A stretch of 64,000 bases of DNA from Deltaproteobacteria bacterium (GTDB lineage Bacteria > JAGRBM01 > JAHCIT01): NCBI GenBank assembly GCA_026129095.1, contig JAHCIT010000013.1:1-64000 (forward strand), given 5' to 3'. Every line of letters begins with the position of its first letter. Position 1 is the first letter of the stretch. The position numbers were made by a program, and so were the translations under genes. The notes under the pieces are model-generated. The model was not told the origin of the DNA. It ran no database searches and was given only the letters and a program-made list of their open reading frames with translations. Positions 1-64,000 of the stretch are shown one piece after another.

Positions 1-608
1 GAAAATTTTTCAAAGTTGTGTTAGCGGTAGTGGTAATCGCTGCTACTTCAGCATTGGCAGGACTTGTATTCGCAGCTATTGGTGGCACCAATCTGGGTGT
101 TGCGGCCGGAGTTGGTGGGTTTACCGGCGGGTCATTGGGCCTGGCCCGGTCCGCCCATCGAAATGTAGATGACTTGGAAGGGATGTTAGTGGGTTCCATG
201 ATTGGAACCGGAATAGGCATTCTAACCGGAATTCTCACGTATCTTGGCGGAGCATATATTCGGGAAAACCTCACCGAAGTTTCTGAATTTCTTGGCGACA
301 GTGCCCGAAATGCAGGCAAGGAGGCGCTAGAGGGACTCCAAACCCAGCCGGGTGGACAGGCGGCGGCCGGTGGAGAAGTCGCCTATTCGCTTGCCAGGAA
401 GATATTCAGACCCGCACTAAACTTTATCTTCCAAGACGGCCCATGGGCAGAGGGAATCCGTTCAGCAGTATTTACTGGCGGTACTGTTACCGGCGGGTAT
501 TTTGCGGCGAAAAGGATCGATCAGCTCGTGGATTACCTAAAGAACAGAAGGAACTGCATTTCTGTGGATATCCACGGGAATTCGATGTCACACGCCTGCC
601 CCATATAA
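1..608 (+). CDS. Glycine-rich hydrophobic protein, probably 5'-truncated by the window edge
   Basis: The first in-window start is the GTG at 18 (196 aa), but the frame stays open to base 3, so the gene may begin upstream. Two long glycine/alanine-rich hydrophobic stretches occupy about residues 1-45 and 55-80 and look like glycine-zipper membrane segments. An amphipathic middle and a charged C-terminus follow. The next gene starts 15 nt downstream, suggesting co-transcription with the lipoprotein. The DNA is clearly less G+C-rich than the rest of the window, which hints at acquisition. No family was recognised. It could be the membrane-inserting tail of a larger polymorphic or secreted protein, but nothing here proves that. 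Confidence 0.5.
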   Translation, partial: KFFKVVLAVVVIAATSALAGLVFAAIGGTNLGVAAGVGGFTGGSLGLARSAHRNVDDLEGMLVGSMIGTGIGILTGILTYLGGAYIRENLTEVSEFLGDSARNAGKEALEGLQTQPGGQAAAGGEVAYSLARKIFRPALNFIFQDGPWAEGIRSAVFTGGTVTGGYFAAKRIDQLVDYLKNRRNCISVDIHGNSMSHACPI

Positions 609-623
609 CTAAAAGCCAGTGAT

Positions 624-1412
624 ATGAAGTGTCCATCAGCAATACGAATTGCTCCCCTTGTCCTGATCAGTTTGGCATTGGCAGTCTTCCTGCCCAGTTG
701 CGCAATGAAGCCGGGCCCAGCCCTGGAACCTATCGACGACATGGTGCTGATCCCGGCGGGCAGCTTCTTCTTCGGAAAGGATGAAATACCCCAATTCCTT
801 CCGGATTTCTGGATTGACCGGCATGAGGTAACGGTCAGCGAATACTATCAGTGTGTCCGTGCGGGCGTCTGTACTCCGCCTGAACCCGTTTTGATTGGAT
901 TGTGGCCGCTGTGCAGCTGGAACTATCCGTTCTTCTTCGGGTCGGGTGAGCCCCGTTCCGGCCGCGAGCGCCGTCCGGTGAACTGCGTAACGTGGGACCA
1001 GGCCAGTATCTACTGCCAGTGGGCAGGCAAGCGGCTGCCGACAGAAAGGGAATGGGAGAAGGCTGCACGGGGCGATGACCGGCGGATGTACCCCTGGGGC
1101 GATGCGCCGCCGTCCTGCGATCGTGCGGTGATGAGGAAAAACAATGTGTCTGGTTGTGGCGCAAAAACGACATGGGATGTTTGCTCAAAGCCGGATGGAA
1201 ACTCGCCGCATGGCCTGTGCGACATGTCCGGCAATGTGTGGGAGTGGGTGGCTGACTGGGCAGAGATTCCGGGAAGATCGGAGGCAATAAAAATTATCAA
1301 AGGTGGGACGTATCGTTGCGATCAGGATTCAAAGACATTGAAACTGACATACCAGGGTGGGGGAAGAAACGAGTTCGCCGTAGATGTTGTCGGCTTTCGA
1401 TGTGCGAAATAG
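624..1412 (+). CDS. SUMF1/formylglycine-generating-enzyme-like lipoprotein
   Basis: 262 aa. The N-terminus is a lipoprotein signal with lipobox LPSC, so it is probably lipid-anchored in the envelope. The body follows the FGE-sulfatase fold: an opening MVLIPAGSFFFG block, FWIDRHEVTVSEY, RPVNCVTWDQA, KRLPTEREWEKAARG, GNVWEWVADW and a closing GGTYRC...VGFRC. In true formylglycine-generating enzymes two cysteines near the C-terminus (GGSxxCxxxxC) do the chemistry. Here the first is present (GGTYRC) but the second aligned position is lysine. It is therefore more likely a non-sulfatase FGE-fold protein (structural or binding) than a real FGE. No sulfatase is nearby. Several extra cysteines in the middle suggest disulfides. 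Confidence 0.8.
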   Translation: MKCPSAIRIAPLVLISLALAVFLPSCAMKPGPALEPIDDMVLIPAGSFFFGKDEIPQFLPDFWIDRHEVTVSEYYQCVRAGVCTPPEPVLIGLWPLCSWNYPFFFGSGEPRSGRERRPVNCVTWDQASIYCQWAGKRLPTEREWEKAARGDDRRMYPWGDAPPSCDRAVMRKNNVSGCGAKTTWDVCSKPDGNSPHGLCDMSGNVWEWVADWAEIPGRSEAIKIIKGGTYRCDQDSKTLKLTYQGGGRNEFAVDVVGFRCAK

Positions 1413-1600
1413 CGAGTGCCATCCCCATCACCACCCCCGCGTGGGTGAGTATCCGGTCGAAGGTGGCTTGGGGCCTGCATGTCGCCGTACCAGGGCGAGA
1501 CGAGAAACATCAGGTAAACGGCTGCGAGATAAATCCAGACGGAAGCGAGCAGTAGCCGGCGGGGGGCAAAGGCAGGAGCTCTCCTGCCACCCCCTCCCCG
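1413..1600 (-). pseudogene. Possible 5' remnant of a membrane protein gene
   Basis: No intact gene lies between 1413 and 1628. On the minus strand the frame is open from the TAA near 1603 down past 1413. It encodes a strikingly membrane-like segment (LLASVWIYLAAVYLMFLV, then SPWYGDMQAPSHLRPDTHP; the in-frame ATG is at 1510). It then runs into antisense of the lipoprotein gene and loses protein character around 1425. This looks like the N-terminal part of a membrane protein truncated where the lower-G+C left-hand segment begins. No conventional start precedes the hydrophobic segment, so the call is tentative. Confidence 0.3.
1571..1588. repeat. Perfect 8-bp inverted repeat with 2-nt centre
   Basis: GGCAGGAG-CT-CTCCTGCC is a perfect inverted repeat in the gap upstream of the photolyase gene. 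It can form a stable RNA hairpin (GGCAGG/CCTGCC with loop AGCTCT), but no T-run follows, so a classical terminator is not supported. It may be a terminator-like stem, an operator or chance. Confidence 0.3.
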
Positions 1601-1628
1601 TTATAGCCTTGCGTCGGGGGCACCGGTC

Positions 1629-3137
1629 ATGATGGACCGGATGGAGTCCCGTGTTCCTGATCTTCGCGTGCGGGTGCGCAGCCCGTCGCCGGTGAATCCG
1701 GACGGCCGGTTTGTCCTGTACTGGATGCTCATGGGCCGCCGTCCGGCGTGGAACTTCGCGCTGGACCGGGCCGTGGAGTGGGCGTCCGAACTGAAGAAGC
1801 CGCTCGTCGTTTTCGAGGGTGTCCGCCTCCAGTATCCCTGGGCGAGCGACCGCCTGCACCGGTTCCTGCTGGACGGGATGCGCGACAACCTGAGGGCGTT
1901 CGCGGCGGCGCCGGCCTGCTACTACCCCTATGTCGAAACCGCCCCCGATGCCGGGAAGGGGCTCGTCCGGGCGCTCGCGGGGCTGGCCGCCGTCGTGGTG
2001 ACCGACGACTATCCGGCGTTCATGATCCCGGCCATGACCGAAGCGGCCGCCCGGCAGTCGCCGGTCCGGTTCGAGCAGGTCGATTCGAACGGCCTGCTCC
2101 CCATGCAGGCGGCCGGGGCGGTTTATCCCACGGCCTACGCGTTCCGCCGGTTTTTGCAGAAGGAACTCCCCGCCCACCTGCTGGCATTTCCAAGGGCCAG
2201 TCCCCTGAAAGGGGTCACGATCCCGGCGCTCGATGCCCTCCCCGCGGAGATCACCGGGCGCTGGCCCGCCGCCACTGCCGCTATGCTGGAGGGCGGGCAG
2301 AGGTTTCTCGCCTCGCTCCCCATCGACCACCGCGCCGGGGCGGCCGGGACGCCGGGCGGTTTCCGGGCGGGACGAAAGCAGCTTGGGGATTTTCTCGGTG
2401 CCCGGCTCCCCCGCTATCCGGAAGACCGCAGCGAGCCGGAGAAAGACGGCGGATCGGGCCTTTCACCCTATCTCCACTTCGGACATGTGTCGGCCCACGA
2501 GATCGCGGATGCCGTGTTCCGGGACGCGGGCTGGTCGCCGCAGCGGCTCGGCACCGGGGCGCAGGGCCGCAAGGAAGGGTGGTGGGGGCTGCCGCCAGCG
2601 GCCGAGGCCTTTCTGGACGAACTCGTCACTTGGCGGGAGCTGGGCTTCAACTTCTGTTCCCGGCGGGACGACTACGACCGGTACGAATCCCTTCCCGACT
2701 GGGCGCTTCACACGCTCGCCCGGCACGCGGGCGACCGGCGGCCCCATGTTTACCGGTTCGAGGAGTTCGACGGCGCCCGGACACACGACGCCCTGTGGAA
2801 CGCCGCCCAGTCTCAGCTCGTCCGGGAGGGCCGGATGCACAACTACCTGCGGATGCTCTGGGGAAAGAAGATCCTCGAATGGTCGGAGGGGCCTTCGACG
2901 GCGCTCGCCACGATGATCGAGCTGAACAACCGCTACGCGCTCGATGGCCGGGATCCGAACTCCTACAGCGGGATATTCTGGGTTTTGGGGCGGTACGACC
3001 GGCCCTGGGGGCCGGAGCGGCCCATCTTCGGGACCGTCCGCTACATGAGCAGCGAGAACACCGCCCGGAAGTTCAGCGTGAAGAACTATATCCGCAAATA
3101 CGCCCCGGACGGCGGCGGGCAGGGCGCGCTGCTGTAG
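1629..3137 (+). CDS. phr: Class II deoxyribodipyrimidine (CPD) photolyase
   Basis: 502 aa, near the usual length for class II CPD photolyases. The enzyme uses blue light and FAD to split cyclobutane pyrimidine dimers in DNA. The N-terminal domain carries the class II signature around residues 20-45 (NPDGRFVLYWMLMGRRPAWNFAL). The C-terminal FAD domain has TWRELGFNFC, RMHNYLRMLWGKKILEW and NNRYALDGRDPNSYSGIFW, all typical of this class. The ATG at 1629 begins MMDRME; the second methionine, four codons in, is an alternative. It converges on the agmatine deiminase gene with a 6-nt gap. No light-responsive regulator is adjacent. Confidence 0.93.
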   Translation: MMDRMESRVPDLRVRVRSPSPVNPDGRFVLYWMLMGRRPAWNFALDRAVEWASELKKPLVVFEGVRLQYPWASDRLHRFLLDGMRDNLRAFAAAPACYYPYVETAPDAGKGLVRALAGLAAVVVTDDYPAFMIPAMTEAAARQSPVRFEQVDSNGLLPMQAAGAVYPTAYAFRRFLQKELPAHLLAFPRASPLKGVTIPALDALPAEITGRWPAATAAMLEGGQRFLASLPIDHRAGAAGTPGGFRAGRKQLGDFLGARLPRYPEDRSEPEKDGGSGLSPYLHFGHVSAHEIADAVFRDAGWSPQRLGTGAQGRKEGWWGLPPAAEAFLDELVTWRELGFNFCSRRDDYDRYESLPDWALHTLARHAGDRRPHVYRFEEFDGARTHDALWNAAQSQLVREGRMHNYLRMLWGKKILEWSEGPSTALATMIELNNRYALDGRDPNSYSGIFWVLGRYDRPWGPERPIFGTVRYMSSENTARKFSVKNYIRKYAPDGGGQGALL

Positions 3138-3143
3138 GACGGT

Positions 3144-4187
3144 TCAGGCCGGTTGCTGCTGGCTGACGCAGTGGAAGGCGCCGAAGCCCCAGACGAGATC
3201 GTAGGAGTAGATGCCGATCACCTCGCGGCCGGGGAAACAGCCGCGCAGAACGGCGAGGGCCTGCTCGTCGCGGGGCTGCCCGAAGGTGGGGACGAGGACC
3301 ACCCGGTTTCCGATATAGAAATTGGCGTAGCTCGCCGGCAGCGGTGTGTCCTCGTAGACCATCCGCTCGGGCATGGGCAGTTCGACGATCCGGAAGGGAG
3401 AGCCGTCCTTGTCCCTCGCCAGCCGAAGCGTCTCCAGGTTTTTTTGCAGCGGTTCGTGGTTCGGGCTCGCCGGGTCCGGCTCCACGGCGGTGACGATGGT
3501 CTTCGGATCCACGAACCGCGTGATGTCGTCCACATGGCCGTCGGTGTCGTCGCCCTCGATGCCGTCGTGAAGCCAGATGAAGTGGTCCGCGCCCAGATAA
3601 TCGGTGAGGTACCGTTCGATATCCTTTTGCTGGAGATGGGGATTCCGGTTCGGGTTCAGCAGGCACTGGGCCGTGGTGATGAGCGTTCCCCGGCCGTTCA
3701 CGTCAATGGACCCGCCCTCCAGCACGATACCGGGTTTGAAATGCCGCAGCCGGAACCGCTGGGCGATGCGGCCCGGAATGGCGTTGTCCAGATCCCACGG
3801 GGGGTATTTCCCTCCCCACTTGTTGAACTCCCAGTCGGTGACGGCGATTTCGCCGGTCCGGTCATTCCTGACGAAGATCGGGCCGTGATCGCGGCACCAG
3901 GCGTCGTTCGTGGGGAAGGGGTGCAGCAGGTACATGTCCTGCGGGACGCCGGATTCGGAGAGGAGACTCGCTACCCCGGCGGCCATCGCCTCTCCGGTGA
4001 CGTTGATGTGCACGAACTCGCCCGTCCGGGTCAGATGGTGGACCATCTCGGCCCAGATGGGCGGTATCTTCTCGATCTTTCCCGGCCACGACTGCTCGTT
4101 GTGCGGCCAGGAGAGCCAGGTGGCGGCGTGGGGCTCGAACTCGGCGGGCATCCGGAAGCCCAGCTCCCGGGGTGTGGGGGATGACAT
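3144..4187 (-). CDS. aguA: Agmatine deiminase
   Basis: 347 aa, cytosolic, peptidyl-arginine-deiminase (GME) superfamily. It hydrolyses agmatine to N-carbamoylputrescine and ammonia. Family marks include the opening EFEPHAATWLSWPHNE, the NDAWCRDHGPIF block, GGSIDVNGRGTLI, GIEGDDTDGHVDDITRF and the catalytic cysteine near the C-terminus (C340 in FHCVSQQQP). It follows the N-carbamoylputrescine amidase gene by 9 nt, so the two consecutive steps to putrescine are co-encoded. No arginine decarboxylase lies in the window, so agmatine must come from elsewhere. Confidence 0.95.
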   Translation of the reverse strand: MSSPTPRELGFRMPAEFEPHAATWLSWPHNEQSWPGKIEKIPPIWAEMVHHLTRTGEFVHINVTGEAMAAGVASLLSESGVPQDMYLLHPFPTNDAWCRDHGPIFVRNDRTGEIAVTDWEFNKWGGKYPPWDLDNAIPGRIAQRFRLRHFKPGIVLEGGSIDVNGRGTLITTAQCLLNPNRNPHLQQKDIERYLTDYLGADHFIWLHDGIEGDDTDGHVDDITRFVDPKTIVTAVEPDPASPNHEPLQKNLETLRLARDKDGSPFRIVELPMPERMVYEDTPLPASYANFYIGNRVVLVPTFGQPRDEQALAVLRGCFPGREVIGIYSYDLVWGFGAFHCVSQQQPA

Positions 4188-4196
4188 GCGTCCGGG

Positions 4197-5141
4197 TCAG
4201 CTCCCCTTGTCCAGATACCGCCGGGTGAGGCCGCCATAGGCATCAATGCGCCGGTCGCGCAGGAATGGCCAGTTCCGGCGGACCACCTCGATCCGCTTGA
4301 GATCGGCCTCGCCCACCAGGATTGCCTCGCGGTTTGCCGATGCCCTGGCGACGAACTGCCCCTGCGGATCGCAGAGGAACGACTGGCCCCAGAACTCGAT
4401 CCCGCCCTTGCGGTCGCCGCCGTGTTCATGGCCGACACGGTTGGCGACGGCGACATAGACGCCATTGGCGATGGCATGGGCCCGCTGGATGGTTTCCCAG
4501 GAATCGTGCTGGGCCTTCCCGTAGCGGCCCTTCTCGGAAGGATGCCAGCCGATCGCGGTCGGATAGAACAGGATCTGCGCGCCCTGAAGCGCGGTGAGCC
4601 GTGCTCCCTCGGGGTACCACTGGTCCCAGCAGATGAGGACGCCGATTTCGGCGAATTTTGTCCGGAAGGTGCGGAAGCCCAGATCGCCCGGCGTGAAGTA
4701 GTATTTCTCGTAGAACAGCGGATCGTCCGGAATGTGCATTTTCCGGTATATGCCCAGGTAGGAGCCGTCGGCATCCAGGACCGCCGTCGTGTTGTGGTAA
4801 ATGCCGGCCGTCCGCCGCTCGAACAGCGACGCCACGACAGCCACGCCGTGCCTTTTCGCCGCCTTCGAGATGGCTTCCGTGGAGGGGCCGGGAACCGGCT
4901 CGGCGAGGTCGAAGTTCTGGTAGTTCTCCGACTGGCAGAAGTAGAGCGAACGGAACAGCTCCTGGAGACAGACGATCTGCGCGCCTTTGCGGGCTGCCTC
5001 GCCGATCCGGTCGATCGCCTTCTGGAGATTCGCCTTGGGGTCGGCGGAGCAGGACATCTGGACCAGCCCGATCCTGACCGTGTCCGTGCTCTGTGCCGCG
5101 GTCTTGCGGGCGCTGCTTTTCGGCTTGCGTTTGGACGGCAT
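4197..5141 (-). CDS. aguB: N-carbamoylputrescine amidase (nitrilase superfamily)
   Basis: 314 aa. It hydrolyses N-carbamoylputrescine to putrescine, CO2 and ammonia. The nitrilase-superfamily triad is visible as E61 (CLQELF), K134 (YRKMHIPD) and C171 (VLICWDQWYPE); CWDQWYPE is characteristic of this amidase. A lysine/serine-rich N-terminal extension of about 20 residues precedes the catalytic domain. It sits 3 nt after the upstream GST-like gene and directly before aguA in the same direction. With aguA it makes a two-step polyamine route. Confidence 0.94.
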   Translation of the reverse strand: MPSKRKPKSSARKTAAQSTDTVRIGLVQMSCSADPKANLQKAIDRIGEAARKGAQIVCLQELFRSLYFCQSENYQNFDLAEPVPGPSTEAISKAAKRHGVAVVASLFERRTAGIYHNTTAVLDADGSYLGIYRKMHIPDDPLFYEKYYFTPGDLGFRTFRTKFAEIGVLICWDQWYPEGARLTALQGAQILFYPTAIGWHPSEKGRYGKAQHDSWETIQRAHAIANGVYVAVANRVGHEHGGDRKGGIEFWGQSFLCDPQGQFVARASANREAILVGEADLKRIEVVRRNWPFLRDRRIDAYGGLTRRYLDKGS

Positions 5142-5144
5142 GGA

Positions 5145-5885
5145 CTACTTCCCCCGGTGCTTCTCGTACAGGCTGTCCCGCCAGCGGATGAGATCGCCAA
5201 ACTCCCCGGTGAGGCTCTCATCGTACAGGCAACGCCGGGTTCCCGGCTGGAGCGGCAGATACCGGTCGGCGGGAGGATTCATGAACTGCAGCGCCGCCGC
5301 CATGGCTATGTCGGCATAGGTAAACCGGCCGAGCAAATAGGGGGAAGAAGCGGCCAGCCGTCCCCGGAGGGCCAGAAGCTGCTCACGGTACCGGTCGCGG
5401 TGGGCTTCCAGTGGCCGTGCGCCAAGATTGTATTTCCGTGCGATGAACCGGGTTCCGGAGCGGGCCATCGGGATGAGGGACTTGCGGAGACTTTCCGGTA
5501 CGGCGGCGGGGAGCGCTTCGGCAAGTGCCTCCTCGTCATGGCTGAAATTGTCCGTCACCAGTGCGCGGCCTGCCTCCAGTGCGATCTCGCTCGCCCCGTT
5601 CCAGTTGAGGATTTCACCCATGAGTTCGGCCGGGAACAGGCGGGGGCCGTGGCCGGTCTGTTCGGCCCGTTGGGCGATGGCGAGGGAATCGCTCACTGTG
5701 CCTGAACTTCCGATCAGCACCGGGACCGTAATCCGCCCGGTCACACGGCGGGTGCGGAGCCGGAGCAGCACTTCCCCCAGCATCGGCATGTGAGCCTCTT
5801 CCCGGTACGGAATCCGGTGGTGGTCGAGTGCCCAACGAGCCTTCTCGGACCAGGGGGAGTAGGAAAGGGCGACCAGTGTATCCAT
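5145..5885 (-). CDS. Glutathione S-transferase-like protein
   Basis: 246 aa. The N-terminal thioredoxin-like domain begins LVALSYSPWSEKARWALDHHRIPY, and the cis-Pro region TVPVLIGSSGTVSDSLAIAQ fits glutathione-binding GSTs. The C-terminal part is helical, as in the GST C-domain. The SPWSEK position usually holding the catalytic Ser/Cys carries serine. The substrate cannot be inferred. It is the first gene of a probable three-gene unit with aguB and aguA (3-nt gap). Its link to polyamine synthesis is positional only. Confidence 0.8.
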   Translation of the reverse strand: MDTLVALSYSPWSEKARWALDHHRIPYREEAHMPMLGEVLLRLRTRRVTGRITVPVLIGSSGTVSDSLAIAQRAEQTGHGPRLFPAELMGEILNWNGASEIALEAGRALVTDNFSHDEEALAEALPAAVPESLRKSLIPMARSGTRFIARKYNLGARPLEAHRDRYREQLLALRGRLAASSPYLLGRFTYADIAMAAALQFMNPPADRYLPLQPGTRRCLYDESLTGEFGDLIRWRDSLYEKHRGK

Positions 5886-5958
5886 CGGTATTCCGCCTCG
5901 GCCTACACACTTGGCCCAAAGGGCGGCAGATAGGCAAGTCAGGAAGCGCGAAACGGGT

Positions 5959-6351
5959 TCACGGACTGGTGACGGTTTCGATCACGGCCCGGGCATAGTC
6001 GGTGAACTTGTCGAAATCGCGGCCCTTGGGGAACGCCTGCACCTGGGCGAGGGCGGCTTCCTCGATAATGGCCGCCCGGTTGGAGACCAGTACGAACCGG
6101 GTCAGATCGTCAGGGCGGGTCTTGGCGAGGAACTTCACCAGCGTGGACCATCCCTGCACGACCTTGTCCTGGAACAGCATCGAATCGCTGGTAACGATCA
6201 GGGCATATTTCCGCTGGCGGAGATGGGCGGCGAACTCCTCTATGGAACTGACGGAATCGACCGGCAACCTGAATGTCGTGCCCAGGCGCTTGGCGAACTC
6301 CTCGCGTCCCTCAAACGTCGGACTGTCGACATACAGTATTCGGTAGTTCAC
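5959..6351 (-). CDS. Degenerate receiver-like (CheY-fold) protein
   Basis: 130 aa. The alternating beta/alpha pattern resembles a response-regulator receiver: beta1 RILYVDS, beta3 YALIVTSDSML, beta4 RFVLVSN and beta5 with AFPKG, where the lysine matches the conserved receiver lysine. The acidic pair is reduced to one aspartate. The phosphoacceptor position reads Ser, with an Asp one residue later, so ordinary phosphorylation is doubtful. No output domain or kinase is attached. It is transcribed away from pgk. Probably a phosphorylation-independent pseudo-receiver, but fold assignment by eye is uncertain. Confidence 0.5.
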   Translation of the reverse strand: MNYRILYVDSPTFEGREEFAKRLGTTFRLPVDSVSSIEEFAAHLRQRKYALIVTSDSMLFQDKVVQGWSTLVKFLAKTRPDDLTRFVLVSNRAAIIEEAALAQVQAFPKGRDFDKFTDYARAVIETVTSP

Positions 6352-6534
6352 TGTCGGTGTCTGGTGCCCCCGTGGCCCATGTCCCTCCGGCCCCGGTTCG
6401 GAAAGCGATACCCTCTATTTGTAGCACTCTTTTGCCATCTGTAGTAACTGGCCACGTGACCGCCGTCACACTCCGGTCTGGTCGGTTGGCAGTGCCGGGA
6501 GTAGCGGTTACGAACCCTCGCCAGCCAGAAACAT

Positions 6535-6544
6535 CTGTATACAG
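6535..6544. promoter_or_regulatory. Perfect palindrome upstream of pgk
   Basis: CTGTATACAG is a 10-bp perfect palindrome 18 nt before the pgk start codon, inside the 211-bp gap that also serves the divergent receiver-like gene. It could be an operator or overlap a -10 region. No matching -35 was found, so function is open. Confidence 0.25.
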
Positions 6545-6562
6545 GAGATCAGCCAGGTTCAT

Positions 6563-7747
6563 ATGCTCAAGGTCAGACGGATTGATGAAACGGATGTGCA
6601 GGGAAAACGCGTGCTGGTGCGGTGCGATTTCAACGTGCCGATCCGCGACGGCAGGGTTACAGAGGACACCCGCGTCCGGGCCCACCTGAAAACCATCAAC
6701 TACCTTCTGGAGCGTGGCTGTTCCGTCATCCTGATGAGTCATCTGGGCCGTCCGAAGGGAAAGTCCAATCCGGAGTTTTCGCTGAAGCCGGTCGTTCCGG
6801 TGCTGTCGGAGCATCTCAAGCGGCCGGTGACACTGGCACCCGACTGCATCGGCCCCGATGCAGAAAAACTGGCCGCCGCCCTGAAGCCGGGCGAGGTACT
6901 GCTCCTCGAAAATCTCCGCTTCCACAAGGAAGAGGAAAAGAACGATCCGGACTTTGCCCGGAAGCTGGCAGTGCTGGCGTCCGTTTATGTCAACGATGCC
7001 TTTGCCGCGAGTCACCGGGCTCATGCTTCCGTTGTGGGACTGGTGCCGTTCGTCCAGTCATCGTGCGCTGGTTTTCTGCTGGTTTCGGAGGTGGAAACCT
7101 TCAACCGGTCATTCGCCAGTCCGGCGCGGCCGCTCGTCATGGTGCTCGGCGGAGCGAAAGTCTCCACCAAGATCGGCCTCATCCGGAATCTCCTCCCCAA
7201 AGTGGATTCGCTCCTGATCGGCGGGGCGATGGCCAACACGTTCATCGCCGCCAGGGGAAATCCGGTCGGAAAGAGCCTGCAGGAAACGGACTTCCATGCC
7301 GAGGCAATGGCGGTTCTGGCCGAAGCCTCCAGTATGGGGAAAAGGATACTGCTGCCGGTGGATGTCATTTGTGCGCCGTCGCCGGATGATGCGGCCCATA
7401 AGCAGGTTGTGCCGGTGGGGAGTATCCCGGCCGGTTCAATGGCGCTTGATATAGGCCCCCGGACGGCAGAACTGTTTGCCGCTGAAATTGCGGCCGCCCG
7501 GACGGTGGTCTGGAACGGTCCGGTCGGGCTGTTCGAGATGCCTGGTTTCGACGAGGGTACCCGTGCCATCGCCCGTGCCATCGCTGGCAACAGGGAGGCG
7601 CTCACGGTGGGCGGGGGCGGCGATACCGATGCCGCCCTGGAGATGACGGGCCTCAAGGAAAAGTTTTCCCACGTCTCGACCGGCGGCGGAGCTTTCCTGG
7701 AACTGCTTGAAGGGCGCGACCTGCCGGCGATTACGGCCCTTGGCTAG
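6563..7747 (+). CDS. pgk: Phosphoglycerate kinase
   Basis: 394 aa, the normal bacterial length. It transfers phosphate from 1,3-bisphosphoglycerate to ADP in glycolysis, or the reverse in gluconeogenesis. Signatures include VLVRCDFNVPI, SHLGRPKGK, LLLENLRFHKEEEKND, VNDAFAASHRAHAS, MVLGGAKVSTKIGLI, WNGPVGLFE and the nucleotide-binding GGGGDTDAA near the C-terminus. The ATG at 6563 is fixed by homology and follows a weak AGG element. GAP dehydrogenase is not adjacent, so it stands alone. Its 3' end overlaps the convergent TPR membrane protein gene by 17 bp. Confidence 0.97.
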   Translation: MLKVRRIDETDVQGKRVLVRCDFNVPIRDGRVTEDTRVRAHLKTINYLLERGCSVILMSHLGRPKGKSNPEFSLKPVVPVLSEHLKRPVTLAPDCIGPDAEKLAAALKPGEVLLLENLRFHKEEEKNDPDFARKLAVLASVYVNDAFAASHRAHASVVGLVPFVQSSCAGFLLVSEVETFNRSFASPARPLVMVLGGAKVSTKIGLIRNLLPKVDSLLIGGAMANTFIAARGNPVGKSLQETDFHAEAMAVLAEASSMGKRILLPVDVICAPSPDDAAHKQVVPVGSIPAGSMALDIGPRTAELFAAEIAAARTVVWNGPVGLFEMPGFDEGTRAIARAIAGNREALTVGGGGDTDAALEMTGLKEKFSHVSTGGGAFLELLEGRDLPAITALG

Positions 7748-9833
7748 GCGTGGGGTCCGGTTTCCCGCGGCTGTCCAGAATGGCCTGTCCAAAATCCGCA
7801 CCCTGTGCCTCTAGCTGGATCTGACGGGGGACTTCCGCTCCGAGTGACTTCAGCTTTTCGATCAGTGGCCGGGCCCGGGACCGGTAGCCTTTTTTCAGCC
7901 ACACCCGGCTCATGAGCACCAGACAGGGGATATGGTCCGGGTCTGCCGCGAGGCATCCGTTCAGATAGGCTTCGGCCGTATCGAACTGGTTGCGCAGCAG
8001 CGCATGGAGGGCGAGCGTGGCGCGGGCATGGATATTTCCGGGGTCGGTTTCGGCCGCTTCTTCAAGCAGGGCCTCCCCAAGCCGGACGAGTTCGGGGCTC
8101 TCCTGTTCCATGTAGTAATCCCCGGCGGCAGTGAGCGCTTCGGACGACCGGGCCGACTGCTCGACCAGTTCCGACAGGGCCACATCCACTGCCTTGTCGC
8201 CGTACCTGCTGCGAAGCCGTGCGGCTGCCCGCACGAACTCGACAGCCGGGCGGGGTGTCTCTGTTATCCAGCGGCTCGCCGCCAGACGGGCATACTGGGG
8301 GGCCCCCATGTCCTGCATGGCCCGGATATTCTCGAAATAGATCCAGTCGAAATCGCTACCGGAACCCTTTGCTGTTTGGACGGCGCGCCGCTTGCTGGCG
8401 ACGGCCTCCTGCCACAGCTCATCAGCCACACTGAACTCCTCATCCACGGTATAGAGCTTGGCGGCGAGGAACAGTCCTGCCGGATAGTCCGGCAGCACCT
8501 TCAGGGCATGGCGTATGCGTTCCTTGGCGAGGCCGATGGCACCCTCCTGGGCAGCGCAGGCGGCAAGGTTTGTCAGGACCATCACGGAATCGGGCACATG
8601 GTGAACCGCGGTCTCGAATCGGCGGCAGGCGGTGGCCCAGTCCGGGTTCCGTGTATGGGAAAGGGCCGAATAGGAGATCAGGAGGGCCGTTCCGGCAGCC
8701 ACCGGCAGCACGATCTGTTTCCGGCGTGTGAAGTCCTCCAGGCTGAACCGGTGGAACAGCATCCACCCCGCCCCAAGGGCGAAAAAGGCTGCCGGGCCGT
8801 ACAGCAGCCGGTCTCCAAAGACAGTGCCGATCGGTATCGGGATATTCGATACCGGGAATAAAAGGGCCAGTATCCCGCCAGCGGCTATCCAGAGCGGGTG
8901 GGGATGCTTCAACACTCCCCAGGCAGCAAGCGGAAACAGTCCCAGTGCAAGGAGCCCTGTGAACGACTGCCAGGATGCCAGGGGGTATGCAATGAAATCC
9001 GGATACCCGTACAGGGCGACCAAGGGGTACGGAACGGCAAGCCGGGCAAGATAGGTCCAGAGAATGTGCCCTGCGTTGAGGATGCGTTCATGGAAAGGGA
9101 GCGCAGCCAGCGGGTTGGCAGCAAACTCCGCGAGACCGGCGGCGAGCGCCCATCCTACCGTCAGCATCCGGAGAGCGAGGAACAGGGCGACCATGGCGCA
9201 CCAGGCCACCGCGACCCACCAGCAGGTACGGCGGATTTCGGGCGTTGCCGCGGGCGCTGCCAGACCAAGGAGCACGATCACAGCCGCACCGGCCGCCGCC
9301 TGTTCCTTGGAGAGGATCGCGCAAAGGATGGCGCCGGATGAGGCGATGATGACCATCGCCCGCCCGGAATCGGCATAGCGGGGAGATGCGATCAGCAGGG
9401 CCAGCAGCAGGAACAGCAGGGCCCATAACTCCGACTGGGCCACCAGCCAGTTGACGGGTTCGGTCGCGGCCGGGTGGGCGGCAAATACCAGCCCGGCGGC
9501 GATGGCGGCAGGTACCGGGAAACCCCAGGCGAGTGCTGTTTCCAGCAGGAGCAGGGCGTTACCCGCATGGAGTGCTGTGCTGACCATCCGGTATCCGCTG
9601 CCATTGGTCCCGAATATCCGGCCCTGAATGGCCAGCGCGCCGGTTGAAACCGGCCGCCACTGCAGGGTGCCCGGAATGTGGTCGCGGCTTACGGAATCAG
9701 CCCAGTTCTGGCCGAACGGGATGCTGCTTACCTCGTCAAAGTGAAGTTCACTGTGAAAGGCATTGGAATACAGGGCCACCGTCAGTAGCAGGATGGCCAC
9801 CCGGGAGACGATCAGTTTGACGGAAGGCGTCAT
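7731..9833 (-). CDS. TMTC-like polytopic membrane protein with C-terminal TPRs
   Basis: About 700 aa from ATG 9833. An upstream in-frame ATG at 9953 would add 40 residues lacking protein character. Many TM helices fill the first 430 residues. Their layout matches TMTC/GT-C glycosyltransferase-like proteins: an early luminal acidic pair (HFDEVSS), a WRPVS block, and an HPAATEPVNWLVAQSELW motif like the HPxxTExVxxxxGRxExL motif of that family. Tetratricopeptide-type repeats follow on the other side of the membrane. It may transfer mannose or another sugar from a polyprenyl donor, but activity is unproven. It overlaps pgk tail to tail. Confidence 0.7.
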   Translation of the reverse strand: MTPSVKLIVSRVAILLLTVALYSNAFHSELHFDEVSSIPFGQNWADSVSRDHIPGTLQWRPVSTGALAIQGRIFGTNGSGYRMVSTALHAGNALLLLETALAWGFPVPAAIAAGLVFAAHPAATEPVNWLVAQSELWALLFLLLALLIASPRYADSGRAMVIIASSGAILCAILSKEQAAAGAAVIVLLGLAAPAATPEIRRTCWWVAVAWCAMVALFLALRMLTVGWALAAGLAEFAANPLAALPFHERILNAGHILWTYLARLAVPYPLVALYGYPDFIAYPLASWQSFTGLLALGLFPLAAWGVLKHPHPLWIAAGGILALLFPVSNIPIPIGTVFGDRLLYGPAAFFALGAGWMLFHRFSLEDFTRRKQIVLPVAAGTALLISYSALSHTRNPDWATACRRFETAVHHVPDSVMVLTNLAACAAQEGAIGLAKERIRHALKVLPDYPAGLFLAAKLYTVDEEFSVADELWQEAVASKRRAVQTAKGSGSDFDWIYFENIRAMQDMGAPQYARLAASRWITETPRPAVEFVRAAARLRSRYGDKAVDVALSELVEQSARSSEALTAAGDYYMEQESPELVRLGEALLEEAAETDPGNIHARATLALHALLRNQFDTAEAYLNGCLAADPDHIPCLVLMSRVWLKKGYRSRARPLIEKLKSLGAEVPRQIQLEAQGADFGQAILDSRGKPDPTPSQGP

Positions 9834-10147
9834 TGAAGCGGTCCGGACGACAGTCCGGCGATAGGCTCCTTTCCCGAAAAGCGGTAGCAGGATAACGGTT
9901 TTTAGTGACGCACGGAAACTGGCCCCAACCGTGAAACTGTTCGGCGGGGGCATTTGAATGTGGGCGGAACCGGTCTAAACTCCGCCCATCGGCAGCCAGA
10001 TACGGCCACCCGTTCAGGAAGCGGCAGGCCGTACAACTCATGGAAATAGTGCCCGTTTCCAGACCAGCCGGAACCCGCCAACCTGACCGTGGCGTCGGTG
10101 GTGGCAGGCGTGCAAGGGCCGGAATGCAAGAGGTTTGAAGACAGGAT
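9834..10147. promoter_or_regulatory. Divergent control region between the TMTC-like gene and pilB
   Basis: A 314-bp region with no convincing gene. It must hold promoters for both divergent genes. The clearest structure is a perfect inverted repeat, TGGGCGGA (9961-9968) and TCCGCCCA (9981-9988), with a 12-nt spacer. This puts the half-sites about two helical turns apart, as in many dimeric repressor operators. No clear sigma-70 or -24/-12 element could be defended here. Confidence 0.35.
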
Positions 10148-11872
10148 ATGCCACCTCCGCCAGGAAAACTCGGTGAACTTCTCGTCCGCGAAAAGCTGAT
10201 TTCGCCCCTGCAGCTCCAGCAGGCGATGAATGAGGCCAAGAAGACCGGCCAGCGGCTCGGTTCGGCACTGATATCGACAGGAGCCGTCAAGGAAGAAGAT
10301 CTGACCGAGTTCCTTTCGCGCCAGTATGGCGTGCCGACGATCAATCTGGACGAGTTTGAAATCGACCGGGAAGTGATCGCGCTCGTTCCGGAGAAGCAGG
10401 CCCGCCAGCACAAGCTGATCCCGGTAAACCGTGCCGGCTCGACGCTGATCGTGGCGATGGTCGATCCGTCGAACATCCAGGCGGTGGACGACATCAAGTT
10501 CGTAACCAGCTACCAGCAGATCGAGGTGGTCGTCTCTACCGATACCGCGATCATGGCCGCCATCGACAAATACTACACGCAGATCCAGCAGGCCGCAGAA
10601 GCGAATCTGGAAAGCCTCGACATGCCGGACCTGAGCGATATTGAGCTCGGCGAGGATGACGAGGATGTGAACCTGGACGAACTGGGCAACGCGTCCAATG
10701 ATGCGCCGGTCGTCAAGCTGTGCAACTACATCCTGACCGAGGCGATCAAGCGCAAGGCATCGGACATTCATATCGAGCCATACGAAAAATCCTTCCGGGT
10801 GCGTTACCGGCAGGACGGCGATCTCATGGAGTTCATGAAGCCGCCGATGAAGCTCAAGAATGCCATCACGGCCCGCCTCAAGGTCATGGCGAACCTGGAT
10901 ATCGCCGAGCGGCGGCTTCCGCAGGACGGCCGGATCAAGATCAAGATGAAGGGTATTGGCGAGATGGACTACCGGGTGTCCGTGCTGCCCACCCTGTTTG
11001 GCGAGAAGGTATGCATGCGCCTTCTGGACAAGTCGAATCTCCAGCTCGACATGACCAAGCTCGGTTTTGATGAATACCAGCTAGGCCAGTGGCGTACCGG
11101 CATCGAGCGTCCGAACGGCATGTGCCTGGTGACGGGCCCTACCGGTTCCGGCAAGACAACGACACTTTATTCGGCGCTTTCGGAACTGAACTCCGAAGAC
11201 GTGAACATATCGACGGCGGAAGATCCCGTGGAGTTCAACTTCTTCGGCATCAACCAGTGCCAGATGAAGGAAGATATCGGCCTGAACTTTGCCGCGGCGC
11301 TCCGCAGCTTTCTCCGTCAGGATCCAGACATCATTCTGGTGGGCGAGATCCGCGACTTTGAAACGGCGGAAATCGCCATCAAGGCCGCGCTCACCGGCCA
11401 CCTGGTGCTCTCGACGCTGCATACGAACGATGCCCCGGCCACGGTGAGCCGCCTGCTCAACATGGGTGTCGAGCCGTTCCTCGTGGCGAGCGCCGTAAAC
11501 GTCATTCTCGCGCAGCGGCTCTGCAAGAAGATCTGCCAGAACTGCAAGACCGAGGACACGGAGATCACCAAGAAGGCACTGGTGGATTTCGGTGTTCCGG
11601 CCGACCAGGTGGACGAATTCGTGCCCTTCAAGGGTGCCGGGTGCGACAAGTGCAACAATACCGGTTTCAAGGGCCGTATCGCCATCTACGAAGTCATGCC
11701 GATGTATTCCGACCTGAAGGAACTGATCCTGAACGGCGCGTCGTCGCTGGAGATCAAGAAGGAAGCGATGCGGCTCGGCATGTGGACCATGCGGTATTCC
11801 GGTGTCGTCCAGATGCGCAAAGGGCTGACCACCATGGCGCAGGTGGCGCAGAACTCGTCGCCGGACAACTGA
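10148..11872 (+). CDS. pilB: Type IV pilus assembly ATPase PilB (GspE family)
   Basis: 574 aa, usual PilB length. Hexameric cytoplasmic motor that powers pilin polymerisation. The N-terminal MshEN/GSPII_E domain (LGELLVREKLISPLQLQQAM) is followed by the ATPase with Walker A GPTGSGKTTTLYSAL near residue 330, an Asp box (STAEDPVEFNFFGINQCQ), Walker B (RSFLRQDPDIILVGEIRD) and a His box (LSTLHTNDAP). A tetracysteine zinc site reads CKKICQNCK...CDKCNNTGFKGR. pilT follows 56 nt downstream, but pilC and pilin genes are absent from the window. Confidence 0.96.
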   Translation: MPPPPGKLGELLVREKLISPLQLQQAMNEAKKTGQRLGSALISTGAVKEEDLTEFLSRQYGVPTINLDEFEIDREVIALVPEKQARQHKLIPVNRAGSTLIVAMVDPSNIQAVDDIKFVTSYQQIEVVVSTDTAIMAAIDKYYTQIQQAAEANLESLDMPDLSDIELGEDDEDVNLDELGNASNDAPVVKLCNYILTEAIKRKASDIHIEPYEKSFRVRYRQDGDLMEFMKPPMKLKNAITARLKVMANLDIAERRLPQDGRIKIKMKGIGEMDYRVSVLPTLFGEKVCMRLLDKSNLQLDMTKLGFDEYQLGQWRTGIERPNGMCLVTGPTGSGKTTTLYSALSELNSEDVNISTAEDPVEFNFFGINQCQMKEDIGLNFAAALRSFLRQDPDIILVGEIRDFETAEIAIKAALTGHLVLSTLHTNDAPATVSRLLNMGVEPFLVASAVNVILAQRLCKKICQNCKTEDTEITKKALVDFGVPADQVDEFVPFKGAGCDKCNNTGFKGRIAIYEVMPMYSDLKELILNGASSLEIKKEAMRLGMWTMRYSGVVQMRKGLTTMAQVAQNSSPDN

Positions 11873-11928
11873 CAGGTTCTATCTGGCGGACGGGATGATA
11901 CTGAGCAGGGAAAGAGGAGAAATACCGG

Positions 11929-13035
11929 ATGTCAGGCGTTAACCTTCACCAGCTTCTCAAGGTGATGATCGACAAGGGCGGTTCCGATCTTCATCTTTCG
12001 ACCAATTCTCCTCCCCAGATCCGGATTGACGGCGACCTGACGCCGCTGAAGACGCCGCCGCTGACTCCGGCCGATACGAAACAGCTCGCCTATTCGATCC
12101 TGACCGAGTCCCAGAAGCACTCCTTCGAGGAAAACAACGAGCTCGACCTTTCGTTCGGGGTCAAGGGCCTGGCACGGTTCCGTGCCAATGTGTTCATGCA
12201 GCGCGGGGCCGTAGGGGCCGTGTACCGGGCGATTCCATTCAAGATCATGTCATTTGAGGAACTCGGTCTTCCGTCCGTCGTGGCGGCGATAGCCGACAAG
12301 CCACGCGGGCTGGTCCTGGTGACCGGCCCCACCGGTTCCGGCAAGTCGACAACGCTCGCCACGATTATCGACAAGATCAACACCGAGCAGGCCTCGCACA
12401 TCCTGACCGTTGAGGATCCGATCGAGTTCCTCCATCCACACAAGCGTTCGCTGGTCAACCAGCGGGAGGTTCATGCCGATACCAAGAGCTTCAAGACCGC
12501 ACTCAAGTTCATTCTCCGGCAGGATCCGGACGTGGTGCTGATCGGCGAGATGCGCGATCTGGAAACCGTCGAGGCTGCGCTCACCGTGTCGGAAACCGGC
12601 CACATGGCATTCGGGACACTGCATACGAATTCGTGTGCCCAGACCATTAACCGGATTCTGGACGTCTTCCCTGCCTACCAGCAGCCCCAGGTCCGCGCCC
12701 AGCTCTCCTTCGTGCTTGAAGGAGTACTGTCCCAGTCGCTGCTCCAGAAGGCGACCGGAAAAGGCCGTGTGATGGCCATGGAGATCATGGTCCCGAACAG
12801 CGCCATCCGGAACCTGATCCGTGAAGACAAGATTCACCAGATATATTCGCAGATGCAGGTGGGCCAGAAGAAATACGGCATGCAGACGATGAACCAGTCA
12901 CTGTTCAACCTGTTCCAGAAGCGGCTCATCAATATCGACGAGTGTTTCTCCAGAACCTCGGATCCCGAGGAACTTCGTACGATGATGCAGCGGGCAAACA
13001 TCCTGCCGCCGCAGTATGCCAACATGGAAGTCTAG
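11929..13035 (+). CDS. pilT: Type IV pilus retraction ATPase PilT
   Basis: 368 aa. Hexameric ATPase that depolymerises pili for twitching motility. It has Walker A GPTGSGKSTTLATII near residue 131, HILTVEDPIEFLH, Walker B FILRQDPDVVLIGEMRD, the His box TLHTNSCAQTINRI, and the diagnostic PilT retraction motif AIRNLIRE, intact in NSAIRNLIREDK. A purine-rich AGAGGAG lies about 10 nt before the ATG. It probably shares an operon with pilB and with the membrane protein gene starting 18 nt downstream. Confidence 0.97.
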   Translation: MSGVNLHQLLKVMIDKGGSDLHLSTNSPPQIRIDGDLTPLKTPPLTPADTKQLAYSILTESQKHSFEENNELDLSFGVKGLARFRANVFMQRGAVGAVYRAIPFKIMSFEELGLPSVVAAIADKPRGLVLVTGPTGSGKSTTLATIIDKINTEQASHILTVEDPIEFLHPHKRSLVNQREVHADTKSFKTALKFILRQDPDVVLIGEMRDLETVEAALTVSETGHMAFGTLHTNSCAQTINRILDVFPAYQQPQVRAQLSFVLEGVLSQSLLQKATGKGRVMAMEIMVPNSAIRNLIREDKIHQIYSQMQVGQKKYGMQTMNQSLFNLFQKRLINIDECFSRTSDPEELRTMMQRANILPPQYANMEV

Positions 13036-13053
13036 GGTTTCCCCGGTAACCGG

Positions 13054-15441
13054 GTGGGTGGTACGCCTGAGGTGAACCCGCCTGGCCAGCCATCTCTCCC
13101 CATCCGGTTCCGTTTGTACGGAGCGGCGGCGCTGCTCAATCTGGCCGTGATGGGGCCGGTCTATGCCGGGTTCTCCGTCTTCTATTTTCGTGATGTGCTC
13201 ACGAACTACACGCCGTATCTCGCGTGGTTTTCCGGCCGGGTCGCCTCCGGCGAACTGCCCTTCTGGATGGACGGCATATTCGGCGGCATGCCTTTCTGGG
13301 GTGATCCGGTTCAGGGAGTCCTGTATCCGCTCCGGTGGCTGATGGTCCCGCTGAGGGGGCTGCATCCGGCGCATGCCTGCTCGGTTTTTATTGGCATTCA
13401 CTACCTTCTGGCCCATGCAGGCTATATCCGGCTGCTGTCGAATCTGGGGGTGCGGCCCGCAATCGCATTTCTGGCGGCTGCCGGTCTGGTATACGGCACG
13501 GTGGGGCTAGGCCTCCATGCGGCGATCCAGTTTCTTGCAGGCTTCGCCCTGATGGGATGGCTGGGCGCGGCGCTCCTGGACCATTTGCGAAACCCCACGG
13601 TCCGAACGATGACCGGTCTTGCCCTCTGGGTGGCACTGCTCGTGACCACCGGTGATCTCCAGTCGGTTTATCTGGTCAGCCTTTTTGCGCTGGGGGTGAG
13701 CCGCCCCTGGATTCCCGGAGGCCGCCGGACATTCGCTCTCACCTTCGGCGGGCTGGCGCTGGCGGCATTCCTCACGGCGGCCATTCTTGTCCCGGGGGTC
13801 GAACTGTCACTGAACTCAAGCCGCGGCGAATCGAACACTCTTTCCCTGGTGCAGGCATGGTCCTGGAATCCGGTCCGGCTTGTCGAGTGGATTGCGCCGG
13901 GCCTGTTCGATCCCCCGCCGGAAGCGTCGGCGGACATGAGCGGTATTTCACGTCCGGTGGTGGCGGGTCTCGGGCTTTATTTCTTGCGCGCCCATCCGGG
14001 GATGGTGGTCCTGCTGCTGCTGCCCTGGCTGGTATCAGCGGCCCGGGGGGAGATCCGGATCCGCTGTTTGCTTGCTCTCGCGGCGATTTCGCTGCTGACG
14101 GCCGGAGGGGAGTATTTCGGATTCTATGAACTTCTCTGGAACCTGCTTCCGGGCTGGAAACAGTTCCGGTTTCCGGAGCGGTTCCTGCTTTCGGTGGTCA
14201 TTTCCTTGTGGCTCGCATCGGCTCTGGTAATGGAAAAGCTCGCATCCGGGGTGTGGCGCCCCTCACGGGCGCTGCCCGCGGTGATATTTTGCGGAGTCCT
14301 CCTGATGCTATCGCTGGCCGGGATGACAGGAGGCGGTTCGTGGGCCGGCATGCCTGCCGAGGTTGCCGCTTTGAAGGCCAACCCCCTTTTCAGGGAGCAT
14401 GCCCTGTCGGCATTCCGCTGGGGGTTGCTGCTGCTTGCAGGCGGGATGGGGTTCCTGTGGTTGCTCTGGCGGGATGACCGGCGCTGGTTGCCGACGTTTG
14501 GCGCACTGGTTGCGCTGGAGTTTGGCGTTGCCGGATATCCGGTTCTGCGAACTATTCCGGCCGAACTGTTTCCCATGCCACCCGGGGTCATGCGCCTGCT
14601 GGCAAATCGGTCAGACGAGCGTATCGTCCCTTTGCGGATCCAGATGGAGACCGGCCAGCAGGTGTTGCCGGTCCAGAGGGCCCGGGAAGTTGGGGCAGCG
14701 CTGTTCTGGCAGGGGCTCGCCGGTGATCTGGTGCTGCTGACACCCTTTTCCATACCGGGCGGGTACAACTCCTCCCGTCCGCTGGACCATGAACTTGCCA
14801 CAAGAACAATCCCTCCCCTCAACGGCCTTCGTCTTCAGTCGCTGGATTACGTGGCGGCAGTGCCCGGCTGGACCCCGCCGGTGGACGGCTTCGAGTGCGC
14901 CGGACCGGAGGGGGAGCCTCCATTACGCCTATGCCGGTTCGTGGAATCTCTTCAGCCAGTCCGGGCGCCACGGCACTGGAAACAGGTGAATGATCATGCC
15001 GTCCTGGAAGGCCTGCTGTCGGATCCGGACTGGAATCCTGGCGAAGTCGAGTATCTCGGCCCCCGGCTTTCAGGACATCCCATGCCAGCGGTCCCGGTTC
15101 TGGACGGGACCGATGAAGGAGCCATTCTCCATGCAATCCACTGGACTCCCGAAATCCGCCGGATTGAAGTGGAACGCGACAGTCCTGGTCCCATCATCCT
15201 GCGGGACAACTACTTTCCCGGCTGGAATGTCTACGTGAACGGCAAGCGCAGTGATACCCTGGTCGCCAACGGGTTTCAGCTTGCAGCATGGGTCCCGGCT
15301 GGCAGGTCGACCGTCGAATTCCATTACGAACCGCTCAGCCTTGCCATCGGTCTCTGGATTTCAGGGCTGACGGTTCTGGCCATGATTGGCTGGTATGCCC
15401 GCCACCGGCGCAGTCGTATGGCGGACCAGAAACCTACCTGA
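13054..15441 (+). CDS. YfhO-like large integral membrane protein
   Basis: 795 aa from a GTG start; GTG 13072 is an alternative. About a dozen TM helices span residues 15-490. A C-terminal extracytoplasmic domain ends in the YfhO-type block ILRDNYFPGWNVYVNGK...LAAWVPAGRSTVEFHYEP, then a last TM helix. YfhO proteins belong to the GT-C fold group; in Firmicutes they are linked to glycosylation of teichoic acids. In this diderm the substrate is unknown. It begins 18 nt after pilT, so co-transcription is likely, and pilin or envelope glycosylation is a positional guess. It overlaps the convergent FAD gene by 8 bp. Confidence 0.75.
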   Translation: MGGTPEVNPPGQPSLPIRFRLYGAAALLNLAVMGPVYAGFSVFYFRDVLTNYTPYLAWFSGRVASGELPFWMDGIFGGMPFWGDPVQGVLYPLRWLMVPLRGLHPAHACSVFIGIHYLLAHAGYIRLLSNLGVRPAIAFLAAAGLVYGTVGLGLHAAIQFLAGFALMGWLGAALLDHLRNPTVRTMTGLALWVALLVTTGDLQSVYLVSLFALGVSRPWIPGGRRTFALTFGGLALAAFLTAAILVPGVELSLNSSRGESNTLSLVQAWSWNPVRLVEWIAPGLFDPPPEASADMSGISRPVVAGLGLYFLRAHPGMVVLLLLPWLVSAARGEIRIRCLLALAAISLLTAGGEYFGFYELLWNLLPGWKQFRFPERFLLSVVISLWLASALVMEKLASGVWRPSRALPAVIFCGVLLMLSLAGMTGGGSWAGMPAEVAALKANPLFREHALSAFRWGLLLLAGGMGFLWLLWRDDRRWLPTFGALVALEFGVAGYPVLRTIPAELFPMPPGVMRLLANRSDERIVPLRIQMETGQQVLPVQRAREVGAALFWQGLAGDLVLLTPFSIPGGYNSSRPLDHELATRTIPPLNGLRLQSLDYVAAVPGWTPPVDGFECAGPEGEPPLRLCRFVESLQPVRAPRHWKQVNDHAVLEGLLSDPDWNPGEVEYLGPRLSGHPMPAVPVLDGTDEGAILHAIHWTPEIRRIEVERDSPGPIILRDNYFPGWNVYVNGKRSDTLVANGFQLAAWVPAGRSTVEFHYEPLSLAIGLWISGLTVLAMIGWYARHRRSRMADQKPT

Positions 15442-17011
15442 GTGTGGACAGCAGGCTTTCTGCCACTTTCATTCCGTCGACCGCCGCCGACACGATACCA
15501 CCTGCCCAGCCGGGGCCTTCACCGGCAGGATAAAGCCCCATGAGCCCTTCGGCTTCCAGTGTTTGGGTCCGGGCGATCTGGACGGGGGAGGATGTCCGGC
15601 TTTCGACGGCAATGAGCAGCGCTTCCTCGGAATCGAAGCCTCGTATCTGACGTGTGAACCTCCGGATTGAGCGCTCCAGCGCCGCCTCGCATGGCTGCGG
15701 GAGGAGTCCGTGCAGATCGGCTGCAACCACAGAGGGAAGAAAACTTGTCGAGGGAAGGGATGCGGACTCCCGCTGGGCTAGATAGTCCACAAGCCGCTGG
15801 GCTGGAGCGCGGTAGCTGCCTCCGCCCAGTGCGAAGGCCCGCTTTTCCAGTTCTGCCTGCCAGTCCATTCCGCGGAGCGGTCCTTGGCCGGGAAAATCAT
15901 CCGGATTTATCTGGACGACCAGTGCCGCGTTGGCGAACCGGTGGTCGCGGGCGAAGTTCGACATGCCGTTTACTACAAGGCCGCCGGGCGCGCTGGAGGC
16001 GTTGATGACGAGGCCGCCGGGGCACATGCAGAAGCTGTAGACGCCACGCCCCGTTTCCCGGTCCGTGACGGCAAGCCGGTAGTCAGCCGCCGGCAACGGG
16101 CCGTCGCGTTCTTTCCCGTAACGGGCACGGTCGATCAGCGGCTGGGGGTGCTCCACGCGAAAACCCACCGCGAAAGGTTTTGCTTCCATCCGGAGTCCGG
16201 CGCGTTCCAGCGCCGGGAAGAGATCCCGTGCCGAGTGTCCTGGCGCAAGAACGACACGGCTGGCGGATATTTCTTCACCTGTCGATATCCGGAGTCCGGC
16301 CACCCGTCCGTTTAGGTGAAGGATATCCGTTACTTCGGTGCCAAAACGGAACTCGGTGCCCAGCTGCTCCAGATGATCCCGCAACCGGCGCAGGAGCCGT
16401 TTCAGGAAGTTGGTCCCGATGTGCGGCTTGCCATCGGTAAGGATGCGCTCCGGTGCGCCGTATTCGACCAGACGCCGGAATACCCACCCGATGCGCCGGT
16501 CGTTCTTTCTGGTCGTCAGCTTGCCGTCAGAAAAGGCTCCAGCACCGCCTTCTCCAAACTGGACATTGGAGCGGGGGTTCAGCGTTCCATAGCGCCAGAA
16601 CCGGGCGACGGTGACGGTACGTTTCTCCACGGGTTCTCCCATTTCCAGGATCAGGGGCGGAGCGCCACCCTCGGCAAGTACCAGTGCGGCGAACAGGCCG
16701 GCCGGGCCTGCACCAATAACGACCGGCCGGGACGCGGGCCGGGAGGGCAGCGGAGTTGGGGGCTGGTACGGAATCTCCACGGTGACGGGCTCGATTCGGC
16801 CGGGCACAGTGGGGACATTTGCCAGATCGGTTTCTGCAAGCAGCCGGTAAACCCAGATCACCGGCCGGTGGCGGGCATCGCGGCTCACCTTGAGGACGGA
16901 GCAGTCCTGTATCCGTTCAGGCGTGGTTCCGATGGCACTGGCCGCCAGTTCCTTGAGGCCGTCCCTGTCCAGCTCCCTGTCAGCCCGGAGATTGGAGAGT
17001 ATCAGTTTCAC
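15434..17011 (-). CDS. FAD-dependent oxidoreductase (COG2509 type)
   Basis: 525 aa. An N-terminal domain of about 95 residues is followed by the FAD-binding dinucleotide motif VIGAGPAGLFAALVLAEGG near residue 100. The family block FGEGGAGAFSDGKLTTR follows, then GHSARDLF and a C-terminal GLYPAGEGPGWAGGIVSAAVDGMKVAE, typical of this uncharacterised dehydrogenase family. The substrate is unknown. It lies 14 nt after the Wzy-TPR gene and closes the exopolysaccharide operon, possibly only as a passenger. The start is fixed by MKLILSNLRA, which fits the family. Confidence 0.85.
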   Translation of the reverse strand: MKLILSNLRADRELDRDGLKELAASAIGTTPERIQDCSVLKVSRDARHRPVIWVYRLLAETDLANVPTVPGRIEPVTVEIPYQPPTPLPSRPASRPVVIGAGPAGLFAALVLAEGGAPPLILEMGEPVEKRTVTVARFWRYGTLNPRSNVQFGEGGAGAFSDGKLTTRKNDRRIGWVFRRLVEYGAPERILTDGKPHIGTNFLKRLLRRLRDHLEQLGTEFRFGTEVTDILHLNGRVAGLRISTGEEISASRVVLAPGHSARDLFPALERAGLRMEAKPFAVGFRVEHPQPLIDRARYGKERDGPLPAADYRLAVTDRETGRGVYSFCMCPGGLVINASSAPGGLVVNGMSNFARDHRFANAALVVQINPDDFPGQGPLRGMDWQAELEKRAFALGGGSYRAPAQRLVDYLAQRESASLPSTSFLPSVVAADLHGLLPQPCEAALERSIRRFTRQIRGFDSEEALLIAVESRTSSPVQIARTQTLEAEGLMGLYPAGEGPGWAGGIVSAAVDGMKVAESLLSTLR

Positions 17012-17025
17012 GTTTTGCCTTGCTG

Positions 17026-19656
17026 TCAGGGCTTGCGGCTCCGCTGGCGGGTTTGTTCGGCAAGCGCACGGGCCTCATCGGCCCGGTCCTTCAGTTTCAG
17101 TGAATCGTACATCCGGGCGATGGCTTCGTAAGGCCGGGGATCACCGGGGACATTCACCGCATAGTCGGTCCAGACACGCCGGGCCTCCTCATGCAGCCGC
17201 CGGCGGATGTGCAGACTGGCCAGATAGTCGGCGTAGGTCCAGTTCGCCGGTTCGCGGCTTGCCACTATCCGCATCTCGCGGATGGCGTCGCCGATGGTCG
17301 AGAGGCTCCGGGCAAGTGCCTGCGCGTAAGAGTAACGGTATGGCGGCCGGTCCGGAAACCGGGCAGTCAGTTCCTGCCAGAATGCCACGCCGGGGTCCGC
17401 CTGGAACTCGACATAGGCGTTGTAGAGTTTCTGCCAGGTCTGATGCCGGTCCGGTTCCAGTTCCAGTGCCTTGCGGTAGGCGGAGACTGCATCGGCAACC
17501 TCCTGATTCAACCGGGAAAGGTCGCCGCGCAACTCATATGTTTCTGGCGTTCCGGGCGAATGCTGGTGAAAGGCATCGAGCCGGTGAATGGCGCCGTTGT
17601 AGTCGCCAAGGCTTTTCAGTGTTTCTGCCAGCCGGATCAGGTGATGGGGGTTCTCGGGCTCGGCAATGCTGGCCAGTTCATATTGCTCCCGGGCCTGTCC
17701 GGGAACATTGAAACGGCGCAGCAGGTCTCCAAATACCGTTTGAAACCGGGCCGTTTGCGGGAATGTCTGGCGGATTACCGGATACAGCCGGAGGAGCCGC
17801 TCCCTGTCCTTCAGGGGATCTCCGGCAATCACGGGCAGTACGCTTCCTGTCAGTTCAGGACGTTCCTTGAGCAGCAGTCCGAAGCTGAGCAGGGCATCGC
17901 CGAAATTGCCCTGCCGCCAGTCGAAAAGGGCGAGGGCATAAAGCGGGCGCCAGTCATGTGGTGAAAGCTCAACCGCCTCTACGAGATCCGCCCTGGCGGC
18001 GTCGGGGAGCCCCGCCTCTGCCTTCCAGCGCGCGCGCTGGCGGCGGTAGGTTGCTGACCGTGGATCAAGGGTGAGCGCAAGGTCGTAAGCTCCGATGATT
18101 TCCCTGATGGCCGTTTGGCGGCCAGTGATTTCGGTATCTCCGGCGGAGGCAGGGATCATCTTCTCCAGCAGCCCGGCGCGGAGTGCCTCGCGCCGGGCAA
18201 AGGGCAGCGGACCGATGCGTACTGCCAGGTCCAGATAACCGATTGCTTCTTCCGGGTTGCCCATGAGCGTACGGGCACGGCGCTCATGGGTGGCGGCGAG
18301 CAGCCGGGTAACGGACAGGTAGCCAAACAGCAGGAGACCCAGGACTGGCACGGTGGCCAGTGCGAACCGTTTCCATCCGTGGGCCCTCAGCCGTTCGGCC
18401 TCGTCGCTCTGCCGGTGCGAGGCCGAGGCCATGATGCACGCCAGTACCGCGATGGCGGCGAATGCATTTGCCGGGATGCGGAGCCCGAAATCCACGAGCG
18501 AATGGACGAATACGGCCACAATGGCGACCGTTCCGCCCCGGACCATCGCCCGGTCGTAAATGCTTCTGATTTCGTTCCGTGCGGAAAAGACGTGGAGAAA
18601 GAACAGGGCCGAAGTCAGCACGAGCAGCAAGGCCCCCACGATTCCCGTCTCGGTCACGATCTGCAGCAGGTCGTTATGAACGTGATCAACCCGGTAGAGA
18701 ATGCCTGCGGGGCGGTGGGATGGAAACCAGGCGGCGAACTGGCCGGGGCCGATCCCCGTTACGGGATGGTCCGCCAGCATGCCAAGCGCCGATTTCCACA
18801 TCTCTATCCGTTCGAGAGCGGACGGCTCCTGTATGGTGGCTGCGCGGGCCAGCCGCATGGTGAATGAATCGCTGCCGAACCAGACCGCAGTCAGCATCAG
18901 TATGAGTGCAATACCGGCGATTACCTCCACGATCCGGCGGGCCGAACTCGAAGTCCGATGGAGGATGAAGTCGAGCCCTACCGTTACACCGGCCACACAC
19001 ATGGCCATGAAACCGCCCAGGCTGCCGGTCAGAAAGAAGGCCATGAGCAGGGAAGAGGCGAGCAGGAACAGGAAACCGGGCCGCTCCCATAGCCTGCCGG
19101 CGGAACTTGCCGCCGACCGGAAGGCCACTCCGGCGTAGTAGGTAACAGGGATGAGCGACAGCAGGAGCAAGGCGAAATGGTTCCGGTTCACGAATGTACC
19201 GGAGAGCTGCCACAATCCGGGGCCTGATGCCGGTGCGCCTTCTCCCGGAAACCGGACGACCAGTCCGATCCCGGCGGCAAGGAGTGCGATGGCCGCCATC
19301 AGCACGATGGATCGCTCAAGCACCTGCCGGTCCCGGTAGTGGTGGACCAGCGCGATATACAGGGCAAGACCGGTCAGCCAGTAAAGGGCTTCCTCCAGTG
19401 CCTCGGCACTGGGTTCAGGGACCAGAGCACGGACGAACAGGTACAGAACAAACAGCCCGACGGCCATAACGGCCTTCCAGCCTGGTACGGCGGTATGTCC
19501 GGTGCGGATCCACTCGGCGATCACTGTCACGGCGAGCACGAAAGCGGTGATCTCAAGAATAAACCGGCCCAGCGGAGTGATTCCGCCGGCATAAAGAACC
19601 AGAACGGCAAAACCGGAACCGGCGGCCAGTTCCCTCAGGATCGCCAGCTGCTTCAC
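17026..19656 (-). CDS. O-antigen ligase/polymerase-like protein fused to TPR repeats
   Basis: 876 aa. About ten to twelve TM helices fill residues 1-430. The Wzy_C/WaaL-type loop motif is present as HVHNDLLQIVTETGIVG, where the conserved histidine lies in the periplasmic loop. Residues 440-870 are tetratricopeptide-type helical repeats. Such enzymes polymerise or ligate polyprenyl-linked glycans at the periplasmic face; the TPR tail may dock other export parts. The gene lies 12 nt after the Wzz/BY-kinase gene. The large TPR extension is longer than in classical O-antigen ligases. Confidence 0.82.
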   Translation of the reverse strand: MKQLAILRELAAGSGFAVLVLYAGGITPLGRFILEITAFVLAVTVIAEWIRTGHTAVPGWKAVMAVGLFVLYLFVRALVPEPSAEALEEALYWLTGLALYIALVHHYRDRQVLERSIVLMAAIALLAAGIGLVVRFPGEGAPASGPGLWQLSGTFVNRNHFALLLLSLIPVTYYAGVAFRSAASSAGRLWERPGFLFLLASSLLMAFFLTGSLGGFMAMCVAGVTVGLDFILHRTSSSARRIVEVIAGIALILMLTAVWFGSDSFTMRLARAATIQEPSALERIEMWKSALGMLADHPVTGIGPGQFAAWFPSHRPAGILYRVDHVHNDLLQIVTETGIVGALLLVLTSALFFLHVFSARNEIRSIYDRAMVRGGTVAIVAVFVHSLVDFGLRIPANAFAAIAVLACIMASASHRQSDEAERLRAHGWKRFALATVPVLGLLLFGYLSVTRLLAATHERRARTLMGNPEEAIGYLDLAVRIGPLPFARREALRAGLLEKMIPASAGDTEITGRQTAIREIIGAYDLALTLDPRSATYRRQRARWKAEAGLPDAARADLVEAVELSPHDWRPLYALALFDWRQGNFGDALLSFGLLLKERPELTGSVLPVIAGDPLKDRERLLRLYPVIRQTFPQTARFQTVFGDLLRRFNVPGQAREQYELASIAEPENPHHLIRLAETLKSLGDYNGAIHRLDAFHQHSPGTPETYELRGDLSRLNQEVADAVSAYRKALELEPDRHQTWQKLYNAYVEFQADPGVAFWQELTARFPDRPPYRYSYAQALARSLSTIGDAIREMRIVASREPANWTYADYLASLHIRRRLHEEARRVWTDYAVNVPGDPRPYEAIARMYDSLKLKDRADEARALAEQTRQRSRKP

Positions 19657-19668
19657 CCGGGGCTGCTC

Positions 19669-21612
19669 CTACTGGGCCCGGCTGGAAGCTGGATAGGTGT
19701 AGTAATAGTACTGGTGGTGCTTGAGATCTGTGAACCGGTTCATCACAACCCCGTAGACCTTGGTGCCGGTCTTCCGGATCTGGTCGAGGGCACGGCCGAC
19801 GTCGCCCCGGTTTATGCTCGAAGCGTCGAACACCATGATGACCCCCTGAACGGCGGTGGCGAGAATCGCCGCATCAGCCACAGGCAGTACCGGCGACGCA
19901 TCGATAATCACCTGGTCATACTCCGAAACTGCCGCGGCGATCAGTTCCTTCAGGCGGCCGGATTCCAGCAGTTCCGAGGGATTGGGCGTGATGACCCCGC
20001 AGGTCATGATGTCCAGTTTCTCCAGCCAGGTAGGAACCACTGCCTCGTGGTAGTCGTCGATGTCACCAGCCAGGTAGTGCGTGAATCCCATCTTCGCGTT
20101 CAGGCCCAGTTCCCGGTGGATGTTCGGGTTCCTCAGGTCCGCGTCGATCAGCAGTACCCGCTTGCCGGCGAGGGCAGTGGCAACGGCCAGATTGATCGCG
20201 GTCGTCGTCTTGCCCTCACGGGGAGAACAACTGGTGAGCAGCAGCGAACGGCCACTCTCAATCGAATGCGAAAACTTCACATTGGTGCGAAGGGTCCGGT
20301 AGGCCTCAGCCGGAATGGACGCCGGCCGGAGCCTGGATACCAGGGCCGCAGGCAAAACGCTGCCGGGATCATCACCATCATTCTCGGAGATGACCGGGAT
20401 GGTCCCCAGAATCGGTACATCGAACAGATCCTTGAACTCGTCGAGGCTCTTGATGCGGGGGTCCATCAGCTCAATCAGCAGTGCGGAAAGGATCCCCAGG
20501 GCGATGCCGATCAGTGCGGCCAGTGAGATGGTCCGCCGCGGGGTTGGACGGATTGGCGTTACCGGCCGTTCCGCCTTTTCGACGATGCGGATGTCGGTCT
20601 CGGCGATATTGCCGGTGATGTCGATTTCCTTCAGCTTCTGGATCAGGGCGTTGTAAAGCGCCTTGTTTGTATCGGCAGTCCGGCGCAAAAGGTCATACTG
20701 GATCGCCTTTTCACGTACCTCGATCGCCTGTTCCCGTGATGCCTTGCGTGAACGTTTCAGGGCTTCTTCCTGACGGGCAATCCGGCTGCGCAGCGAGGCG
20801 ATCTGCTCGTCGAGCCCCCGCATTCTCGGGTGGGCGGGGAGATATCGTGCGGACAGTTCAGTTTTTTCGGCCTCCCGGGCGATCAGTTGCGAGCGCAGGC
20901 TCTGCAGGACATCGCCTTCCATTCCGGTGGCGAACTGCCCCTGAACGGTTCCTGTCTGGACCTGCGATGGCATCTGCGTCTCGGCGGCGATTTCGACCAA
21001 GTCTACGCCATGCTCCTTGATGTAGTCGATCACCGCGAGTTCCGACTCCTGGACCCGCTGTTCCAGCTCGATGATCTGCTCTTTCAGCCACGTGTGTGAT
21101 CTGGTGAAGCTTTCAATCTGTTCCTCGATCGTGCGGGAGATGTACTGTTCCGCGTAGGTGTTGGCTATCCGCATTGCGCGATCGGGACTCGTGTCGCGTG
21201 CTATGACACGTATGATCCGGGTGTTCTCATGGCGGCGGATCTCGATGGATGACATCGTTCTGCGCACCCAGTCGGCAAACACGGCCTCGCCATCGGCCTC
21301 GGGGGTGATACCCATGGCACGGGTCACCCGCTCGGCCATCGGCTTCGAGCGGAGAATCTCCATCTCCGTGTCGAACTTCATATTGGTGATGTAGTAGGCC
21401 TCGAACGAAACCAGCTGGCGCGGGAGCATTTTGCTGACCGCTTCCGGCTGGAGGGAGACACGTGCCTCGGCCTGGTAGACCCGGGGCTCGCGGAGCGTGA
21501 CGGCAGCGGCTGTAACTGTCACCAGGCCGGCGACCGTCGCGGCAATCCAGCCGCGTTTGCGGAGAAACCGGACGACTTCGTGATGGGACAGTCTTTCAAC
21601 GTTCAGGTTCAA
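19669..21612 (-). CDS. Wzz/chain-length regulator fused to BY-kinase
   Basis: 647 aa. The Wzz domain has TM1 near residues 28-45, a long periplasmic coiled-coil region and TM2 near 360-380 with its proline-rich RPVTPIRPTPRR approach. The cytoplasmic tyrosine autokinase follows: Walker A in SCSPREGKTTTAINLA (about 455-470), Walker A' VLLIDADLRNP, Walker B QVIIDASPVLP, and a C-terminal tyrosine cluster YYYYTY (about 634-639). Such proteins set polysaccharide chain length, and cyclic autophosphorylation of the Tyr tail drives assembly. All key motifs are intact. It sits between the Wza-like exporter (15 nt) and the Wzy-TPR gene (12 nt). Confidence 0.94.
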   Translation of the reverse strand: MNLNVERLSHHEVVRFLRKRGWIAATVAGLVTVTAAAVTLREPRVYQAEARVSLQPEAVSKMLPRQLVSFEAYYITNMKFDTEMEILRSKPMAERVTRAMGITPEADGEAVFADWVRRTMSSIEIRRHENTRIIRVIARDTSPDRAMRIANTYAEQYISRTIEEQIESFTRSHTWLKEQIIELEQRVQESELAVIDYIKEHGVDLVEIAAETQMPSQVQTGTVQGQFATGMEGDVLQSLRSQLIAREAEKTELSARYLPAHPRMRGLDEQIASLRSRIARQEEALKRSRKASREQAIEVREKAIQYDLLRRTADTNKALYNALIQKLKEIDITGNIAETDIRIVEKAERPVTPIRPTPRRTISLAALIGIALGILSALLIELMDPRIKSLDEFKDLFDVPILGTIPVISENDGDDPGSVLPAALVSRLRPASIPAEAYRTLRTNVKFSHSIESGRSLLLTSCSPREGKTTTAINLAVATALAGKRVLLIDADLRNPNIHRELGLNAKMGFTHYLAGDIDDYHEAVVPTWLEKLDIMTCGVITPNPSELLESGRLKELIAAAVSEYDQVIIDASPVLPVADAAILATAVQGVIMVFDASSINRGDVGRALDQIRKTGTKVYGVVMNRFTDLKHHQYYYYTYPASSRAQ

Positions 21613-21627
21613 GTTCGTTGGTCCCGC

Positions 21628-22530
21628 CTAGAAAAAGCTTTCTGGCACGGTAATCAGGTCGCCGGGAAGCAGTTTCAGGTTCTTGTCCTTGTCGCCTTTC
21701 AGGATATCAGCCACCCGTACCATGAATATCTCGCGCTCCGGGCCTTGTCCCCGGATAACGCGGCTCCGGTTGGCCGATGCGTATTCGGTGGTGCCGCCTG
21801 CCTGGAGGACGACGTTCAGGACGGTGGTGTCTTCGTTCCACTCATAGGCACCTGGCCGCTGTATGGCGCCGGTGATGTACACAACATTTGCGGTCCCCCG
21901 TCCCCCATCCCGTGCGGTACGGACGAAAACGATGTCTCCGCTGCGGAGCCTGAGATTCTGGGACAGGTCGCCGCGGGTAAACAGAGCCGACAGATCCACG
22001 CGGCGGATTTCAACCGGCGTACCGCCTTCCCGCTCCGGAGAGTCGCCCAGCCGGACCACATCACCGGTCAGGGTGCCCCCGGCTTCCGGTCCGCCGGCCT
22101 CCAGCAGCACTTTCAGAATGCTTGGATCCTCATCCAGGAAGAACAGGCCGGGCCTCTTGACCGACCCGAACACGTAGACCTTCTGGCTCCGGTAGCTGGC
22201 GACAGAAACCGTGACTATCGGGTCGACGAGGTAGCTTTCGGCAAGCTTCCGTGTGATTTCATCATCCAGCGACTGGGTGGTTCGTCCAGCGGCCTTGATC
22301 TGCCCGAGTAGCGGGAATTGAAGAACGCCCTGCGACGAGACTTCAAACTCGCCAGTGAGGTCAGCTTCCCTCCAGACAGTGATCTGGAGCCGGTCTTGCG
22401 GACCGATCCGGTAGGACTCTCCGGCATCAGCTGCATGGGCCCGGTCCGCAAACAATCCCGCGCTGCCGAACACCATGGCCAGTGCCAATATGATGATCTT
22501 CCGGTTCATGATCTGTCGGAAGTATAACAT
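21628..22530 (-). CDS. Polysaccharide export protein, Wza family (SLBB domains)
   Basis: 300 aa. After a signal peptide (best start ATG 22509, MNRKIIILALAM..., cleaved after AHA) comes the poly_export domain YRIGPQDRLQITVWREADLTG. Two SLBB beta-grasp domains follow (VYVFGSVKRPGLFFLDE and VVYITGAIQRPGAYEWNED). This is the periplasmic/outer-membrane channel component for exopolysaccharide. No lipobox cysteine was seen, so unlike E. coli Wza it may not be a lipoprotein. It may instead rely on the outer-membrane barrel encoded 39 nt upstream. Confidence 0.92.
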   Translation of the reverse strand: MLYFRQIMNRKIIILALAMVFGSAGLFADRAHAADAGESYRIGPQDRLQITVWREADLTGEFEVSSQGVLQFPLLGQIKAAGRTTQSLDDEITRKLAESYLVDPIVTVSVASYRSQKVYVFGSVKRPGLFFLDEDPSILKVLLEAGGPEAGGTLTGDVVRLGDSPEREGGTPVEIRRVDLSALFTRGDLSQNLRLRSGDIVFVRTARDGGRGTANVVYITGAIQRPGAYEWNEDTTVLNVVLQAGGTTEYASANRSRVIRGQGPEREIFMVRVADILKGDKDKNLKLLPGDLITVPESFF

Positions 22531-22569
22531 ATCAGACTTACGATGATTTCCAGTTGATAGAGGGGGCTT

Positions 22570-23763
22570 CTAGAGGGTCAGCTTTAACCCGGTCGTGGCT
22601 ACATGCCCGCTGAAGCGGTTGGCCTCCAGCCCCTTAAAATAGGTGTACCCCGCACTTGCACTCAGTTCCTTGCGTATCGGGTACGAAAGCCCGGTTGTAA
22701 TCGAAAAGAATGCCGAGTCCGGATTCCCGCCCGCCCCCGTGGGAAGCACGAGGAGAGAAGCCCGCGAATAGGTTGCCGAACCGCCCCATCCGATTTTCCG
22801 GGTTAGCTGGTATCCGGCCTTTCCGTTGACGGACAGGAGCCTGACGGCGGTGCCCCGGGAGTCCATCCGCTCGGCATACGAGAGATCGGCCGCCATCTTC
22901 AGCCTGTTGTTTGGCGTCCAGATGATTCCACCATTGGCCGCCGGATTGGTCAGCGTTCTGGAGGCGATACGCGCAAACGACACTCCCGCTCCCATATGCG
23001 TTTCGAGCCTCGGACCGGTCCGGTAGTTTACCGTCGCGGTGGTGGTCAGGGTGGTCAGGGTATAGAGCGGCACGACAGGGGTGCCAGCTATGAAGCCGTC
23101 GTAGAACCGTGTCTGACTGAAGCCCTGCGTCAGCGAGATCCGGGTTTTGGGACTCAGCCGCCGCTCGAAGGAGGCCGAAGCACGGTAGTTGTAGGAGTCA
23201 TTGGGCAGGTCGATCAGCGTGACGGCTTCATAGCCCATGCCGAGGGTGAGGCGGTTCCGGCCAGCCAGTGGCGCATCGTAGTGCAGGTTCACACCGGCGC
23301 GGTTCACGCTGGTGAGATTCGCCGGGGTTTCGGCCGGCCGGGAGAACTCGATGGGCTGGGCGTAAAACCGGTCGGATAGCGAGAGACGCATTCGCCGGCC
23401 CAGCCGGAAGGCGAGATTCACTCCTGCATCGGGCAAAATCTTGTCGGCCAGTCCACTGTCGGCGAATGTATAGGCGGCAATCCCCGCATCCATCGAGAAT
23501 TCGCCAAATGCGGCCTGCGGCCGGATCGAGAACCGCGGCCTGTAAACAGCATACAGGGTGCTGTTTGCGGCGTTTCCGGCGGCATAGTTCACATTGGTCG
23601 AATAGTAGCCATCGACGCCAAGAGTGAACTGCCAGAACGAGTTCTCGAAGGAAGCGCGGGCCGGAAACGCTTGTCCCGTCAGCAGGATGGCGAGACAAAG
23701 TGTCAGCCAGCGGGCACGGGGAAAATTCTGGAGGTGGGCAGGCAGTCGCGGCAGGGGCGGCAT
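22570..23763 (-). CDS. Outer-membrane beta-barrel protein of the polysaccharide cluster
   Basis: 397 aa with a signal peptide (about residues 15-37). The body is built of alternating, aromatic-flanked amphipathic strands (for example GVDGYYSTNVNY, RYGTG-like turns and a last strand VATTGLKLTL), as in 16-18-strand barrels. Proteins of this look accompany Wza/Wzz genes in exopolysaccharide loci and may form or assist the outer-membrane pore. The start is 4 nt after the upstream gene stop, so coupling is likely. The exact family was not identified. Confidence 0.7.
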   Translation of the reverse strand: MPPLPRLPAHLQNFPRARWLTLCLAILLTGQAFPARASFENSFWQFTLGVDGYYSTNVNYAAGNAANSTLYAVYRPRFSIRPQAAFGEFSMDAGIAAYTFADSGLADKILPDAGVNLAFRLGRRMRLSLSDRFYAQPIEFSRPAETPANLTSVNRAGVNLHYDAPLAGRNRLTLGMGYEAVTLIDLPNDSYNYRASASFERRLSPKTRISLTQGFSQTRFYDGFIAGTPVVPLYTLTTLTTTATVNYRTGPRLETHMGAGVSFARIASRTLTNPAANGGIIWTPNNRLKMAADLSYAERMDSRGTAVRLLSVNGKAGYQLTRKIGWGGSATYSRASLLVLPTGAGGNPDSAFFSITTGLSYPIRKELSASAGYTYFKGLEANRFSGHVATTGLKLTL

Positions 23764-23767
23764 CAGC

Positions 23768-25210
23768 TCACGGAAGCCCCCCGGCCGGGATATAGGGACT
23801 CACCGGGGTACCGAAGTTCCCCTCATCGCCAAGCTGGAAATCGCCCCAGTCGATCGGATGATCAGGCAGGATGGCAAAGTCGGGGCTTCCGCCAAGCAGG
23901 TCCTCGCGCTCCTGCATCCGGAGCTGCCCTATCCGGTCGGTGAAAAGCACTGACTGCAGGTTGGAGGCAAGCCCGCCCTCGTCTACCGGGGCAAGCGGTT
24001 CGCCTTCCTGGAGGCCTGCTGCCATCGCCACCTGGTAATACGAGGATGTGCTCTCATCCTTGCGGGCGATTTGCAGGTCAAAGATCTTGACGGAGGAGCC
24101 AGCCCGTAGCACGACCCGGTTTGCGCCCCTTTTCAGTTCCACAACCCCAATAGTAAATGGCTTGGGCGCGTTGTCCGGAGTTCGGACCTGGGCGTCGTCG
24201 CTCCGGCATCCGTTCACGGACCAGGATGTCTTGCCATTTCCGCTCATGGTGGCGCGCAGTTCAAAAAGGCCCGCATCCGGGGCATTGATGATGAATTCGG
24301 TCCGTCCGGCGTCAGTACCCAGCAACGGCCGCTTGACGGATATGCCCTGCCGGGGCTGGCCACGCTCGTCGGATACATCCGAAGGCCTTACTGAATCGGG
24401 ATTTCTTACAGCGGCGGCAGCAGGAATGACTTCAGGAGGCTTGCCCGCGTCCGGGAGATCCTTCATCAGCCCCAGCGCCCGCACCATCGCCACGGTTTTT
24501 TCTCCATAGGTCAGGGGCTCATTCAGCGGCCCCTGGAAATCAGGAGTCACCGGCCCCATGCATGGAGTATCAACCCTGATCTCTCCGATGGAACCTCCCG
24601 GTGGCAGCGTGACCCGCAACTGGTGAGTGCCGGCAGGGAGCTTCAGCGGCTCTGCCTGGGTGGAAGTGCCGGAGCCGTCATCTCGGGCCGCAACGGGTGC
24701 GCCGTTGTTGACAGCCCAGACCTGGGTGCCGCCTCGCACGGTGGCCGAAATCGTCACTTCACCGGCTCGGAGCGTAGTGAACTGGTAGATGACCGGTGCG
24801 GCGGCTCCCCTCGCATGCAGGATTTTCTGCGGTTTGTTTCCTACAAGGACCGTCCCTTCACGGATGTTGGGTGCGGCGGTTGTGTAGTTGGCCGGGTCGA
24901 TCTGGATCTCTCCGCCACCATTCATGAACTCCACCGGGTCAACCGAATTGCTCTCATCACCGGTCGGCAGGTTGAAGCCGAGTTTCTTCGCCAGAGACCT
25001 GGCAAATTCCTTGCGGCTTACAAACCGTGCGGATGAAGCAGTATCCTGGATAATAGTGCCGCCCCCGCCGGATGTCTGGGCGAGCGAAGTTCTGCTGTCA
25101 GCGAGCGAAAATACGACAAACAGGGCTGCCACAGCAGCACCGATCCGGCGAGGACCAAGATGGAGTTGAAGGCGGTTCATGCGTGCCAACACTTGCCTGC
25201 CGGATGGCAT
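23768..25210 (-). CDS. Secreted multi-domain protein, first gene of the polysaccharide operon
   Basis: About 480 aa from ATG 25210; ATG 25180 and TTG 25243 are alternatives. A signal peptide ends near LAQ. Two beta-rich, carbohydrate-binding-module-like domains are visible (about residues 110-220 and 290-390), each carrying GTHQLRV- or GANRVVL-type strands. Short helices resembling the end of SLH motifs precede or separate them (FVSRKEFARSLAKKLGF, LTYGEKTVAMVRALGL). The protein is presumably periplasmic or surface-exposed and could bind the polymer. No established family was recognised; the domain reading is inference from sequence pattern. Confidence 0.55.
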   Translation of the reverse strand: MPSGRQVLARMNRLQLHLGPRRIGAAVAALFVVFSLADSRTSLAQTSGGGGTIIQDTASSARFVSRKEFARSLAKKLGFNLPTGDESNSVDPVEFMNGGGEIQIDPANYTTAAPNIREGTVLVGNKPQKILHARGAAAPVIYQFTTLRAGEVTISATVRGGTQVWAVNNGAPVAARDDGSGTSTQAEPLKLPAGTHQLRVTLPPGGSIGEIRVDTPCMGPVTPDFQGPLNEPLTYGEKTVAMVRALGLMKDLPDAGKPPEVIPAAAAVRNPDSVRPSDVSDERGQPRQGISVKRPLLGTDAGRTEFIINAPDAGLFELRATMSGNGKTSWSVNGCRSDDAQVRTPDNAPKPFTIGVVELKRGANRVVLRAGSSVKIFDLQIARKDESTSSYYQVAMAAGLQEGEPLAPVDEGGLASNLQSVLFTDRIGQLRMQEREDLLGGSPDFAILPDHPIDWGDFQLGDEGNFGTPVSPYIPAGGLP

Positions 25211-25243
25211 ATCGCCCCGGCCAATACTATCCTCCCGCGCCAA

Positions 25244-25389
25244 ATGACCCCCCGGCCCGCGGAAATAGTTTGATCCGCCTGCCAGATTCGTGCAATAAAA
25301 AAGGCAAAAGTTTTATATAGTTACGTGATTTGTGCCCACTGGTTTCCGTTTCGAATTGGAACGTGAAAAGACGCCGGTAACGACAGGAT
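25244..25389. promoter_or_regulatory. A/T-rich divergent control region
   Basis: A 146-bp gap between the exopolysaccharide operon (leftward) and the pentapeptide/kinase unit (rightward). It holds an A6 run, a TTTTATATAG patch and little else. It stands out as A/T-rich against both flanks, so it likely carries both promoters. No individual box is certain. Confidence 0.35.
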
Positions 25390-27162
25390 ATGGCTGATTC
25401 AGGGCTGATAGACAGGCTGATTGCAGGACAGGCCGAAGCGTCCGACCTGTGCGGACAGGATTTCACTGGCGCCCAGCTTGCTGGCTGCCGGTTTCCTTCT
25501 GGCCGGATAGAGAATGTGAATTTTGAACGCTGTGAACTCGGTGGAGCCAGCTTTGCCGGAACCGAGTTCTCGAACTGCAATTTCACGGCGGCCCGGTTCC
25601 GCGGTGCCGAGGCCCAGGGTGCGGTTTTTGGAAGCTGCGATCTGACTGCTTCCGAACTGGCCCAGATCAATATTACCCACGCCCAGTTCAAGGGATGCCG
25701 TTTCGACAAGTCCTTCTGGCAGGGCGTCACGGCACACGAACTGACCGCAGACCAGTGTTCGTTCCAGGAAGCACGGATGGAGGAGGTTGATTGCTCACGG
25801 GGCGTCTTTCGCGGGTGCGAGTTCCGGAAGTCTTCCCTGTCCCGGTGGATTTTTGTTGAAGGGGTTCTTGCTCGGCCGGTTCTGGATGGTGTCCGTATCG
25901 AAGGCGGGCAGTTCCGGCGGACACGGTTCCAGTCGGTTGATGCCCGCGGGACAGTGATAGCCTCCACGGATCTGAGGGAAACTGTCTGGGAACTGGCGAA
26001 ACTGTCCTCGATGCAGTTCACCGAATGCCGTCTCGATTCGAGCCGCTGGGAATCGTGCCAGCTACCGCAGGCGCGGTTTCAGCTGGTGAGGCTTGATGAT
26101 GTCGTGTTTGAGGAGTGTGACCTCCAGAAGGTTACGCTGGACAACTCGACCATGCGCCGCTCGGTGTTTGACCGGGTAATGATGGAAGACGCCTCGCTTG
26201 CGAGCGTTGATGCGAATGCCGCCTCGTTTGCCATGACGCGCCTTGCCGGAGCGGACCTGACATCGGGGATGTTCGACCGGGCCTGTTTCGAGGGGGCCCT
26301 GATGGACCGCGTGAAGGCAGGAGGTGCGAGCTTCGCAGGTGCCGTGCTGTCGGGTGCGATCCTGAGCGGCATGGAGGCTGAAGCGGCGGTGTTTTCTGGC
26401 GCCAATGCCTCGTGGAGCCGCTGGCACAATTGCCGGATCCGGGGGATGCAGGCCGAGGGGCTTAAGGCGCCCGGCCTCGATCTGGCCGGATCGGTGCTGA
26501 CCGAGGTGGCGCTGGCAGGAGCTGATCTCAGATACAGCGACTGGAGCCGTACCAAGCTGGCTCATTCAGCGATTACCGGTGCGGTCTTGACGGGTGCCAA
26601 CCTGTCATCAGCCCGCTGGCAGGCTGTTGATCTCAGGGGATCGCGGACTGACCAGGTCCGGACGCAGGGCGGGAGTTTCGCAAGCGTCCTGAGTGACCTG
26701 CCGCTGGACCCGGCTCTTGCAGAAGCGGAAAACGAGACGGCAGATCTGCCGGTCACCCCGTCGTCACGGTCGCGGGCGGCCAAGACTGCCGCCCGGCCGG
26801 CGGCACGTGAAAAACTACGGCCGGAGACAGCGACGGATTTCATATACGACCAGTGGCCACTCCTTCTGGGACTGATCACAGGACCGGCGATGTTTCTGGC
26901 ACTGGCGTATCTCGCCCGGTTCGATCCGTCCATGCTGGGAATATTGCTGTCTCGTGGCCTGTATATTCCGGCTGGTGCGGCGACGGTTCTGGTCTTATCA
27001 TTGATCGGGAGCGGCGTGCGTCATGCGGTCCGGGTGGCCGAAGGGCGGGATGGCTCGGTGTCCAGTTTTCTGGCGTCACTGGTCGTGAACGGCGTTTCGC
27101 TTGGTGTCTGGTCTTCACTGGCAGCCTGGTATGCCGCTGCAGTGCGGATAAAGGGAGGCTGA
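25390..27162 (+). CDS. Pentapeptide-repeat protein with C-terminal membrane helices
   Basis: 590 aa. Residues 15-440 are nearly continuous pentapeptide-type repeats (A/C-x-F/L-x-x), seen for instance in FTGAQLAGCRF, ADLRYSDW and AVLTGANLSSARW, which fold into a right-handed quadrilateral beta-helix. A charged linker follows, then two or three hydrophobic helices near the C-terminus (about 490-585). The repeat domain is probably a cytoplasmic protein-binding surface tethered to the membrane. The kinase gene starts 4 nt downstream, so the pair is almost certainly co-expressed. Function is unknown; a scaffold or substrate role for the kinase is inference. Confidence 0.75.
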   Translation: MADSGLIDRLIAGQAEASDLCGQDFTGAQLAGCRFPSGRIENVNFERCELGGASFAGTEFSNCNFTAARFRGAEAQGAVFGSCDLTASELAQINITHAQFKGCRFDKSFWQGVTAHELTADQCSFQEARMEEVDCSRGVFRGCEFRKSSLSRWIFVEGVLARPVLDGVRIEGGQFRRTRFQSVDARGTVIASTDLRETVWELAKLSSMQFTECRLDSSRWESCQLPQARFQLVRLDDVVFEECDLQKVTLDNSTMRRSVFDRVMMEDASLASVDANAASFAMTRLAGADLTSGMFDRACFEGALMDRVKAGGASFAGAVLSGAILSGMEAEAAVFSGANASWSRWHNCRIRGMQAEGLKAPGLDLAGSVLTEVALAGADLRYSDWSRTKLAHSAITGAVLTGANLSSARWQAVDLRGSRTDQVRTQGGSFASVLSDLPLDPALAEAENETADLPVTPSSRSRAAKTAARPAAREKLRPETATDFIYDQWPLLLGLITGPAMFLALAYLARFDPSMLGILLSRGLYIPAGAATVLVLSLIGSGVRHAVRVAEGRDGSVSSFLASLVVNGVSLGVWSSLAAWYAAAVRIKGG

Positions 27163-27166
27163 CACC

Positions 27167-29464
27167 ATGGCGGCACCCGGACCGGTTGTGATCGACCCCA
27201 AGGAAAAAAAGAAGCTCACCGGACTTGCCCGCAAGGCAGCCCGGAGAGGAGAGCACCGTGAGGCCGGCGAGTTATACGTTCGGGCCGGTGAACTGAAAGA
27301 AGCCGTGCGGTGCTATCTCGCTGCCAGCGACATATCGGAGGCGTCGGTTCTGCTGGCCCGTGCCGGTGATCCGATCGGTGCCGCAAAACTGAGGGAAAAC
27401 CTTGAAGAGTGGTCCTTTGCTGGCGATCTGTACCGTCACGGCAAGGCATGGGATGACGCCGCCCGCTGCTTTGACCGCGCCCACAAGCCCGCCGAGCAGG
27501 CACGGGTCTACATCGCAGCCGGCCAGTCCGTAAAAGCGGCCCAGCTTCTGGAGAAACTGGGGCTCAGCCGGATGGCGGCTTGGACCTATGCCGAGGCCGG
27601 AGAGCCGGAACGTGCTGCGGCTGCCTTCAGGTCAGCGTACGAGGCTGAAGTGGAGCGTTTTCACACCGATTCCGCCGTTCAGCGGTCAGTGCCCGTGATA
27701 GGGCTGGCACGCATGTCTGGCAGGATGCTGGCGGCGGCGGGGAAACTAGAAGACGGCGTGGCATTCCTGGAATCGGCCGGCCTGTATTCGGACGCCGCCG
27801 AAATCCTCAAGCTGGGTGGGCAGGTCTCCCGGGCGGCGGACTACCTGGTTCGTAGCGGACGGCTTCTGGAAGCGGCTGCCATGCTTGACGAATCGGGCGA
27901 GAAGGCGCGGGCAGATGAGCTTCGCGGTGATCTGGCTCTCAGCAAGGGACAGAAGCGTGAAGCGATCCGGTATTATGAGCGGGCTGGCCAGTTCGAGCGG
28001 GCCGGGCAACTTTACGAGGAGTCCGACGATCCGGCCAGCGCGGCACGGATGTACGAGATGGGCGGCCAGTTCGACCGTGCGGCTGATCTCCACCGGCAAA
28101 GCGGCGATTCCCTGCGGGCGGCGCAAGCATTTGAAAAGGCCAAGGCATGGGAGGCGGCTGCCGAAGAGTATGTAAAGGCCAAGGAACTCACCCGGGCGAC
28201 CCAGATGCTCGAACAGGCCGGCAGGAAATTCCAGGCAGCCGATCTGTATATCCGCCGGGGGCGGCTGGAAGAGGCGATCCGGTTGCTGCAGGAGCTTGAG
28301 TCCGACGACACCAACTATCGGCAGGGAAAGTCGATGCTTGGGGACATATTCCGCGAAAAAGGAATGTTCTCGCTGGCGATCAAGAGTTACCAGCTGGCCG
28401 TCGGTAACGATGAAGTGACCGCATCCAATATCGAGGCATTCTACCAGATGGCCGCCTGCCATGAACGGGAAGGGAACCTCACGGCGGCAGCGGCACTGTT
28501 CGAGCGGATACTGGTTCGGGATTACCTGTACAAGGACACTCAATCCCGGCTGCAGAGCCTCAAACGCCAGATCGGGGAGGGGTCATCCGGCCGTACAACT
28601 ACCGGTGGCCGTGGCCGCGATGCCTATGCCGAGACGATGTTCGGTGCTCCGGCAGCGCCACCGAAGCCCAAGCGCTACCGGGTGGAATCGGAACTGGGCC
28701 GTGGTGGCATGGGTATCGTCTACAAGGCCCATGACACCCTGCTGGACCGGGAAACTGCCCTCAAGGTGTTGCCGCCGCATTTCAAGGCGCATCCGCAGGC
28801 TCTGGAAGCATTTTTCCGGGAAGCCAAGGCGGCCGCCGCCATGAACCACCCGAATATCGTCACGATCTATGACATGGGCGAGGATGCAGGCGACAACTAC
28901 ATCGCCATGGAGTTCGTTGACGGGCAGACACTCCGCGAAGTCCTGAACCAGCAGAAGCTTTTCCCGGTGAAGGCGGCCCTGCTGGTGGCCGGACAGATCT
29001 GCCGGGCACTGGAATATGCCCACGGCCGCCGGGTCATCCACCGGGATATCAAGCCGGCCAATATCATGTGGACGAAGGACAAGCAGGTGAAGATCATGGA
29101 CTTCGGGCTCGCCAAGGTGGTGAGTGAAGTCCAGGCGCAGCAGACGATCGTCGCCGGAACACCCTACTATATGAGCCCTGAACAGACGCTTGGTGAAGGG
29201 GTAGACTACCGGACGGATATCTATTCGACCGGAGTCACGCTGTTCGAACTGCTCACCGGCCGCGTACCGTTCAAGGATGGCGACGTGGCCTATCACCACA
29301 TGCACACACCGCCGCCGGCTGCTTCGTCATTCAACCCGAAAGTTTCTCCGGCCCTGGATGCGGTGATTCAGAAGGCGATGTCGAAGAACAAGGAGGAACG
29401 TCATCAGGGCGCACGCGCCCTGTTCGACGATCTGAAAAGTCTGGTGGACAAGGGACTGGTGTAG
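27167..29464 (+). CDS. Helical-repeat protein fused to Hanks-type Ser/Thr kinase
   Basis: 765 aa. Residues 1-470 are short helical repeats of about 18-20 residues with the pattern AAxxFxxAGxxxxAAxLYxxxG, a TPR-like half-repeat array. The kinase domain starts near residue 500. It has the glycine loop LGRGGMGIVYKA, the lysine in TALKVL (about 532), catalytic HRDIKPANIMW (about 625), DFG, TPYYMSPEQ and the C-lobe TDIYSTGVTLFELLTGRVPF. All catalytic residues are present and no TM segment is seen, so it should be an active cytoplasmic kinase. The kinase at the C-terminus reverses the common PknB order. It follows the pentapeptide gene by 4 nt. Confidence 0.92.
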   Translation: MAAPGPVVIDPKEKKKLTGLARKAARRGEHREAGELYVRAGELKEAVRCYLAASDISEASVLLARAGDPIGAAKLRENLEEWSFAGDLYRHGKAWDDAARCFDRAHKPAEQARVYIAAGQSVKAAQLLEKLGLSRMAAWTYAEAGEPERAAAAFRSAYEAEVERFHTDSAVQRSVPVIGLARMSGRMLAAAGKLEDGVAFLESAGLYSDAAEILKLGGQVSRAADYLVRSGRLLEAAAMLDESGEKARADELRGDLALSKGQKREAIRYYERAGQFERAGQLYEESDDPASAARMYEMGGQFDRAADLHRQSGDSLRAAQAFEKAKAWEAAAEEYVKAKELTRATQMLEQAGRKFQAADLYIRRGRLEEAIRLLQELESDDTNYRQGKSMLGDIFREKGMFSLAIKSYQLAVGNDEVTASNIEAFYQMAACHEREGNLTAAAALFERILVRDYLYKDTQSRLQSLKRQIGEGSSGRTTTGGRGRDAYAETMFGAPAAPPKPKRYRVESELGRGGMGIVYKAHDTLLDRETALKVLPPHFKAHPQALEAFFREAKAAAAMNHPNIVTIYDMGEDAGDNYIAMEFVDGQTLREVLNQQKLFPVKAALLVAGQICRALEYAHGRRVIHRDIKPANIMWTKDKQVKIMDFGLAKVVSEVQAQQTIVAGTPYYMSPEQTLGEGVDYRTDIYSTGVTLFELLTGRVPFKDGDVAYHHMHTPPPAASSFNPKVSPALDAVIQKAMSKNKEERHQGARALFDDLKSLVDKGLV

Positions 29465-29477
29465 ACCGGCCTACACC
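29458..29477. terminator. Hairpin shared by two convergent stop codons
   Basis: GGTGTAG (29458-29464) and CTACACC (29471-29477) form a perfect 7-bp inverted repeat around ACCGGC. The TAG of the kinase gene lies in one arm and the TAG of the chemoreceptor gene in the other. It may act as a bidirectional transcription end signal. There is no T-run, so termination is only suggested. Confidence 0.35.
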
Positions 29478-32158
29478 TTGAAGTTCTGGACAGTTGTCGA
29501 CAGTGTCTGGGCCTCGGCGGCCAGCAGCCTGATCGCCTCATTCAGTTCCAGCACCCGGTCCAGGTTGTTCCGGCTCGATTCGCTGATCGAGGTCGCGGCC
29601 CAGCTTATTTCCTTGGCCCCTGCGCCCTGCTCGCGGGCAGCGCGGTCGATGCTCTCCACAAGGCCCGCGATCCGCTGGATCCGCTCGGAGATCCGTTCCG
29701 TGAGCCGTTTCTGCTCCAGCACGGTACCGCGCACCTCGTTGGCGGTCGCCTGCATCGCCTCTGATGCCTTGGTGATCTGGTCCGCGCCGCGCTTCTGTTC
29801 GTCCGTGGCCCGGGCGATGCTGTCCACCATCTCTACGGTGCGGCTGATGGAACGGGTAATATCCGCCGCACTCTGCGACTGTTCTCCGGTGGCCTGCGCG
29901 ATCCGTTTGACACGCTCGGTGATCTCGACGGTGGAGTACTGGATCTGTTCAAGTGCGGCGCGGACTTCGGCCGAGACGGTGACGCCGTGCTCTATCTGCT
30001 GGTCGCCTTCCAGAACGAGCTGGACCGCACTGGCCGCTTCCTTGAGGATTGCCTGAATGCGCTCGCCGATATCGCGGGCGCTCCGCTGGGTGCGCCCGGC
30101 AAGCTGCTTGATCTGGCCGGCGACGACCGAGAACCCGGCTCCTTCCTCGCCTGCCTGGGCAGCGATGATGGCCGCATTGAGCGACAGCAGGTTCGTTTTG
30201 GTGGCAACGTCCTGGATGACCTGAACGATCTCCCGGATTTCGCTCAGGCTCTGGCTGAGCTGCTGCATGGTAGTGGTGGCCTGAAGCGAAGTATCACGGA
30301 TGGCCTCCATTGTCTGAAGGTTTTCCTGCACGGCACGGGCACCGAGTTCGGCATCGTGGAGCACCCGGGAAGCAGTATCGACCGAGTCATTGGCGAGATC
30401 ACGCACGCTGACAATCGACTGCTCCATTTCCCGGATACTGGAGGCAGTATCGTTCGCGGTCATCGACAGGGTATCGATATTGTCCACGACCGAACGGATG
30501 GATGCGGCCACCTCGAAAATCGACGAATTGGTTTCCTCGATTCGTGCCGACAGGGAGTCCACCGATTTCTCCACTGCGGCACTCCCTTGGGAAACCTCCC
30601 GGACTTCATCGATGGCAGTACGCGCCTCTTCTGAAAGTCCGCCAACCGTGCGGGAAACCTCATTCAAGCTCCGGCCGATCTGCTCAATGGAAACCGACGC
30701 CACATCAACGGCCTTGACCTGGGCCTCGGTGGAGTGATGCACCTCGCCGGAAGAACGGCTGACCCTGCTGGAAATCTCGCCAAGCTGCGCGCTCGACTGG
30801 CTGATGCGGCCGACGAGCGAGCGAAGTCCGTCGCGCATGAGCTGCACTGCCCGGCTCACGCGGCCCACCTCGTTGTATGCCGCCACATTTACCGGTTTTG
30901 ACAGGTCACCCTCGGCGATACCCGCCAGTGATGAGAGAAGCCGCATGAGCGGCTGTGTGATCCCTTCGGCCGAAAAGACGGCGATCCGCCACAGGAGAAC
31001 TCCGGTTGTGAGGAACAGGGCGGCCACCAGGAACACGGTGGTCAGATCCTGCTGGATATCCCGCCGCGGGAATACCATGGCCACTGCTCCGCCGCCCGTC
31101 AGCGGAATCCAGACCCAAAGGTCCAGCTTTCGGCTCAGCATCCGGCGGTAGCTGACGTCCTGCCGCGTTGTGGAGTCAGCCTGCAAGGCATCCATCACGT
31201 CTATCTCTGCCGTGCGGAGGGTGTCTTTGCGGGTCAGCCCGGCGTCGGCGATCCAGCGCAGTTCCGTTTCCGTGAGCGGCGTCTGCGCAAGCTGGCGTTC
31301 CAGGCTCTGGCTTTCGCCGACGAGACTCCCGTTCCGGTCAAGCCACAGGGCGGCGCCGTTGGGCGAGGGTTTGAAGACCGCCATCTGGGTATCCATGATC
31401 TGCACGATTTCATCGACTCCGGCGGGATCCTCACCGGCGGCCTCCAGCTGCTGGTGCCAGGCGGCCAGCCGGTAGACGGCTAGCCGTTCCATGGTGAACC
31501 GCACAGTTTTCTCGCCTTGGGCGAACCCGAACAGGATTCCAAAGCCGCACAGGATCACCAGCAGCCAGGCTACAGGCCAGCCGATCAGCCACCGCATCTG
31601 GCGGATCCGTGGCCGGAAAACAGCGTCATCGAGCGGCAGGCCGCCCTTGATCCGGAAATACTGGAATGCTGGTTCGAGCTTGGCCTCGGCGAGCGCCCGC
31701 TGGTATATCGAAATCATGACGCCGACGGCGGTGGCGACGAAAACAATCATCGTTTTCTCGATCCAGCCGACAACGAACTCCTCCCGGAATCCGTAGATGG
31801 CGGCGCTCATCATGCCGCCCAGCGGCCAGACGCAGATGACCCAGATGGTCGAATGAATGACCATCCGGTTGAGACACTCGATGAACTTCCGGGCCTGCTC
31901 GGGAGTCAGGTCGTGGCTCTGGGCATCTTCATCGTTTTCATAGTCCAGGACCGGCTTGGTCCACTGTCTGGCCGTGAGGATATGCGCAGCCATCAGGCCC
32001 ACAAAAACCGCGAAAAACTGCGTGAGCGGTACCGGGTCAAAAATCAGGTCCGGGTTAAGTTCTGTCAGCGCCATCAGGATGCTGGCAGCCAGGCCAACGC
32101 CGATGACCGAATAGACGCCGTACCAAACGAACAGTTGCGTGAAAGCCCGCCGGATCAA
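29471..32158 (-). CDS. Methyl-accepting chemotaxis protein with multi-TM N-terminus
   Basis: 895 aa from a TTG start preceded by AAGGA at 7 nt. About five TM helices lie in residues 8-220. A periplasmic region (about 225-385) and one more TM (about 390-415) follow, then a HAMP domain and a long cytoplasmic coiled coil. The signalling hairpin is present as ATKTNLLSLNAAIIAAQAGE then GAGFSVVAGQIKQLAGRT, slightly diverged from the usual EAARAGE form. No CheA/W/Y/R/B genes are nearby, so it is an orphan receptor; it could serve pilus motility. The ligand is unknown. The upstream gap (32159-32292) presumably holds its promoter. Confidence 0.9.
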   Translation of the reverse strand: MIRRAFTQLFVWYGVYSVIGVGLAASILMALTELNPDLIFDPVPLTQFFAVFVGLMAAHILTARQWTKPVLDYENDEDAQSHDLTPEQARKFIECLNRMVIHSTIWVICVWPLGGMMSAAIYGFREEFVVGWIEKTMIVFVATAVGVMISIYQRALAEAKLEPAFQYFRIKGGLPLDDAVFRPRIRQMRWLIGWPVAWLLVILCGFGILFGFAQGEKTVRFTMERLAVYRLAAWHQQLEAAGEDPAGVDEIVQIMDTQMAVFKPSPNGAALWLDRNGSLVGESQSLERQLAQTPLTETELRWIADAGLTRKDTLRTAEIDVMDALQADSTTRQDVSYRRMLSRKLDLWVWIPLTGGGAVAMVFPRRDIQQDLTTVFLVAALFLTTGVLLWRIAVFSAEGITQPLMRLLSSLAGIAEGDLSKPVNVAAYNEVGRVSRAVQLMRDGLRSLVGRISQSSAQLGEISSRVSRSSGEVHHSTEAQVKAVDVASVSIEQIGRSLNEVSRTVGGLSEEARTAIDEVREVSQGSAAVEKSVDSLSARIEETNSSIFEVAASIRSVVDNIDTLSMTANDTASSIREMEQSIVSVRDLANDSVDTASRVLHDAELGARAVQENLQTMEAIRDTSLQATTTMQQLSQSLSEIREIVQVIQDVATKTNLLSLNAAIIAAQAGEEGAGFSVVAGQIKQLAGRTQRSARDIGERIQAILKEAASAVQLVLEGDQQIEHGVTVSAEVRAALEQIQYSTVEITERVKRIAQATGEQSQSAADITRSISRTVEMVDSIARATDEQKRGADQITKASEAMQATANEVRGTVLEQKRLTERISERIQRIAGLVESIDRAAREQGAGAKEISWAATSISESSRNNLDRVLELNEAIRLLAAEAQTLSTTVQNFKV

Positions 32159-32292
32159 TTGGTGGTCCTTTTCACTGACCAGACGGAACGGGACAGGACG
32201 CCGGTTTTTTTGCTGCCCTTGATCGTTGTGCTAGCCAGTATGAATATCATAGCTGTTTCCAGCCGGGGGACAATCTGATCCGGCGATGGGTT

Positions 32293-33963
32293 TCAACCCT
32301 GTTTCCTGAGCCTGCCCGCCAGTCCTGTACCGGCAATCAGCAGCGAAATCAGCGTCAGCGGCCAGTCTCCGGCCGCCGTATAGAGACTCGGAATGTCCGC
32401 GGCGTAAACCTCACCAGACAGTATCCCTTCCGTGAATATGGGTAGCGGTGTTCCTGCATATCGCCCCAACGGATCAACGATGGCGCTGATGCCGGTTCCG
32501 GCATTGCGGACGAGATACTTCCGGTGCTCGATCGCCCGGAGCCGGCTCTGCTCCATATGCTGGGCCGCCGCCCGGGTTTCGCCGAACCAGGCATCGTTGG
32601 AGACATTAAGAATGACCTGTGCGCCCGAGCGTACGAGATTCCGGACCAGTGCGGGGTAGAGCGCCTCGAAACAGATCACCGGTCCCAGGGTGAACCTTCC
32701 GATTCTGAACAGGGTGGCCTGTCCGCCCGGGGTGTAATCGTCGGGCACGGCTTCCGCACGGGGAAACAGCGGGTTTCCTGTCAATGGGTTGAACTCGGCG
32801 AACAGGAGAAGCTGGTTCTTGTCGTAACGGGCAGTAAAGCCGGTTCTAGGGTCCACCTGGAAAATCGAGTTGAAGTAACGGGGGCCGCCACCGGGTCCGC
32901 TGAAATCGGCGTGGGGACCGCCGAGGAGCAGATGCGCGCCTGACGAGAACGCGAGGGCATACAGGCGACGGCCCCATTCGTTGCCGCTGTCGGTGACATA
33001 GGTGTTCATCGCCGTTTCCGGCCAGATGATGACATCTGGCTTTGATTCGGACGCCGCCTGCTCGGAAAGTGCCAGATGGCGGTTCATGTTCTGCGGGACC
33101 AGTTCGGGTTGCCAGCGTTCACCCTGCCGGATGTTTGCCTGAATGGCGGCGATGCGGAGCGGAGTGCCGGTTCTGCGCGTTTCCTTCAGGGCGGCCTCGA
33201 CCCATAGCGAGCGAACTGCGCCATAGAGGAGCAGGACGGCGAGGACTCCTCCGGCCCAGCGAAGCGGAGGAGAATGGCGCAGGTAACCGGCTAGCGGGAC
33301 CGGGCGGGCGTGGAGATACCGCTCAACGGCCTCATAAAGGAACCCGCCGGTGAGGGCGGCGACGAATGAGTGGCCCCGTACACCGAACAGGTCAACTGAC
33401 TGGGCCAAAAGGTCCGAGCTGCCCAGTCCGGCACCGATGAGTCCCCACGGCATGCTGAGCGGGCCGGTCGTGCGGAAGATATCAGTCAGGAATGCCACCG
33501 ATCCCGCCAGGAGCGGCCGGACGATGTAGCGAGGAACGGATTTTGGCGATGGCGAAGGGCCTGTGGAGGCCCCTGCAAGCAGTCTCCAGAGAAACACCGG
33601 GAGTCCTTCGAAAAAACCATTGCCGACACCCACGATAAAGACCGTGAATCCAGCACTTGCCAGTACGCCCATACGGTAATGGTCGTGGACCGCGGTGTAG
33701 ACCCAGGACGCGGTCGCAAGTGCCGAGACGGTTCCATAAATGAGTGATGCGATGGCCGATTGGACAAGCCCAAGGCGACGGACGGCCAGCATCGGGAGCG
33801 CTGCTGCCGCCAGGGTTCCGGCCGGAAAATGCATGGGCGCCAGGCCGGCCGGGAGCAGCAGGCCGCCTGCGACTGGCAGCAGCAGAATGTACAGCCAGGG
33901 GCGCTGGACTGTATCCGGACGCGCCCCGGGGACGCCCTGATATTTTTCGCCGGAGTTCGCCAT
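32293..33963 (-). CDS. lnt: Apolipoprotein N-acyltransferase
   Basis: 556 aa. Inner-membrane enzyme that adds the third acyl chain to lipoproteins, using phospholipid as donor. Seven or eight TM helices precede and one follows a periplasmic nitrilase-fold domain. The catalytic triad is visible as E316 (IIWPETAMN), K382 ([15 protein letters not shown]) and C431 ([10 protein letters not shown]). The [27 protein letters not shown] block is typical of Lnt. Its presence is strong evidence for an outer membrane. It is divergent from the YyaL-type gene with a 52-bp gap. Confidence 0.96.
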
Positions 33964-34015
33964 TTCCAGAAGGGAGACGCTACCTTGCCCGCCGGTCTGT
34001 GAACAAGGAACCGCA

Positions 34016-36118
<2,103 letters not shown>

Positions 36119-36211
36119 CCTGGCATTCCTCCCTGTTTAAGGGTTGACGCATCGGTCCGGATCGGTGAAAACCGATGGGACAAATTCACTGCGTGCGGAG
36201 GTATTGCAGGC

Positions 36212-36946
36212 ATGGATATCAGGACCGAATGGATCGAGATCGATGTGGGCGGGCAGAAGATGCGTTCTTATCTGGCGCAGCCCAAATCCGGCGGGCCATA
36301 TCCCGGTGTGATCGTCATACAGGAGATTTTCGGAGTTAACTCCCATATCCGCAGTGTCGCCGAGCGCGTTGCGGCCGAGGGATATGTGGCACTCGCTCCG
36401 GAGATGTTTCACCGCACTGCCCCCAAGCTGGAACTGGGATATGAGCAGGCCGATTTCGGAAAGGGCCTTGAGCTCATGGCCAAGGCAAAGCTGGATGAAA
36501 TTCGCGCTGATCTTGGTGCGGCCAAGACGTTCCTCGAAGGATATGCGGCCTCGAAGGAGAAGAAGACCGGCTGCATGGGATTCTGCTTCGGCGGTCATGT
36601 TACCTATATCGCAGCCTGTGACCTCGGGATTGATGCCGCCGCGAGTTTCTACGGCGGCGGTATTGCTGTTGGTTCGCCGGGTGGCGGCTCACCGACGTTC
36701 GAGCGGACGAAGAACATCAAGGGTGAAGTCCTGTGCCTGTTCGGCGCCAAGGATGCCTATATCCCCGCCGACCAGGTGAAGAAGATCGGAGACGCCCTGA
36801 AGGCTGCCGGCGTGAATCATGAGGTCAAGGTCTACGATGGTGCCGACCATGGCTTCTTCTGCGACCAGCGGGGCACCTATCAGGAGGCTGCGGCCAGGGA
36901 CGCGTGGGAGAAGGTCAAGGCACTTTTCCGGCGAGCATTGGCGTAA
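36212..36946 (+). CDS. Dienelactone hydrolase family protein
   Basis: 244 aa, alpha/beta hydrolase. The family signatures are VIVIQEIFGVNSHIR (the glutamate that cradles the nucleophile), nucleophile cysteine in GFCFGGHVTY, the aspartate in LFGAKDAYIP and histidine in YDGADHGFFCDQRGTY. Family members hydrolyse dienelactone or related esters; the true substrate here is unknown. GGAGG lies 10 nt before the ATG. A perfect CATCGGT/ACCGATG inverted repeat (36150-36177) lies in the 93-nt upstream gap. The small monooxygenase-like gene begins 5 nt downstream, so the pair may share a pathway. Confidence 0.9.
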   Translation: MDIRTEWIEIDVGGQKMRSYLAQPKSGGPYPGVIVIQEIFGVNSHIRSVAERVAAEGYVALAPEMFHRTAPKLELGYEQADFGKGLELMAKAKLDEIRADLGAAKTFLEGYAASKEKKTGCMGFCFGGHVTYIAACDLGIDAAASFYGGGIAVGSPGGGSPTFERTKNIKGEVLCLFGAKDAYIPADQVKKIGDALKAAGVNHEVKVYDGADHGFFCDQRGTYQEAAARDAWEKVKALFRRALA

Positions 36947-36951
36947 ACGGT

Positions 36952-37236
36952 ATGGAAGTCATTCTCGCCACATTTGAAATCAAGCCGGACAAGACCGGTG
37001 AGTTCGAGGCCCTCGGCAGGGAACTGGTTGCCGCCACCCACAAGGAGCCCGGCTGCCTGCTGTACCGTCTCCACAAGAGCGGTGAACGGACATATATTTT
37101 CTACGAGGCTTATGTCGATGCCGATGCGGTGAAAGCCCATATGGCGGGCCCTGCTTTACGGGAACTGTTCCCGAAGGTGCAGGCGCTTCTTGCCTCACCG
37201 CCCAGGATCGAGCGGCCAGCGGTCATCGCCGGATAA
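36952..37236 (+). CDS. Antibiotic biosynthesis monooxygenase (ABM/YgiN-like) domain protein
   Basis: 94 aa from ATG 36952. The dimeric alpha/beta ferredoxin-like ABM fold is recognised by MEVILATFEIKPDKTGEF, THKEPGCLLYRLHKS, TYIFYEAYVDADAVKAHMAGPALRELFP. Such small proteins act as cofactor-free monooxygenases or heme/quinone-handling enzymes; the substrate cannot be predicted. It starts 5 nt after the hydrolase stop, so it is likely in the same transcript. It converges on the HAD gene with a 6-nt gap. Confidence 0.85.
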   Translation: MEVILATFEIKPDKTGEFEALGRELVAATHKEPGCLLYRLHKSGERTYIFYEAYVDADAVKAHMAGPALRELFPKVQALLASPPRIERPAVIAG

Positions 37237-37242
37237 GGGTCG

Positions 37243-37992
37243 TTACACTTTCAGCACGTCCGGCAGCTCTTTCAGGGCCCGGATCGTTTGGTCCGGCTGG
37301 ACCTGTTCAGGTGCGAGTTCGAGGTTCTTCAGGTTGATCCAGATGGCACGGAGCCCGAGATCTTTCGGTCCCTTTACGTCGGCCAGATGCGTGTCGCCGA
37401 CCATGACAGCCTTTTCGTGCGGGACACCGGTTTCGCGCACAGCCAAGTCATACAGTTCCCGGCGGGGCTTGCAGAGTCCCAGCGCGTCCGAGATCACGAT
37501 GCTTTTGAAGCGGGCAGTCCAGCCAAATTTTTCCAGGATCGCGTGCCCCGCGCTCGTATGATCAAAGTTGGAGATGAGCGCCACCGGTACTTTCGCGGCA
37601 TAGGCCTCCAGCAGTTCGGTGGCGCGTTCGGCGGGCCGGGCGTGCCTGACGAGATATCCCATGTGCAGTTCGGTCATTTCACCGGCCAGTTCCGGACCGG
37701 CATTGATGCCGAGCCGGGCGAGCAGCCGCTCGTGCCGCGTGGTGGCCGCAATCTCCCGGTGCTCAGCGGCCTTTTCCTTCTGGATGTCCAGGTAAACGGC
37801 GATCAGCTCGTTCAGGAACCGGTCCAGAGGGATATCGTACCCTTTCCCGGCGAGAAAATCACGGAGCCGTCCGGCAGTGGAAGGACGTTCCTGGCCCGCA
37901 AACGTGACACGGGGGAAACCCTCGTAATCGATGTGGATCAGGGTATCGAACAGGTCGAAAAAGACCGCTTCACAGGAAATGGGGTCTGACAT
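37243..37992 (-). CDS. HAD-superfamily hydrolase
   Basis: 249 aa. Haloacid-dehalogenase fold with motif I DLFDTL (nucleophile aspartate in AVFFDLFDTLIHID), motif II serine in ALISNFDHT, motif III lysine in LCKPRRELYD, and motif IV VMVGDTHLADVKGPKDLG. The helical cap inserted after motif I is of the phosphoglycolate-phosphatase/dehalogenase (C1) type. It is probably a small-molecule phosphatase; the substrate is unknown. It is transcribed divergently from the methyltransferase gene. Confidence 0.9.
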   Translation of the reverse strand: MSDPISCEAVFFDLFDTLIHIDYEGFPRVTFAGQERPSTAGRLRDFLAGKGYDIPLDRFLNELIAVYLDIQKEKAAEHREIAATTRHERLLARLGINAGPELAGEMTELHMGYLVRHARPAERATELLEAYAAKVPVALISNFDHTSAGHAILEKFGWTARFKSIVISDALGLCKPRRELYDLAVRETGVPHEKAVMVGDTHLADVKGPKDLGLRAIWINLKNLELAPEQVQPDQTIRALKELPDVLKV

Positions 37993-38069
37993 CGGCGGCG
38001 AGTCTACACGACCCGGAGCACCGTGGGCAGTTGATTTGGTACGCCCGGCGAAGGAACCCTCTCTCCTGC

Positions 38070-38912
38070 ATGACAGCTGAGATCCCTGGCTACATTCACG
38101 GCTATTCGGACAGCGAGGAGACGCGGCTTATCGAGCAGGCCGGGTTGCTGGCGCCATTTGTGTTCGGCGGCCTGGACTATTCCGCAGGCGGGCCGCTGCT
38201 GGAACTGGGGTGTGCTGTGGGTGCGGAGCTGAAGCTGATGCACCGCAAGTGGCCCCGCCTTGAGCTATGGGGTGTGGACCGCGCTGCGGGGCACCTGGAG
38301 CGGGCCCGCCGCTATCTCGCGCCGGAAATTGCCGCCGGACAGGTCAATCTGGTGGAGGCTGACGCCGCCCGCCTGCCGTTCGGGGACGGCCGGTTTGGCC
38401 GCGTGGTGACGATCTGGCTTCTGGAGCATGTTCCGGAGCCGGGCAGGGTGATCGTCGAGGCGCTCCGGGTTCTGAAACCTGGCGGCGAGCTCGTATTGAC
38501 TGAAGTATCCAACGAATCCCTCAGATTCGATCCGCCGGTGCCAGAGATTGCCGCCTGGTGGGATGCGTTCAACCGTTACCAGCAGCAGGGAGGTGGCGAC
38601 CCGTTTATCGGCCCCAAACTGGAAGGGTTCGCAAAGGCCGCCGGTGCTGTTGATGTCCGTTCTGAAGCACTACGGATGATCGATACCCGGCGGGATCCCG
38701 GCGAACGCCGGAAATGGGCAGTCTATCTTCAAGCCCTCTTATTGTCGGCCGCACCGGGAATGATTGCCGCCGGGCTGGTGTCTGAAGCGGACGCTCGCCT
38801 GGTGCGGGCGGCCTTTACCCGGGTGTCCAGCGATAGTTCTGTATCGTTTAGATACGATGCAACCCGGTTAGCCTGCCGCCGGGCCTCAGATTTTCTGCAA
38901 ATAGCAAAGTAA
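38070..38912 (+). CDS. SAM-dependent methyltransferase (class I)
   Basis: 280 aa from ATG 38070; an upstream TTG at 38031 would add 13 unlikely residues. The Rossmann methyltransferase core shows motif I LLELGCAVGAELK, the acidic end of beta2 in LWGVDRAAG, EADAARLPFGDGRFGRVVTIWLLEHVPEPGRV (motifs III-IV) and a post-motif LKPGGELVLTEVS. The opening IHGYSDSEETRLIEQAGLLAP resembles UbiE-like methyltransferases of deltaproteobacteria. The substrate is unknown. The 215 bp after it is A/T-rich and carries the regulatory structures described separately. Confidence 0.85.
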   Translation: MTAEIPGYIHGYSDSEETRLIEQAGLLAPFVFGGLDYSAGGPLLELGCAVGAELKLMHRKWPRLELWGVDRAAGHLERARRYLAPEIAAGQVNLVEADAARLPFGDGRFGRVVTIWLLEHVPEPGRVIVEALRVLKPGGELVLTEVSNESLRFDPPVPEIAAWWDAFNRYQQQGGGDPFIGPKLEGFAKAAGAVDVRSEALRMIDTRRDPGERRKWAVYLQALLLSAAPGMIAAGLVSEADARLVRAAFTRVSSDSSVSFRYDATRLACRRASDFLQIAK

Positions 38913-38962
38913 TATCTAATAATATCAATATGTTGATCGCCTGACCCCTGATTGTGCCTTCA

Positions 38963-38978
38963 TGGCACAGTCCCTGCT
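38963..38978 (+). promoter_or_regulatory. Candidate sigma-54 (-24/-12) promoter
   Basis: TGGCACAGTCCCTGCT matches the -24/-12 consensus TGGCACG-N4-TTGCW at nearly every position. The invariant GG and GC are separated by exactly 10 nt. It lies in an A/T-rich non-coding stretch 150 bp before a sigma-54-dependent activator gene on the same strand, which suggests autoregulation. Predicted transcription would start near 38989, giving a leader of about 139 nt. Confidence 0.65.
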
Positions 38979-39008
38979 TTACTTGTATTCAGATGAGTAG
39001 AGACGGCA

Positions 39009-39078
39009 CCAAAACGATTCATTATGATGCAAAACAGGAAAAACCGAAGCATAATAGTATCTATTTGAATCGTTTTGG
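39009..39078 (+). repeat. Long nested hairpin in the leader of the response regulator gene
   Basis: CCAAAACGATTCA (39009-39021) and TGAATCGTTTTGG (39066-39078) are a perfect 13-bp inverted repeat. Nested inside, ATTATG (39021-39026) pairs with CATAAT (39050-39055). The structure lies between the candidate sigma-54 promoter and the TTG start, so the transcript would fold into a long two-tier stem. It is A/T-rich and unlike a terminator (no T-run). It may be an RNA control element, a paired protein-binding site or a tiny mobile-element remnant. Confidence 0.5.
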
Positions 39079-39127
39079 CGGCTGAAATCGGCTCATCGCA
39101 GGTTACTAAAGACCACAGGGAGTCAAA

Positions 39128-40645
<1,518 letters not shown>

Positions 40646-40660
<15 letters not shown>

Positions 40661-41128
40661 CCTGCCCGGCTGATGAGGGGCGTCTCTGAATGACGCCGCC
40701 AGCAACAGCCATAGAAAGACCGGCGGCAGGCAGAGCAGGGTGGTCATTACGCTCATGAAGGTGACTCGTCCGGGCGCCAGATGTGCTGCTTCCGGAACGG
40801 CGAATGAAGGATCGGCGGGATCGGCCAGAAGCGCGATCCCGTCGCCCGTCTGGGGTCTTGAGCCGTCAGGACTTACGATACGGGCGTCTCCCTGCCAGGT
40901 CTTGCCATCTGCTGCCCATTCGAAGCTGACATAGGTCGCCCGCTCACCCCGGACTTCCCGTTGCAGGGAGTGGACAACCGTACCCGTGATCCGGATTCCG
41001 CCCTGCTCGAAAATCCGCCCGGTTCGCAACTCCAGCCGGAGGCTCAGGGCCGCGATCACGGCCGGTATGCAGGCGATGAACGAAAACAGAACGAGAACGG
41101 TGCGCTGGCGGTGAAGTGGCACAAACAT
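40646..41128 (-). CDS. DUF3592-like membrane protein
   Basis: 160 aa. TM helix near residues 10-30 and another near 122-145 flank a beta-rich extracytoplasmic domain (ITGTVVHSLQREV, YVSFEWAADGKTWQGDARIV, GIALLADPADPSFAVPEA). This is the layout of DUF3592 proteins, whose function is unknown. Its 3' end overlaps the response regulator gene by 15 bp, tail to tail, and it is divergent from mutL with a 62-bp gap. Confidence 0.6.
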
Positions 41129-41190
41129 GGCGTGGCGAGTGTAGCCCGGTTTCCCCTCCGGCGGCGGGTGATTTACGATCTCCCCGGATC

Positions 41191-42996
41191 ATGCCGATCA
41201 TAAGACTGCCAGATACCGTTGTCAGCCAGATCGCCGCTGGCGAGGTGGTCGAGCGGCCGGCAAGCGCCCTGAAGGAACTGGTCGAGAATGCCCTCGATGC
41301 CGGGTCCACCCATCTCGAAATCGGACTGGCTGCGGGCGGGAAAGAACTTATCCGGGTCTCCGATAATGGCAGGGGGATTCCGCTGGAAGAACTACCGGTC
41401 GCGCTCGAACGGCATGCGACCAGCAAGGTGCGCCGGGTCGAGGATCTTCATTCGATCACGACGTTCGGTTTTCGCGGTGAGGCGCTTCCCTCCATTGCAT
41501 CGGTTTCCGAGTTCCTGATCGAGAGCCGTGCCGCTGGCGCAGAAGTGGGCGGCAGGATAGAGGTCAGCGGCGGGGTACTTTCACCGGTAAGACCCGCTTC
41601 CCGGCCGCCTGGAACGGTGGTTGAGGTGCGTAACCTGTTTCTGCCGGTTCCGGCCCGGCGGAAGTTCCTGAAAAGCGAGACGGCGGAACTCCGGCGCTGC
41701 TGCGAAGTGATCGATGCGGTTATTTTCAGCAGGGAGGATGTGGGTCTCAGGGTCAGCCACGACGGCCACGAATCGTATAACGTCCCGTCCCGTGCGACAC
41801 TTGAAGACCGTGCGGAAGTGGTATGGGGCAGGAAACTGCGTGGGCAGCTTCACTCTCTCGACTGGGAGGGAATGATGCAGGGGTCGGTACCGGTCCGGGT
41901 ATCGGGGCTTCTTTCCGGGCCCCGGCAGTCCAGCCCGGCGGCGCGCAGCATCTTCCTCATGGTGAACGGCAGGCCCATCCGGGACCGGGCGCTCACTGCG
42001 GCCGTGACACAGGCTTACCGCGAGGTACTCGTTGAGCAGCGTTACCCCTTTGCCGTGATCCGGATCGAACTGGACCCGGAACGTGTCGATGTGAATGTTC
42101 ATCCGGCCAAGACCGAAGTCCGGTTTCAGGATCCGGGCGCGGTCTTTTCGGCTGTTCACCGGGCGGTAAAGCACCTTGTCGAATCGGCTCCGTGGAACCG
42201 CGAAGGGGAGAAGCCGCTGCCTCTCTCGCCATGGAAAAGGCAGGCCGGGGTTCAGGACAGCGGGCAGTTGCAGCCGCCATCACTGCCCCAGATGCCGTTA
42301 TCTGACGGCTTCGCGGCCTTCGGATACGCCCGCCGGGGAAGCGCCGCTCCGGCAGTGGTGCTGGAAGCGCAGCCGGAACCCGCAGAGCCCCGCAAGTCCA
42401 GGGGGCGGTTCGGTTCGCTCGACGTGATCGGGCAGGTCCGGAATGAATTCCTGCTCTGCCAGGACGGAGAAGCGCTCATTGTCATTGACCAGCACGCGGC
42501 GATGGAGCGGGTCGCATTCGAACGTCTCCGCCGGCGTTTCGATCCGGATGCAAAACCGGCATCCAGGCAACCGCTGCTCGTTCCGGAGACTGTCGAACTG
42601 TCGCGCCCGGAACTGGCGGCCGTGGTGGAAGGGCGGGCCGTACTGGAAAAGCTCGGTTTCGAGTTCGAACCGTTCGGTCCTACGACGGTCCTGCTCCGGT
42701 CGGTCCCGGCGATCTTTGGTCGCCGTCAGCCATCGAGGCTTTTTCTCGAAATTGCGGGCGACCTTGCCGACGAAGGGGTGGGGGGGGCTGACCGCGAAGC
42801 CATCGACCAGCTTTGTGCCCGCATGGCCTGCCACGCCGTGATCCGTGGTCCGAGGCCGCTTTCCCCGGAGGAACGGCAGGCTTTTCTGGACGAGATGGAC
42901 GAGGCCGACTTCGGCGCCCACTGTCCCCATGGCCGCCCCGTTTACTTCGAGATACCGTTTGTCGAAATCGAGCGGCGCTTCGGGAAAAAGGTGTGA
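41191..42996 (+). CDS. mutL: DNA mismatch repair protein MutL (endonuclease type)
   Basis: 601 aa from ATG 41191 (MPIIRLPDTVVSQIAAGEVVERP). The GHKL ATPase domain shows ELVENALDAGSTH, SDNGRGI and TFGFRGEALPSIASV. A variable linker follows, then the C-terminal dimerisation domain with the metal-binding endonuclease motif DQHAAMERVAFE intact. ACHAVIRG and CPHGRPVYFEI are also present. This marks the strand-nicking MutL of bacteria without MutH, rather than the E. coli form. miaA starts inside its last codons. Confidence 0.97.
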   Translation: MPIIRLPDTVVSQIAAGEVVERPASALKELVENALDAGSTHLEIGLAAGGKELIRVSDNGRGIPLEELPVALERHATSKVRRVEDLHSITTFGFRGEALPSIASVSEFLIESRAAGAEVGGRIEVSGGVLSPVRPASRPPGTVVEVRNLFLPVPARRKFLKSETAELRRCCEVIDAVIFSREDVGLRVSHDGHESYNVPSRATLEDRAEVVWGRKLRGQLHSLDWEGMMQGSVPVRVSGLLSGPRQSSPAARSIFLMVNGRPIRDRALTAAVTQAYREVLVEQRYPFAVIRIELDPERVDVNVHPAKTEVRFQDPGAVFSAVHRAVKHLVESAPWNREGEKPLPLSPWKRQAGVQDSGQLQPPSLPQMPLSDGFAAFGYARRGSAAPAVVLEAQPEPAEPRKSRGRFGSLDVIGQVRNEFLLCQDGEALIVIDQHAAMERVAFERLRRRFDPDAKPASRQPLLVPETVELSRPELAAVVEGRAVLEKLGFEFEPFGPTTVLLRSVPAIFGRRQPSRLFLEIAGDLADEGVGGADREAIDQLCARMACHAVIRGPRPLSPEERQAFLDEMDEADFGAHCPHGRPVYFEIPFVEIERRFGKKV

Positions 42997-43940
42997 CCTT
43001 AAGGGCGGCTGTCATCTCCGGCCCCACGGCGGGTGGGAAGTCGCTACTCGCGCTGACTGTGGCGCGGCTGGCGGAAACACGGAAGAAGCCTGCCGTCGAG
43101 ATTGTCTCGGCTGATTCGGTGCAAGTCTATGCCGGATTCGACATCGGATCCTCCAAGGCTCCGGCGGCTGAACGGGCATCCGTTCCCCATCATCTGGTCG
43201 ATATCCGCGATCCGAAGCTCGGCCCCGCTGCGCGCTATACGGCGGCAGAGTTTCTCTCCGATGCCGTCAGGACGATCGGCGAGATCAGTGGGCGGGGCCA
43301 TACGCCGCTGGTGGTGGGCGGTTCGGGGCTTTACCTGAGAGCGCTTCTCAAGGGACTCTCCGGCGCGCCGCCCGTCCCGGAGGATGTGCAGGCGGCGCTG
43401 GAACAGGAGGCGGATGAGCGCGGACTCCCGGCGCTCCGGGCGGAACTGGAAACGCAGGATCCCGTTACCGCCGGGATCGTGAAACCGGGCGACCGGCGCC
43501 GGATCCTGCGGGCGCTCGGGGTGTTCAGGGTCACGGGTAGGCCGCTAGGCGACTGGAACCGGGAGCACGGCTTCAGGGCCCGGCCCATCGAGGCGCGGGT
43601 TTTCGTGCTTTCCCCGCCCCGCGAGGAACTCCGCCGCCGGATTGCGGTGAGAACCCGCGAGATGCTGGAGAGGGGCCTTGTGAGCGAGGTGAAGAACCTG
43701 CTCGCCAGCGGGGTGCCACAGGACGCGCCACCGTTCGAGGCGATCGGCTACAAGCAGGTTCTGAAACATCTTGCCGAAGGCGCCTTTAGGGGACCGGGCG
43801 AGCTGGAGGCAGAAATCACTCTCCGGACCCAGCAGTATGCCAAGCAGCAGGTTACCTGGTGGCGGAGCGAAACGGACGTGGAATGGGTGGACCCTGCGGC
43901 CGTGAGCCTGGAAGCACTGGCGGAGAGGTTCCCCGTCTGA
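42993..43940 (+). CDS. miaA: tRNA dimethylallyltransferase
   Basis: 315 aa from GTG 42993, which overlaps the mutL TGA as GTGA. A longer upstream reading frame exists but adds only antisense-like sequence. It transfers dimethylallyl to A37 of tRNAs that read U-starting codons. Motifs are the P-loop ISGPTAGGKSLLA, DSVQVYAGFDIGSSK, HHLVDIRDP, GGSGLYLRALLKG and the C-terminal FEAIGYKQV...RTQQYAKQQVTWW. The mutL-miaA linkage is widespread in bacteria. Confidence 0.97.
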   Translation: MTLRAAVISGPTAGGKSLLALTVARLAETRKKPAVEIVSADSVQVYAGFDIGSSKAPAAERASVPHHLVDIRDPKLGPAARYTAAEFLSDAVRTIGEISGRGHTPLVVGGSGLYLRALLKGLSGAPPVPEDVQAALEQEADERGLPALRAELETQDPVTAGIVKPGDRRRILRALGVFRVTGRPLGDWNREHGFRARPIEARVFVLSPPREELRRRIAVRTREMLERGLVSEVKNLLASGVPQDAPPFEAIGYKQVLKHLAEGAFRGPGELEAEITLRTQQYAKQQVTWWRSETDVEWVDPAAVSLEALAERFPV

Positions 43941-44022
43941 TCCGCTGCCGGCATTCTCTGCCGTTTGGAATTGTTCGCACCGCCCGGATACAGTCCGTTA
44001 TCCGGTCCGTTAGGGAGCAGGT

Positions 44023-45156
44023 GTGCCAGCGAAACGTTCAGGGAGCAGGAAGGAACAGAGAACCGGCGCGAATGCTTCGGGGCCGAAAAATGGCGTGCTG
44101 GACGGCCTGCGACGCGAGATCGACGCCATTGACGATCAGGTTCTTGCGCTCCTGAATGCCCGGGGACGGGTGGTCCAGAAGGTCGGCGAATACAAGCGCG
44201 AGCAGGCAACCCATATACACGTGCCCGAGCGGGAGCGTCTGGTCCTGGATCGGCTTTTCCGGCAGAACACGGGGCCACTGTCGAACCGCGCCATTGAGGC
44301 CATTTACCGGGAGATATTTTCGGCGGCGATCTCGCTGGAGCGGGAAATCAGGGCGGCCTATCTCGGGCCGGAGGGGACATTCTCCCACCTGGCGGCCCTC
44401 AGGTACTTCGGTTCGTCGGCGGGCTACTTGCCGCAGCCGGCAATTGATGATGTGTTCCGGGCTGTCGAACAGCAGCGCGCCGACTATGGACTTGTGCCCC
44501 TGGAAAACTCCACCGAGGGAACCGTCACCTATACGTTCGACCGGTTTGTCGATACGCCGGTGAAAATATGTGCCGAGACCTACGTCGAGATACATCACCA
44601 CCTGCTGTCGACAACGGGCGATTCCGGAAAGATCCGCCACATCTATTCGTTCTCGCAGCCGTTCGCGCAGTGCCGCCAGTGGCTCGCCAGGAACATGCCC
44701 GGTATCGAGATCCGGCCGGCGACGAGCAGCGCGAACGCTGCCGAGCTGGCCGCCGGTGACCCGAAGGCGGCGGCCATTGCCAGCGAACTGGCGGCCGATC
44801 TCTACGGACTGAAATATGCCGCCCGCCGGATTGAAGACCTGAGCCAGAACGAGACCCGGTTCGCCGTGATCGGCCTGCAGGAGACAAAACCCACTGGCCG
44901 GGACAAGACGACGCTCGTCTGTTCGGTGAAGGATGAACCCGGCATCCTGTTTCGGCTTCTGCAACCCGCCGCCCGTGCGAAGATCAATCTTTCCAAGATC
45001 GAGAGCCGGCCCTCGCGTACCCGCAAATGGGAATCGGTCTTTTTCTTCGACCTGATGGGCCACGCCCATGACCCGAAGGTGTCCCGCGTACTTTCCCAGA
45101 TGCGCGCCTGCTGCCAGCTCTTCCGGGTGCTGGGCAGTTATCCCGCTGCCCGGTAG
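44023..45156 (+). CDS. pheA: Bifunctional chorismate mutase / prephenate dehydratase
   Basis: 377 aa from a GTG start with GGGAG upstream. The AroQ-type chorismate mutase is at about residues 22-105 (LRREIDAIDDQVLALLNARG). The prephenate dehydratase domain follows (AYLGPEGTFSHLAALRYFG, GLVPLENSTEGTV, with the catalytic TRF motif in NETRFAVIG). A C-terminal ACT domain has KDEPGILFRLLQPAA and ESRPSR, the phenylalanine-sensing site. It converts chorismate to phenylpyruvate and is probably feedback-inhibited by Phe. A lysine/arginine-rich N-terminal tail precedes the mutase. It opens the aromatic amino acid cluster. Confidence 0.96.
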   Translation: MPAKRSGSRKEQRTGANASGPKNGVLDGLRREIDAIDDQVLALLNARGRVVQKVGEYKREQATHIHVPERERLVLDRLFRQNTGPLSNRAIEAIYREIFSAAISLEREIRAAYLGPEGTFSHLAALRYFGSSAGYLPQPAIDDVFRAVEQQRADYGLVPLENSTEGTVTYTFDRFVDTPVKICAETYVEIHHHLLSTTGDSGKIRHIYSFSQPFAQCRQWLARNMPGIEIRPATSSANAAELAAGDPKAAAIASELAADLYGLKYAARRIEDLSQNETRFAVIGLQETKPTGRDKTTLVCSVKDEPGILFRLLQPAARAKINLSKIESRPSRTRKWESVFFFDLMGHAHDPKVSRVLSQMRACCQLFRVLGSYPAAR

Positions 45157-45247
45157 GTGGAGAATGCCACCCGTTTGCCCCACCGGTACCCCCGTGCTAC
45201 GCGAGGCTGCCCGGAGGGGCGCCTCCCCGCCGCGGGGCGATATATCC

Positions 45248-46351
45248 GTGATCGAAATTCCCAAAAATATCAGTGAGTTGTTGCCCTACGTTCCAGGCAA
45301 GCCGGTCGAGGAACTGGAACGCGAACTGGGCCTCCAGGAGATCATCAAGCTGGCCTCCAATGAGAACCCCCTGGGGGGTTCACCCAAGGGGGTGGAAGCT
45401 GCCCGGCGGGCGCTGGAATCGGTTCAGCTTTACCCGGACGGTTCGGGCTACCGGCTGAAGCAGAAACTGGCAACCCTTCATCAGGTTGCGCCGGAACAGA
45501 TCGTCCTGGGGAACGGCTCCAATGACGTTATCGAAATCGCCGCCCGGACGCTGCTCACCCCCGGCACGACAGCGGTCATGTTCCGCCATGCCTTTGTCGT
45601 CTATCCGCTGGTGACCGGGGCTGCCGGTGCCGGACTGATTGAGGTTCCGGTCGAAGATCGAGGCGGTTTCCGGCAGGAGATGGACCGGCTTTTGGCGGCG
45701 ATCCGGCCGGACACGCGGATCGTTTTTCTGGCAAATCCCAACAACCCGACCGGTTCAATGGTGGGCCGGACGGACTTCGATGCTTTCGTGGCGAAACTGC
45801 CGCCTCACGTGCTGCTGCTCGTCGATGAGGCATATGCCGAATACGTCACCGATTCCGACTACCCCGATCCCTGGCCGCTGGTCCGGTCTGGCTGCGAAAA
45901 CATCCTCGTGACGCGGACGTTTTCCAAGATATACGGACTCGCGGGTCTCAGGGCGGGCTATGGCGTGACCAGCGCAAGACTCGCCGGATTTCTGGAGCGG
46001 GTCCGGCAGCCGTTCAACGTAAACTCCTGCGCACTGGCGGCCGCCGAGGCTGCCCTGGACGATACGGGGTTTGTGCGCCGCTCCCGTGACCTCAATACCC
46101 GCGGGCTCCAGATGCTCCGCGACGGATGCAAGCGGCTGGGGCTGGAAGCCACGCCTTCATGGGCCAATTTCGTGCTGGTCCGTATTCCCCGCCCGCCGAA
46201 AGCCGTGTATGAGGCGATGCTGAGGGAAGGGGTGATCGTCCGGCCCGTGGGGGTCTACGGACTGGACGAACATCTCCGGATCAGCGTGGGCGAAGCGGAC
46301 CAGAATATCCGCTGCCTGAAGGTTCTCGAAGAGGTGCTGAAGCGTGTTTGA
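45248..46351 (+). CDS. hisC: Histidinol-phosphate / aromatic aminotransferase
   Basis: 367 aa from GTG 45248 (VIEIPKNISELLPYVPGKP). In-frame upstream starts at 45068 and 45164 overlap or abut pheA and are less likely. Fold-type I PLP enzyme: SNENPLG, NPNNPTGSM, DEAYAEYV, and the PLP lysine in TFSKIYGLAGLRAGYG. Lying between pheA and tyrA, it probably transaminates phenylpyruvate and 4-hydroxyphenylpyruvate, as well as or instead of imidazole-acetol phosphate. No other his genes are present. The end overlaps tyrA by 8 bp. Confidence 0.92.
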   Translation: MIEIPKNISELLPYVPGKPVEELERELGLQEIIKLASNENPLGGSPKGVEAARRALESVQLYPDGSGYRLKQKLATLHQVAPEQIVLGNGSNDVIEIAARTLLTPGTTAVMFRHAFVVYPLVTGAAGAGLIEVPVEDRGGFRQEMDRLLAAIRPDTRIVFLANPNNPTGSMVGRTDFDAFVAKLPPHVLLLVDEAYAEYVTDSDYPDPWPLVRSGCENILVTRTFSKIYGLAGLRAGYGVTSARLAGFLERVRQPFNVNSCALAAAEAALDDTGFVRRSRDLNTRGLQMLRDGCKRLGLEATPSWANFVLVRIPRPPKAVYEAMLREGVIVRPVGVYGLDEHLRISVGEADQNIRCLKVLEEVLKRV

Positions 46352-47207
46352 ACGGGCGCTCATCGTGGGCGTGGGCCTCATGGGCGGATCGCTGGGGATG
46401 GCGATTCGCCGCAAGGGTCTGGCGAAGACCGTCGTGGGGCTGGGCCGTTCAGCCGACAAGCTCAGGCGCGCGAAGGAACTGGGCGCCATCGACGAATACG
46501 GAACCGGGATCGGAGACGTGGCCGACGGCTGCGATCTCGTCGTCATGTGCACACCGGTTGAACTGATACCCGATCTTGCCTTCGATGTGGCGGGCGACCG
46601 CGTGTTCCCTGGCTGCGTCTTTACCGATGTGGGCTCGGTAAAGGGGAACCTGTGCGCGTATCTCGACAAGCGGATGCCCGCGCACACCCCGTTCGTGGGT
46701 TCGCACCCGATCGCCGGGGCGGCCGAGGCGGGCGTCGAACATGCCCGGGCTGATCTCTATGACGGCCACGTCTGCATCATCACGCCGACACCCGCCACCG
46801 ACGCCGCCGCCAAGTCGAAGATTACCGATTTCTGGAAGCGGATCGGCATGCGGGTCGAGGAGATGAGTCCGGCCGAGCACGACGCCGTGCTGGCCTCGAT
46901 CAGCCACCTGCCGCACATGATCGCCTATGCACTGTTCGATGCCGCCCTGGAAGCCGATAAAATACGTGCGGGCGCGCTCCAGATGGCGGCCGGGGGCCTC
47001 AAGGACACCACCCGGATCGCCCAGAGCCCCGGCGCCCTGTGGGCAAGGCTGCTCACCGAGAACCGTGATGAGGTGATGAAATCCCTTGGACGGTTCGAGC
47101 AATCGCTGGGGGAAATCCGCAGGCTCGTGGAGGCCGGAGATATCGGCGCCCTCTCGGCCCATCTGGAGCAGATCGCTGCCAGCCGCCGCAAGCTGGGGTC
47201 GTCATGA
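46344..47207 (+). CDS. tyrA: Prephenate dehydrogenase
   Basis: 287 aa, GTG start inside the hisC end. The NAD(P)-binding Rossmann motif is GVGLMGGSLGMAIRRKG. The C-terminal helical domain has SHPIAGAAEAGVEHA, SHLPHMIAYALFDAA and GGLKDTTRIAQSP, standard for TyrA. It oxidatively decarboxylates prephenate (or arogenate) to the tyrosine precursor. No chorismate mutase or ACT domain is fused. It ends with an ATGA overlap into aroA. Confidence 0.96.
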   Translation: MFERALIVGVGLMGGSLGMAIRRKGLAKTVVGLGRSADKLRRAKELGAIDEYGTGIGDVADGCDLVVMCTPVELIPDLAFDVAGDRVFPGCVFTDVGSVKGNLCAYLDKRMPAHTPFVGSHPIAGAAEAGVEHARADLYDGHVCIITPTPATDAAAKSKITDFWKRIGMRVEEMSPAEHDAVLASISHLPHMIAYALFDAALEADKIRAGALQMAAGGLKDTTRIAQSPGALWARLLTENRDEVMKSLGRFEQSLGEIRRLVEAGDIGALSAHLEQIAASRRKLGSS

Positions 47208-48514
47208 GCTCGGTCACGCTCAAGCCGGTATCGAAGGTCCGCGGCGAAATCGCGCTGCCAGGGGACAAGTCGGTTTCCCACCGGTCGATGATGTTCGGTT
47301 CGCTGGCCGACGGGGTGACCGAGGTGGATAATTTCCTCGAATCCGAGGACTGCATTGCCACCCGTCGAGCCTTTGAGCTCATGGGAGTGCGGATTGAAAC
47401 CCCCGGTCCCGGCCGCGTGACGGTGCATGGAGCCGGCGTTGATGGCTTGAGAGAACCAGCCCAGACCATTGACGTGGGAAACTCCGGGACGTCGATCCGG
47501 CTGCTTACCGGAATACTCGCCGGGCAGCATTTCCGCTCACGCCTCGATGGCGATGTGTCGATCCGCCGCCGTCCGATGAAGCGGGTTGTTGAGCCCCTGA
47601 GAAAAATGGGCGCCATCATCACGGGGGAAAACGACGGCCAGAATGCACCGCTTGTGGTCGGCCCCCTGCCGGCGGGAGTCAGCCTCACCGGTATCGACCA
47701 TGTTTCTTCAGTTGCGAGCGCGCAGGTGAAATCCGCGATTCTGCTTGCGGGGCTTTTTGCCAGTGGTGTTACCAGCGTGAGCGAGCCGGCGGTTTCACGG
47801 GACCATACCGAAAGGATGTTTGCCCACTTCGGGGTCAAGCTGAAGCGTTCGGGGAAAAAGGTCTCCATTGCCGGAGGGCAGCGGCTTAAGGCCGCCCCGG
47901 TGACGGTGCCGGGGGACATATCTTCGGCCGCCTTTTTCCTGGTGGCGGGGCTTCTCGCAGGCGAGGGGGAACTGGTGCTGAAGAACGTCGGTGTGAACCC
48001 GACGCGCGACGGGATCCTGGCGGCACTGGAACGCATGGGCGCCCTGATCGAACGGCTGGACGAGCGGGTCCAGTGCGGAGAGCCGGTAGCCACCCTGAGG
48101 GTCCGTCCGGCAAAGCTCAAGGATGCACAGATCGGCGGCGCGCTCATTCCCCGCCTGATCGACGAGGTGCCGGCGCTGGCCGTGGCGGCAGCCTTCGCTC
48201 ATGGCCAGACGGTGATCAAGAATGCCGAGGAACTCCGGGTGAAGGAGTCCGACCGGATCGCCACGATGGCCGAAGGGCTGCGCGAGGCAGGCATCAAGGT
48301 CCAGGAGACGAACGAAGGGATGAAAATATTCGGCGATCCGTCGCACCGGGTGAAGGCTACCCGGTTCAAATCCCACGGCGATCACCGGGTGGCAATGAGC
48401 CTGTCGCTGCTCTCGCTGCGCGCCGATGAGCCGATCGAAATCGACGATACGGACTGCGTGGCCACCTCATTCCCCGGCTTCTTCCGGCTGTTCGGGGAGG
48501 TCACTTCTGCGTGA
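47204..48514 (+). CDS. aroA: 3-phosphoshikimate 1-carboxyvinyltransferase (EPSP synthase)
   Basis: 436 aa. It makes EPSP from shikimate-3-phosphate and phosphoenolpyruvate, the sixth shikimate step. Motifs are PGDKSVSHRSMMFGSLADG, VGNSGTSIRLLTGIL, DGDVSIRRRPMKR and the C-terminal ELRVKESDRIATM...GDHRVAMSLSLL. Glycine-rich LTGILAGQ suggests the class II-like bacterial form, but that is tentative. The ATG overlaps the tyrA stop, and its own end overlaps the cmk GTG (GTGA), so the three genes are translationally coupled. Confidence 0.97.
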   Translation: MSSVTLKPVSKVRGEIALPGDKSVSHRSMMFGSLADGVTEVDNFLESEDCIATRRAFELMGVRIETPGPGRVTVHGAGVDGLREPAQTIDVGNSGTSIRLLTGILAGQHFRSRLDGDVSIRRRPMKRVVEPLRKMGAIITGENDGQNAPLVVGPLPAGVSLTGIDHVSSVASAQVKSAILLAGLFASGVTSVSEPAVSRDHTERMFAHFGVKLKRSGKKVSIAGGQRLKAAPVTVPGDISSAAFFLVAGLLAGEGELVLKNVGVNPTRDGILAALERMGALIERLDERVQCGEPVATLRVRPAKLKDAQIGGALIPRLIDEVPALAVAAAFAHGQTVIKNAEELRVKESDRIATMAEGLREAGIKVQETNEGMKIFGDPSHRVKATRFKSHGDHRVAMSLSLLSLRADEPIEIDDTDCVATSFPGFFRLFGEVTSA

Positions 48515-49176
48515 GCCGCCGCCCTGTGGTCGCCATCGACGGCCCCTCCGGTGCCGGAAAGAGCACGGTCAGCAAGGCGGTCGCCCGGCGGCTGGGGTAT
48601 GTCTACATGGATACGGGCGCCATGTACCGGGCGGCTGCTCTGGCAGCGATCCGGGCCGGTGTGGATGTGGCCGATCCCGTGCAGGTAACGAAACTGGCCC
48701 CTGCTCTCGATATCCGTCTTGAGTCCGGACCAGACGGCCTTCGGACGATTCTGGGTGGAGAAGATGTGTCCAGCCTGATCCGGACCCCGGAAATCAGCAT
48801 GGCAGCCTCCACAATCAGCAGGCACCAGCCGATTCGTGACCGCCTGACGGCTCTTCAGCGCCGGATGGGCGAAAAGGGCGGCCTTGTGTGCGAGGGGCGG
48901 GATATGGGGACAGTGGTGTTTCCCGACTCCCCGGCCAAGTTTTTCCTGTCAGCCTCTCTTGAAGAGCGGGCCCGCCGCCGTTTCCGCGAACTGAGGGAAA
49001 AGGGCGAATCCGTCACCCTGGAGGCAACGATTGAGGAAATGCGCCGCCGGGATGAGCAGGATTCCAGCCGGGACATCGCCCCGCTGAAGGTGGCCCCCGG
49101 TGCGGTCGAAATTGACTCCTCCAGCCTGACGGTGGATCAGGTCGTGGAAATCATTTTGCGACGGGTGGACGAGTAG
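48511..49176 (+). CDS. cmk: Cytidylate kinase
   Basis: 221 aa. Phosphorylates CMP and dCMP with ATP. P-loop in AIDGPSGAGKSTVSKAVARRLG, the nucleotide-site YMDTGAMYRAAAL, CEGRDMGTVVFPDSPAKFFL, and a lid region with RRDEQDSSRDIAPLK. The GTG start overlaps the aroA stop. cmk directly before rpsA is a long-known bacterial arrangement. In several deltaproteobacteria ispH lies between them; here it does not. Confidence 0.97.
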   Translation: MSRRPVVAIDGPSGAGKSTVSKAVARRLGYVYMDTGAMYRAAALAAIRAGVDVADPVQVTKLAPALDIRLESGPDGLRTILGGEDVSSLIRTPEISMAASTISRHQPIRDRLTALQRRMGEKGGLVCEGRDMGTVVFPDSPAKFFLSASLEERARRRFRELREKGESVTLEATIEEMRRRDEQDSSRDIAPLKVAPGAVEIDSSSLTVDQVVEIILRRVDE

Positions 49177-49354
49177 CCTTCCTTCGGATAGAACCTTGGG
49201 GCCAGGAACCGGCCAGTCCCTTCAAACTGGCTCCGGTCCGGTCGCAAAGCCCGATAAGGGCAAATCCGAATGCCGGCCAGGAAATCCAGTTGAGAGTGCC
49301 CGGGGAGGCAGGGCCGCTCGCACTTGATTTCAGCGTCCTGGATAAGGTGATTAT

Positions 49355-49377
49355 GGAAGGGGCAGGAAGTCCCTTCC
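49355..49377 (+). promoter_or_regulatory. Hairpin in the rpsA leader
   Basis: GGAAGGG (49355-49361) pairs perfectly with CCCTTCC (49371-49377) around a 9-nt loop. It ends 15 nt before the GTG start of rpsA, just before AAGGTGG. It could control ribosomal protein S1 translation. S1 autoregulation through leader hairpins is known in gammaproteobacteria; its existence here is inference. Confidence 0.4.
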
Positions 49378-49392
49378 CGAATAAGGTGGTCA

Positions 49393-51222
49393 GTGTCAGT
49401 CGTTATGTCAGCAGATGAGAAACGGTCACAGGGCAGCAGCGGTGGCGGAGACAGCTTCGCCGAACTGTTCGAAAAAAGTGTCGCAGCGGAGAGCATTCGT
49501 CCAGGCGAGGTCGTCACGGGGACGGTCGTGGCCGTTGACGGCGATGAAGTCATTATCGACATTGGATACAAGAGCGAGGGCCGTGTCCCGGTCTTCCAGT
49601 TCACCGATGATGGCGGCAAGGTCATTGTGCAGCCCGGCCACAAGATCCGGGTCATGGTCGAGGATCTCGAGGACCAGGGCGGATTCGTGCGCCTCTCGAA
49701 GGAGAAAGCCGATCGCCGCCGTATCTGGGATGAAATACAGGAGGCTTTTGAAAAGAACCTCGTGGTTGAAGGACGGATCACCGGACGCGTGAAGGGCGGC
49801 CTCCAGGTCGACATCGGTGTGAAGGCATTCCTGCCCCAGTCGCAGGTGGATCTCCACAAGGTTCGCAACCTGGATCCGTATCTCAACAGCAAGGAATCCC
49901 TGCGGTTCAAGATCATCAAGTGCAACAAGGCCCGCAACAATGTGGTGGTGTCCCGCCGTGATGTGCTCGAAGTAGAGCGCGAGGTGGAACGGAACCAGAC
50001 CCTGAAAACCCTTGAGGTCGGCTCTACCATTACTGGCAAGGTGAAGAACCTCACCGACTACGGCGCATTCGTGGACCTGGGCGGAATTGACGGTCTGCTG
50101 CACATTACCGACATGTCGTACGGCCGGCTCAACAACCCGGCTGAACGGGTGAAGGTCAACGAGGATGTGACCGTGAAGGTCCTCCGGATTGACCATGAAA
50201 CCGACCGGGACGGCAAGGACCGTTACAAGGTAGCACTCGGTCTCAAGCAACTGGAGCCCGATCCCTGGTCGGACGTGGATTACCGGTTCCCCATTGGGAC
50301 CAAGGTCAAGGGCAAGGTGGTTTCCGTGGTGGATTACGGAGCCTTCGTCGAAATCGTCGAAGGAGTCGAGGGTCTCGTCCATTTCTCCGAGATGACATGG
50401 TCGAAGAAGGCCAAGCACCAGCATCCGTCCAAATTCATCAAGGTCGGAGCCGAGGTCGAGGCCGTCATCCTGTCCATTGACAAGAACAGCCGGCGCATTT
50501 CGCTCGGCATGAAGCAGCTTCTCAAGAATCCGTGGGAAGAACTGGCCACAACGCACCCGGTGGGTTCGATCATCGAGGGCAAGGTCAAGTCCATTACCGA
50601 CTTCGGCATCTTCGTCGAGCTGAACGACGAAGTGGACGGTCTTGTCCATGTGTCGGATATCTCGTGGACCAAGAAGGTGAAGAATCCGGCGGAGATGTTT
50701 ACCAAGGATGAGGTCATCAAGGCCAAGATCCAGTCCATCGACGTGGACAACGAAAAAGTATCCCTGTCGATCAAGCATCTGGAGTCCGACCCGTGGGGAG
50801 ATTTCAAGTCCCAGTACCGGCGCGGGTCCATCATCGAAGGCGTGGTGAAGTCGATCGCCGATTTTGGCGCGTTCGTCGAGATTGTCGAGGGAGTCGAGGG
50901 TCTCATCCGGACCAACGAGATATCAACCGAGCCGGTCCGTAATGCCGGCGAAGTGGTGAAGATCGGCGACAAGATCCGCGCTGAAATCACTTCCATTGAT
51001 GATAACGAGCGCAAGGTTGGCCTGTCGGTCCGCCAGATGGAGATGAACGCCACCAAGGCTGACATCAAGAAGTTCATCGAGACTCAGGGCAAGGCAAGGG
51101 CCAGTCTCGGCGACATTCTCGCCGATCGCATCGCCGAAAAGGCGGCTGCCAGCCAGCCCGCTACGGAAGCTGCTGCGGCCGAACCGGAAGCTTCCGGCAG
51201 CGGCAAAGAGAGCAAGGAATAG
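49393..51222 (+). CDS. rpsA: 30S ribosomal protein S1
   Basis: 609 aa, somewhat longer than the 557 aa E. coli protein. Six S1 RNA-binding domains are visible in order, with core strands such as GTVVAVDGDEVIIDIG, GRVKGGLQVDIG, VKNLTDYGAFVDLGG, VVSVVDYGAFVEIVEG, VKSITDFGIFVELND and VKSIADFGAFVEIVEG. A low-complexity alanine/glutamate/serine tail follows. It unfolds mRNA on the 30S subunit. The GTG at 49393 has AAGGTGG properly spaced; ATG 49405 is an alternative. A terminator-like hairpin follows the stop codon. Confidence 0.97.
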   Translation: MSVVMSADEKRSQGSSGGGDSFAELFEKSVAAESIRPGEVVTGTVVAVDGDEVIIDIGYKSEGRVPVFQFTDDGGKVIVQPGHKIRVMVEDLEDQGGFVRLSKEKADRRRIWDEIQEAFEKNLVVEGRITGRVKGGLQVDIGVKAFLPQSQVDLHKVRNLDPYLNSKESLRFKIIKCNKARNNVVVSRRDVLEVEREVERNQTLKTLEVGSTITGKVKNLTDYGAFVDLGGIDGLLHITDMSYGRLNNPAERVKVNEDVTVKVLRIDHETDRDGKDRYKVALGLKQLEPDPWSDVDYRFPIGTKVKGKVVSVVDYGAFVEIVEGVEGLVHFSEMTWSKKAKHQHPSKFIKVGAEVEAVILSIDKNSRRISLGMKQLLKNPWEELATTHPVGSIIEGKVKSITDFGIFVELNDEVDGLVHVSDISWTKKVKNPAEMFTKDEVIKAKIQSIDVDNEKVSLSIKHLESDPWGDFKSQYRRGSIIEGVVKSIADFGAFVEIVEGVEGLIRTNEISTEPVRNAGEVVKIGDKIRAEITSIDDNERKVGLSVRQMEMNATKADIKKFIETQGKARASLGDILADRIAEKAAASQPATEAAAAEPEASGSGKESKE

Positions 51223-51228
51223 GAAGCA

Positions 51229-51264
51229 GCAGCGGGCCGTTCACTACCGGCCCGCTGCCATTTT
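51229..51264 (+). terminator. Rho-independent-type terminator after rpsA
   Basis: GCAGCGGGCCG (51229-51239) and CGGCCCGCTGC (51248-51258) form a perfect 11-bp G+C-rich stem with an 8-nt loop, followed by CATTTT. It starts 6 nt after the rpsA stop. The short T-run makes it a moderate terminator, so some read-through into sppA is likely. Confidence 0.7.
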
Positions 51265-51276
51265 GGAGAGCCGGCA

Positions 51277-52233
51277 TTGGCGAGCAAGACCTCACGGGCC
51301 GTCTGGATCATTGTCGGCACAACGCTCGTCCTGGTGCTGGTCATCCTTACTGGAAGCCTGTTCTCCCCTTCCGATTCGTCCGGTCCGGCGTCAGCCATGC
51401 TCCGGGGCCGGGCGTCGGGATCGGTCGCGGTGGTGCCCATTGAAGGCCCGATTTTCAATGCCCGTCCGGTCATCAAGCAGCTCCACGCAAGGAGCGAAGA
51501 CAAGTCCATCAAGGCGCTCGTAGTCCGCGTGGACAGTCCCGGCGGGGGCGTGGTGCCAAGCCAGGAGATTTACAACAAGATCCGGCGCATACGGGAGGGC
51601 GGAAAGCCCGTCGTCGTGTCGTTCGGATCGACGGCGGCCTCCGGGGGATACTATGTCGCTTCGGCCGCCGACTGGATCGTGTCCAACCCCGGTACGATCA
51701 CCGGCTCCATAGGTGTGCTGATCGAGACGGCGAAATTCCACAAACTGCTGGCCAAGATTGGCGTTGAATCGGTGGTTATCAAGAACTCAAAAGGCACATT
51801 CAAGGATATCCTGAATCCGGCACGGGACATGACTGGCGAAGAGGAAAGGCTGCTCAAGTCGCTCCTGGATTCCACTTTTGACCAGTTCGTTGATGCCATC
51901 GTCGAAGGTCGTAAAATGGACCGGGCAGAGGTGCTGGCGGTGGCTGACGGGCGGATATTTACTGGTGTGCAGGCTGCGGCGGCGGGCCTGGTGGATCAGG
52001 TCGGTGATCTCGACGCCGCCATCGCCAAGGCCGGGGAACTGGCAAAGCTCGGTCCAGACCCGCATGTCATTTACCCGCGCCGCCCCAAGCCGACGATTTT
52101 CAACCTGTTTCCCGATCAGGATGACGAATGGTCTGGTCCTGACGAGACGCCGTTTCTGGGCAAGCTCCTCGGACGGCAGATCGCCCAGCATCTCGAATTC
52201 AACGGTCTTCTTTTCTACCTGATGCCCCGGTAA
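51277..52233 (+). CDS. sppA: Signal peptide peptidase SppA (short form)
   Basis: 318 aa from a TTG start with GGAG upstream. One N-terminal TM helix (residues 9-29) anchors a ClpP-fold serine protease domain facing the periplasm. The Ser/Lys dyad is S122 (STAASGGYYVA) and K176 (KGTFKDILNPARDMT), matching the single-domain Bacillus-type enzyme rather than the E. coli double-length one. VDSPGGGV forms the oxyanion region. It degrades cleaved signal peptides or membrane fragments. Confidence 0.94.
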   Translation: MASKTSRAVWIIVGTTLVLVLVILTGSLFSPSDSSGPASAMLRGRASGSVAVVPIEGPIFNARPVIKQLHARSEDKSIKALVVRVDSPGGGVVPSQEIYNKIRRIREGGKPVVVSFGSTAASGGYYVASAADWIVSNPGTITGSIGVLIETAKFHKLLAKIGVESVVIKNSKGTFKDILNPARDMTGEEERLLKSLLDSTFDQFVDAIVEGRKMDRAEVLAVADGRIFTGVQAAAAGLVDQVGDLDAAIAKAGELAKLGPDPHVIYPRRPKPTIFNLFPDQDDEWSGPDETPFLGKLLGRQIAQHLEFNGLLFYLMPR

Positions 52234-52257
52234 GCCGTTTGGGCAGGGAGTGATCCC

Positions 52258-52890
52258 GTGGCTGGCAAGCGCAACAAGCAGGTTTCCGGACGGGCAAGGA
52301 CGAAGACGCACCGCGCTTCCTCCAGGAAGCCGGGTGGCAGCAGGCTCCGGATGCGGGGCGTGGACCTGCAGCCGGAATCACCACGGACACGCGCAAGACT
52401 CTGGGCTCCCTGGCGGATGGACTATATCAAGGGACACGCCACGAATGGTCCTGCCTTCCAGGGGTGTGTGCTCTGTGAGCTGCTCAGGATGGATGATGGA
52501 GACGGGAACCTCGTTCTCTGCCGGACCGGAAATGCCTACGTGGTGATGAACCGGTATCCTTACACGAACGGGCACCTCATGGTGGTTCCTCGCCGCCATA
52601 CGAGCGATTTCACATCGCTGACCGCGGAGGAAACGGCAGGCCTGATGGAGCTTATCCAGAAGTCAGTGGCCGCCCTCCAGCAGTCGATCCGGGCACAGGG
52701 GTTCAATGTCGGCATGAATATCGGCCGGATTGCCGGGGCCGGAATCGATGAACACCTGCACTTCCACGTTGTGCCGCGCTGGAACGGTGATACCAACTTC
52801 ATGCCGGTTCTGGCTGACGTGAACCTGGTGAATGACCATCTTGTGCCCAGCTATCGCCTGATCCGGGAAACGATGAAGAAGCTGGGGTAG
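52258..52890 (+). CDS. HIT-family nucleotide hydrolase/phosphorylase
   Basis: 210 aa from GTG 52258. A basic N-terminal extension of about 45 residues precedes LWAPWRMDYI, which marks the AP4A-phosphorylase-like HIT branch. The histidine triad HLHFHVVP (H166, H168, H170) is intact. Two cysteines in CVLCEL match the zinc-site start seen in this group. It likely hydrolyses or phosphorolyses dinucleoside polyphosphates or adenylylated compounds. It begins 24 nt after sppA, and its end meets the convergent moxR gene with a 7-nt gap. Confidence 0.9.
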   Translation: MAGKRNKQVSGRARTKTHRASSRKPGGSRLRMRGVDLQPESPRTRARLWAPWRMDYIKGHATNGPAFQGCVLCELLRMDDGDGNLVLCRTGNAYVVMNRYPYTNGHLMVVPRRHTSDFTSLTAEETAGLMELIQKSVAALQQSIRAQGFNVGMNIGRIAGAGIDEHLHFHVVPRWNGDTNFMPVLADVNLVNDHLVPSYRLIRETMKKLG

Positions 52891-52897
52891 GGCAGTC

Positions 52898-53848
52898 CTA
52901 TTTCGGCGACGGAACAGTCTTGATCAGTTCGTCCAGTACGAGATCTGCCGGTTTCTGGCGGGGATCTTTGGCGATGATCCGGTGGAGCATCACTGGCTTG
53001 GCGACTGTCTGAACATCCTCGGGGATGACAAACCCCCGTCCCCGGACAAGCGCCAGCGCCTGCGCCGCCCGTTTGAGTGCCAATGAGCCACGGGGCGACA
53101 TACCCTGTGTGAACCGGGCATCCGCGCGGGTCGCTCCGGACAGCCGTACGATGTAATCAAGCACCGTTTCCTCAACCCGGACAGCCGCGGCTGCAGCCTG
53201 TAAATCTGACATCGCATTCACACCGAGTACTGGCTTCAGGCTCGACCACTCGGGGTGACCCAGCGTTTCGCGCAGGATGTCGCGTTCTTCGGCTTCTGCC
53301 GGGTAACCCATGGAAAGCCTCATCAGGAACCTGTCGAGCTGGCTTTCCGGAAGGGGGAACGTGCCGTGCGGCTCGTGAGGGTTCTGGGTGGCGATGACAA
53401 AGAATGGCTGGGGAAGCTTCAGCGTTTCGTTTTCGATGGAAACTTGCCCTTCGCTCATGGCCTCCAGCAGGGCCGACTGCGTTTTGGGTGAAGCACGGTT
53501 GATCTCGTCAGCCAGAATGATGTGGTGGAAAATCGGACCTGGTACCAGCTCGAACCGGCGATCGGACTCCTTCCAGATTGACACCCCCAGGATATCGGAT
53601 GGCAGGAGATCGCTGGTGAACTGGATACGGCGGAAACTGGCATCGAGGCTCCGGGCGAGGGCCTGTGCGAGCGTTGTTTTCCCAACACCTGGGAGATCTT
53701 CCAGGAGGACGTGCCCTTGGGCGAGCAGGGCGGCTACGACCAGCTCGATTATCTCGTCCTTGCCCCGGATCATGCGGCCGATGGACGACCTGAGCGCCTG
53801 TATCTGCTGGACGGCCGGGGATGGAGAGGTTTGCGTGGCGGGCTGCAT
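52898..53848 (-). CDS. MoxR-family AAA+ ATPase
   Basis: 316 aa. Walker A in LLEDLPGVGKTTLAQALA, Walker B IILADEINRASPKTQSALLEAM, sensor 1 FFVIATQNPHEPHGTFPLPESQLDRFLMR, and a C-terminal lid domain with SPRGSLALKRAAQALALVRGRGFVIPEDV. MoxR ATPases act as chaperones for metal-enzyme or envelope complexes, usually next to DUF58 and VWA genes. None of these is adjacent here; the upstream neighbour is a crotonase gene 10 nt away. Confidence 0.94.
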   Translation of the reverse strand: MQPATQTSPSPAVQQIQALRSSIGRMIRGKDEIIELVVAALLAQGHVLLEDLPGVGKTTLAQALARSLDASFRRIQFTSDLLPSDILGVSIWKESDRRFELVPGPIFHHIILADEINRASPKTQSALLEAMSEGQVSIENETLKLPQPFFVIATQNPHEPHGTFPLPESQLDRFLMRLSMGYPAEAEERDILRETLGHPEWSSLKPVLGVNAMSDLQAAAAAVRVEETVLDYIVRLSGATRADARFTQGMSPRGSLALKRAAQALALVRGRGFVIPEDVQTVAKPVMLHRIIAKDPRQKPADLVLDELIKTVPSPK

Positions 53849-53858
53849 CGATGATCCC

Positions 53859-54689
53859 TTACTTTCCCTGGAACACGGGCTGACGTTTTTCGATAAAGGC
53901 CCGCTGGCCCTCGCGCAGATCCTCTGACAGGAAACAGGCGATCCGGATCTGCTTGAGTTCCTGTTCCCTGGCGGCGTCCAGCGGAGGAGCGTCCAGCAGG
54001 TAGCGGATCGTCTTTTTCATCCCGCGGACGGCAAGTGGGGCGTTGGCCGCAATCCGCTGAATGAGTGTTTCTGCGGCCGCGTCCAGGTTGCTCCGGTCCG
54101 CAATCCGGCTGACGAGTCCCAGCCGGAGTGCCTCCTCCATCGTGACCGGTTCGCCAGCCAGGAACAGCATGCGCGTAGCTCCCGCGCCGATCAGGTCAAT
54201 GAACTTCTTGATACCCCGAGGATGATAACAGATGCCCAGTCGTGCGGGCGGCATCGAGAACTTCCCGTGCGAGGCAGCCAGGCGAAAGTCGCAGGTGACG
54301 GCCAGTTCCGCTCCCGCTCCATAGGCATGGCCGTTCAGGATAGCGACTGTCGGGAGGGGAAACTCCTCGACCCTATCCAGCATCCTTAGCAGTTCGTTGG
54401 CTTCGATGTCGTTCGAATCCTTGCGGACGCCATGGCTATCGCCGGGGCGGGCGCCTCCGGTCGGGATCGCGGCAATGTCATAGCCGGAGCAGAACGCTTC
54501 GTCACCGGCCCCGCGGAATATCACGACCCGGACGTCATTATTCTTCTGAACGTCATCCAGAACTTTCGAGACAGCCACTGCCATCTCCGCATCCAGGGAG
54601 TTCCGTTTGGCGGGATTGGTGAGCTGGATTCGGGTTACAGGGCCGGTCTCGACGAGCACCTTGCCGCTGGCGAGCGATTGGGTAGCCAT
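53859..54689 (-). CDS. Enoyl-CoA hydratase/isomerase family protein (crotonase fold)
   Basis: 276 aa from ATG 54689; GTG 54716 would add nine residues. Crotonase fold: oxyanion-hole CSGYDIAAIP and GHAYGAGAELAVTCDFRLAA, which contains the first conserved glutamate. The second catalytic glutamate of classical hydratases (PExxLG) is replaced: the sequence reads FSMPPARLGICYHP. Simple hydration of enoyl-CoA is therefore doubtful; isomerase, hydrolase or decarboxylase activity is possible. It shares direction with moxR and is divergent from the epimerase gene. Confidence 0.88.
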   Translation of the reverse strand: MATQSLASGKVLVETGPVTRIQLTNPAKRNSLDAEMAVAVSKVLDDVQKNNDVRVVIFRGAGDEAFCSGYDIAAIPTGGARPGDSHGVRKDSNDIEANELLRMLDRVEEFPLPTVAILNGHAYGAGAELAVTCDFRLAASHGKFSMPPARLGICYHPRGIKKFIDLIGAGATRMLFLAGEPVTMEEALRLGLVSRIADRSNLDAAAETLIQRIAANAPLAVRGMKKTIRYLLDAPPLDAAREQELKQIRIACFLSEDLREGQRAFIEKRQPVFQGK

Positions 54690-54835
54690 TACCTGTGAGC
54701 TTGGCCAATCGGGCACAGAGGCTCAAGGGCCGCAAACACCCTGTTCCTATGCCATGTCTGCCCGGCTTGCCTCATTTAGACCGTGCGGTAGGGTTTGGCT
54801 GGGGAAACGGAAGCGGGCAGGAGGTTGATGCAGAC

Positions 54836-56062
54836 ATGGCGAAGAAGGCTCAGGGCAGCACGAAGAAGACCACGGCAAAAAGCAGTTCCCGCACGGCGGC
54901 ATCGTCAAGGCGGGTGGCGTCCGGCGTCCCTGCCGAAACACCCATCGACAGGCGGCTTGCGCTGGTGAATGGAGCGGGTGGTTTTCTGGGACTTAATGTG
55001 GTGCGGGAGCTGGTCCGCCAGGGCTGGCATGTGCGGGCAAGTGACCTGCCGCAGGTCAGAATCGACCATCTCTCCCGTGATTTCGGCGTGGAAACGCAGC
55101 CGGCGGACCTTTTGGACCTTGAGCAGTGCCGTGCACTCGTGAATGGAGTCACCCACGTCTTCAATCTCGCGGGACTGTTCAACTTCGCCGCCAGCCGTGA
55201 GCAGCTTTTCAATGCCAACGTGAAGGCAACCGAAATGATGTGCCGTGCCGCTTCCGGGACAAAACTGGAGCGTTTCGTGCATGTGGCGACCATCGGTGTC
55301 TATGGAAGAATGGGCCGCCGCGCAGCGGATGAGAGCTGGCCGCACCGGCCGAAGAATCCCTATGAGGCGACCAAGGAACAGGGAGAGGCTGTGGCGTTTC
55401 ACTATGCACGCACCCGCGGACTCCCGGTGGTATCGCTCCGGCCGACCGTGATCTATGGGCCGCGTTCCCGCTACGGCGTTGTCACGTTCCTGTCGGCTAT
55501 TGCCATGCTGCGGTTTTTCGGCATCCGGAAGGCTCCGGCTATCCCTGGAGGGCCGAAACTCTCACATGTGCACGTCGAGGATGTCGCCCGCGCGCTGGTG
55601 CATATTGCCACCCATGGCAAGGTGGGCGAGGCCTACAACTGCGCCGACGATACCCCGCAGGCGTGGGGTGATCTGGCCACTTTCATGGCTGGCGAGTTCG
55701 GCATCGAACCGGCTGATGAATACCATGTACCGGACCCGGTTTTTCACCTGCTGGGCCGGGTGGCGCCATACGTGCCGAAATCATGGCTTGCCGGCCGGCA
55801 GAAGCAGATTGACCAGCAGTGGCAGAAGCTGGTGGAAGCCGGCGTGAAGGATTTCCTGAAACCCACGCTCGACATGGATTTTCTTGGTTACCTCCGGTCG
55901 AACCATATCCTCGACACCGGGAAGCTGAAGAACACCGGCTTCAGGTTGAACTATCCGCGCACGGTCGATGGCCTGCGTCAGACGATCGAGTGGTACCGGG
56001 AGGCGGGCTGGCTGCCGAGGCTGGACCAGTTCCACCAGTCCGGCAGCCGGGCTACGGCCTGA
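54836..56062 (+). CDS. NAD-dependent epimerase/dehydratase (extended SDR)
   Basis: 408 aa from ATG 54836, with AGGAGG 11 nt upstream. A basic alanine/serine/lysine-rich N-terminal stretch of about 35 residues precedes the Rossmann motif VNGAGGFLGLNVVREL. The SDR active site is YEATKEQGE (YxxxK), and STV-like HVATIGVYGRMG precedes it. The opening HVEDVARALVHIA and the fold resemble 3-beta-hydroxysteroid dehydrogenase or UDP-sugar epimerase groups. The substrate is unknown. The next small gene starts 11 nt downstream. Confidence 0.88.
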   Translation: MAKKAQGSTKKTTAKSSSRTAASSRRVASGVPAETPIDRRLALVNGAGGFLGLNVVRELVRQGWHVRASDLPQVRIDHLSRDFGVETQPADLLDLEQCRALVNGVTHVFNLAGLFNFAASREQLFNANVKATEMMCRAASGTKLERFVHVATIGVYGRMGRRAADESWPHRPKNPYEATKEQGEAVAFHYARTRGLPVVSLRPTVIYGPRSRYGVVTFLSAIAMLRFFGIRKAPAIPGGPKLSHVHVEDVARALVHIATHGKVGEAYNCADDTPQAWGDLATFMAGEFGIEPADEYHVPDPVFHLLGRVAPYVPKSWLAGRQKQIDQQWQKLVEAGVKDFLKPTLDMDFLGYLRSNHILDTGKLKNTGFRLNYPRTVDGLRQTIEWYREAGWLPRLDQFHQSGSRATA

Positions 56063-56073
56063 CACCTGCACGA

Positions 56074-56460
56074 ATGAAAACCGACACGGTATTCGTGGAC
56101 GCCACGCGCGTGGTGACGGATGCGGGCCGCATCTCGCTGTTTTTGTGGGTGGATGTCATGCGCGGAGACGGTGGTGAGGTGCTGACCGGCGAGCCGGCGA
56201 GGCTATGGGTCGAGCTGGAATGGGAAAAGACCGGTGGCGAGGCGGAATCTCTCCGAATGTACGAGGAGGCAGTTCCTGCCGAGTGGCTCACCGGTTCCGC
56301 GCCTGACCGGAGGCTCAAGGCCAGAGTCCGGGCGCTGTTCGAGGAAGGCCGGGACCGGATGTACGCCGTGGGTGCCGGCGGGACGATGGCATGGGCCCGT
56401 GACTGGATGAAGTCGGGCCGGCCGGCCGGGAAAACTCCTAGTTCAGGAACGGCAGAATAG
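56074..56460 (+). CDS. Hypothetical protein
   Basis: 128 aa from ATG 56074. Soluble, no signal or TM segment. A beta-rich first half (VFVDATRVV, LFLWVDVMR, LWVELEWEK) and an alpha-helical second half are seen. No family was recognised. It follows the epimerase by 11 nt, so co-expression is likely. Codon use matches its neighbours, and its end overlaps the convergent TPR gene by 23 bp, the deepest overlap in the window. Confidence 0.55.
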   Translation: MKTDTVFVDATRVVTDAGRISLFLWVDVMRGDGGEVLTGEPARLWVELEWEKTGGEAESLRMYEEAVPAEWLTGSAPDRRLKARVRALFEEGRDRMYAVGAGGTMAWARDWMKSGRPAGKTPSSGTAE

Positions 56461-57664
56461 GCATGCCGGTCTTGGGATCAGTATCGAGCAGGACGGCTTC
56501 CAGATAGAAAACGAGATCCAGCCAGTAGAACAGGCAGTAGGCTCCTGCCACCAGGAACAGGATGAAGCTGGGCCAGAAAACGGCCTTGCCGCAGGGTTTT
56601 GCAGCGGCTCCGGGCCATATCCAGTTGCCGATGAAGACCCCAATCGCCGTCATCAGGTAGCTGGCAATGACGAGCCGGGGCTCGCGGCCCGAGATGTTGA
56701 CCATGGACTCGACATCTCCGGTACCGAAGGTAAGCCAAGCGGTGACACCGAAAAGGATGGCGAAAAGCGGCAGCAGCCAGAGCGCCGTTGAACCGGCAGA
56801 ACGCGCCAGTTCCTTCCACGGGGCGGGGGCCGGAGCGAGCCAAACCAGCGTAATGGCGGAGAGCGCGAGCAGCAGGAACGATCCCAGCAGTGCCTGATAG
56901 CGGGCGACGTAGAGATGGGCTTTCACCCGCTGGGCGGGGCTGGGGGGCGGGACGCCCAGTTTTTCGCCAAGCGCGGTAGCAGCATCATAGTAGGCGGCCG
57001 ACTGGGAGTAGCGGTTTCGCGTAAACTCCAGATCGCCCAGACCTTTCAGTGCAAACGCCGCCGACAGGGTGCCGGGATAACGGTCAAACACCATCCGGTA
57101 CAAACGGCGTGAATCATCGAAACGGTTCTGACGGAACGCATTCTTGGCAAGGAAAAAGAGATATTCGGGCGAACGCGGATAGCCGGGATTGGCCTCGGTA
57201 AGCCTGAGCATTTCCTGCTCGAATGCTTCCTCACCGATGTCCTTCCGGGTGTCGAGGAGTTTCTGGAACTCCTTGTAGGTTGCCGCCCATTTACCCTCGA
57301 ACGGAAGCAGTGAGGGGAGCCGCCGCTCCACGCGGGCCGCTGCACGGCTGTCATGATAGCGGGAGACGACCAGCCGGTATATTTCGAGTGCGCCGTCCAC
57401 ATCGTGAAGTTGCTGGTCACGGATGAAACCACACTGAAACAGCGCGCTCGGCGCTGACGGGCTGGCGGGGTATTTGTTCGCCACTTCCAGATAGATCCGG
57501 CAGGCTTCATCGAGATTCCCCGCCGTCTCAGCCTTCTGGCCCTCGACGAACAGGATCTCGCCAGGTTCCTCCGGCGCAGATGCCTCGCCGGTAGCAAGTA
57601 CGGCCAGAGGCATCAGGCCGCAACCATATGCAGCAACCAGAAGGAGACCCCGCCAGCGGGCCAC
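56438..57664 (-). CDS. TPR protein with C-terminal multi-TM domain
   Basis: 408 aa. Signal peptide (about 1-25), then TPR-type helices (about 38-240: AGNLDEACRIYLEVANKYPASPSAPSALF, RQNRFDDSRRLYRMVFDRYPGT), then about four TM helices (265-400). The TPR part would sit in the periplasm. Third gene of an unrecognised envelope operon, starting 2 nt after the upstream stop. It resembles tetratricopeptide parts of envelope assembly machines in general only. Confidence 0.65.
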   Translation of the reverse strand: MARWRGLLLVAAYGCGLMPLAVLATGEASAPEEPGEILFVEGQKAETAGNLDEACRIYLEVANKYPASPSAPSALFQCGFIRDQQLHDVDGALEIYRLVVSRYHDSRAAARVERRLPSLLPFEGKWAATYKEFQKLLDTRKDIGEEAFEQEMLRLTEANPGYPRSPEYLFFLAKNAFRQNRFDDSRRLYRMVFDRYPGTLSAAFALKGLGDLEFTRNRYSQSAAYYDAATALGEKLGVPPPSPAQRVKAHLYVARYQALLGSFLLLALSAITLVWLAPAPAPWKELARSAGSTALWLLPLFAILFGVTAWLTFGTGDVESMVNISGREPRLVIASYLMTAIGVFIGNWIWPGAAAKPCGKAVFWPSFILFLVAGAYCLFYWLDLVFYLEAVLLDTDPKTGMPILPFLN

Positions 57665-57666
57665 GG

Positions 57667-58737
57667 CTATTTCTTTCCTGCCGGCCTGACGGGCGGTGTC
57701 GTAACCGCCGGTGCGGTGCCGATCTGTTGCACTTCCATCCGGACGCGGTGCTGTGTGTCATAGGTATAGTGGTGCGGTGCAGGGATGGTCAGAACGCCGT
57801 TATAGTAGAGTTCAGCCTTGAGAGGGACCGAAAGTTCACGATCAATCCAGATTGTGCCCTCATAGTTTCGCACCGTGATGCCGGGGTTTTCTCCGGTATA
57901 GTGAGAGGGGCCCGTCTTGTACTGGTCTACGGTCCTGCCCAGCCATTCTCCCACCCCTGCGAGCTCGTAGCCGATGGCCTGCCGGGTTTCGTTGACCCAC
58001 CGGCGGAGAAGGTCATGGGAAAGCAGATCGAGTTGCCCTGAAGTGATGGAATTCAGAAGCTGCTGGTCTTCCTCAGGTGACTGCTCGTTGATGTCAGCGG
58101 CCTGCTTGTCGCCAGGCCGCTGAAGGAGCGGCCGGTTCCCGATCAGCCAGAACTGGCTCTTGTAAAGCGGCTTGTGGAAGGTCTGGGCGGGACTATCGGT
58201 ATCGACGTTGTAACTGGCGTGCCAGTCTCCGTTCGAAGCCTTGGTGAAACGCACGGCACCCTTGCTGTATACCTTGCCCAGCTTCGGCTCCGAACTTTTC
58301 ATCTCGAAACTGAAATCGACCACGAAGGACGGCAGGTTGTCGAAAGTCCGCCGGAACGGCTGGTTAACGGCAGCGATGACCGACGACAATGTTTCGGGAA
58401 GCTTCTCAGGGACTTCTTCTTCCTGCCGGCGTCCCTGGTGCATGGTCATCGGTTCGAGTGTCACGCCCTGCATCTCGGGCTCCACCTCACCCTCTGCATA
58501 GAGCTGCCCGGATTCCATGCGCTGTTCTTCCACCCATGCACGGGCCTTCTTGACGTGGTCCACTTCCGCACCCCGTTGCGGTGGTGCCGACGGGATGAGG
58601 CCATCCGGAAGTTCCGAACGGGTAGTGAGGTACAGAAGATAAATGCTGACCACGACCGCAATGGCCAGCGCCGCCATGACAAAGCGGCGAACATTGTCCG
58701 CTTTCGGGACTGGTGGACTGGATGGAGGCTCAGTCAC
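57667..58737 (-). CDS. Membrane-anchored periplasmic protein of unknown function
   Basis: 356 aa from GTG 58737, which overlaps the stop of the upstream small gene (GTGA). The frame extends upstream to 59022 but that part has no protein character. One TM helix near residues 17-38, then a periplasmic domain with strands such as FVVDFSFEMKSS, YSKGAVRFTKAS, DWHASYNVDTDS and GTIWIDRELSVPLKAELYYNG. The strand order recalls LolA/RseB-type half-barrels, but no signature proves it. It lies between a small membrane protein and the TPR protein. Confidence 0.6.
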   Translation of the reverse strand: MTEPPSSPPVPKADNVRRFVMAALAIAVVVSIYLLYLTTRSELPDGLIPSAPPQRGAEVDHVKKARAWVEEQRMESGQLYAEGEVEPEMQGVTLEPMTMHQGRRQEEEVPEKLPETLSSVIAAVNQPFRRTFDNLPSFVVDFSFEMKSSEPKLGKVYSKGAVRFTKASNGDWHASYNVDTDSPAQTFHKPLYKSQFWLIGNRPLLQRPGDKQAADINEQSPEEDQQLLNSITSGQLDLLSHDLLRRWVNETRQAIGYELAGVGEWLGRTVDQYKTGPSHYTGENPGITVRNYEGTIWIDRELSVPLKAELYYNGVLTIPAPHHYTYDTQHRVRMEVQQIGTAPAVTTPPVRPAGKK

Positions 58738-58973
58738 GATGCCGCTTCCGTCCCGGACTGGCCCGGCATGGGCTCGCCGTGGCCTGGTTTCACACGGCTT
58801 CGCAGGTAAGCCGAGATGACCGGTATCGCTACCATGAGAAAACCCGAAAAGATCACAAGCGGTGTGAGATCGGCACCGATCGAAGACGAGTTCGGGTTGT
58901 AGCCGAACTTCACTTCGAGCACCCGTCCGCGCCGCCGTTTCCACGGCAGTATCCATTTGCTCCAGAACGACAT
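58734..58973 (-). CDS. Small single-pass membrane protein
   Basis: 79 aa from ATG 58973 with GGAG upstream. A basic N-terminus (WKRRRGR) precedes one TM helix around residues 37-58 (PLVIFSGFLMVAIPVISAYL). Its stop overlaps the next start as GTGA, which argues that it is a real, coupled gene rather than a shadow. No family recognised. Probably a subunit of the same complex as the two downstream products. Confidence 0.6.
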   Translation of the reverse strand: MSFWSKWILPWKRRRGRVLEVKFGYNPNSSSIGADLTPLVIFSGFLMVAIPVISAYLRSRVKPGHGEPMPGQSGTEAAS

Positions 58974-59147
58974 CCTGCAAGTCTCCGGTCGTTATCCAGC
59001 AGTCGAAGCTCCACCATAGCACCGGCGCGGCTGGCGCGGGAAGGGGAGATTATCCCGGACACCCTTCGCCATTATTGTCCAGTTAATGAGTTCTCGCCGT
59101 TACAGGGCAGATTGGATATATTTGGCTGAACAGGGCAGCATTTCCGG

Positions 59148-60341
59148 ATGGATACCAAGGCGGGCTGGCGATACCGGTACGAGCCGTTCGGCGGGATTAT
59201 CTCCGTCGAGGAGCCGCCGCTCCTCATGCTGGTGGACCAGGACTACCTGCGCGAGCGGGGCGTGGCGGAAAGCCCGGCGTGGAGTGAGCCCTGGGACGGC
59301 CAGCTTTCGGCGCCGACAGAAGTGCATCTGGCGCTCACCAACTATTGCGCTGCCGGCTGCACGGCTTGCTACATGGACTCGCGGCCGACTGACCGGCTGG
59401 AGACCGAACGGAAGGATTATGAACTGGCCCTGGGCCGGATCCGTACTCTGGCTGGAATGGGTGTATTCCATGTGGCGCTGGGCGGCGGAGAGACGCTGGA
59501 AGTGCCGTGGCTGTTTGATCTCGCCGCCGAGATGAGAAAGCTCGGCATGGTACCGAACATCACGACGAGTGGCCTGGGCATGACGGAGGAGAAAGCCCGC
59601 CGTTGCCGGATATTCGGGCAGGTGAACGTGTCGGTGGATGATCTGGGCGAGCGTTACCGCGAAAGCCGCGGATACCAGGGGTTCGAGGCGGCTGAGAAAG
59701 CAATCGGCTTGCTGCAAAGAGAGGGCATCCCGGTTGGCATCAACTGCGTCATCTCCCGCAAGAACATCGGCCACCTGGATGAGATATTCGCCTGGGTGAA
59801 GCGGAATAAACTTCTGGAGATCGAGCTGCTGCGCTTCAAGCCGGCGGGACGTGGCGCCGAACACTATGGGGAGTTCTGCCTCACGGCGGAGCAGGCGGAA
59901 AACTTCTTCCCGCAGGTAAAAACACTCACGCGCAAGCACCGGATCCGGGTAAAACTCGACTGCTCGTTCGGGCCGTTCGTCTACTTCCACAAGCCAGACC
60001 GGGAGACCGTGCGGTTTTTCTCCATCCGGGGCTGCGAGGGGGGCAACTGGCTCGCCGCCGTCCACCCCGATGGCCGGGCGGCCCCATGCAGTTTCGCCTG
60101 GGATGAAAGTGTTCCGGTGGCTGATCTGCCCTCGAAATGGAAAGACCCGTCGGCCTTTGCCAACTTCAAGGCATGGTGGACAAACCCGCCTGAGCCCTGC
60201 GCCTCGTGCGACTATCTGGACCTTTGCCATGGTGGATGCCATGCGGTGTCGAAACACACGAACGGCAGTTTCCAGGCACTCGATCCCGAGTGTCCTTCGG
60301 TGCGGCGCTACCGGGCGGGACTGGAGGGGAAGCAGGGATGA
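59148..60341 (+). CDS. Radical SAM/SPASM domain protein
   Basis: 397 aa. The radical SAM 4Fe-4S motif is CAAGCTAC (C67, C71, C74), followed by the glycine-rich GGGETL SAM-binding region. The C-terminal SPASM domain has a leading pair of cysteines (IRGCEGG, AAPCSFAW), then CASCDYLDLCHGGC (CX2CX5CX3C) and a last DPECPS, so two auxiliary clusters are expected. Residues 9-38 (RYEPFGGIISVEEPPLLMLV...) form a separate N-terminal block. SPASM enzymes modify peptides or proteins, but no precursor peptide gene was found. It is coupled by ATGA to two small membrane protein genes. Confidence 0.93.
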   Translation: MDTKAGWRYRYEPFGGIISVEEPPLLMLVDQDYLRERGVAESPAWSEPWDGQLSAPTEVHLALTNYCAAGCTACYMDSRPTDRLETERKDYELALGRIRTLAGMGVFHVALGGGETLEVPWLFDLAAEMRKLGMVPNITTSGLGMTEEKARRCRIFGQVNVSVDDLGERYRESRGYQGFEAAEKAIGLLQREGIPVGINCVISRKNIGHLDEIFAWVKRNKLLEIELLRFKPAGRGAEHYGEFCLTAEQAENFFPQVKTLTRKHRIRVKLDCSFGPFVYFHKPDRETVRFFSIRGCEGGNWLAAVHPDGRAAPCSFAWDESVPVADLPSKWKDPSAFANFKAWWTNPPEPCASCDYLDLCHGGCHAVSKHTNGSFQALDPECPSVRRYRAGLEGKQG

Positions 60342-60814
60342 GCCAGATTGTTTTTGAATCGTCGGCGCGTCTGCTCACGCTGCTGCACGGTCTTGCCGGA
60401 ATCGCGCTTACTGGCGCACTTACCCACGGGGCGGTTTTCATCTGGAAAGGAAACCGCACCGGGGCGGCGGGCTACTACCGGCGGGCGGAGAAGTTCTGGC
60501 CCGTCATTCACATATCGCTCTTTGCTTCCATGCTGCTGGGGTTCATTGCCTACCCGACCTACCGGATCCGTACCCGCGCCGAGTTCCTCGACGCCCACTA
60601 TCCGCTGGTGGTGGACCTGTTCGATCTCAAGGAAAACTACGCCTCGATCGTTTTCGTGCTGGTGTTCGGGGCCTGGCTCCTCCGTCACGCACCGCTCAAA
60701 AGCCAGGCGCGGCAGCTTCTGCACGACAACTTCTACTACGCGGCCACGGCCCTTACCTGGCTTATTGCCGTGCTGGGGCTATGGGTGACGCTGCACCGGG
60801 GGATCGGTACATGA
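60338..60814 (+). CDS. Four-TM membrane protein coupled to the radical SAM gene
   Basis: 158 aa from ATG 60338, overlapping the radical SAM stop. Four TM helices: about 10-35, 52-73, 101-116 and 133-152. Histidines H17 and H30 lie 13 residues apart on the first helix, and H58 is on the second, a spacing that could hold heme b. That is inference only. A conserved-looking loop RAEFLDAHYPLVVDLFDLKENYA joins TM2 and TM3. Family unknown. Confidence 0.7.
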   Translation: MSQIVFESSARLLTLLHGLAGIALTGALTHGAVFIWKGNRTGAAGYYRRAEKFWPVIHISLFASMLLGFIAYPTYRIRTRAEFLDAHYPLVVDLFDLKENYASIVFVLVFGAWLLRHAPLKSQARQLLHDNFYYAATALTWLIAVLGLWVTLHRGIGT

Positions 60815-61185
60815 GTGAAGCTCCAGAAAACAGTACGAAAGGCACCGGCGTGGCTGCTGCCGCGATTCTGGTGAGCACCTTTGGGCTCATGTTCGCGCTT
60901 CTGGCGATTCTTCCTGTCAAGGTGCCCGCCTACATCCCGCTGGAACACCGCTGGCAGTGGGGGATGCCCGATCCTCCGCTCATCGGGATGGACTACTACG
61001 GCCGGACCATCGTCGCGCTGGTTGTGGCGGTCGTCGCTTCCGGCATCGCCTGGATCATCGCCGGTCCCGTTGCCAGATGGAAACCGGCTGAAAACTCCCA
61101 GGGGGTGAAGATGCTCGCTATCTACGCCTTCACAGGGACGGCGCTGTCGGTGTTCATCTACTGCTATACGCTCGTATTCAAGTGA
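60811..61185 (+). CDS. Three-TM membrane protein, third gene of the radical SAM unit
   Basis: 124 aa from ATG 60811, overlapping the previous stop (ATGA). Three TM helices near residues 14-37, 67-90 and 101-121, separated by a loop with HRWQWGMPDPPLIGMDYYG. With the preceding four-TM protein it may form a seven-helix membrane complex. Family unknown. No other gene follows in the unit. Confidence 0.68.
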   Translation: MSEAPENSTKGTGVAAAAILVSTFGLMFALLAILPVKVPAYIPLEHRWQWGMPDPPLIGMDYYGRTIVALVVAVVASGIAWIIAGPVARWKPAENSQGVKMLAIYAFTGTALSVFIYCYTLVFK

Positions 61186-61303
61186 TCTGTGCCGGGAGTC
61201 TTGCTCCCCATTGACTCTCCGGTCGATTTTGGCTCGACTGGCCGTTCCGGGTGGAGCATTGTGGCCCCCGGCTATCTCCAGGGGAGTTCAAAGGTAACAG
61301 CAT

Positions 61304-62716
61304 ATGGTCGGCATCATGGCATACGGGGCATATGTCCCCTTTCACCGGCTCCAGCGCAAGGCGCTCAACGAGGCCCACGGCAAGCCGGGAGGCAAGGGCG
61401 AGCGGTCGGTTGCCAACTACGACGAGGATTCGGTTTCGATGGCGGTTGAGGCCGCCTGGAATGCCTTGTGGAAATACGACACGAAGCAGGTGGGGACAGT
61501 CTATCTCGGCACGACGACGAATCCGTACGCCGAAAAGGCTTCCAGCACGACTATTGCCGCCGCCCTCGACATGCCACCGCAGGTCCGCACGGCCGATTTC
61601 GGTGATTCGCTCAGGGCGGGTTCGAGTGCCCTGCTGGCGGCGCTGGATGCGGCAGTCTCGACGGGTAAGCCCGCACTGGCGCTGGCCGGGGACTGCCGGA
61701 TCGGCGGAGCCGGTGGCGGCAACGAAAGCAGTTTCGGTGACGGGGCGGCCGCGTTCCTGTTCGGAACAGGGGATCTTGTGGCGCGGGTGCTGGCGACGGC
61801 CAGTGTTGCCAACGAGATCGTGGACAACTTCCGCCGCCATGAGGACGTGATGGTCCGCAACTGGGAAGAGCGGTTCGGCATTGTCCAGGGTGTGAACCGG
61901 GCCATACCTGCAGCGGTGAAGCAGGCGCTCCAGCAGGCGGGTCTCAAAGGGGAGCAGGTGGACCGGTTCGTCTGCGCCTCGCCTTCGAGCAAGGCAACGC
62001 AGGCCGTGGCCAAGATGTGCGGCATCAGGCCGGAAGCCATCGAGGATGCGCTGGAAGCCACGGTCGGCCAGGCAGGCGCCGCCCACGGACCGATGATGCT
62101 CACCGGGGCACTGGAAAAGGCGAAAGCCGGCGACAAAATCCTTTTCGTATCTTATGCCGAAGGAGCCGATGCGCTGCTCTTGGAGGCGACACCGGGCATT
62201 GACGCCTGGCGCCCCAAGCGGCACCTCTCTGACCTTATTGAACGCAAGCGGAACGACATCCGCTACACGGACTACCTCAGGTGGCGGAATCTGCTTGATT
62301 TCGAGCCGCCCCGCCGCCCGGAAATGAAGCGTCCGGCAGCAACTGCCATGTTCCGGAACTATCACCAGAACCTCGGCCTCTACGGAAGCCGCTGCACGGC
62401 TTGCGGAGCATTGAGCTACCCCAAGCAGCGTGTCTGCTGGAAGTGCCGTGCCAAGGACAAGACCACCGACTACTCGTTCCGTACGGCCAAGGGAAAGATA
62501 CGGACATTTTCGGCCGACCATTTGGCCTACACACCTGCGCCGCCGGAACTGCTGGTGGTGATCGATTTTGAGGAAGGGGGACGGCTCATGTGCAACATGG
62601 CCGACGTTGACCTCAAGAACGTCAAGGTTGGCGAGCCGGTCGAGATGACCTTCCGCCGGCTCTATGAAGCGGGTGGAATTTTCAACTACGCATGGAAAGC
62701 GAAGGCGGCGGGCTGA
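61304..62716 (+). CDS. HMG-CoA-synthase-fold protein fused to DUF35 (zinc ribbon/OB-fold)
   Basis: 470 aa; AAAGG 9 nt before the ATG. Residues 1-300 have the thiolase-superfamily HMG-CoA synthase fold (MVGIMAYGAYVPFHRLQRKAL; GDKILFVSYAEGADA). Residues 350-465 are DUF35, with zinc ribbon C364, C367, C378, C381 and an OB fold. In the archaeal thiolase/HMGS complex these are separate chains; here they are fused. The expected catalytic Cys, His and Asn positions appear to be L103 (GDSLRAGSS), A225 (VCASPSS) and Q256 (VGQAGA). HMG-CoA formation is therefore unlikely. It is followed at 32 nt by the thiolase. Confidence 0.88.
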   Translation: MVGIMAYGAYVPFHRLQRKALNEAHGKPGGKGERSVANYDEDSVSMAVEAAWNALWKYDTKQVGTVYLGTTTNPYAEKASSTTIAAALDMPPQVRTADFGDSLRAGSSALLAALDAAVSTGKPALALAGDCRIGGAGGGNESSFGDGAAAFLFGTGDLVARVLATASVANEIVDNFRRHEDVMVRNWEERFGIVQGVNRAIPAAVKQALQQAGLKGEQVDRFVCASPSSKATQAVAKMCGIRPEAIEDALEATVGQAGAAHGPMMLTGALEKAKAGDKILFVSYAEGADALLLEATPGIDAWRPKRHLSDLIERKRNDIRYTDYLRWRNLLDFEPPRRPEMKRPAATAMFRNYHQNLGLYGSRCTACGALSYPKQRVCWKCRAKDKTTDYSFRTAKGKIRTFSADHLAYTPAPPELLVVIDFEEGGRLMCNMADVDLKNVKVGEPVEMTFRRLYEAGGIFNYAWKAKAAG

Positions 62717-62748
62717 TCCAGCCTTCCTCTTAAGGGGAGTACGAAATC

Positions 62749-63930
62749 ATGGCAGGAACCATCAAGGACCGTGTGGCAGTCGTCGGCATGGGATGTTCGA
62801 AGTTCGGCGAACGCTGGGAATCCAGCGTTGAGGACCTGCTCGTCGAGGCAGCCTACGAAGCCTATGAATCGGCTGGCATAGACCCCAAGCAGCTCGAAGC
62901 GGCATGGTTTGGCACCATGAACTCCGGCCGGGCAGCCCTGCCGCTGTCGCAGTCGCTGAAGCTCGACTACATCCCGATTACCCGCGTCGAGAACATGTGC
63001 GCTACCGGCAGCGAGGCCTTCCGGAATGCCTGTTATGCGGTCGCTTCTGGTGCCTATGACCTGGTGATGGCGATCGGTGTCGAGAAGCTGAAGGATTCCG
63101 GCTATTCCGGTCTCACGTCAGCCATGCCCGATTCCGACGGTACCGAGCCGAACCTCTCGGCTCCATCGGCCTTTGCGCTGCTGGCCCCGGCCTATGCGGC
63201 CAAATATGGCGTCAGTACCGAGAAGATGAAGGAGGTACTTTCGCGCATTGCCATGAAGAACCACGCCAACGGGGCGCTCAATCCCAAGGCGCAGTTCCAG
63301 AAGGCAGTCTCGATGGACGAGTGCCTGAAGTCACCCACGGTGGCGAGCCCGCTGGGCATTTTCGACTGCTCGGGGGTCGCCGACGGGGCCGCTGCCGCGA
63401 TCATCTGCCGGGCCGAGGATGCCCACAAGTACAACAAGAAGCCGATGTACGTGAAGGCACTCACCATTGCCGCCGGGACGGGGGAGGGTGCACTCAACCC
63501 GGACTTCGACTTCACCATGATCAATGAGAACGTCCGCGCCGCGAAGGAAGCCTACCGGCAGGCGGGCATCACAGACCCGGCGAAGCAGATCTCCATGGCC
63601 GAAGTCCATGACTGCTTCACGCCGACCGAGCTCGTTATCTACGAAGACCTCGGTTTCACCGCTCGCGGGCAGGGCTGGAAAGACGTTCTGGACGGCGCGT
63701 TCGAACTGGGCGGCCGTTTGCCCGTGAACCCCGACGGCGGCTTGAAAAGTTTCGGTCACCCCATCGGTGCGTCCGGCCTCAGGATGCTCTACGAATGCTG
63801 GCTCCAGTTCCGCGGTGAGGCGGGAAAACGCCAGCTTCCCGACCCCAGGCTGGCTGTCACCCACAACCTGGGCGGCCAGCCTTGGCGTTGCGTCGCCTTC
63901 GTCAGTGTCGTCGGCAAAGAGGCCGGGTGA
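62749..63930 (+). CDS. Thiolase (SCP2-type acetyl-CoA acetyltransferase family)
   Basis: 393 aa. Thiolase fold with an intact nucleophile cysteine in VENMCATGSEAFRNA and an intact histidine in LKSFGHPIGASGLRM. The second cysteine region reads THNLGGQPWRCV, the form seen in SCP2-type thiolases. AEVHDCFTPTE matches the family. It probably binds the adjacent DUF35-containing protein, which in known complexes channels acyl-CoA between sites. The substrate is unknown. AGGGGAG lies about 13 nt before the ATG. Confidence 0.93.
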   Translation: MAGTIKDRVAVVGMGCSKFGERWESSVEDLLVEAAYEAYESAGIDPKQLEAAWFGTMNSGRAALPLSQSLKLDYIPITRVENMCATGSEAFRNACYAVASGAYDLVMAIGVEKLKDSGYSGLTSAMPDSDGTEPNLSAPSAFALLAPAYAAKYGVSTEKMKEVLSRIAMKNHANGALNPKAQFQKAVSMDECLKSPTVASPLGIFDCSGVADGAAAAIICRAEDAHKYNKKPMYVKALTIAAGTGEGALNPDFDFTMINENVRAAKEAYRQAGITDPAKQISMAEVHDCFTPTELVIYEDLGFTARGQGWKDVLDGAFELGGRLPVNPDGGLKSFGHPIGASGLRMLYECWLQFRGEAGKRQLPDPRLAVTHNLGGQPWRCVAFVSVVGKEAG

Positions 63931-64000
63931 ACCGGTCTAGGGATCGAGAAAATACCAAATAATTTCAGCTAATTAGCAGTCACGTCTTTTAATTGCCAGT
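63931..64000. other. A/T-rich intergenic end of window
   Basis: The 70 nt after the thiolase turn sharply A/T-rich (AATACCAAATAATTTCAGCT and similar). No gene, hairpin or repeat can be supported in the part visible. Confidence 0.6.

Follow-up and report, generated by a model that had tools for sequence, protein, structure and literature searches.

A fused pseudo-HMG-CoA-synthase/DUF35 protein as the probable non-catalytic partner of an adjacent thiolase

What does a protein with the fold of HMG-CoA synthase (HMGCS) and none of its catalytic residues do beside an intact thiolase? The window, the whole 64,000-nucleotide stretch of deltaproteobacterial DNA analyzed here, raises this question with two genes on the forward strand (+) that are separated by 32 bases. 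The first (61304..62716) encodes a fused pseudo-HMG-CoA-synthase/DUF35 protein of 470 amino acids and the second (62749..63930) an SCP2-type thiolase of 393 amino acids with Pfam thiolase domains; both open reading frames are unbroken. The fused protein is probably a non-catalytic scaffold or CoA-site partner of the adjacent degradative thiolase.

Domains and fold of the fused protein

Residues ~1-330 (61304..62293, +) form a domain of the HMGCS/KAS III fold, as identified by Foldseek and alignment, and residues ~350-470 (62351..62713, +) form a zinc ribbon and OB fold of the DUF35/ChsH2-like type (PF12172 and PF01796, both above cut-off). Within the 470-residue chain, Pfam places ACP_syn_III_C (PF08541) at 209-288, zf-ChsH2 at 359-385 and OB_ChsH2_C at 396-451, and the four cysteines of the zinc ribbon are complete (C364, C367, C378 and C381). 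The protein falls below the curated HMGCS models NF003274 (197.8 versus 244 bits) and TIGR00748 (147.1 versus 353.35 bits). Its sequence matches in the PDB include PhlA and, from the archaeal complex 6ESQ, both the HMGCS and the DUF35 chain (6esq_E, E = 7e-16). An AlphaFold model computed with 37 family sequences as input (pLDDT 91.3, pTM 0.92) ranks the HMGCS of 6esq/6et9 (TMt 0.88-0.90) and PhlA first in Foldseek, and matches to 6esq, 5m3k and KAS III assign the first domain to the HMGCS/KAS III fold.

The Pfam domains, the 6ESQ matches and the unbroken reading frame bear out the first-pass annotation in its description of a pseudo-HMGCS and DUF35 within one polypeptide. A frameshift or assembly artefact as the source of the fusion is ruled out by the intact reading frame and by the same fusion elsewhere. 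An open frame of 447 amino acids lies antisense to the fused gene (61178-62521, -); it is probably a by-product of the base composition of the fused coding sequence.

Active-site residues across the fused family

Alignment with the 6ESQ HMGCS places T71 at the catalytic Glu82, L103 at Cys114, A225 at the His of the FHQP motif and Q256 at the Asn of the GNTYSG motif. The window protein thus has none of the catalytic Cys, His, Asn and Glu residues of an HMG-CoA synthase. The Leu, Ala and Gln that had been assigned from the sequence to the Cys, His and Asn columns are exact, and the replacement of Glu by Thr is additional. The corresponding residues of PhlA are C (Glu column), G (Cys column), Q (His column) and D (Asn column).

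Fused homologues were collected from genome assemblies and plasmids. None of 115 full-length sequences retains the nucleophilic Cys, its place being taken by Leu in 82, Gln in 9, Ile in 8 and other residues in the rest, in a sample that is skewed to close relatives, so that a distant Cys-bearing fused protein is possible. The catalytic His is likewise absent from all 115, its column often holding Tyr (49/115) or Pro (31/115), while the catalytic Glu is kept in a single sequence and the Asn in 50. In contrast, the catalytic Cys, His, Asn and Glu are all present in each of the seven unfused archaeal-type HMGCS of this sample. Eight fused proteins displayed individually, including haloarchaeal, Streptomyces and Sphingobium sequences, all lack the Cys. 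The alignment contains no intact triad at other positions, nor does it offer an alternative nucleophile: every Cys and Ser of the synthase domain stays below 90% conservation among the 115 homologues. Closer relatives commonly have a Cys at column 54, where the window protein has Ala.

Four other residues, D98, R132, E141 and D146, are highly conserved among the 115 fused homologues, and R132 and D146 are near-invariant in the fused family yet unlike HMGCS. This pattern in the sequences could mean more than scaffolding. One reading is that the active site has been rebuilt and the fused protein catalyzes another reaction, a new reaction being among the options of the first-pass annotation; the synthase domain is conserved across phyla and is therefore under selection. 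However, positive evidence for a new reaction is lacking, a conserved Cys or Ser is absent as noted above, and PhlA sets a precedent for a domain of this kind without catalysis. Many KAS III proteins also carry a GDG-type motif, and the role of D146 may therefore be structural. A new reaction is most improbable.

Another reading, in line with the shuttle option of the first-pass annotation, is that an acyl or pantetheine chain is still held in the HMGCS-like pocket, or passed through it, without catalysis. The thiolase and HMGCS of 6ESQ share one CoA site (as summarized in PMC12329534), a continuous cavity runs through PhlA, PhlB and PhlC in the PhlABC complex (PMC6392133), and the four conserved residues would suit such a role. 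The bulky Leu at the Cys position and the Tyr or Pro at the His position argue against it, since the old pocket is expected to be filled; this reading is unlikely. It is equally doubtful that the near-invariant D98, R132, E141 and D146 mark a rebuilt HMGCS-like pocket for a bulky ketoacyl-CoA or product acyl-CoA that the thiolase receives from it or delivers to it. If true, such a handover would mean that a biosynthetic enzyme, now dead, has become part of a widespread channelling complex in catabolism.

The fused family is found in Bacillota, Chloroflexota, Desulfobacterota, Proteobacteria, Actinomycetota and haloarchaea. A contig scan with a single fused sequence found no relative, and one with an alignment as query found 512. 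The recurrence of fused homologues with these features in many phyla places the observation far beyond chance. In FastTree phylogenies the fused proteins form one clade (support 0.93-0.95), within which Bacillota proteins are the companions of the window copy (support 0.98; 43-49% identity). Its nearest relatives are in Peribacillus, Oceanobacillus and the Desulfotomaculum group, although the copy in the one same-order genome compared is more distant (33%); horizontal transfer of the fused gene is possible. A tree in which PhlA was sister to the fused clade proved to reflect the rooting, and with KAS III and MvaS added PhlA joins HMGCS with moderate support (0.84). As PhlA lies outside the fused clade at this moderate support, its loss of Cys may be independent; the losses in PhlA and in the fused family may represent either a single event or independent ones. 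A search of the open literature returned no description of the fused, active-site-less family as such.

The partner thiolase and its genomic context

The window thiolase has an intact catalytic set consisting of Cys84, the HDCF motif (H287 and C289) and the GHP motif (H337), in agreement with the earlier statement that its Cys and His are kept. A thiolase related to it adjoins the fused gene in 107 of 118 cases; a contig end cuts four of the others, and none is nearby in seven. Among the full-length partner thiolases, 96 of 96 have all four catalytic residues intact, namely the nucleophilic Cys, the His and Cys of HDCF and the His of GHP. Distances among the fused proteins and among the thiolases are strongly correlated (Mantel r 0.80 for 96 pairs; permutation maximum 0.17). 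This correlated divergence would fit a complex, but equally the joint inheritance of an operon. On two haloarchaeal plasmids (L138, 3826-6440; L142, 3817-6422), the fused proteins lack the Cys and the thiolase gene lies upstream, not downstream. One genome has five fused copies, three of them beside a full-length thiolase and two beside a thiolase that the contig end truncates. A separate DUF35 protein adjoins another thiolase in genome G000 (locus L002; contig C6, 173976-177155).

The genes next to the window pair encode a radical SAM/SPASM protein, two small membrane proteins and, downstream, GroES/GroEL; none is a beta-oxidation gene. The radical SAM/SPASM protein (59148-60341, +) resembles mycofactocin and PqqE maturases but scores far below their cut-offs, and the two small hydrophobic proteins that follow its gene (~60338-61185, +) have no Pfam match. 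The related loci contain no relatives of the radical SAM/SPASM protein or of these small proteins, and a conserved operon beyond the pair is thus not claimed. An enoyl-CoA hydratase homologue is encoded in the window at 53859-54716, on the strand opposite to the pair.

Because these neighbors are not beta-oxidation genes, the catabolic direction rests on the relatives. Annotated plasmid neighbors of the relatives encode acyl-CoA dehydrogenases, enoyl-CoA hydratases and SDR/3-hydroxyacyl-CoA dehydrogenases, as well as CoA ligases, CoA transferases and Rieske dioxygenases. Among 80 loci from named genomes, many of them short stretches, acyl-CoA dehydrogenase is present in 25, and enoyl-CoA hydratase and AMP-ligase in 17 each. 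The operons of the relatives are of the beta-oxidation type, for aromatic or steroid acids, and include an estrogen-type cluster.

A biosynthetic complex would be the alternative, in which the thiolase forms a C-C bond by Claisen condensation or Friedel-Crafts acylation, as in PhlABC and MucABC, and the fused chain corresponds to PhlA plus PhlB. PhlA and MucA are among the closest solved relatives, PhlA is likewise Cys-less, and the host genes beside the window pair are not catabolic. However, the partner thiolase has the full set of residues including the HDCF Cys, and it belongs to the acetyl-CoA acetyltransferase family NF004810 (625 bits versus a cut-off of 403). It matches the archaeal thiolase 6esq_A, among its best three PDB matches (E = 4e-61), far more strongly than PhlC (E = 5e-32). 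The related operons are catabolic as well, and a biosynthetic role seems improbable.

A role for the fused protein in isoprenoid synthesis is ruled out. The window genome (96.65% complete) contains DXR and no detected HMG-CoA reductase, and its isoprenoids are made via the MEP route. The fused query matched no other protein in this genome.

Proposed role and known systems

Support for a scaffold or CoA-site partner comes from the fusion, the family-wide loss of residues, the retention of the thiolase residues, the adjacency, the correlated divergence and the absence of a mevalonate pathway. We infer the physical complex, the binding of CoA, the catabolic direction and the substrate. The HMGCS-like domain, now without an acyl-accepting Cys or acid/base residues, would serve as a scaffold, which may be dimeric by analogy with PhlA. 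The zinc-ribbon/OB domain would dock onto the thiolase and probably help bind CoA, as do the separate DUF35 chains of the archaeal thiolase/HMGCS complex, PhlABC and BbsAB. The chemistry would be left to the thiolase, with Cys84 accepting the acyl group and the HDCF residues His287 and Cys289 together with His337 acting as acid/base; the reaction is most likely the thiolytic cleavage of an unusual beta-ketoacyl-CoA in catabolism. As the pair occurs across many bacteria, the fused protein most likely acts as a structural partner of a thiolase that cuts carbon-carbon bonds and is not a one-off oddity. The first-pass annotation was right on the fusion, the lost residues, the intact thiolase and the scaffold that it put first, but it missed that the family is widespread.

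The labels under which databases list this family, among them 'HMG-CoA synthase', '3-oxoacyl-ACP synthase III C-terminal domain protein' and 'OB-fold domain-containing protein', are misleading. The family-wide loss in the one protein and retention in the other predict a two-gene thiolase that degrades steroids, aromatics and other difficult acids.

The archaeal acetoacetyl-CoA thiolase/HMGCS/DUF35 complex (6ESQ, 6ET9) has the same three folds and an intact SCP2-type thiolase, and its HMGCS is the best fold match for the window synthase domain. Its HMGCS is catalytic and its DUF35 stands on a chain of its own, whereas the window protein unites the two and has lost the synthase active site; unlike the archaeal system, the window genome lacks the mevalonate pathway. 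The PhlABC complex of Pseudomonas protegens (5M3K, 5MG5) and MucABC (9VBO) combine inactive HMGCS-like, DUF35 and active thiolase-fold subunits, as here. PhlA lacks the Cys and Glu, only PhlC residues catalyze, and all three Phl chains are required (PMC6392133); the pairing of inactive with active thiolase-superfamily members, and the fusion of DUF35 to such members, were noted in 2010 (PMC2954200). DUF35 is the connector that holds such complexes together (PMC12329534). This precedent and the connector role underlie the view that the fused protein is a scaffold and contributes to the CoA site. At the level of genes alone, the window is PhlABC-like in encoding an inactive HMGCS-like part, a DUF35 part and an active-looking thiolase together. 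It differs in that PhlABC consists of three separate chains and performs biosynthetic acyl transfer, while the synthase-like part of the window is fused; with PhlA outside the fused clade, the pair is not a PhlABC acylase proper.

In the BbsAB benzoylsuccinyl-CoA thiolase and the ChsH2/Shy complexes, DUF35 sits on an SCP2-like thiolase or a thiolase-like aldolase in aromatic or steroid acyl-CoA degradation; unlike the window pair, these lack an HMGCS-like domain. The edc estrogen cluster of N. tardaugens includes an 'HMG-CoA synthase' (EGO55_13555) next to a thiolase, with acyl-CoA and 3-hydroxyacyl-CoA dehydrogenases; its authors could assign no step to this HMGCS homologue and suspected that it does not act as a condensing enzyme (PMC7793797). 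The likeness lies in this placement beside a thiolase and in a Novosphingobium ES2-1 plasmid, where the types of edc-operon genes surround a fused Cys-less protein in the same order; a difference is that the edc host is a steroid degrader. The proposed partner role offers a testable answer to the presence of an 'HMG-CoA synthase' in estrogen-degradation clusters (PMC7793797).
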